This document shows positions 1 to 35,524 of a DNA stretch of 35,524 nucleotides, piece after piece. Numbering within the stretch: position 1 is the first letter of the stretch; each line of letters opens with the position of its first letter. The notes beneath the pieces were generated by a model that had not been told where the DNA came from, ran no database searches, and saw only the letters and a program-made list of their open reading frames with translations. This stretch comes from Bacillota bacterium (GTDB lineage Bacteria > Bacillota > Clostridia > Christensenellales > Aristaeellaceae). The translations under genes and the position numbers were made by a program. The stretch is from positions 1 to 35,524 of the forward strand of contig WRGP01000253.1 in assembly GCA_009787135.1 (NCBI GenBank). Reading direction: 5' to 3'.

Positions 1-81
1 CCTCCATTCGCAAAGGACGCATAAATTTATAAGACGAAATTTTGCTTCCTAATTCCCTCGGCTTTTCTGTTAAACTGCCGA

Positions 82-414
82 ATGTGGGAACAAGTCAAAA
101 CGGCGATTTTCTCAGGCGAGTTGCGTGAGGACGACATGCTCCCGTCGATACGCCAGCTTGCGCGGGATTTGAAAATCAGCGTTATCACGACGATACGCGC
201 CTACGGCGACTTGGAACAGGAGGGGTTTATAGCGAACGTGCGGGGCAAGGGCTGTTTCGTTCTGCCACGCAATTCGGAACTGGCGCGGGAAAACGCGCTG
301 CACAAAATGGAGGACGGGCTGAGCGCCGCCATCGCCGCCGCAAAAGCGGAGGGCATCACCAAAGAGGAAGTAATTGAAAGACTAAAACTGTTATGGGAGG
401 CGGATTATGTCTAA
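82..414 (+). CDS. GntR-family (YtrA-type) transcriptional regulator, N-terminus probably disrupted or partial
   Basis: Translation MWEQVKTAIFSGELREDDMLPSIRQLARDLKISVITTIRAYGDLEQEGFIANVRGKGCFV matches the GntR wHTH. The usual 'PIYEQV' entry is cut at MWEQV; 'KLP' lies immediately upstream in another frame (AAA CTG CCG A|ATG TGG). Confidence 0.82.
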   Translation: MWEQVKTAIFSGELREDDMLPSIRQLARDLKISVITTIRAYGDLEQEGFIANVRGKGCFVLPRNSELARENALHKMEDGLSAAIAAAKAEGITKEEVIERLKLLWEADYV

Positions 415-1267
415 TGTTTTAGACGTGCGCGGACTTCGCAAAAGTTATGGCTCATTCACATTGAACGATGTGACCTTTGTTGTGCCGCGCGGTTTTATCA
501 CAGGGTTTATCGGGCCTAACGGGGCGGGTAAGACGACTACCCTCAAGTTGATCTTGGGCGTTATACGAGCGGATTCCGGCAGTGTAAAAGTATTCGGGCG
601 CGATAACGGCGGCGGCTCCGTTCATAATGACGAAATCGGCGTTGTGACGGATGCGCCAATGTACGTTGACGATTGGACAGTCAGCGATGTTGAAGCGGCC
701 ATATCTCCGTTTTACCGGGGATGGGACAAAAGGGCATTCGCAGAGTACACCAAACAATTCGGGCTTGACCCCAGGAAGAAGGTCAAGGAACTGTCGCGCG
801 GTATGAAGGGTAAACTCCAAATTGCCGCCGCGCTTTCCCATAACGCGAGGCTTTTACTCCTTGATGAACCGACAAGCGGGCTTGACCCTGTGGCGCGCGA
901 TGAAATCTGCGATTTACTCCAAGCGTTTGTGACCGACGAGAACAAAAGCGTTCTGTTTTCCACGCACATCACGTCAGACCTCGAAAAGATCGCCGATTCC
1001 ATTGTGTTTATCCTCAATGGCAGTATCGTGTTTACCGGCGCAAAAGACGATTTGCTTGAAAAATATGCCCGTGTGACAGGCGGCCTGCGGGATTTGAACG
1101 GGGAGCAGAAAAAAATCGTCATAGGCTATCGCGAACACGGTACGGGCTTTGAGGGTATGGCCGAAACCGCAAACATCGGCAAACTGCCCAAAGGCGTTTT
1201 AGCCGAGGAAATCAGCTTGGACGAAATCATTGTTTTTATGAACAAGGGGGCGAAATTACATGCATAA
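407..1267 (+). CDS. ABC transporter ATP-binding protein (YtrB-like)
   Basis: Walker A GPNGAGKTT, signature-like LSRGMKGKLQ, Walker B LLLLDEPTSGLD, H-loop STH; overlaps the GntR gene end. Confidence 0.93.
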   Translation: MSNVLDVRGLRKSYGSFTLNDVTFVVPRGFITGFIGPNGAGKTTTLKLILGVIRADSGSVKVFGRDNGGGSVHNDEIGVVTDAPMYVDDWTVSDVEAAISPFYRGWDKRAFAEYTKQFGLDPRKKVKELSRGMKGKLQIAAALSHNARLLLLDEPTSGLDPVARDEICDLLQAFVTDENKSVLFSTHITSDLEKIADSIVFILNGSIVFTGAKDDLLEKYARVTGGLRDLNGEQKKIVIGYREHGTGFEGMAETANIGKLPKGVLAEEISLDEIIVFMNKGAKLHA

Positions 1268-1594
1268 GGCTCTATCCTTTATACAGTTGGATTTTATCAC
1301 GGTCAAGCCGTATCTTACGGTAAAAAGCCTTCTCCTTTTCGTTGGCGTCGCGTTGTTTATGATCATCAGCAATGACAGCGCCGCCGCGGCTATCGCGATA
1401 CTGATGGTGTTTGCCGCCCTATACGCCAGCTATCTGCCAATGACATCTTTTCGGGTGAGCGCATAAATGGATTGCTGGATTGGCTTGCTTCAAATCTTAT
1501 GGCAACGGTTCTGGCGGGTACGTCAATATGGTTTGTGAGTATGGCCTTGTCATACAGAACATCGCTTTCGTTTTATAGAAAACGCGATTTTTGA
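1260..1594 (+). pseudogene. Remnant of ABC-2 type permease (frameshift plus apparent internal deletion)
   Basis: Frame 1 gives MHKALSFIQLDFITVKPYLTVKSLLLFVGVALFMIISND...LYASYLPMTSF. The next frame continues SGERINGLLDWLASNLMATVLAGTSIWFVSMALSYRTSLSFYRKRDF*, i.e. a conserved GE+NGLD-like motif followed almost at once by a C-terminal-like end. Confidence 0.75.
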
Positions 1595-1780
1595 TGCCGA
1601 AGATTATCAACCCGTGATGACGCAATTCATTTCCGTGAGGCAAAGCGGCAATGCCGAAGTGCGGGAAGTCCCGGGCGGGCGTCCCGGGGGGCGGCGTCCC
1701 CTTGCCCTCTTCCTTTGACGCGCGTCAATACGCAAACGCGCCCGGCACACGATCCCGCAAAATCCGCCAAAACTGCGGGG

Positions 1781-1809
1781 TTTACATTCGCAATGCCATT
1801 TGTTATACT
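1781..1809 (+). promoter_or_regulatory. Putative sigma-A promoter for fructose-bisphosphate aldolase
   Basis: TTTACA (1781-1786), 17-nt spacer, TATACT (1804-1809); AAAGGAGG precedes the ATG at 1842. Confidence 0.65.
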
Positions 1810-1841
1810 CAACTTGCTATGAAACAAAAGGAGGAACCGCT

Positions 1842-2777
1842 ATGCCCCTTGTCAATTCACGCGATTTATTTCGCAAGGCGTACGAAGGCGGATACGCGAT
1901 CGGCGCGTTCAACGTCAACAACATGGAGATCGTGCAGGCCATCACCGAGGCGGGCAAGATCGAAAACGCGCCGCTGATTCTGCAGGTGTCCGCCGGCGCG
2001 CGCAAGTATGCCAAACACGTCTATCTCATGAAGCTCATGGAAGCGGCCGTTCTGGATACCGACCTGCCCATCGTGGTGCATCTGGACCATGGGCCGGACT
2101 TTGAAACCTGCAAAAGCTGCATTGACGGCGGGTTCACGTCCGTCATGATCGACGGCTCCCATCTCGATTTTGAGGCTAACATCGCGGTGACCAAGCGCGT
2201 GGTGGACTACGCGCACGAGCGCGATATCACCGTGGAGGGCGAGCTGGGCCGCCTGGCGGGCATTGAGGACGCGGTGAACGTGTCCACGGACGACGCGGCG
2301 TTTACCGATCCGGATCAGGTTGTGGAGTTCGTGGAGCGCACCGGCGTGGACAGTCTGGCCATTGCCATCGGCACCAGCCACGGCGCGTTCAAGTTCAAAG
2401 GCGAGCCGAGGCTGCGCTTTGATATCCTGGAGAAGGTGTCCGCAAAACTGCCGGGGTTCCCCATCGTGCTGCACGGCGCGTCATCCGTCATCCCAGAGTA
2501 TGTGGACATGATCAACCGCTACGGCGGGGATATGCCCGGCGCGCAGGGCGTGCCCGAGAGCATGCTGCGCCAGGCCGCGAAATCCGCGGTGTGCAAGATC
2601 AACATTGACAGCGACCTGCGCCTCGTCTTCACGGGCGAGCTTCGCAAATATCTGGCCGAGCATCCCGGCCACTTTGACCCGCGCCAGTACCTGACGCCGG
2701 TCCGCGACAGCCTGCGCGAAATGGTGCGGCATAAGATCGTACACGTGCTTGGCTGCGACGGGAAGGCGGCCGAATGA
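1842..2777 (+). CDS. fba: Class II fructose-bisphosphate aldolase
   Basis: MPLVNSRDLFRKAYEGGYAIGAFNVNNMEIVQAI, zinc-ligand region HLDHGPDFETC, GRLAGIED, GTSHGAFKF, LHGASSV, KINIDSDLR; start reassigned to 1842 downstream of a strong RBS. Confidence 0.95.
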   Translation: MPLVNSRDLFRKAYEGGYAIGAFNVNNMEIVQAITEAGKIENAPLILQVSAGARKYAKHVYLMKLMEAAVLDTDLPIVVHLDHGPDFETCKSCIDGGFTSVMIDGSHLDFEANIAVTKRVVDYAHERDITVEGELGRLAGIEDAVNVSTDDAAFTDPDQVVEFVERTGVDSLAIAIGTSHGAFKFKGEPRLRFDILEKVSAKLPGFPIVLHGASSVIPEYVDMINRYGGDMPGAQGVPESMLRQAAKSAVCKINIDSDLRLVFTGELRKYLAEHPGHFDPRQYLTPVRDSLREMVRHKIVHVLGCDGKAAE

Positions 2778-2940
2778 ACCGGGGATTCTCTGCGAAATCC
2801 TCACCCTACTAGGATGACGCAGGGCGGAAAACCCTTCGAGATTTTCATCCGTTCGGCGGCGATGCCGGATTGCAACGGATGGGCTGTGCCTGCCGGGCGG
2901 GATACGGCCCCTTGATAATCCCTTGGGAAGAGGAGACCTC

Positions 2941-4416
2941 ATGCGTAGAGCGTTTTGTTTCGTTTTACTATGCCTGCTGTTCCTCACCTCCCGCGCAGCC
3001 GCGCAGGAGGAGGCGTTTGCGTGGACGCTTCGCCTGGGCGGGGATGGCCTTACCCTCCCCAAAGCCATGGCGCTGGCCGCGGACGGCGGTGTGCTGATCG
3101 CCGGCGATACGGACAGCCAAGCGGGTGACTTTGGCCCTGGGCATGGCCTGCGGGACGGGTTTGTGCTGCGGCTGGACGGGCGTGGAAGGGTGCTGTGGCG
3201 GCAGCGGTATGGCGGCAGCGAGGACGATATGTTTACGCATGTGTTGGCCGCCATGGACGGCGGATGCGTGGCAATGGGGGTTTCCCCTTCGAATGACGGG
3301 CACACGCGCTCGCCGCGGGGCCTGACGGACGCGTTCCTTGTGCGCGTCAGCGCGGAGGGAGAAACGCTGTGGACGAAAAACTTGGGCGGCGCGGGCGACG
3401 ACGAGCTGCTCGACATTGTGGAAACACAGGCGGGCCAGTTCCTCGTCTGCGGCCGCTCCAAGAGCTACAACGGCGACCTTACCGTCAACAACGGCGGCTG
3501 GGACGCGTGGGTGGCCTTGCTTTCCCAAGAGAATGGCCGTCCTGTCTGGACGGACAGCCTGGGCGACCGCGGGGACGACATGTTCACAAAGATCATCCCC
3601 TCTGGGGACGGGTGGCTGCTCCTTGGCGAGTACGGGGAGGCGCTTCCGGCGGGCGACGACCAGACGCCCGCCTTTGAGGGCAAGCCCTTTGCCATGCTAT
3701 ATGGCGCTGATGGGAAAAGGGCATGGCCGGAGCCCATCATGCTGGGCGGATCGGGCATAAACCGCCTTACGGCCGCCGCGCCGACGGATATAGGCTGGGT
3801 GCTGCTGGGCGAGACGGATTCCCGCGCGCCGCTGATGCCCTCCGCGCTGGGCGGCATGGATATCTGGCTTCTGCACCTTCGCCGTGACGGCTCGGTGCAA
3901 TGGCAGCGCCGCTTTGGCGGCGGCAAGAATGACATGGCCTATTCGCTTACCGCCCTGCCTTCCGGCGGGTATGTTATTTTGGGCACCACCGCCTCTGATG
4001 ACGGGCATGTTACGGGCGCGCATGGCGCGCGGGACCTGTGGGTCTTGTGCGTATCCGCCAACGGGCAGATGATCTGGCAGCAGACGCTGGGCGGCGGTGA
4101 GGATTCCGTGCCGGCAGGCCTTATTGGTACGGCGAGCGGCGGATACCTGGTGGCCGGCGCCACCACCTCGCAGGACGGGGATATCGGCCGGCACGCGTCT
4201 GTGCGCACGGGCTTTCTGTCCACGCTCTCCGTAAACGGCAATCTGCTCGCCACAAAGCTGGTGGGCAAAAATGAGGAATGCAAGCTGCTGGATTTGCGCG
4301 CGGATCAGACCAGGGCATATTTGATGGGCGCCATCCGCGGTCTGCGGGACGGGGCGTTCGTGGAGGAACTTTTTATCGGGCGGCTGGCCGAGGAATGCTA
4401 TCCGGCGTGGGAGTAG
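2941..4416 (+). CDS. Secreted repeat protein, probably beta-propeller-like
   Basis: Signal peptide MRRAFCFVLLCLLFLTSRAAAQ; about 7-8 repeats with core 'W...(L/Y/F)GG..(D/N)D...(x)GG(Y/W)...G.(T/S)(S)..GD'. Confidence 0.8.
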   Translation: MRRAFCFVLLCLLFLTSRAAAQEEAFAWTLRLGGDGLTLPKAMALAADGGVLIAGDTDSQAGDFGPGHGLRDGFVLRLDGRGRVLWRQRYGGSEDDMFTHVLAAMDGGCVAMGVSPSNDGHTRSPRGLTDAFLVRVSAEGETLWTKNLGGAGDDELLDIVETQAGQFLVCGRSKSYNGDLTVNNGGWDAWVALLSQENGRPVWTDSLGDRGDDMFTKIIPSGDGWLLLGEYGEALPAGDDQTPAFEGKPFAMLYGADGKRAWPEPIMLGGSGINRLTAAAPTDIGWVLLGETDSRAPLMPSALGGMDIWLLHLRRDGSVQWQRRFGGGKNDMAYSLTALPSGGYVILGTTASDDGHVTGAHGARDLWVLCVSANGQMIWQQTLGGGEDSVPAGLIGTASGGYLVAGATTSQDGDIGRHASVRTGFLSTLSVNGNLLATKLVGKNEECKLLDLRADQTRAYLMGAIRGLRDGAFVEELFIGRLAEECYPAWE

Positions 4417-4427
4417 GGTTGGTATCG

Positions 4428-4607
4428 CTATGCGAGATGTTTTGCCATAAATAAGCAAGGGGTATCTTGATCCCAAAACAGCGGAAACACCTCAAGCGGC
4501 CGAAATCCCAAAGCAAAATAGAACCGCCTTGTTTTCGCATAGCTTTGGCTTTCTCTGGATGCATCCAGCGTCTTCACTGTTATATATTCCGCCTTGGCGT
4601 TTTCACA
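4428..4607 (-). pseudogene. C-terminal fragment of a GNAT acetyltransferase
   Basis: Reverse-strand reading CENAKAEYITVKTLDASRESQSYAKTRRFYFALGFRPLEVFPLFWDQDTPCLFMAKHLA* resembles a GNAT C-terminus; opened by an in-frame stop, with no N-terminal domain. Confidence 0.65.
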
Positions 4608-4632
4608 TCATCTTTAATACCCTCCCCAGGGC

Positions 4633-4662
4633 TTGCCTAAAAAATAGCAAACATGCTATAAT
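4633..4662 (+). promoter_or_regulatory. Putative rex promoter
   Basis: TTGCCT (4633-4638), 18-nt spacer, TATAAT (4657-4662), about 30 bp upstream of the rex ATG; GGGAGG RBS. Confidence 0.65.
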
Positions 4663-4691
4663 GCTCTCACAAACGACACTGGGAGGCAAAC

Positions 4692-5360
4692 ATGCATCAG
4701 AAGGGACGCGTGCCCGACGGCGTTGTCCGCCGCCTGCCCGGCTATTATCGCTATTTGCGCGAGCTGGAAGCGGAGGGCGTAATACGCCTATCCTCACAGA
4801 CGCTGGGAGAGCGGATGGGCCTGACGCCTTCACAGATACGGCATGATATCAATTACTTTGGCGGGTTCGGCCATCAAGGGTATGGATACCATGTGCCGAA
4901 CCTGAAGCGGCGCATCGGGCAAATTTTGGGTGTTGACAGGGAGCATTGGCTCGTGATCGTCGGGGCGGGCAATATAGGCAGCGCCGTGGCGTTGTATCCT
5001 ACCTTCCGAAACGAAGGGTTTCGCATCCAGGCGCTTTTTGATATATCGCGGTCACGAATAGGGAAAAATGTGGGCAACGTCCCAATTCTGCCTGTCGGTG
5101 AATTAGAAAATTACCTTGCCGAGCATCCTATTGATATTGTCGTTATCGCCACGCCCGCGGAAAGCGCGCAGGAAATCACGCATATCGCGGCGCGGGCGGG
5201 CGTACGCGCCATATGGAACTTCGCGCCGGTGGATTTGGAGACGTCGGGGGAGTTGGAGGTCTTAAACGTACACCTCAGCGACGGCCTCATGGCGCTTTCC
5301 TTCCGCCTGCACGAGCGTGAAGTTTTGAGACAAGAATACCCGCAGTGGATCAAGGAGTAG
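4692..5360 (+). CDS. rex: Redox-sensing transcriptional repressor Rex
   Basis: wHTH ...LSSQTLGERMGLTPSQIRHDINYFGGFGHQGYGY, Rossmann VGAGNIGSAVALY, conserved IWNFAPVDL. Confidence 0.96.
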   Translation: MHQKGRVPDGVVRRLPGYYRYLRELEAEGVIRLSSQTLGERMGLTPSQIRHDINYFGGFGHQGYGYHVPNLKRRIGQILGVDREHWLVIVGAGNIGSAVALYPTFRNEGFRIQALFDISRSRIGKNVGNVPILPVGELENYLAEHPIDIVVIATPAESAQEITHIAARAGVRAIWNFAPVDLETSGELEVLNVHLSDGLMALSFRLHEREVLRQEYPQWIKE

Positions 5361-5366
5361 CAGAGC

Positions 5367-6836
5367 GTGAGTCAATTCCGGAACGGCCAGCGGTCGGGCA
5401 TGTCCCAAAGAAAGCCTGTGCAAAAGAAAAGGAAGCGTAAATTTCCATGGTGGACACTGCCCATCATCATGGTGTGCCTGTGCGCGCTCGCATGGATGTG
5501 GTCGCTTGCGGACGCGCAGCTTAAGGCGTACGACCGGTTTTCTTCCATGCGCGCGGCGATCAGCAAAGACGCGTTCTATGGCCCCGTGTACATTGACGAC
5601 GTGCCGATGAGCGGGCTGACGCGCGAGGAAGCGCTTGCGCTATTGTCTTTACACCAGCAGGCGCAGGCCAGCGCCTTTGAGGTTACTGTCATGGCGGGGG
5701 ACGCGCGCTATAGCATTTCCTCCGCCGAGATCCCCATGACTTGGAATACGGAAGAACTTTTGGACAAGGCGTACATGATCGGCCGCATCGGCACGCTGGA
5801 AGAGCGCTATCAGCAGGTACAATCCTTGAAAACACCCGTCTACCTAAACAGCGAGCTGCGTTACGATAAGGACATGGTGCGCCGGCATATTGATACCATC
5901 GCGAAAGCCTTGGCAAAAGAGGGAAAGGACGTCTCCGTCGTCGCTTTTGACGTAAACACCCGCTCCTTCGGCTTTTCCGACGAGGTGGCGGGCCAGCGGG
6001 TAGACGCCGAGAAACTCTACCAGACAGTCATTGAACACCTGGATAACAGGGTGTACGGCGCGGTCATCCCCGTGGAGATAGAGCTTGTATCGCCGAAGAT
6101 AACCCGGGCCGATCTGGAAAAAAACTATACGCGCATCGCAAGCTTTACGACAAAAACCACGGCGGATGAAAACCGCAACACAAACATCCGCCTGGGAGCG
6201 GAAACGGTCAACGGCACGATGATTGCCCCGGGCGCCACCATCTCCTTCAATGATACAACGGGGGAACGCACGCGCGAAAAAGGGTATAAAGAGGCCGGCG
6301 CGATTGAAAACGGCCGCACGGTGCAGGAGACGGGCGGCGGCATCTGCCAGGTCGCGACCACGATGTTCAACGCGCTCGTGCGCGCCGGCTGTGAAATTGT
6401 CCGCCGCACGCCGCACGCGTGGCCGTCCGATTACGTGCCGCGGGGCGAGGACGCCACCGTGGATTGGCCGCGGCTGGATCTGGTAATGCGCAATCCCTCC
6501 GGCACCCCGATGTTCCTCACCGCGTGGTATCAGGACCGGTCCGTGACGGTAGAGGTCTACGGCCTGTCGCTGGGCGATGGCGTTGCCATTGAACTGGAGT
6601 CCGAAACAACGTATACCAAAAAGCCGACGGATACCGTCTATACCTATAATCCCAGCCTGCCCGTCGGCACCACGAAGCTTTTGAAAAAGCCGCACACCGG
6701 CTATTCGGTGACAACCTACAAGGTTATAAAGCAAAACGGCCAGGTCCTCTCTCGTAAAGAGTTTTATAAAACAGAGTATCAGATGATAAGCGAGGAGTAT
6801 GAATACAACGATGGATACCCTCCCGCCGGGATTTAG
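5367..6836 (+). CDS. VanW family protein (membrane-anchored, peptidoglycan-binding-like domain)
   Basis: N-terminal TM segment; VanW core TTGERTREKGYKEAGAIENGRTVQETGGGICQVATTMFNALVRAGCEIVRRTPHAWPSDYVPRGEDATVDW. GTG start with AAGGAG upstream. Confidence 0.92.
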   Translation: MSQFRNGQRSGMSQRKPVQKKRKRKFPWWTLPIIMVCLCALAWMWSLADAQLKAYDRFSSMRAAISKDAFYGPVYIDDVPMSGLTREEALALLSLHQQAQASAFEVTVMAGDARYSISSAEIPMTWNTEELLDKAYMIGRIGTLEERYQQVQSLKTPVYLNSELRYDKDMVRRHIDTIAKALAKEGKDVSVVAFDVNTRSFGFSDEVAGQRVDAEKLYQTVIEHLDNRVYGAVIPVEIELVSPKITRADLEKNYTRIASFTTKTTADENRNTNIRLGAETVNGTMIAPGATISFNDTTGERTREKGYKEAGAIENGRTVQETGGGICQVATTMFNALVRAGCEIVRRTPHAWPSDYVPRGEDATVDWPRLDLVMRNPSGTPMFLTAWYQDRSVTVEVYGLSLGDGVAIELESETTYTKKPTDTVYTYNPSLPVGTTKLLKKPHTGYSVTTYKVIKQNGQVLSRKEFYKTEYQMISEEYEYNDGYPPAGI

Positions 6837-7263
6837 GCAGTTTCTAATCCGCGCCAGACGCGCGACGAGTGCCGTCTGCAGGGCGGAGAGCGGGCCTGCT
6901 GAAAGCGCGCCGCGCGATGTGCACTATGAAGAAGACGACGGCTGGCGCTATACCGACTCAAACCTGGGCGGTATGCGGCTGACAGGGCAGGAAATCGTCT
7001 GGAAAAATGGGCCGCCCGTGTGGGCGCTTAACTATTGCGGCCGGGTCGTGGGCGATAACTTTTCCGGCGAGTTTCTCGCCAAAGCGTTGCGCCACGTGAC
7101 GCCGGACGCGCCGTACCGTGGGCCGATTGAATACCAGAAAGGCCCCCTCTTGTATTGCAATATGTTCGCGGGGGATATTGCCTGGTTTTATGGCCGCGAG
7201 GAAATGTTTGCCAGCGGCGTAAGCGTGTATGAATGTATTTACCACGGCGGCGCCGTGCGGTAG
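6799..7263 (+). CDS. DUF5680-like domain protein
   Basis: WRYTDSNLGGMRLTGQEIVWKNGPPVWALNYCGRV...PYRGPIEYQKGPLLYCNMFAGDIAWFYGREEMFASGVSVYECIYHGGAVR; start overlaps the vanW-like gene. Confidence 0.65.
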   Translation: MNTTMDTLPPGFRQFLIRARRATSAVCRAESGPAESAPRDVHYEEDDGWRYTDSNLGGMRLTGQEIVWKNGPPVWALNYCGRVVGDNFSGEFLAKALRHVTPDAPYRGPIEYQKGPLLYCNMFAGDIAWFYGREEMFASGVSVYECIYHGGAVR

Positions 7264-7296
7264 TATACTATTAAAAAATGAAGCGAAAGGATCCGC

Positions 7297-8529
7297 ATGT
7301 CTTTACCTTCTTCACCCGATAAACCAAACAGGCGCCGCATTGTCCTTGCCATACTGACGGGTATGATTATATTGATGGGCCTGCTGCTTTCATCCAACAG
7401 CCCGGCGCCGGGCACACCAGAGCCGTCTCTCACCCCTTTACCGGCCTATTTGCCGGCGCTGGAAGTGGATATCGGCATTGCTACGGCCTCCCCAACGCAA
7501 GCGGCGGAGCTTATTACCGCGCGCCCGGTTTATACAACCCAAGCACCCACGCAAGCGCCTGCGGCAACGCCCACGGAAGTACCTGCTTCCCTAAAGACCC
7601 CCGTGCCTGCGGAAACGCCAACTTTGGCAAAAACCCCCGCGCCTTCGGAAACGCCAGCGCCGGTCAAGACCCCCGCGCCCGCGGAGACGTCGATTATGGA
7701 CGCGCTTATCCATGACGCGATGAACACAGCGCGCACAGCGCAGTCCCCGCTTCCGGCCGTCACATCATGGGCTACAGCCCCGGTGCCGACGCCAACGCCG
7801 CTCTATTCGTACAGCACGGCTGATTTGCACATTGACATCCGAAAACATACCATCAAGAATGTCGTTTACTTTACGGCCGAGATTTGGCTGACGGACGTAT
7901 CGCAGCTCCGGTCCGCCTTTTCCAGCGACCGGTTCGACAGCGCCAAGGAGACGGTTAAGGATATCGCAAGCCGCAATAACGCGATCTTGGCGATCAACGG
8001 CGATTTCGCGACATTCAACAACGGCGGCATCATCATCCGCAACGGCGTCCTCTACCGCTCCAACCGCAGCACGCGGCACCTCTTGATGATCGATCAACAC
8101 GGGGACTTTATCCCCTATACGGATCCGCCGCAAAACGCGGAAGAGGCGGCGGCCGGTTTTGTGGAGCAGGGCATATGGCAGACGCTTGTGTTCGGGCCGC
8201 TGCTAGTACAAAATGGCCAGGCGGTGCCGCTGCCAGAAAAATTTTTCATCTCCACAGGCATGGCGCTGGAGCCGCGCACAGCCGTTGCGCAGATTGGGCC
8301 TCTCCATTACCTGTGGATTGTCGTGGACGGGCGTCAGGAAGGGTATTCCAAGGGCGTATCCCTTATAAGGCTTCAGGAGCTGTTTCTTCAATACGGCGCG
8401 CAGACCGCGTTTAACCTGGACGGTGGCGGGTCCACTACGCTCTATTATATGGGCAATGTGTTAAACCGCCCGGCCAACGCCGGAAGCAGGCAACGGGATG
8501 TGCCTGATATCCTCTATATCGGGCCGTAA
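7297..8529 (+). CDS. Phosphodiester glycosidase (NAGPA-domain) family protein with TM anchor and Pro/Thr-rich linker
   Basis: N-terminal TM; KTPxPxETP linker; NAGPA-like core ...AINGDFATFNNGGIIIRNGVLYRSNR...EPRTAVAQIG...WIVVDGRQEGYSKGVSLIRLQELFLQYGAQTAFNLDGGGSTTLYYMG. Confidence 0.9.
   Translation: MSLPSSPDKPNRRRIVLAILTGMIILMGLLLSSNSPAPGTPEPSLTPLPAYLPALEVDIGIATASPTQAAELITARPVYTTQAPTQAPAATPTEVPASLKTPVPAETPTLAKTPAPSETPAPVKTPAPAETSIMDALIHDAMNTARTAQSPLPAVTSWATAPVPTPTPLYSYSTADLHIDIRKHTIKNVVYFTAEIWLTDVSQLRSAFSSDRFDSAKETVKDIASRNNAILAINGDFATFNNGGIIIRNGVLYRSNRSTRHLLMIDQHGDFIPYTDPPQNAEEAAAGFVEQGIWQTLVFGPLLVQNGQAVPLPEKFFISTGMALEPRTAVAQIGPLHYLWIVVDGRQEGYSKGVSLIRLQELFLQYGAQTAFNLDGGGSTTLYYMGNVLNRPANAGSRQRDVPDILYIGP
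7594..7692 (+). repeat. 36-nt (12-aa) tandem repeat encoding a Pro-rich linker
   Basis: KTPVPAETPTLA / KTPAPSETPAPV / KTPAPAETS: three in-frame imperfect copies. Confidence 0.8.
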
Positions 8530-8610
8530 GGCATTTCTCTTCCAGCCATTCCTGATAGCGTATGCCCCAAATAAGCCGGCGAGAGGTTTTCGATCGGGAA
8601 TGGGGTTTAT

Positions 8611-9738
8611 CTACCCTTGCGCACCGGCTGTTGTCGTCTGCGGCTGAGGCCCCGGCACAGGCTTTTTATGCCCGTGATGCCGCCTGCCGCCCCTGCCGCT
8701 ACCGCTTCCCGAGCGCGCCGCCTTCTCGCGGAAGTATTGCTCCAGCTCCTCATCCGGGGCGTAGACCGTGCGCGTCCACACGAACTCCCCGTCTGATTTG
8801 CGCCGCACCCGATAGCGCACGAGATGCTTGCCATGCTCTTTGCAGCCGCCCATCTTCATCCACCGGTCGCCATTCGCGACGCGGCGGGATTCCATCTTCA
8901 TCATATTGCCGCAGGTAGGGCAGCACACGGGCAGGGCGCTGCAATGTTGTTTGGCCTGCATGCGCGTTTCAAAGCCGCCCTCACTGCCGGCGGAGACGAA
9001 TTTTTTCTGCAGGAACAGACGGCTTTCATTGCGTTGACGCTTCGGTTTTGACGGCGGCTTTTCCAGATCGCTCATGCCTTTTTCCATGTCCAAGCCGCCG
9101 CAAATGCCAACGGTAATATACGCGTCGTCAAGCGCGTCATGGTGGGCGAGCCCGCTGTCGTCCACATCCAGCACCGTCGCCGCCGTGGCCAGCGCCGTCT
9201 GCACCCGGTCGCCGCGGACCTGGCGCGCATAGATCATCTGCGCGTCGTACCAGCAGGAGGCATCCAGCTCGCTCATTTTATAATAGGCAAGGTTGTTCTG
9301 AAATACGCGCAGGTCGTCCGTGCCCCATGTAATAAACCGCTCCGCGTCCGCGCTCCACTGCGAAAAACGCGCATACGCGACGGGGAAATCATCGCCCTGG
9401 TCTATTTCAGCCTGCGTTTTTTGAATGACGCGCGCGACATGCTTGCTCAGCTTACGGCGGCCCTGCAGGCGCACCGCCGCGGTAAAGGTATCGACGACGC
9501 GAAACGCGCCGTCCACCTTCACCGCGCCGATCTGGATGATCTCGTGCGGCATGACGATTCCATCCCGCGAAACCGGCGTGCGCACCCACTTGGGGTATTG
9601 GTTCCACTCCAGATCCACGACCACGTAGCGCACATCACTTTTTTCGTCGTAGGAGAGAACCGTCAGCGTTGGTCTTTTGACCCATATGCCGCGCAGCGCG
9701 TCCCAAATGCGGCGGAAGGGAGAGAGGGCCTGGTTCAT
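8611..9738 (-). CDS. DEDDh-type 3'-5' exonuclease domain protein with Cys-rich C-terminal extension
   Basis: YVVVDLEWNQYP...HEIIQIGAVKVD...FITWGTDDLRVFQNN...HHDALDDAYITVGI; C-terminal CPTCGNMMK...MGGCKEHGKH followed by a basic tail. Confidence 0.85.
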   Translation of the reverse strand: MNQALSPFRRIWDALRGIWVKRPTLTVLSYDEKSDVRYVVVDLEWNQYPKWVRTPVSRDGIVMPHEIIQIGAVKVDGAFRVVDTFTAAVRLQGRRKLSKHVARVIQKTQAEIDQGDDFPVAYARFSQWSADAERFITWGTDDLRVFQNNLAYYKMSELDASCWYDAQMIYARQVRGDRVQTALATAATVLDVDDSGLAHHDALDDAYITVGICGGLDMEKGMSDLEKPPSKPKRQRNESRLFLQKKFVSAGSEGGFETRMQAKQHCSALPVCCPTCGNMMKMESRRVANGDRWMKMGGCKEHGKHLVRYRVRRKSDGEFVWTRTVYAPDEELEQYFREKAARSGSGSGRGGRRHHGHKKPVPGPQPQTTTAGAQG

Positions 9739-9972
9739 ACGCTATCATCTACCTCAGCTTTATCATTGTTATAGAAACAATTGGCTCAGGCTATAGCTTA
9801 TCACACCGCGCCAAATTGTGAAAGTACAAAAAAACGTTAAATCTGAATAAATCAGTGAATTTTAGAAAATAGCGTATATACTATGACACGCTGCCCTTAA
9901 ATTTTTAATATTATAATTAAATAAAATAATTATAAGGAGACTATGGGATGCTTGAAGGAGGAGAGAAGACCG

Positions 9973-10491
9973 CTATAGCACCCGGCTGACAACACCGCGC
10001 GCCCATGTCCCCATGCGGTTGCCAATGTTTTTCTTCTTGCGCATTTCAACGCCGGCGCTGAGCGCCAATTTCCGGTATTCTATATCCTCGGGGCACATCC
10101 GCACCGCGGTGCGGAAACACGCGTGCGCGGCCTCGGCCTCGCCCTTTTTCAGCAGAACGCTGCCCTGCAGGGCAAACCAATCGGCATCGCGCTCCGGCGC
10201 TTTGTTTAGTATGCGAAGCGCGCTGTCCAGATGGCCCTGCTCGTACAGTTTTTGCGCCAATTGTTTGGCATCGGGCATAACAATGCGCTTATCCTGGCGT
10301 TCCATCGCCTGTCTAAGCGCTTCTTTATAGGCCAAGTTGATACGGACCAGCTCATCCTTTGCGGCGAGCTGCGCCGCGATATCCTGCATGCGGTCGGGAT
10401 GGCAGCGTTTCACGCAGGCATGGTATGCCGCGCGCACCTGCTCCGCACTCGCATCGCCGGCAATTCCAAGGGTGCTAAACGGGTTTTGCAT
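9973..10491 (-). CDS. J-domain protein with TPR-like C-terminus
   Basis: MQNPFSTLGIAGDASAEQVRAAYHACVKRCHPDRM (HPD motif) followed by TPR-like helices (AQKLYEQGHLDSALRILNKAPERDADWFALQGSVLLKKGEAEAAHACFRTAVRMCP). Confidence 0.88.
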   Translation of the reverse strand: MQNPFSTLGIAGDASAEQVRAAYHACVKRCHPDRMQDIAAQLAAKDELVRINLAYKEALRQAMERQDKRIVMPDAKQLAQKLYEQGHLDSALRILNKAPERDADWFALQGSVLLKKGEAEAAHACFRTAVRMCPEDIEYRKLALSAGVEMRKKKNIGNRMGTWARGVVSRVL

Positions 10492-10580
10492 GCATCCGCC
10501 TCCGTAGGCATGAAAATGGTATGTTGCCCATTATAGCACGCCCATGAGGATCTGGCAAGCAATGGAAAAGGCCAAGGCAA

Positions 10581-10614
10581 AAAAGTAATAAAAGTAATAA
10601 AAAAGTAATAAAAG
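10581..10614. repeat. Short AT-rich tandem repeat (AAAAGTAATA, three imperfect copies)
   Basis: aaaagtaata|aaagtaata|aaaaagtaata|aaag in the intergenic region between the J-domain gene and ysxC. Confidence 0.8.
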
Positions 10615-10700
10615 CCCCAAAATCTGACATGCCGTTTCCGCGTATGGCTATAGAATTTGGAAGCTTTCGATAGGGAAATAAAAATAGCGCTTCGGGATGG

Positions 10701-11295
10701 CTACCCCCGCATGGCCGCCGCGAATTCGCCGCACACCTTTCCAAACAGCCCCAGCACCTCGTCCCGGCCCGTACCGTCCTCGGACGAGAAGGGGATCACT
10801 TCCCATGGCTGCACGCGCAGCGAGCGGCAGACGGCGTGCACATAGCGCATCCACTGCCCCCGGCTGATCTTGTCCGCCTTTGTGGCAATGACCGTAAAAG
10901 GAATGCCTGTGGCGCGCAAGAATTCATTCATGCCCAGATCCTGGCCCGTGGGCTCATGGCGGATATCCACCAGGTGCAGCACATGCGCAAGCAGCCCGGA
11001 ATCGGCGAAATACCCTTCCATCATCCGCGACCAGCGCAGTTGCTCCGCCTTGGACACCTTGGCGAAGCCATAGCCCGGCAGATCTACGAGGAAAAAATCG
11101 TCGTTGATACGGAATACGTTGAGCATCCTTGTCTTGCCCGGCGTACCGGACACTTTCGCGAGCTTTGACCGCGTGCAAAGGCAGTTGATCATCGACGATT
11201 TGCCCACATTGGACTTCCCCGCGACCGCGATCTCCGGCAGGCCAATGCCCTCATAATTCGCATAGCGTGAGAGCGACGTCACGAACGCGGCGCGT

Positions 11296-11309
<14 letters not shown>
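10701..11309 (-). CDS. ysxC: Ribosome biogenesis GTP-binding protein YsxC/YihA (EngB)
   Basis: [43 protein letters not shown]. Confidence 0.96.
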
Positions 11310-13677
<2,368 letters not shown>

Positions 13678-13809
13678 GGTCTACTCCTCCTGTAGCGCCC
13701 TATGCGTATTTACATTATACAGGGTTATGCGGATAAGTAAAGGGATTGGATAACGCAGCGCGCGGCGAGATGACACGCAAGCTATCGCCCGCTGAAACGG
13801 GAGACCATA

Positions 13810-15474
13810 TTATGGCTTCTCCGTCCCCATCGCTACCAGCCGCCGCACAGATCCGCGCACGGCCGACGTCTGCGCGTCCGTCTCGTCCGTCAGCATCCAT
13901 GACAGCACCTCTTCAAGCGTCTCCACCGCCACAACATCAATGCCCATGCTCGCGAAGCGCTCCAGCCAGTTGGCCTTTGGCACCAGCACGCGGGATAGCC
14001 CGGCGCGCTTGGCGGCCTCAATCTTTGAAGGCACGCCGCCTACGGGGTGCACCACGCCCCGCACGCCAACCTCGCCCGTGAGCGCCGCCCTGCCGTCCAC
14101 GCGCTGGCCCGTCAGTGCCGAGCAGGCGACCGCGGCCATTGCCACGCCCGCGGAAGGCCCGTCCACCGGGTTGCCACCGGGAAAATTGATGTGCAGGTCA
14201 TACTCATCCACAGGGTATCCCATGCCGCGAAGCAGCGTGAGCACATTCTCCGCGGACGCGCGCGCCATGCTCTTGCGGCGCACACGGTGGCCGTCCGGCC
14301 CCATCTCCTCCTCCTCCACAATGCCTGTCACCGTCACGCGGCCCCGGCCAGGCATGGCAACCGCCTCAATATCCATAACCGCGCCCTGGTGGGATCCATA
14401 GACGGCCAAGCCGTGTACGCGGCCTACCGTGGAGGCTGTGTTCACGTTTTGCTCTGGCTTGGCCGCGTAATGGCCGCTTTCCACCACCCACTCCACGTCC
14501 TCACACGTAATCTCACGGCGGTTATCCAGCTGGGCGACGCCCGCCGCCATCTGCACGATGTTCACCGCGTCGCGCCCGCAGGAAGCGTATCGGCCGATCA
14601 TCGCGGCCTCCTGCAGCTCCATCTGAAAGCCTGTACGGTTCGCGGCGTCCCCGGCGATGGCGCCGACCTCGTCCGGCTCCAGCGCGCGGAAATAGATTTC
14701 CATGCAGCGGGAGCGAAGGGCGGGCGGCAGGGATTCCGGGCCGCGCGTCGTCGCGCCGACGAGCCGGAAGTCCGCCGGCATGCCATTTTTGAAAATCTCA
14801 TGAATGTGGCGCGGCACATGGTGATCCTCGGGATTATAATACGCGGATTCAAACCGCACCTTGCGATCCTCCAGCACCTTGAGCAGCTTGTTCATCTGGA
14901 TGGGGTGCAATTCCCCAATCTCATCGAGAAACAGCACGCCGCCATGCGCGCGCGTGACCGCGCCCGGTTTGGGCTGCGGCACACCGTTGACGCCCAGCTG
15001 CCCCGCGCCCTGGTAGATGGGATCATGCACGCTGCCCAGCAGCGGGTCCGCGATGGCGCGCTCGTCAAAGCGGACGCAGGTGGCGTCCATTTCAATAAAC
15101 GGCGCGTCCGCCCGAAACGGCGTGCCGGGCGTGTGCTTTGCCGCCTCCAGCACCAGGCGCGCCGCGCACGTCTTGCCGATGCCCGGCGGGCCGTAGATGA
15201 TCACATGCTGAGGATTCGGCCCGCAGAGAATGGCCTTGAGCGCGCGGATGCCCTCCTCCTGGCCGATGATATCCTCAAACCGCGTCGGCCGCACGCGTTC
15301 CGCGAGCGGTTCGGACAGGCGGATGGCGTTGAGCTTCATGAGCTTGTCCATCTCGCGCCCGCCGCGGTGACTGCCCGTGGGCTGCACCTGTCTTTCCTTT
15401 CGGAGCTGTTTGTAGAAATATACACCCATCACGCAGGTGACCAGAAGCTGAATAAAGGTTAGCACATAATACAT
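13810..15474 (-). CDS. lonB: LonB-type ATP-dependent protease (sporulation-associated, membrane-anchored)
   Basis: N-terminal TM MYYVLTFIQLLVTCVMGVYFY; Walker A GPPGIGKTC; Lon protease domain PVDGPSAGVAM and GGVPSKIEAAKRAG. Start reassigned to 15474 after GGAGGGATTTC. Confidence 0.94.
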   Translation of the reverse strand: MYYVLTFIQLLVTCVMGVYFYKQLRKERQVQPTGSHRGGREMDKLMKLNAIRLSEPLAERVRPTRFEDIIGQEEGIRALKAILCGPNPQHVIIYGPPGIGKTCAARLVLEAAKHTPGTPFRADAPFIEMDATCVRFDERAIADPLLGSVHDPIYQGAGQLGVNGVPQPKPGAVTRAHGGVLFLDEIGELHPIQMNKLLKVLEDRKVRFESAYYNPEDHHVPRHIHEIFKNGMPADFRLVGATTRGPESLPPALRSRCMEIYFRALEPDEVGAIAGDAANRTGFQMELQEAAMIGRYASCGRDAVNIVQMAAGVAQLDNRREITCEDVEWVVESGHYAAKPEQNVNTASTVGRVHGLAVYGSHQGAVMDIEAVAMPGRGRVTVTGIVEEEEMGPDGHRVRRKSMARASAENVLTLLRGMGYPVDEYDLHINFPGGNPVDGPSAGVAMAAVACSALTGQRVDGRAALTGEVGVRGVVHPVGGVPSKIEAAKRAGLSRVLVPKANWLERFASMGIDVVAVETLEEVLSWMLTDETDAQTSAVRGSVRRLVAMGTEKP

Positions 15475-15602
15475 GAAATCCCTCCTCACGAACCGTGCCA
15501 CCGCACAGCGCGGTGCCTATAGGATGGGATTTTTTTAGAGGGATGATGCAGTGAAACGCTGTAAAATTATGAAAAATGAAATGATAGCATGGACAAGCGA
15601 TA

Positions 15603-15731
15603 GCGCCAGGGTCAAGTTTACAATGATATTCCCTTACGCGGGGTACAGGTGGCAGCGCACCCTGGCGTCCCTCCCCGCTTTCTTACCAGCGGAGGCTGGC
15701 GGACAACGTCCTCCAGCCTCCGCCCTTTTTT
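15603..15731 (+). other. Hairpin-rich intergenic element between lonB and clpX, ending in a plus-strand terminator-like hairpin
   Basis: CGCCAGGGT (15604-15612) pairs perfectly with ACCCTGGCG (15659-15667). GCGGAGGCTGGCGGAC (15689-15704) / AAC / GTCCTCCAGCCTCCGC (15708-15723) is a 16-bp stem with one mismatch, followed by CC and six T. Confidence 0.7.
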
Positions 15732-17037
15732 ACACCGCGTCCGGCTTAACCTTCAGCGCGTCCGCCTTCATTCCGGTCGCTTGCTTGCGCCTTCTCGTGG
15801 GCGAGACGTCCAAAATCAGCTCCGGCGGCTTTTCGCCGCGCACCGTTTCCGCGGTCACAATGCACTTGCGCACATCGTCGCGGATGGGGAGCTCGAACAT
15901 GATATCCAGCAGAATGCCTTCGATGATGGCCCGAAGGCCGCGCGCGCCGCTTTTGCGCTCAATGGCCTGCTTCGCGATCGTTTTGAGAGATTCCGCGTCA
16001 AACTCCAGCTCCACCCCGTCCAGCTCCATGAGCTTCGTATATTGTTTGATCAGCGCGTTGCGCGGCTCGGTCAGGATCTTCACCAGCGCTTCCTCATCCA
16101 GCTTATCAAGCGTAACGATAATGGGCAGGCGGCCCACAAATTCCGGGATCAGGCCGAACTTGAGCATGTCTTCGGGCCGGATCTGGCGCAGAATCTCACC
16201 GATATCCTTATCGTTTTCGCCGCGTACCTCCGCGCCAAAGCCCAGCGTCTTTTTGCCAACGCGGCTCTCGATAATCTTATTGATGCCGTCGAACGCGCCG
16301 CCGCAAATGAACAGGATGTTCGTCGTGTCGATCTGGATGAACTCCTGATGCGGGTGCTTTCGCCCACCCTGCGGCGGCACACTGGCCACCGTGCCTTCCA
16401 GAATCTTCAGCAGCGCCTGCTGCACGCCCTCGCCGCTGACATCGCGGGTGATCGATGGGTTTTCACTCTTTCTGGCGATCTTGTCGATTTCGTCGATATA
16501 GATGATGCCGCGCTGCGCGGCCTGCACGTCATAGTCCGCGTTCTGGATCAGGCGAAGCAGGATGTTTTCAACGTCCTCGCCCACATAGCCCGCCTCGGTA
16601 AGGCTGGTTGCGTCCGCAATCGCGAAGGGGACGTTGAGAATTTTTGCCAGCGACTGCGCCAGAAAAGTTTTCCCGCAGCCCGTGGGCCCGAGCATAACGA
16701 TGTTGGATTTTTGCAGCTCCACATCGCTGGAGGCCGTCTGCGGCGCGTTGATACGCTTATAGTGATTGTAAACCGCCACCGAAAGCGAGCGCTTGGCCGC
16801 CTCCTGGCCGATTACATACTGATCCAGCACAGCCTTGATTTCCGTTGGCTTGGGAACCGCGCCCGGCTCAAACTCGCGCCGCTCGCCCAAATCTTCCGCG
16901 ATGATCTCGTGGCAAAGCATCACGCATTCATTGCAAATATAGACATTGGGACCCGCCACCAATTTGTGAACCTGCTCCTGCCGTTTGCCGCAGAAGGCGC
17001 ATTTGACCATCCTGTCGGTCTCTTTGTTATTAGCCAT
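15730..17037 (-). CDS. clpX: ATP-dependent Clp protease ATP-binding subunit ClpX
   Basis: Zinc finger [27 protein letters not shown]; Walker [51 protein letters not shown]. Confidence 0.98.
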
Positions 17038-17061
17038 ATTTACCTCATGTCCAGCCTCTCG

Positions 17062-17646
17062 CTATGCCCGAGGCCTAAAAATCTCGTCAATGATACCGTA
17101 TGCCAAAGCCTCCTCCGCGGACATAAAATAGTCGCGCTCCACATCTCGCTCGACGCGCTCCAAAGGCTGACCGGTCATGCCGCTCATCAGCTCGTTCATC
17201 TTTTTCTTTGTTTTCATAATCCACTCCGCGTGGATGGCGACGTCCGTCGCCTGGCCGCGCGCCCCGCCGGACGGCTGGTGGATCATGACCTCAGCGTTGG
17301 GAAGCGCGAGGCGCTTGCCCTTTTCGCCCGCCATCAGCAGGAAGGCGCCCATGGACGCGGCCATGCCGATGCAAACGGTGCGGATCTTGGATTTCACGTA
17401 GTTCATCGTGTCAAAAATAGCCATGCCGGAGGTGATGGAGCCGCCGGGGCTATTGATATAGACGGAAATTTCCGCTTCGGGATTTTCCATCTCCAAAAAC
17501 AAAAGCTGGGCGACGACGGCGTTGGCCACGTCGTCGTTAATTTCGCCGCCAAGGAACACGATCCTGTCCTTAAGCAGGCGGGAATAGATATCATAGGAGC
17601 GTTCACCGCGGTTCGTCTGTTCGACAACATAGGGAATCAGGTTCAT
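17062..17646 (-). CDS. clpP: ATP-dependent Clp protease proteolytic subunit ClpP
   Basis: [45 protein letters not shown] (Ser), [15 protein letters not shown] (His). Confidence 0.98.
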
Positions 17647-17758
17647 GTTCTCCCTCCTTTAACGGAATTTATAGTCCCCCCCACCGAACCCCTTCCCGGG
17701 GATTGTCAAGGAATCGCGGCCCCCCTGATTCCAATTCAGCAGAATTTCAGGGGACAGT

Positions 17759-19036
17759 TCACGCGTTTGCCTTCAGGAACGAAAGCGTGGCGATCATCGC
17801 GGCGTCCTCCGCGATATATTCCTTCTGCCGGTCGGTCAAGCTCTTGCGGAACTCTTCCAATTCCTTGCCGGTTTGCTCGGCATACCTGGCGGTTACCGCG
17901 TCAATATCCTTTTCGGCCGGCTGAATACCCTCGGCTTTGCGGATCGCCTCCAGCACCAGTTCACCCTTCACGCGCTTTTCGGCTTCCTCTCGGTACTGGC
18001 CGCGCAGGTCTTCTTCCGTCTGGCCAGAATACTTAAGAAAGTCCTCCATGCCGATGCGCTGGTATGCCATGCGCATGGCCATATCGCTGACCATTTTATC
18101 AATCTGCCGCTCCACCATGGATGGCGGCACATCAACGACGGCATTTTCTACAGCGGCCTCCAACAGCGCGATTTCAAAAGCCGCGTCCACGCGGCGCGTG
18201 GCTTCCGCCTGAAGCTTTGCCTTAATATCGGCCTTGTATTCCTCAAAGGTGTCAAACTCGGAGACATCCTTGGCAAATTCATCATCCAGCTCCGGCAGCT
18301 CGCGCGTTCGAATCGCGTTCACCTTTACGTGGAACACGGCGTCTTTGCCGGCAAGCTCCTCCGCGTGATATTCCTTTGGGAAAGTGACAGAAATGTCCTT
18401 TTCCTCGCCGATGCCCATGCCGACTATTTTTTCCTCAAACCCCGGGATGAATTGGCCCGAGCCGATGGTGAGCGTCTGATTCTGTGCCGCGCCGCCTTCA
18501 AAGGCAACGCCGTCCACCGTGCCCGCGTAGTCCAGCGTTACGATATCGTCGTCCCGCACGGGGCGGTTTTCGACTTCCTGCTCCCTCGCGTTGCGCTGGC
18601 GGACGCGGCCCACTTCCTGATCTACGGCCTCGTCGTCCACGGTATCGTCTTCACGCTCAACATTCAAATTTTTATATTCGCCCAGCGTGACTTCAGGCCG
18701 GACGTAAACTTCCGCCAGCACGGCCAAGCCGTCCTGGCTCGAAATGGTTTCAATGCTGATATCCGGCTGCCCGACAACCTGAATATCGTTCTCTTTGACG
18801 GCCTCTTCATACATATTGGGAAATACCGCGTCAAAGGCTTCCTCATAAAAAACGCTCTCGCCGTACATTCTTTCAATCAGCTTGCGGGGCGCTTTGCCCT
18901 TGCGGAAACCGGGCACGTTCATTCTGCCGCGGATTTTCAGGTACGCCTTTTGCAAAGCTTCCTCAAATGCCGGGGCATCAAGCTCCATGCGGAGCTTTAT
19001 TTTGTTTGTTGAAACCTTTTCCATAGTGGACTTCAT
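17759..19036 (-). CDS. tig: Trigger factor
   Basis: N-terminal ribosome-binding GFRKGKAPRKLIE; FKBP-like domain VTLDYAGTVDGVAFEGG...IPGFEEKIVGM. Confidence 0.96.
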   Translation of the reverse strand: MKSTMEKVSTNKIKLRMELDAPAFEEALQKAYLKIRGRMNVPGFRKGKAPRKLIERMYGESVFYEEAFDAVFPNMYEEAVKENDIQVVGQPDISIETISSQDGLAVLAEVYVRPEVTLGEYKNLNVEREDDTVDDEAVDQEVGRVRQRNAREQEVENRPVRDDDIVTLDYAGTVDGVAFEGGAAQNQTLTIGSGQFIPGFEEKIVGMGIGEEKDISVTFPKEYHAEELAGKDAVFHVKVNAIRTRELPELDDEFAKDVSEFDTFEEYKADIKAKLQAEATRRVDAAFEIALLEAAVENAVVDVPPSMVERQIDKMVSDMAMRMAYQRIGMEDFLKYSGQTEEDLRGQYREEAEKRVKGELVLEAIRKAEGIQPAEKDIDAVTARYAEQTGKELEEFRKSLTDRQKEYIAEDAAMIATLSFLKANA

Positions 19037-19278
19037 GCGTTTTCCTCCCGTGTTTCTTTAAACGAATGGCAAAAAGCGCCATTTCTCATCTTATCATAGA
19101 TATTCAGGCTTTGCAACCTTATCGCGCCTTCTCTTATCATATGTTTTTTACCGAAAAAAATTTTTCTTTTATTCTCCAGCTCACATGTACGCTATGCCAT
19201 TTCATCCGGTAATTAACAGCGTATTTTTTTCGTGGCGCGGCACAATAGCGTTGATAACGGAATAAGGAGGTGAAAACA

Positions 19279-19473
19279 ATGGCGAACAACAGCAACGTAC
19301 CGGAGGCCCGCGCCGCGCTGGACACCATGAAGTTCGAGATCGCGCGTGAGCTGGGGATTAACCTCAAGCAGGGCTACAATGGCGATCTTACGTCCCGTGA
19401 GAACGGCTACGTCGGCGGGTACATGGTGAAGCGTCTGATCGAACAGGCGGAGCGCCAGATGGCCGGCAAGTAA
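19279..19473 (+). CDS. Small acid-soluble spore protein, alpha/beta type
   Basis: MANNSNVPEARAALDTMKFEIARELGINLKQGYNGDLTSRENGYVGGYMVKRLIEQAERQMAGK; AAGGAGG RBS upstream of ATG 19279. Confidence 0.95.
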   Translation: MANNSNVPEARAALDTMKFEIARELGINLKQGYNGDLTSRENGYVGGYMVKRLIEQAERQMAGK

Positions 19474-19512
19474 TCCCACCATTTGATCCTTAGAAGAAAG
19501 GAGGACAATGCA

Positions 19513-19782
19513 ATGTTCACGCCTAACACACAGCCTGGTTCCACCAATACGCAGAACCAGCAGGGTCAGACCTCCAGCTCCAATTCCAGCACCCACGTCG
19601 TGCCGGAGGCGAAGAATGCTTTGAACAACATGAAGCATGAAATCGCCGGAGAACTGGGGATCAACCTCAAGCAGGGCTACAACGGCGATTTGACCTCGCG
19701 TCAGGCCGGCTACATCGGCGGCTACATGGTCAAGCGCATGATTGAGCAGCAGGAGCGGAGCATGAGCGGCCAACAGTTCTAA
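19513..19782 (+). CDS. Small acid-soluble spore protein, alpha/beta type (second copy, extended N-terminus)
   Basis: VPEAKNALNNMKHEIAGELGINLKQGYNGDLTSRQAGYIGGYMVKRMIEQQE; N-terminal Gln/Ser/Asn-rich extension; AAGGAGG upstream of ATG 19513. Confidence 0.95.
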   Translation: MFTPNTQPGSTNTQNQQGQTSSSNSSTHVVPEAKNALNNMKHEIAGELGINLKQGYNGDLTSRQAGYIGGYMVKRMIEQQERSMSGQQF

Positions 19783-19838
19783 GGAACCGGCAGCTGATCA
19801 TACCTCTCTTACAATGGCTGAAAATCCTCGAAAAATAC

Positions 19839-19886
19839 ATGGGCGCGCGCAGATTCATTGCAGCCTGCGCGCACCCATTATTTTTT
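19839..19886 (+). terminator. Rho-independent terminator after the SASP pair
   Basis: ATGGGCGCGCGCAG ... CTGCGCGCACCCAT stem followed by a T-rich run (TTATTTTTT). Confidence 0.75.
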
Positions 19887-20041
19887 CATGGTATCATGTA
19901 TCATGCGATTCATAGGGGCGATCCGCCTTTGTATCTTGCGGCTTCGCAACCGGAGGTTGACAAAAAACCAAGCGCGGCTGGTGGCTTGGCAACCTTGGCC
20001 CCTGCTATGATGGCATTGATTTTTAGAAAGGGGGACCCATC

Positions 20042-20671
20042 ATGAACATCGCGGACAGAATACAAAACTTGCGCAAAGCAAAAGGTATTTCCCAAGAAGA
20101 ACTTGCGGATAAGGTTGGAGTATCCCGCCAGGCCGTATCAAAATGGGAGAGTGAGCAGAGCGTTCCCGACATTGACAAGATTATCGTCATGAGCGACTAC
20201 TTTGACGTCACGACGGATTACCTGCTCAAGGGGATAGAAACTGAAAAGCAGGCGGACGCAAAGGCCGTCAACGCAAGCATATTTGTCATTGTCGCTACTG
20301 TTTTGAATTTTATCGGCTTGATCCTTTCCTGCGCGGTATGGTATGAAAAGCAGGCCGCTACGGCGCTTGTCATCGGGCTGGTTTTTATGGCGTTGGGCTG
20401 CATGGTCTTTGCCATTGGCCTGGCCAGTTCCACACGAAATGTGAACAAAGCAAAACGAACGTTTTGGACGATTAACATTTGGCTTTTATCCTTTATTCCC
20501 CTTTCCGTCGTCTACAACACCCTGTTTTCATACGGCTTCAGCCCTTATCCGCTGCTTTCATTCTCTCGGCTGGGACTTGTGGCACTTGCGGTTTTTTGGA
20601 TGGTGTATACGGCGATCTGCACGGGCGTGGTTCTCATACAAGTTAGGCGTGAAAGGCAATCCAATGAATAG
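20042..20671 (+). CDS. XRE-family HTH regulator with C-terminal membrane-spanning region
   Basis: MNIADRIQNLRKAKGISQEELADKVGVSRQAVSKWESEQSVPDIDKIIVMSDYFDVTTDYLLKG then several hydrophobic segments. Confidence 0.93.
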   Translation: MNIADRIQNLRKAKGISQEELADKVGVSRQAVSKWESEQSVPDIDKIIVMSDYFDVTTDYLLKGIETEKQADAKAVNASIFVIVATVLNFIGLILSCAVWYEKQAATALVIGLVFMALGCMVFAIGLASSTRNVNKAKRTFWTINIWLLSFIPLSVVYNTLFSYGFSPYPLLSFSRLGLVALAVFWMVYTAICTGVVLIQVRRERQSNE

Positions 20672-20821
20672 GCCGGCGCCCGGCATCTATCGGCACTATA
20701 GAATGACCCGGACGAGCGCCTCGCGCCCGCCGGACAGCGTGGGCGCCGCCTATGCCGTGAGCGCGCGTTAGCCTGCCGCGACAACATCGTTGCCGTATAT
20801 CAACACCATGGCAGTGCCGGC

Positions 20822-21640
20822 TTACGGACCGGCGCCGCCATGGGATTGATTTCCCTCTCCCGCTCCGTTGGGCGAACTTGGATCGGCTGAATCATCCTCG
20901 CGATAATCCCGCTGGCCTTGCTGCCTATGCCGGCCGCCGTTTCGATGCTGCCGCCGGATTTGGTTTCTGATCGCGCCGATTCCACAATGGGTATAATCGT
21001 CAATGTTAGCTTCCGGGGCAAGTGCTTGAAGTTCCAAAAAAGCGAGGTACTTTCCGATGGACATATGATGGCTATGCGCGCTCTTCACGGCCGCTTCGCC
21101 GGCGCTGTTACAATGAACCCGAATGCCAGGGTATATGTCTATAAGGGATTGAACGCGGGAAGTGAGACAATCAATCATTGCCGTATCGCCAGCTTTTGAA
21201 TAAACGGTAAAATCCAAACAATCGCCGCTTTCAAGATAAGGCCGCAAGGCGTCGCTTTTTAATAACGTGTCGATTGCCCGCGTATAGGAAAATCCTTTTA
21301 CCTCCTCAGCTTGTAAAAGCATGGCCGCGTCTTCATGATAGGAAGTCACGGAGATAACCCTCCCAAAACGGTTTACCGACAGTTCAAGGCTCGGGTTCAC
21401 GTCCACGCTGATGAGCGACGTCTCGGTACAATAAAGCCCATATCCCCCGAACGCGGCAAGCACCAAAACAATAAAGCAAGCGGCGGCATAACATACCTCA
21501 AACCCGCGGACGTTGTTTCGCAGCGAGACGACATCGCCTTTTTGCCATCCCGCTTTTGCTTTGACTTCCATAAATTCCCCGCCGTTTTTCATCACAACGG
21601 CCACATTGCCTTTGACTTCCAAAACGATTCCGGTTTTCAT
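20822..21640 (-). CDS. rsgI: RsgI-type anti-sigma factor
   Basis: RsgI_N-like MKTGIVLEVKGNVAVVMKNGGEFMEVKAKAGWQKGDVV; TM; SLISVDVNPSLELSVNRFGRVISV; MSIGKYLAFLELQAL. Start overlaps the sigI stop. Confidence 0.88.
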   Translation of the reverse strand: MKTGIVLEVKGNVAVVMKNGGEFMEVKAKAGWQKGDVVSLRNNVRGFEVCYAAACFIVLVLAAFGGYGLYCTETSLISVDVNPSLELSVNRFGRVISVTSYHEDAAMLLQAEEVKGFSYTRAIDTLLKSDALRPYLESGDCLDFTVYSKAGDTAMIDCLTSRVQSLIDIYPGIRVHCNSAGEAAVKSAHSHHMSIGKYLAFLELQALAPEANIDDYTHCGIGAIRNQIRRQHRNGGRHRQQGQRDYREDDSADPSSPNGAGEGNQSHGGAGP

Positions 21641-22338
21641 TGCCTGTCGCCTCCTTCCGGCAGAAACGCCTGAATTTCCGGATAATCCCCGGACAATATC
21701 ACGGCAATGGCTACAATATACTGCCGGTGCTTTTCCAGCGTCTTTTCAGACAGCTTAAAACGCTCCGCAAGTTCCGCCTTGGGTATCCGGCGAGTTCGGA
21801 GGAATTGTTCCTTCATGGCAACGTCGGAAACTATTTCCCTCGCGATCATCGCGCACTGATTCCTGGATCGTTTTTGCTTGGGACCCATGCCAGCCAAACT
21901 GCTAAACGTAATATTAAACGCCGCCAAACCCGACGCGAGCAACTCAATCTCTTCTGACAATGACGATCGCTTCTGTTCTTTCTCATATTCCCCCTTTGCC
22001 CTGGCCATTTCATCGGGATTTTCCGTTTCCATGTTTTTATCCATACCAAGCGGCACTACCTTTGCGTGATACCGGGCGAGCTTCTTGCCTTCGTCGATCA
22101 GCCTGTTTCGTATACACGCCGCGGCAAAGGGTAAAAAACCTCCCGCATTTTCATCGTATTGCCGGACACAGTTCATAAAAACGGACATGGCGCTGCTCAG
22201 CCTGTCATCAAATTCCATTTGAAAAACCGGAGTTTTTGAAACTTCTTTTTTAATAAAAGGCATATAATCGCCGATCAGCCGGTCCAATTCGGCATTGTCT
22301 GTTTTCGCCTTTTTGAGGCGTGGCCATAAATCGTCCAT
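21637..22338 (-). CDS. sigI: RNA polymerase sigma factor SigI
   Basis: MDDLWPRLKKAKTDNAELDRLIGDYMPFIKKEVSK...DDRLSSAMSVFMNCVRQYDENAGGFLPFAAACIRNRLIDEGKK; C-terminal HTH RRIPKAELAERFKLSEKTLEKHRQYIVAIAVILSGDYP; overlaps rsgI. Confidence 0.88.
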   Translation of the reverse strand: MDDLWPRLKKAKTDNAELDRLIGDYMPFIKKEVSKTPVFQMEFDDRLSSAMSVFMNCVRQYDENAGGFLPFAAACIRNRLIDEGKKLARYHAKVVPLGMDKNMETENPDEMARAKGEYEKEQKRSSLSEEIELLASGLAAFNITFSSLAGMGPKQKRSRNQCAMIAREIVSDVAMKEQFLRTRRIPKAELAERFKLSEKTLEKHRQYIVAIAVILSGDYPEIQAFLPEGGDRQ

Positions 22339-22473
22339 TCCAAATCCTCTCACTATGTAGTATACGGCAAAGCCTCTCCAATACATAGGGAAAAATTTTT
22401 TCATCAGCCCCTATGATATAAAGCGGGCCATCCGTACTTCTATACATGATTTCAATTCGAAAGGACGATTGCC

Positions 22474-22788
22474 ATGAAAAAAATCATAGCCCTCGCGTTC
22501 GCGCTGATACTGGTTATGTCGGTATCAATTACGGCATCCGCGGCGGGTGAAAACAGGGGCGGCAGGGCCGCTGCCGCCTGGAACGGTTCGGGAATTTCCA
22601 ATGGGAAGATTGCCAGCGTTTCTTCGCGGCACAGGAAGCCGACGCAAAGGCGCGGCCGGAGGCCGCGTCAAGCGGCCAGCGACGCGGCGGGGCGGAAAAA
22701 GATCCGGCCGGTCGCTAAAATGCACGCCTGTCAGAACGCCGGCCGCCATAGGCGCCATCGCGCCGGATTGGCCATTGCCTCACCGTGA
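22474..22788 (+). CDS. Small secreted protein divergent to sigI; reading frame uncertain (possible frameshift)
   Basis: Clear signal peptide MKKIIALAFALILVMSVSITASAA after GAAAGGACG. The downstream frame becomes Arg-rich and atypical, while a different frame reads ...RFGNFQWEDCQRFFAAQEADAKARPEAASSGQRRGGAEKDPAGR* (stop 22716-22718). Confidence 0.45.
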   Translation: MKKIIALAFALILVMSVSITASAAGENRGGRAAAAWNGSGISNGKIASVSSRHRKPTQRRGRRPRQAASDAAGRKKIRPVAKMHACQNAGRHRRHRAGLAIASP

Positions 22789-22825
22789 ATTGGGAAATCC
22801 GACGTGTTTTCCTTCAGCCAACACC

Positions 22826-22854
22826 TTGACTTTATCTCGTTTTCATCGTATACT
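22826..22854 (+). promoter_or_regulatory. Putative sigma-A promoter of the HPr-like gene
   Basis: TTGACT (22826-22831), 17-nt spacer, TATACT (22849-22854). Confidence 0.75.
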
Positions 22855-22949
22855 CAATACAGGCCAAGGCTGACTTGGGCTGGCGGCATAACGTTTTCTG
22901 TGGTACAAAGCGGCCGTCAACGAAATGCATGAAAGGAGGGGTTGCTTCG

Positions 22950-23177
22950 ATGCGAATGAAAATCAACCTGGATACGCAAAGCGCTGTTCTGGAGTTTTGC
23001 AAAATCGTCAGCAACCTTGATGGCGAGGTGCGCATAGTCGGTGTGGATGGCGGCCAGCAGGTTTCCGTCAACGCAAAATCGCTGCTCGGCCTCTTGTATA
23101 GCCAGACATGGAACGACATATGGTGCGAGTCGGAGAAGGATATCTATTCGCACATCTCCAAGTTCGCCGCGAGTTAA
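22950..23177 (+). CDS. HPr-family-like protein lacking a recognisable His15 motif
   Basis: MRMKINLDTQSAVLEFCKIVSNLDGEVRIVGVDGGQQVSVNAKSLLGLLYSQTWNDIWCESEKDIYSHISKFAAS: HPr-like 'VNAKSLLGLL' Ser46-region motif; no GIHARPA. RBS AAAGGAGGGG. Confidence 0.7.
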   Translation: MRMKINLDTQSAVLEFCKIVSNLDGEVRIVGVDGGQQVSVNAKSLLGLLYSQTWNDIWCESEKDIYSHISKFAAS

Positions 23178-23197
23178 GCGTACCCGGGGCGATGGGC

Positions 23198-23236
23198 GGC
23201 GGCATGGCCAAAAAGGCTATGCCGCCGTTTCGTTTT
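23198..23236 (+). terminator. Rho-independent terminator after the HPr-like gene
   Basis: GGCGGCATGGCC AAAAA GGCTATGCCGCC then GTTTCGTTTT. Confidence 0.7.
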
Positions 23237-23322
23237 GCACAGCATCACCGGAGAATACACCTCATGCCTCATGCCTTTGGCAAGTGTAGCGGAATAAGTT
23301 TCGTGGATGCAACCGCTCAAGC

Positions 23323-24360
23323 TCATCCCACCGCGGCAGCCTCCGGCGCCGGCGACGCCTCACCCTCGCCCGGCGCCGCGGGTTCAATAGGAGGAACCGC
23401 CGGCGCGACGGGTCGCGCCGCCCCAGCCGCCGTGCCCGCGCTGATCGCCGCCCGGTTATCATAAGCGTTCCGAATCGCCGCAAGAATATTCCCATGCGCG
23501 TCATTCAAACTCATCGTAGCGCTTGTCGTCACGTCCGCCAGCATGGTTTTCTCCTGCTCCGAGAGCTTGTCGTACTTGGCTTTGTCCGCCGCGTCCTCAT
23601 CGCTTGCCTTCAGCGGACGGCCATTGCGGTCGGAGCAATATTTCTTGAACCAATCATCGATTTCATCCACGGTCTTGCCAACAAACACGCGCTGGAAGGC
23701 GTCCATCTGCTGCGCCCAGGTGCCGGCGGTCATGACGTAGTTCGCGCCGCGCGCCCGCTTGGTCGTCCAATCCGCGACTTCTTTTAAGAAGGCGTCGTCA
23801 TTGACCGTAACGCCGGCCTGGCCGGGGAAGCCGGTGAACGTGGGCGCGGTACCCTCATGCCCGGGCGAAACTACCTCCAATTGGTCTATATGAACGTCCA
23901 CGATACGGCCCTGGCCATCAAAGAGCGCGGAAGCGCATACCACGTTGAAGCTGTAGACATCCGTGCCCGGGCCGACGCGGCCCGACGGGCTGATGCCAAA
24001 GCCCATGTCCGTGGGCGTGGCGGCGGAGGCCGCGGGCGCGCCGGAGGCCGTGCCCAGCGCGTTGTTGACAGCGTCAATGATCGCCTTGCTGGTGAGCGTC
24101 GCGCCGGATACCACGTCAACGCCTTCGGTGCCGTTCTTGGCCAGAATCTCCTGCGGGATCCGCTCCAGCGCCTTGCCGGCGACGCTTTCCGTCTCGTTAT
24201 GGCTGGTAACCTCAACGCCTACGAGATCTTCCCCATTCTTGCGGACGGTGACCATGAGCTCCCCGCCGTAACCATTGGCCTTGCCCGTGAGCTCCTCGGC
24301 GCGGGCGCAAGCGGTCAGGATCACCAGCAGGCATAGCGCCAGTGGGATAAGTTTTTTCAT
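23323..24360 (-). CDS. FMN-binding domain lipoprotein
   Basis: Lipobox-like LVILTAC; FMN_bind region NGYGGELMVTVRKNGEDLVGVEVTSHNETESVAGKALERIPQEILAKNGTEGVDVVSGATLTSKAIIDAVNNAL (SGAT flavinylation-type motif); Ala/Pro-rich C-terminus. Confidence 0.85.
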   Translation of the reverse strand: MKKLIPLALCLLVILTACARAEELTGKANGYGGELMVTVRKNGEDLVGVEVTSHNETESVAGKALERIPQEILAKNGTEGVDVVSGATLTSKAIIDAVNNALGTASGAPAASAATPTDMGFGISPSGRVGPGTDVYSFNVVCASALFDGQGRIVDVHIDQLEVVSPGHEGTAPTFTGFPGQAGVTVNDDAFLKEVADWTTKRARGANYVMTAGTWAQQMDAFQRVFVGKTVDEIDDWFKKYCSDRNGRPLKASDEDAADKAKYDKLSEQEKTMLADVTTSATMSLNDAHGNILAAIRNAYDNRAAISAGTAAGAARPVAPAVPPIEPAAPGEGEASPAPEAAAVG

Positions 24361-24496
24361 GTGCGATTCCTCCATTTCACTTTGTTCATAAATAAAGTAG
24401 CTTCTGGCAACCAGTATGCCCGTTGCGCGTATTCTTTATGAATAGTTTGGAAATGGAGAAGTGGGCGGTGCGGAACGAATTTTTCGTTGTTTTGGG

Positions 24497-25072
24497 CTAT
24501 ACCTCCGCGGTACCCGCGGCCTTCCTGAGCGCCTCCAGCCCCACCGCGCCCTCAATTTGATACACAACCTCACCCTTTACAATATGCAAATGAAGCGTAT
24601 CGCCGCTCTTCATAAAGACAGCCTGGCTGCCCGCCATCATCCATTCCTGATCCATTGCCGTAATGAAACCCTTGGCGGACAGCACCCGAAGGCAGCGCGC
24701 GGGCGTCAGGCTGGATACTTCCACCACCGCGCCGTCCGCGTTTGTATAGCGCAACCGTACCTCACGCACCGAAACGCCAACGCTTTTGGGCACCGTGTCC
24801 TGCACCACGGCCTTTTGCAGCATCCATTCCCTTCCGCCAAGCTTCAGAATAGGCGCGTTGAAATAATACTCGGCCTGGTAGAGGGTATCCGCCGTAAATT
24901 CGAGCGGCGACTGGGGAAGTTTTGCGAGCGGCGCGGCCGTTAGGCTTATTTCCGCCGCCATATCCGGCGTCTTCGTATCGCCCATGATCACCATCAGATA
25001 AAAAATCACCCCGCAAACAAGCAGCAAAACCGCTTGAACCAATCCGCGCAGCACGCGGCGCAGAAGCTGCAA
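24497..25072 (-). CDS. Hypothetical membrane-anchored protein
   Basis: N-terminal TM RGLVQAVLLLVCGVIFYLMVIMGDTKTPDM followed by a soluble domain; coding-like composition. Confidence 0.65.
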   Translation of the reverse strand: MQLLRRVLRGLVQAVLLLVCGVIFYLMVIMGDTKTPDMAAEISLTAAPLAKLPQSPLEFTADTLYQAEYYFNAPILKLGGREWMLQKAVVQDTVPKSVGVSVREVRLRYTNADGAVVEVSSLTPARCLRVLSAKGFITAMDQEWMMAGSQAVFMKSGDTLHLHIVKGEVVYQIEGAVGLEALRKAAGTAEV

Positions 25073-25240
25073 AGAAACATCCCCTTTCTTTCATTTTATC
25101 AAAGACGCCGTGTCCGCCACGGCCTCTACCGCATCAAACGTCTCAGCCGCCGGCTTCCGTCCCGGCAGGATAAGGTTTTCGCCGGGGAAAAGGTTACTAT
25201 GGTATGTATGAACAGGCGTGCGCTCTTCTATCCATCCGGT

Positions 25241-26731
25241 TTATAACACAACCCTTTGCAGCGCCCTGCGCACCGCGCCCTTGCCCCCCATCATCTCCCC
25301 AAAGTACGCCCGTACCTTGTCCGCAAGCCCTGCTTTCACTAAATCCGCGCCAAACAATGTCACGTCAGACAGCAGATCGTCCGTAAGCCCGCCCGCCACG
25401 CGCGTCCGTACCTCGTCCGCGCGCGGGTCAGGGCTTGGCGTAAACGCGTTTCCCCCGTCGTCCACGCCCGTCAAATAGCGCAGCCAGGCCGCGAACACAA
25501 ACGGCACACAACACAGCGTTTGCCTATTTTTTGTCGCGGCGAGCGTCCACCCAAACCGGATAGGCAGCTTCTGCGACGTGTCCGCCGCGATGCGCTGCGG
25601 CGTGTCCGGCAGGAAGTGATTGGGCAGGCGGCTCGTGAGCACCTCGTCAAGAAACGCCTTGGGGGATAGGACACCCGGGTCCTCCGCCACAGGCAGGCTC
25701 TCTTCATAGCCCAGCTTTTCCACAAAGCGGCGCACATCCTCATCCTTCATTTCCGTTGAAATTTTTGTAAAGCCAAGAAGGCAGCCCAGCACCGCCAGCG
25801 CCGTGTGCAGGGGGTTCAAACACGTGCCAACCTTCATCTTCTCCACTTTGTCCACAGTTTCCCTGTCTGTAAACAAAATGCCCGCCATTTCCAGTGCCGG
25901 CCGGCCGGCCGGGAACGCATCTTCCACCACCAGATACTCCGCCTGCTCGGCGTTGACAAACGCGGCGGTCACGGTTCCCTTTGCGGTGCGCACGATATCC
26001 ATATCCTCAACGCCCATGCCGCGAAGCGTCTCCGCGATCTTTGCGTCCGGATGCGGCGTGATCTTGTCAATCATCGTGCTGGGGAAAGCCACGCTTTCCT
26101 TCAAATAAAGCAAAAAATCTTCGGGAGCCTTACCGTCCCGCACCATTGCTTCCGCGACGGGCAGCAAGGCCTGCCAAAACTTCTCGCCATTGCGGCTGCA
26201 ATTGTCCATGCTCACCATGGCGAGCGGCGCGGCGCAAGCAAAAAATCGCTGACGCAGCAACCGGCAAAGCAGTCCCATCAGCGGGTTTTGCGGCGTATAC
26301 GCCTTTTCGGTCACGGTGAGGCTGACCATCTGCAGCGAGGCCTTCGCGAACACCTCTTCCATATACCGAACGCCCTGATCATCCGCCTTGACCGCGCGGG
26401 CTATGCTGGCCAGCACGCGCTTATCCACTTGCCCGTCCGGCCGAAGTACGGCCAGCAGGCTCAGGCCGTCATACGGCTCGTACACGCGGTCGATGATTTC
26501 TCCGTCGTACGCCTCGCACGCGATAATGCCGCGGTCATACGCGCCCGCGTCCAGCACGCGCTGCAGCGCCGCGCACAAAAAAGCCCGAAAGATATTGCCC
26601 GCGCCAAAATGTACCCAGGCGGGCGATTCCTCTGTGCGCCGCCTCATCAACGCTATGTCAAACCGCGGAAGCGCGATGCCCGCCGCCTCCCACCAGGCGC
26701 GATTCTTGATGTCCGCAGCAGTAAGCTTCAT
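25241..26731 (-). CDS. Mannitol dehydrogenase family oxidoreductase (fructuronate/tagaturonate-reductase-like)
   Basis: WVHFGAGNIFRAFLCAALQRVLD; SLTVTEKAY; MVSMDNCSRNGEKF; CLNPLHTALAVLG; start set at MKLTAADIKN. Confidence 0.9.
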   Translation of the reverse strand: MKLTAADIKNRAWWEAAGIALPRFDIALMRRRTEESPAWVHFGAGNIFRAFLCAALQRVLDAGAYDRGIIACEAYDGEIIDRVYEPYDGLSLLAVLRPDGQVDKRVLASIARAVKADDQGVRYMEEVFAKASLQMVSLTVTEKAYTPQNPLMGLLCRLLRQRFFACAAPLAMVSMDNCSRNGEKFWQALLPVAEAMVRDGKAPEDFLLYLKESVAFPSTMIDKITPHPDAKIAETLRGMGVEDMDIVRTAKGTVTAAFVNAEQAEYLVVEDAFPAGRPALEMAGILFTDRETVDKVEKMKVGTCLNPLHTALAVLGCLLGFTKISTEMKDEDVRRFVEKLGYEESLPVAEDPGVLSPKAFLDEVLTSRLPNHFLPDTPQRIAADTSQKLPIRFGWTLAATKNRQTLCCVPFVFAAWLRYLTGVDDGGNAFTPSPDPRADEVRTRVAGGLTDDLLSDVTLFGADLVKAGLADKVRAYFGEMMGGKGAVRRALQRVVL

Positions 26732-26754
26732 TCGCACTCCTTCTATCTTCATTA

Positions 26755-27861
26755 TTATAGGTGAAACGCCTCTTCAGAGGATATCGTTCCTTCTTTTACC
26801 CGGTACGCGGCTTCATATACCGCGCCGCCCAGGTCGCTCATATGCGTGCAGGTGATCAGGGTCTGCACGTCCCGCATGCGCCGAAGAAGCATTTTGCGCC
26901 GGTTCACGTCCAATTCGCTCATCACGTCGTCGAGGAGCAGGACAGGGCTTTCCCCAATGACCTCCCGCATTACATCCAGCTCCGCCAGCTTCAGGGACAG
27001 AGCCGCGGTCCGCTGCTGCCCTTGGGAAGCGAAGGCGCGCGTGTCATGGCCGCAAAGCGTCATGCGCAAATCATCCCGGTGCGGGCCATGGCTCGTCGTG
27101 CCTCTTCTTACATCCTCTTTGCGCGCGGCGCGCAGCATGTGTAACAACTCCTCCGCGTTTTCCGCGCCGCTTTCATAGGCAAGCGTTAAAATCTCCCGCC
27201 CGCCCGACAGCATGGCATGCGTTTCCCTCGCCGCCTCTTTTAGCGTCTTCACATGGCGCGCGCGGCGTGTGATAACCTCCCCGCCCGCTTCCGCGAGCAA
27301 AGCATCCCACTCGTCAAGCGTTGAAGAAAGGGAACCGGAAGGGTTTGCCATCAAACTTTTCAGCAGCCCATTGCGTTGGTTTAGGGCGCGTATATACCGC
27401 TGCAGCGCATAGAAATAGCCAGGCGACAGCTGTGATATTGCCATATCTAAAAAACGCCTGCGCCCCTCCGGCCCCTCCTTCACCAGGCGAAGATCCTCTG
27501 GGGAAAAGAGCACCGCGTTTACATGACCCATCAATTCACCAAGGCGCGCCGCAGGCGAGCCATTGATCTTGATGACTTTTTTGCGTTTATCCTGCGGAAT
27601 GATCCGTACCGTCACGTCATGCACGCCGTCAAGACGCTCCGCCGTAATGGCCACCTGCGCGAACCTGTCCCCCCAGCGAACCAACTCCTGATCCCTCGCC
27701 GTCCGGCCCGACCGCCCAACACAGCACAGGTAAATCGCCTCAATCAGATTTGTCTTACCCTGCGCGTTCTCCCCATGCAGCACCGTTATGCCTGACGCGG
27801 GCGCAAACGCCGCCTGCGCATAGTTACGAAACCCCGCGAGGCGCATCTCCCGTATGATCAT
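26755..27861 (-). CDS. recF: DNA replication and repair protein RecF
   Basis: MIIREMRLAGFRNYAQAAFAPASGITVLHGENAQGKTNLIEAIYL; ...TSHGPHRDDLRMTLCGHDTRAFASQGQQRTAALSLKLAELDVM; LLLDDVMSELD. Confidence 0.97.
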   Translation of the reverse strand: MIIREMRLAGFRNYAQAAFAPASGITVLHGENAQGKTNLIEAIYLCCVGRSGRTARDQELVRWGDRFAQVAITAERLDGVHDVTVRIIPQDKRKKVIKINGSPAARLGELMGHVNAVLFSPEDLRLVKEGPEGRRRFLDMAISQLSPGYFYALQRYIRALNQRNGLLKSLMANPSGSLSSTLDEWDALLAEAGGEVITRRARHVKTLKEAARETHAMLSGGREILTLAYESGAENAEELLHMLRAARKEDVRRGTTSHGPHRDDLRMTLCGHDTRAFASQGQQRTAALSLKLAELDVMREVIGESPVLLLDDVMSELDVNRRKMLLRRMRDVQTLITCTHMSDLGGAVYEAAYRVKEGTISSEEAFHL

Positions 27862-28968
27862 TTAAGCGGAAAACACGCGCACAGGGAGCGCCAAATATAT
27901 AAACTTATCCCCAAAGGTTGGACATAGCACGCACGGGCTTACGTTGGAATTGAACTTCAGTATAATGTTTTCATCCTCAATCGCGCGCAGCGTATCCGTG
28001 ATGTAGCGCACATTAAAGGCAATATCCAGTTCCCTGCCCTCAAACTCAATGGAAATCTCCTCGCGCACGTCGCCAAGTTCCGCGTTGGACGTAATGAGCA
28101 GCGTGCCTTCCTCCATATGCAGTTTGACCAGGTTATTCTTGCCCTCGCGCGCCATAAGGGAAGCGCGGTCCAGCGCCTCTTCCATATCTTTTTTCGATAC
28201 GATAATGCGCGTCTTCCATTCGCCTGGTAAAATCTGTTTGTAACGAATAAATTCGCCGTCCAGCAGCCTTGCGATGACGCGCGTCGTGCCCATGTCCGCC
28301 ATTAAATGCGACTTTCCCCATACCAGCGATACCATCGCGTCCGTATCCGAAAGGATTCTGGCGATTTCGTTGAGCACCTTGCCCGGCACCACAACGCTCA
28401 GCGCCGGCAGTTCCTGCCCAAAGCTCTCCTTGCGCAACGCCATCCTAAAACCGTCCAACGCCACAATGGACATATCCCCTCCCTCCGCCTCCAGCAAACA
28501 ACCTGTAAGGATGGGGCGCGTTTCATCCGTGGCAATGGCAAAGGTCGAGCGCTGGATCATCTCGCGAAGGTTCGCTTGCGGCATGACAATGGTTTGAGAT
28601 TCTCCCACCTCAGGCAGCGCCGGAAATTCCTCGGCGGGAAGTCCCGCCAGTTTGGTTCTGGAACCCGCGCATTTAATCGAAGCCGCGTTTTGCTCGTTGA
28701 CGGAAACCTCCATCTGCCCTTCCGGAAGCTTGCGTACGATTTCCGCAAGCAGCTTGCCGGGCATCACCACGCTGCCTTCCTCGGTAACATGCGCCGCCAC
28801 ATGCGTTTCAATCCCAAGCGCCAGATCCGTGCAGGTAAGCCTGATGCCTTCTTCACATGAAACCAGCAGGACCCCTTCCATGATCTGTGTCGTTGACCGC
28901 GCGGCAATCGCCCTTGTCACGATGTTCAACGCGGAGACTAAATCGGCGACCAGACAAGTAAAGCGCAT
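27862..28968 (-). CDS. dnaN: DNA polymerase III subunit beta (sliding clamp)
   Basis: MRFTCLVADLVSALNIVTRAIAARSTTQIMEGVLL...; ends ...VSPCVLCPTFGDKFIYLALPVRVFSA; directly abuts recF. Confidence 0.97.
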   Translation of the reverse strand: MRFTCLVADLVSALNIVTRAIAARSTTQIMEGVLLVSCEEGIRLTCTDLALGIETHVAAHVTEEGSVVMPGKLLAEIVRKLPEGQMEVSVNEQNAASIKCAGSRTKLAGLPAEEFPALPEVGESQTIVMPQANLREMIQRSTFAIATDETRPILTGCLLEAEGGDMSIVALDGFRMALRKESFGQELPALSVVVPGKVLNEIARILSDTDAMVSLVWGKSHLMADMGTTRVIARLLDGEFIRYKQILPGEWKTRIIVSKKDMEEALDRASLMAREGKNNLVKLHMEEGTLLITSNAELGDVREEISIEFEGRELDIAFNVRYITDTLRAIEDENIILKFNSNVSPCVLCPTFGDKFIYLALPVRVFSA

Positions 28969-29177
28969 GTGTTCATCCTCCTTGCAGACGAAGTTATAGT
29001 AAGAGTAGCCGTAGTAGTAGGGCTGTTCAAAACCTTGAAAACTTCAGAAAAAGGGTTTTGACGTATGTTTTTCCTGTGCGTTTCTCGGGCATAACAAGGA
29101 ATAAAGGCAACCTTTTAAATCAGCATAGAATTCGCTAAGAAAATCATAATTCCTGCAAACGGTAAAGTTCCGCGCTG

Positions 29178-29207
29178 TTTACAATTCTATGGAATTGGGT
29201 ATATAAT
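29178..29207 (+). promoter_or_regulatory. Putative promoter of the DUF1858 gene
   Basis: TTTACA (29178-29183), 18-nt spacer, TATAAT (29202-29207). Confidence 0.65.
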
Positions 29208-29240
29208 AACGAAAAAGGAAAAGCGGTAGGGGGATGTATC

Positions 29241-29450
29241 ATGGCGAACGTGGACAAATCCATGACCATACGACAGGTGCTGGAGGTTAACCGCGGGACG
29301 GCGCAAATTATGATGGGCTTTGGCATGCATTGTTTGGGGTGCCCGCACGCGAGCATGGAGACGCTGGAAGAGGCGGGCGTCACGCACGGTATCGATGTAG
29401 AGGAAATGGTACGGCAGATCAATGTGTTTTTGGAAGGGAAACAGGCGTAG
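29241..29450 (+). CDS. DUF1858 domain protein (hybrid-cluster-protein-associated redox disulfide type)
   Basis: MANVDKSMTIRQVLEVNRGTAQIMMGFGMHCLGCPHASMETLEEAGVTHGIDVEEMVRQINVFLEGKQA; conserved HCLGCPHASMETLEEA. Confidence 0.9.
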   Translation: MANVDKSMTIRQVLEVNRGTAQIMMGFGMHCLGCPHASMETLEEAGVTHGIDVEEMVRQINVFLEGKQA

Positions 29451-29490
29451 GCTGTGGAAAAAAGAAAGGAAGGATGAAAAAAGAAGGAAG

Positions 29491-29680
29491 TTATCCACAA
29501 AAACAAGAGTTTTGTGAATAACTCTGTGGATAAACGTGGATAACTTTTTTGGTTCTTTTTTTCCAATTCATTTTTTCCTCCGCGCCAACGCTTTTGCGGC
29601 AGGTTTGCATCCACAAGGAAAAGTTCACATTGTCCACAAAGCTTATCGGGTAGTAAAGAAAAAAAAAGTAAAAAAAATTT
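29491..29680. other. Candidate replication origin (oriC): DnaA-box cluster plus AT-rich tract
   Basis: TTATCCACA (29491-29499, +); TGTGAATAA (29513-29521, - strand TTATTCACA); TGTGGATAA (29525-29533, - strand TTATCCACA); CGTGGATAA (29535-29543, one mismatch); TTGTCCACA (29630-29638, one mismatch). Flanked by A/T-rich runs at 29544-29577 and 29651-29680; close to dnaN-recF. Confidence 0.85.
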
Positions 29681-29774
29681 TGAGAGATGGGATGAAAAAG
29701 GAAATGTGCCGCGTTTATATGGATGAAGTTCAAAAGCGCGCCAAAAGGATCCCCTCCCTTGCGGTGCATGGCCG

Positions 29775-29806
29775 CCCCCTGTGCGCAGGGGGTTTTTTAT
29801 TTTTTT
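29775..29806 (+). terminator. Rho-independent terminator
   Basis: CCCCCTG TGCG CAGGGGG followed by TTTTTTATTTTTTT. Confidence 0.85.
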
Positions 29807-29852
29807 GTGGTACACTCGTCAAACTCATAAAAAAAGCAAAGGGTGATTCGAT

Positions 29853-30911
29853 TTGATTACATCTGCTTCCATGGGAAACCTTCCGTGCGGCACGGAGGTA
29901 AGGGCGTTTACCCTTCAAAACGCGTCCGGCGCTTCTATGAAGGTTTCCTCGCTGGGCGGTTGCCTGCTGTCCATCGTTGTGCCCGATCAAAAAGGCCGTC
30001 TCTCCGACGTTACGCTGGGATATCCCGCGCTGGAAACCTTGGCGCAGGCAGGCGGGTACATGGGTTTTCTCATCGGCCGCTTTGGCAACCGCATCGGAGG
30101 CGCGCAATTTGAACTAAACGGCAAAACGTATGCCCTGGCGAAAAATGACGGAGAAAACCATCTTCACGGCGGGCTTAAAGGGTTTGATAAGCGCGTATGG
30201 GGCGCGGAAATCAAGGGAGATACCCTTGCGCTTACCCTGCGCAGCCCGGACGGGGAAGAAGGATACCCCGGCACGCTGGATGTTACCGTTACCTATTCCT
30301 TTTCTGACGAAAACACGCTGGGCATTCGCTACGAAGCGGTTTGCGATCAGGACACCGTTCTTAACCTGACAAACCATGTGTATTTTAACCTGTCCGGTCC
30401 AGACTGCCAGACGCTGGACAGCCATGAGATCCTGATCAACGCGGATGCTTTTACCGAGGTATCCAGCCCCGCGTGCATTCCCACGGGCAGGCTTGCCCCC
30501 GTGGAAGGGACGCCGCTGGACCTGCGCGCGTTCCGCAACATTGGGGAAGGGCTTGCCCTTGAAGAGCGGGATACGCAGATGCGGTATGGCGGAGGATATG
30601 ATCATAATTTTGTCCTGCGCGGCTGGGATCAGACGCTTCGCCAAGCGGCAATCGTGCGCGACAAAGCCACGGGCCGCCGCCTGGAGACATGGACGGATCA
30701 GCCCGGCGTTCAGTTCTATTCGGGCAATTTCATCAAAGACGACAGGCCGGGCAAGTGCGGGCCGCCATACCGCAGGCGCCAGGGCTTTTGCCTGGAAACG
30801 CAGCACTACCCCGATAGCGTTCATCATCAAAACTTTCCCACTTGCGTGCTGAGAAAAGGAGAAAAGTATGAGACGGTGACGGAGTATCGGTTTTCGGCGG
30901 AAGCGTTCTAA
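29853..30911 (+). CDS. galM: Aldose 1-epimerase (galactose mutarotase)
   Basis: GGYMGFLIGRFGNRIGGAQFELNGKTYALAKNDGENHLHGGLKGFDKRVW; LNLTNHVYFNLSG; GYDHNFVL; CLETQHYPDSVHHQNFP. TTG start as listed; ATG at 29871 is an alternative. Confidence 0.94.
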   Translation: MITSASMGNLPCGTEVRAFTLQNASGASMKVSSLGGCLLSIVVPDQKGRLSDVTLGYPALETLAQAGGYMGFLIGRFGNRIGGAQFELNGKTYALAKNDGENHLHGGLKGFDKRVWGAEIKGDTLALTLRSPDGEEGYPGTLDVTVTYSFSDENTLGIRYEAVCDQDTVLNLTNHVYFNLSGPDCQTLDSHEILINADAFTEVSSPACIPTGRLAPVEGTPLDLRAFRNIGEGLALEERDTQMRYGGGYDHNFVLRGWDQTLRQAAIVRDKATGRRLETWTDQPGVQFYSGNFIKDDRPGKCGPPYRRRQGFCLETQHYPDSVHHQNFPTCVLRKGEKYETVTEYRFSAEAF

Positions 30912-31714
30912 CGTGTGCGTGATAATACCACCACTGGAAGGTGAAACCGGTTATTCAGCCGAAATTGCAAACTGTGGTTCCCTAACCCGCGGCTGACGAC
31001 CATTTGGGAACCCGCGACAGCATACAGCCCGCTGGTATAGCGCGGGAACAGCCCCTGCCCGGGGGCAAAAACACCGCCTAGCAGCGGCAGGCGGAACTGC
31101 CCGCCGTGCGCGTGCCCCGCGACAATCAGCGCGGGGAACAGTTCCGCGTACTGCCCCGCGATCTGCGGCTGATGCATCAGCAGAAAGGTGGGAATACGGT
31201 CGTCTTTCCCCGCGCGGCCCGGCTGAAGGGCCTCGCGCATGCTGACACGCTGCGGGTTTTGCGCCTGTCTTTCGCGCTGTACGCCCTTTCGGAAGGCGTA
31301 GGGATCGGTGAGCCCCGTGACGCGCACGGGGCTCTGGCGAATCGATAGCATGCGCGTTTCATTTTCCAGCAGGATGACGCCCGTCTCCGCGTACATCGCG
31401 CGCAGGGCCGGGGTGCGGCGCGCGCCGCAGTCGTTGTTGCCAAGGACCGCGGCGCAAGGCGCAATGCGCGAAAGGTGGGCGAAAAACGGCGCGAGCGCCG
31501 GGACGCTTTGCGTGCCGCTGTCGATCGTATCGCCCGCGATAAGGACGCAATCCGGCTTCACGCGCCTCACCGCGTCCAGCATATGGTAATGGATTCGCTT
31601 GACGCGAGGCATGTGCAAGTCCGCCAGCACGGCAAAACGCGCGCCGACGAGCCGCTCGGACAGCATGGGGAGCGCCACATGAATCTCTTCCACATCCAAC
31701 ATTGAAACGTTCAT
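30908..31714 (-). CDS. Metallophosphoesterase (YkuE-like)
   Basis: FAVLADLHMPRV, LIAGDTID, VLGNNDCG, LLMHQPQI, IVAGHAHGGQFRLP. Confidence 0.9.
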   Translation of the reverse strand: MNVSMLDVEEIHVALPMLSERLVGARFAVLADLHMPRVKRIHYHMLDAVRRVKPDCVLIAGDTIDSGTQSVPALAPFFAHLSRIAPCAAVLGNNDCGARRTPALRAMYAETGVILLENETRMLSIRQSPVRVTGLTDPYAFRKGVQRERQAQNPQRVSMREALQPGRAGKDDRIPTFLLMHQPQIAGQYAELFPALIVAGHAHGGQFRLPLLGGVFAPGQGLFPRYTSGLYAVAGSQMVVSRGLGNHSLQFRLNNRFHLPVVVLSRTR

Positions 31715-31808
31715 TTCTTTATTTTTTCACGCCTCTCTCGTAACCCTTGGGGATCATCAGGGGGAGGACGTTCCTAGCCCCCATTCTCCCGTGAAAATCC
31801 TTGAATTT

Positions 31809-32375
31809 TTACGGAGTGTCACCGCGCAAAATGGCATGGAGCGCTACGTCCACATAAGCGCCCTTGTTGTACAGCCGGCCGCGAAGCACGCCTTCCTTGC
31901 GCATGCCCGCTTTTTCCATCACGCGGCCGGAGGCGGGGTTGCTCGTTTCATACTGCGCCTCAATGCGGTTGAGACGCATCTCCTCAAAGCCAAAGCGGAT
32001 CACCTCGCGCAGGGCTTCGGTCATCAGCCCCTGGTTCCAATACGCGCGCGAGAGCGAATACCCTATCTCGGCGGAGTTATTTTCCCTGTTCCACCACATG
32101 AACCCAATCGTGCCAATCAGACGGCCCGTGGCGGTCAGCTCAATGCCCCAGCTGGAAGGGTCGCTCTGGCGGTATTGCCTGAGAATGTAGCGAATGTATG
32201 CCCGGGAATCATGTATGGTCCGGTGCGTATCCCATAATACATGGCGGCTCACCTCAGGGTCACGGCTGTAGGCGAAGATATCCTGCGCGTCCGCCATGGT
32301 TATCCTGCGAAGCAGCAGGCGCTTTGTCGAAAGGGTCGGCAGGCGTGTAAAAAGTCCCTCGTAAAACAGGTTCAA
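31809..32375 (-). CDS. GNAT family acetyltransferase (RimJ/RimL-like)
   Basis: LPTLSTKRLLLRRITMADAQDIFAYSRDPEVSRHVLW...AEIGYSLSRAYWNQGLMTEALREVIRFGFEEMRLNRIEAQYETSNPASGRVMEKAGMRKEGVLR; probable TTG start near 32375. Confidence 0.9.
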   Translation of the reverse strand: MNLFYEGLFTRLPTLSTKRLLLRRITMADAQDIFAYSRDPEVSRHVLWDTHRTIHDSRAYIRYILRQYRQSDPSSWGIELTATGRLIGTIGFMWWNRENNSAEIGYSLSRAYWNQGLMTEALREVIRFGFEEMRLNRIEAQYETSNPASGRVMEKAGMRKEGVLRGRLYNKGAYVDVALHAILRGDTP

Positions 32376-32406
32376 AGCGTTGCCACACGTCCTTTCTGAC
32401 GCTATC

Positions 32407-32556
32407 TCACGTCTGCGACTGCCGCCCGTCCGGCAGCACATATTCCGTCAGCCTTGGCTTGCTGTTATGTTCCGACACGCCCGCGACGAGCGCCCACACG
32501 CCCAAGCCGATAAGCAGTGTCAGGAGGAGGAGGAACGAGATATAGGCCTTTTTCAT
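32407..32556 (-). CDS. Small single-TM membrane protein
   Basis: MKKAYISFLLLLTLLIGLGVWALVAGVSEHNSKPRLTEYVLPDGRQSQT; GGGGAGA RBS upstream. Confidence 0.55.
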   Translation of the reverse strand: MKKAYISFLLLLTLLIGLGVWALVAGVSEHNSKPRLTEYVLPDGRQSQT

Positions 32557-32620
32557 AGACGGTCTCCCCTCAAGCATAGTAGTAGACGCGTTAGACGCAT
32601 TGATGGGATGCCCAACCATA

Positions 32621-34657
32621 CTACTTCAAATTCAACCCTTCTATCGCGTTTTCCTGCAAGATTCTGCGCTTTTCGTCAGGAAGCAGCGCGCCCCAGCCCG
32701 GGTATTCGGGCGCGGCGCTTTCAAAGGCAAGGCCAAAGGCGATGGTATCGCCCGTGTTGCGCACCGCGCCGTCTTCAAAGCGTATGGCCGCTAAGGCAAG
32801 GCGGACGAGAGGTTCCAGCGGCGCTTGATCTGACACGCATATTGCGTAGTCGCAAACATCCAGCGTTTGCGCGAAGCGCTCGGCGGTCACCCGCAGCAGC
32901 AGCGCGCAGGGATGGGTGGGCACCGCGGCCCTGATCGTGCCCAGCATCGCGTTTTCCGGCACGCTGTCATACCGAACCTGCGTCATGACACGTCCGTCCG
33001 GCTCGTATAGGCACGCGCGTACGGTGATAGGGCCCGGCGCCGCTTCCTCGCACAGCAGGAACAGCTCCGCCTCAAACAGCGCGCCATAGGAAAAGCTCAT
33101 GCTGGTCAGGCGCGCGCATGCGTGCAGGGGCCGCAGCGCGCTTTCAAGTGCCCGACAGGCGGGCCGTGGCGCGTCTCCGTCCAGCAGCGCGCCGCTATAG
33201 AGCGATACCGGCCACGTAAGCGCCTTCCCCACAAAGATGCCCGCCGCCTTTGCCACGCGTGCCCGCTCCGCCGCCTGCCGAAGGGTTTCGGCCTGAAGAA
33301 ACCGCAGAAACCGCACGGCAAACCGCGGGTCTGCACACTCCGCGCCGGTCCATTCGCGCAGGGTGTTACGATCAGGCGCCCCCTCGGCGTTGTGCTTCCA
33401 TAGGGGCGTATCCGGAGGCCAGTAACGCAATACGCCGGAGATGCCTTCCGGATCCCGCGAAAGCGCCGCGCACGCTACGGCGCATAAATTTCCATCCGTC
33501 ACGGGCGCCCCGGCGAAAAGGCTTTCCGGCCCCCATACGGCGGGCGCGTGCCCGATAAGCGGATGCGCGCCGTCTTGCGCTTCCGCCAACGCCTGTAATA
33601 CCCCGGCGCTCGCTTCATTTTCCAGTCCGTAGCCAACCAGCGACGGCCGGTGGCGCACGTGCCGAAGAACCGAAAGCGCCTCCCCGGCATCTGCCGGCAG
33701 CATAGGCAACAGCCAAAACCCTTCGCGGTCCAGCGTTTCGTAAAACGCGTCCGTTTGAAGGCCATACACCCGGAGGCAGTTGACCCGCGCCGTGCGAAGC
33801 CGCGCGAGCGCGGGGATGAGGGCGTCCTCTGGCAGTGGCGGCGCCTGGGGGGCGGACCAATCCGCGCCGACGAGGAATGGCCGCCGGCCAGTCCGCTCGT
33901 CCGCAAATCCGGTACGCAGCACGCGGTTGTCGCAAACCGTGCCGGCGCGCGTCACCGTCAGCCGGAGCAGTACAGGCTTGTTCGGCACGCCAACGCTCCA
34001 CCGGCAGGGTACCGGTAAGATCATCTCGTGCCTGAGCGTGGTGCGCGCGGCATGAAGCTGCTCCGTCGCTTCCTGTATGCCGAGCGTCTCCTCGCCCCAT
34101 AGGGCGGCGTAGCGAAATGTATACCGCCCCGGCACGTACGGCAGCACCGTGGGTTTCAGCGCGATCGTGCCATACCCGTCGCAGCCGAGGGGTTGCGCGT
34201 GCAAGTCGCATATTTTCAGCTGGCTTACGCCGCGCAGACAAAGTTCCCCGTCAATCCCCGCGCGCGCCTGGGGTGGCTGACCACAGGGCGGCTCGGGGTC
34301 GAACGCCAGCGCGAGCTCGCAGGCATCCCGCCCAGCCGCCTGCGCGGTGATCTCCGTCTCCCAGTCTCCGGCCGCAAATCGCGCCGTCGGCAGCCCGTCC
34401 ACGCGCAGCCATCCGCGGCCGCGCACGCCCGAGGCGTGGAGAAAAACGCGCTCGGCCTTCAGATGAGCAAGGGAAACATGCCCCACAAGCGACCAGGACC
34501 GCAGGGAGATCCATTCGTTCGCGCGGCTGTTTACCCCTATGCCCGGGTTCACCGCCAGGCCGGAGGCTAAGAGGATGTCCAAAAGACGGCCGGGGAGCGC
34601 CGCGGGAAAAGTATACCCGGCGCCTTGCCATGTCAGGTCGGTCAGCGTAAAAGGCAT
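32621..34657 (-). CDS. Glycoside hydrolase family 2 / beta-mannosidase-like protein, divergent
   Basis: NCLRVYGLQTDAFYETLDREGFWLLP; RHRPSLVGYGLENEAS; FLQAETLRQAAERARVAKAAGIFVGKALTWPVSLYSGALLDGDAPRPACRALESALRPL follows the GH2 beta-mannosidase layout. Confidence 0.65.
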   Translation of the reverse strand: MPFTLTDLTWQGAGYTFPAALPGRLLDILLASGLAVNPGIGVNSRANEWISLRSWSLVGHVSLAHLKAERVFLHASGVRGRGWLRVDGLPTARFAAGDWETEITAQAAGRDACELALAFDPEPPCGQPPQARAGIDGELCLRGVSQLKICDLHAQPLGCDGYGTIALKPTVLPYVPGRYTFRYAALWGEETLGIQEATEQLHAARTTLRHEMILPVPCRWSVGVPNKPVLLRLTVTRAGTVCDNRVLRTGFADERTGRRPFLVGADWSAPQAPPLPEDALIPALARLRTARVNCLRVYGLQTDAFYETLDREGFWLLPMLPADAGEALSVLRHVRHRPSLVGYGLENEASAGVLQALAEAQDGAHPLIGHAPAVWGPESLFAGAPVTDGNLCAVACAALSRDPEGISGVLRYWPPDTPLWKHNAEGAPDRNTLREWTGAECADPRFAVRFLRFLQAETLRQAAERARVAKAAGIFVGKALTWPVSLYSGALLDGDAPRPACRALESALRPLHACARLTSMSFSYGALFEAELFLLCEEAAPGPITVRACLYEPDGRVMTQVRYDSVPENAMLGTIRAAVPTHPCALLLRVTAERFAQTLDVCDYAICVSDQAPLEPLVRLALAAIRFEDGAVRNTGDTIAFGLAFESAAPEYPGWGALLPDEKRRILQENAIEGLNLK

Positions 34658-34719
34658 AGTACCTCCGCGGCGGATCTTGTTCCGCGTGACTGGCTATAAT
34701 TCCGTTTTTTTCGACAAAA

Positions 34720-34745
34720 AAAGGAGGGACATACGTCCCTCCTTT
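34720..34745 (-). terminator. Rho-independent terminator of the Pro/Ala-rich membrane protein gene
   Basis: On the minus strand AAAGGAGGGAC GTAT GTCCCTCCTTT followed by a T-run, just after the stop codon at 34748. Confidence 0.8.
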
Positions 34746-34747
34746 GG

Positions 34748-35524
34748 TTACGCCTCATCCTTTGGGCCGGTGTTCTGCGCGCCGCTGTTCTCTGGCGGCC
34801 TGCGCCGCCTTCTTGGCGTGGGCGTCGTGGGGTCTTCGTGGTCCGGTTCAACGGGCGGAGGCGCCACGGGCATGATGGGGCGCTGTGCTGCCGCGGGTGC
34901 TTGCGGAGGCCGCGCATAGGGGTTTTGCGGCGCGGGGACAACAGGCTTTGCCGTCTCTCCCGCCGGCGCGGCGGGCGTTTCGGGCGGCTTTGCGGCTGTG
35001 CCGTTCACGGGCTTTCCATCCACCTGCGCGCGCGGCAGGGGAGAGGTAACGTCCTGTATCTGTACGCCCGGCTGCCGCGGGGCAGCCTGCCCCTGCGGAC
35101 GCATGTAGGGATTGGCGGCGGGCTTGGCCTGCGTTTCCTGTTTGGCTTGCGCGCCTGCTACCCCCGGCTTGGCCTGTGCCGCCGGCGCTCCCGGCTTTGC
35201 CGGCGCGCCGGGCGGTGTGGTCGGCGGAACGGGCCTGCGCACGGCGGGCTTCGCCCCGTTTTCACCTTGCTGTGCCTGCGCCCTGCGTTTTTCGTCTGCC
35301 AGGCGCTTTGCCTGCACCTGGGATTGCTTGCGCCGCGCCTTATTATAGACGGAGTACCCGTACAACCCGCCCGCGACAATCACCAGCAGCACCACCAGCG
35401 CCAACAGCAGGCCGGGCGGGGAGAAGCCGCTGTTTTCCGTGGGGAAGGCCGGGGCAGGCGGAAGAAGCGTCGCGTCCGGGTCCGATGTCGGCAGCAGGTC
35501 GCCGAACAACTCGCCAGGGGGGGG
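34748..35524 (-). CDS. Pro/Ala-rich membrane-anchored hypothetical protein (5' partial at window edge)
   Basis: TM GLLLALVVLLVIVAGGLYGYSVY; Pro/Ala/Gln-rich C-terminus. The frame stays open to the window end (PPPGE upstream of a TTG). Confidence 0.6.
   Translation of the reverse strand, partial: PPPGELFGDLLPTSDPDATLLPPAPAFPTENSGFSPPGLLLALVVLLVIVAGGLYGYSVYNKARRKQSQVQAKRLADEKRRAQAQQGENGAKPAVRRPVPPTTPPGAPAKPGAPAAQAKPGVAGAQAKQETQAKPAANPYMRPQGQAAPRQPGVQIQDVTSPLPRAQVDGKPVNGTAAKPPETPAAPAGETAKPVVPAPQNPYARPPQAPAAAQRPIMPVAPPPVEPDHEDPTTPTPRRRRRPPENSGAQNTGPKDEA

Follow-up and report, generated by a model that had tools for sequence, protein, structure and literature searches.

The origin of Clostridioides difficile is bipartite, with the order oriC1-dnaA-oriC2, and opening at its DnaA-trio, 5'-CACCTACTACTATTACTACTATGA-3', located directly before dnaN, needs both DnaA-box regions (PMC7561715). 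In Bacillus subtilis, the basal unwinding system (BUS) follows the order box, GC-rich spacer and DnaA-trio (PMC8287927, PMC6669920). The gene context of origins is not universally conserved (PMC4285127). In Escherichia coli, oriC is not next to dnaA and the initiator acts in trans from afar. Among the Firmicutes, the rule is generally taken to be that dnaA is linked to the origin, and it serves both for locating origins and for choosing base 1 of the chromosome.

We have analyzed a contig of 35.5 kb (C253, called here the window) that belongs to a draft MAG of 2,146,559 bp in 254 contigs, 84% complete. Our analysis indicates that the region between ~28,990 and 29,650 is very likely the chromosomal replication origin of an uncultured Christensenellales-type Clostridia bacterium, made up of a DnaA-box array plus a DnaA-trio and served by DnaA in trans. 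A previous sequence-only reading had proposed a chromosomal origin here with dnaA relocated. Skew and parS in relatives, the boxes at dnaA and synteny support that core, but the unwinding element is probably beside dnaN and not in the box cluster. The locus resembles that of C. difficile in having a DnaA-trio directly before dnaN (PMC7561715) and a further DnaA-box cluster some way off, with a gene in between. However, in C. difficile the gene between both parts is dnaA, whereas the window has a DUF1858 gene there and dnaA is elsewhere, and the window's box beside the trio is degenerate. With the oriC/BUS of B. subtilis it shares DnaA box(es), a GC-rich spacer and a trio upstream of dnaN (PMC6669920, PMC8287927), although in that species dnaA is linked and forms part of a bipartite origin. 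The separation from dnaA is a similarity to E. coli, whose origin nevertheless lies in another gene context, while the one in the window was kept with dnaN when dnaA left. Our verdict is a real origin from which dnaA is unlinked, made of ordinary parts in an unusual arrangement that a clade has in common; searches of open-access papers turned up no description of it for the order.

Gene context and sequence elements upstream of dnaN

The features of the region, with their positions in the window, are the following:

26755-27861, minus strand: recF, abutting dnaN (SMC_N/AAA_23 matches and position)
27862-28968, minus strand: dnaN, DNA polymerase III beta clamp
28994-29020, minus strand: DnaA-trio-like repeat CTACTACTACGGCTACTCTTACTA within the dnaN leader, proposed as the place of unwinding, with the top BUS-like score in the window
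29021-29032, minus strand: degenerate DnaA box TTTTGAACA and spacer GCC beside the trio, three mismatches to TTATCCACA
29241-29450, plus strand: gene of a small DUF1858 protein, between box cluster and dnaN (Pfam PF08984, E 8e-18)
29453-29461, minus strand: DnaA-box-like TTTTCCACA
29491-29499, plus strand: perfect DnaA box TTATCCACA, its offsets to the next two boxes being the same in the sister species
29513-29521, minus strand: DnaA box TTATTCACA, one of three exact TTATNCACA sites
29525-29533, minus strand: perfect DnaA box TTATCCACA, an exact TTATNCACA site
29535-29543, minus strand: DnaA box TTATCCACG, one mismatch
29540-29579: A/T-rich low-stability stretch by the box array, possible alternative unwinding site, ranking with the window's 12 least stable stretches of 40 bp
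29630-29638, plus strand: DnaA box TTGTCCACA, one mismatch
29650-29689: A/T-rich low-stability stretch, fourth lowest in stability of the window's 40-bp stretches
29853-30911, plus strand: aldose 1-epimerase gene, across the boxes from dnaN

The five boxes already reported were found again at the same positions by motif counting in the window, and the one at 29453-29461 is a sixth that had been missed. The window has three copies of exact TTATNCACA where 0.60 would be expected, a count that none of 100 shuffles attains, and 16 of TTATCCACA with one mismatch against 4.06 expected; it has the above-chance cluster of DnaA boxes that is looked for in an oriC. Only at 29,491-29,533 do three of the 29 exact boxes in the whole assembly fall within 43 bp. 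This is also the sole place with pairs at 30 bp or less, same-strand or facing, the next closest pair of exact boxes being 55 bp apart on another contig (C192). In the alignment with G001, a sister species of the same genus, the box module has identical offsets (the next two boxes being 22 and 34 bp away from the first) and is likewise found beyond the DUF1858 gene. The boxes had been described as standing near dnaN, and they do lie ~0.5 kb beyond the trio, but the DUF1858 gene in between, which is also present upstream of dnaN in G001 and G054, had been overlooked. The remaining context was as the sequence-only reading gave it, with the aldose epimerase across the boxes, dnaN and recF abutting by their coordinates without an S4 gene between them (to which we give little weight) and, a minor point, no gyrB after recF. 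We found a mannitol dehydrogenase in that place. Searching the window against Rfam produced no match. The A/T-rich run at 29650-29689 adjoins the last box and is followed near 29780 (~29770-29805) by a GC-rich hairpin with a T run that, from its sequence, looks like a terminator.

When the window was scanned for the BUS order, with 30 shuffled windows as control, the trio element reached the highest score of the 35.5 kb (16.18, the shuffled maximum being 11.97). On the minus strand TTTTGAACA-GCC-CTACTACTACGGCTACTCTTACTA reproduces the succession box, GC-rich spacer and DnaA-trio. The repeat reads CTA CTA CTA CGG CTA CTC TTA CTA TAA, and the three or more trio motifs (NAN on the bound strand) that define a BUS are there, as CTA three times, CGG, CTA, CTC, TTA and CTA. 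The published rule also asks for a DnaA box with at most two mismatches within 16 bp of the trio (PMC8287927). In the sister species there is a box within this limit, TTTTCCACG with two mismatches, beside AAATCAACA, with three; in the window the best box, TTTTGAACA, has three and its neighbour four. Since the adjacent box has three mismatches, the element of the window is BUS-like and not a BUS under the rule of PMC8287927.

The origin might be located here and yet melt in the A/T-rich stretches 29,540-29,579 or 29,650-29,689, leaving the trio as a relic or a leader element of dnaN. The dnaN leader is more stable than either of them, and the degenerate box beside the trio in the window species goes in the same direction. 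However, neither A/T-rich stretch is conserved in the sister species, where the 19-bp core of the trio, CCGTAGTAGTAGGGCTGTT, is identical except for one edge column within diverged surroundings. The trio also holds its position before dnaN across the family: of 28 dnaN loci, whether canonical or unlinked, 21 have their best trio site no more than about 600 bp upstream of the gene. No convincing trio was found at the dnaN loci of G005 (L083, C110), G010 (L084, C53), G011 and G013 (L085, C132). We consider melting in the A/T-rich stretches improbable, although it is the main alternative, and it is probably the trio at ~28994-29032 beside dnaN that unwinds and not the box cluster at 29.5 kb.

Separation of dnaA from dnaN

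The absence of dnaA from the window, pointed out from its open reading frames, was confirmed: in the assembly, matches to the DnaA domain are found only on contigs C42 and C188. The first of them (3,522 bp) carries the sole full dnaA gene, which ends 64 bp before the contig does. The match on C188 was considered as a second dnaA and rejected, as it fits an IstB/DnaC-like ATPase equally well. A denser group of boxes beside dnaA would have spoken for an origin there; upstream of the gene on C42 there is a single perfect box, without any cluster. The window thus departs from the canonical dnaA-oriC-dnaN cluster, in which dnaA is adjacent to dnaN. This separation is independent of the broken end of C42, because the 6.5 kb beyond the upstream side of dnaN are without dnaA.

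In a draft MAG of 254 contigs, with dnaA close to the end of such a short contig, the separation could be an artefact of assembly or binning, either a chimeric C253 or a foreign C42. However, G001 is the nearest relative both for DnaA from C42 (72% identity) and for DnaN from the window (71%), and misbinning of C42 is disfavoured by this shared relative at similar identity. Besides, the same arrangement on the dnaN side is found in G001 on a contig of 93.6 kb, and dnaA is far from dnaN in the single-contig genomes G178 and G200. An artefact is hardly credible under these circumstances.

The comparison of synteny confirmed that the unlinking of dnaA is common to one whole clade and not an oddity of one genome. 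An alignment scan for DnaN found relatives (a scan of contigs with a single DnaN protein found none), the named ones among them including Candidatus Onthenecus intestinigallinarum, Candidatus Ventricola, Candidatus Faecaligallichristensenella and Candidatus Limiplasma. These names, with the genome sizes, suggest that the organism belongs to Christensenellales and that genus g43 may be linked to Aristaeella. In a tree of 43 genomes built on DnaN plus DnaA, the 22 sampled family members with unlinked dnaA, without exception, form one clade (support 100/98), and all 10 linked, canonical members form its sister clade (99/96). Within this sample, and judging from these sequences, one ancestral unlinking would suffice for the family. 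Repeated departures of dnaA within the family were rejected, as one clade holds every sampled unlinked member; some order-level outgroups were unlinked independently in the same tree. The distance between dnaA and dnaN in the unlinked genomes goes from 38 kb to 1.4 Mb. It is 38-47 kb in genus g42 and 1.2-1.4 Mb in four genomes of genus g43, where dnaA is found at ~74-78% of the half-chromosome from dnaN (three genomes with known main-contig size).

The unlinked dnaA is often accompanied by partition genes. Both parA and parB adjoin it in G005, G008, G010 and G016, and parA in G012; therefore it was a block of genes that moved away, parS remaining at the origin. By locus, parA is found by the unlinked dnaA at L076, L081, L103, L107 and L104, with parB in all but L104. 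Partition genes and parS are thus far apart in several genera, with parA beside dnaA and parS near dnaN. Unlinked dnaA genes also have often from one to three perfect boxes upstream, as in G001 (C101), G013, G020 and G178, which suggests that autoregulation of dnaA may persist from boxes kept upstream.

Skew and parS at dnaN in relatives

GC skew had been proposed as a check of the origin and we have carried it out through relatives, sampling three genomes of the same clade, finished or nearly so, in stretches of 20 kb (4 kb for the switch of G042). In all three the switch from minus to plus falls inside the dnaN sample, while dnaA is within an arm. In G178 (one contig of 3,390,518 bp) the skew stays negative between ~1.05 Mb and dnaN, at 2.744 Mb, and turns positive beyond it, the halves of the dnaN sample giving -0.050 and +0.060, with dnaA at 1.423 Mb. 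In the 3,260,197-bp contig of G106 the switch is in the dnaN sample at 1.67 Mb (-0.078 and +0.072) and dnaA is at 0.458 Mb. G042 (contig of 3,971,881 bp) switches at 60-64 kb, the place of dnaN, with dnaA 47 kb off in one arm and the terminus near 2.0-2.2 Mb. The skew minimum is at dnaN or within a few kb in G015 and G016, and G001 has a broad trough at 51-67 kb, with dnaN at 55 kb. In the window, with a right flank of only 6 kb, the lowest point of the cumulative skew is at 34,556, close to the end of the contig and not at 29 kb, and the minus-strand genes to the right of the boxes do not show a positive skew at fourfold sites.

Exact parS sites give the same location, being found 1-26 kb from dnaN in eight relatives: 1.3-2.8 kb in G178, G147, G106 and G200, 6-9 kb in G008 and 22-26 kb in G042, G001 and G016. 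In G015 they are on a different contig (C5) from dnaN. None was found at the examined dnaA loci of unlinked genomes, nor in the 84% complete assembly to which the window belongs.

DnaA-titration and regulatory sites, such as datA and the DnaA-box clusters of B. subtilis, offer a model for another reading, in which the array is a site of this kind that is near dnaN by chance and the origin is elsewhere, for example by the dnaA on C42. It could draw on the 0.5 kb and the gene that separate the array from the trio, and on the many unlinked relatives with one to three perfect boxes upstream of dnaA. However, the scan for the BUS order found no convincing trio-like site at the promoters of unlinked dnaA genes, skew and parS indicate dnaN in the relatives, and the dnaA on C42 has just one perfect box. 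This makes an origin by dnaA very unlikely. The sole trio-like exception near a dnaA is in G021 (C31, L109, ~8798), at the contig end, 2 kb from dnaA and facing off the contig. No dnaN was found in this genome; it is probably on a missing contig.

Proposed initiation and its consequences

Taking the origin to be at dnaN, we infer that the copy in the window is active. DnaA produced from the gene on the other contig would act in trans and bind the predicted sites of the array (29,453-29,638), and a DnaA filament would then open the duplex at the DnaA-trio directly upstream of dnaN. Array and trio, ~0.5 kb apart across the DUF1858 gene, probably cooperate by looping, by analogy with oriC1 and oriC2, which do so over dnaA in B. 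subtilis and C. difficile. Both the looping and the order of events, including which element melts first, are what we infer from the arrangement.

A wider scenario can be put forward tentatively, and we hold it for possible rather than probable. The bipartite origin of one family clade would have expelled dnaA once, together with parA-parB in several genera, and the gene would have wandered, at the farthest, into the terminal third of the chromosome; the unwinding element, parS and dnaN would not have moved from the origin. The DUF1858 gene would have replaced dnaA as the looped spacer in the genus of the window. If this expulsion is true, the dosage of the initiator no longer climbs with each initiation, and the timing of initiation would therefore be controlled otherwise than in Bacillus-type Firmicutes.

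For this large gut clade, a rule based on dnaA misplaces the origin by up to 1.4 Mb; in the unlinked clade it is the trio element plus dnaN, and not dnaA, that marks it. The two sister clades, which differ in whether the origin has dnaA beside it, represent a natural experiment on the reasons for which dnaA generally remains there, such as dosage, cis autoregulation and origin looping.

Two other genes of the window may be mentioned. At 19483-19782 (plus strand) there is an alpha/beta-type small acid-soluble spore protein (Pfam SASP, E 7e-28), a match that suggests spore-forming ability or ancestry in this lineage. At 20822-22404 (minus strand) an RsgI-like anti-sigma factor (RsgI_N, RsgI_M) is encoded, overlapping the gene upstream, which has no Pfam match and may be its SigI-type sigma factor.
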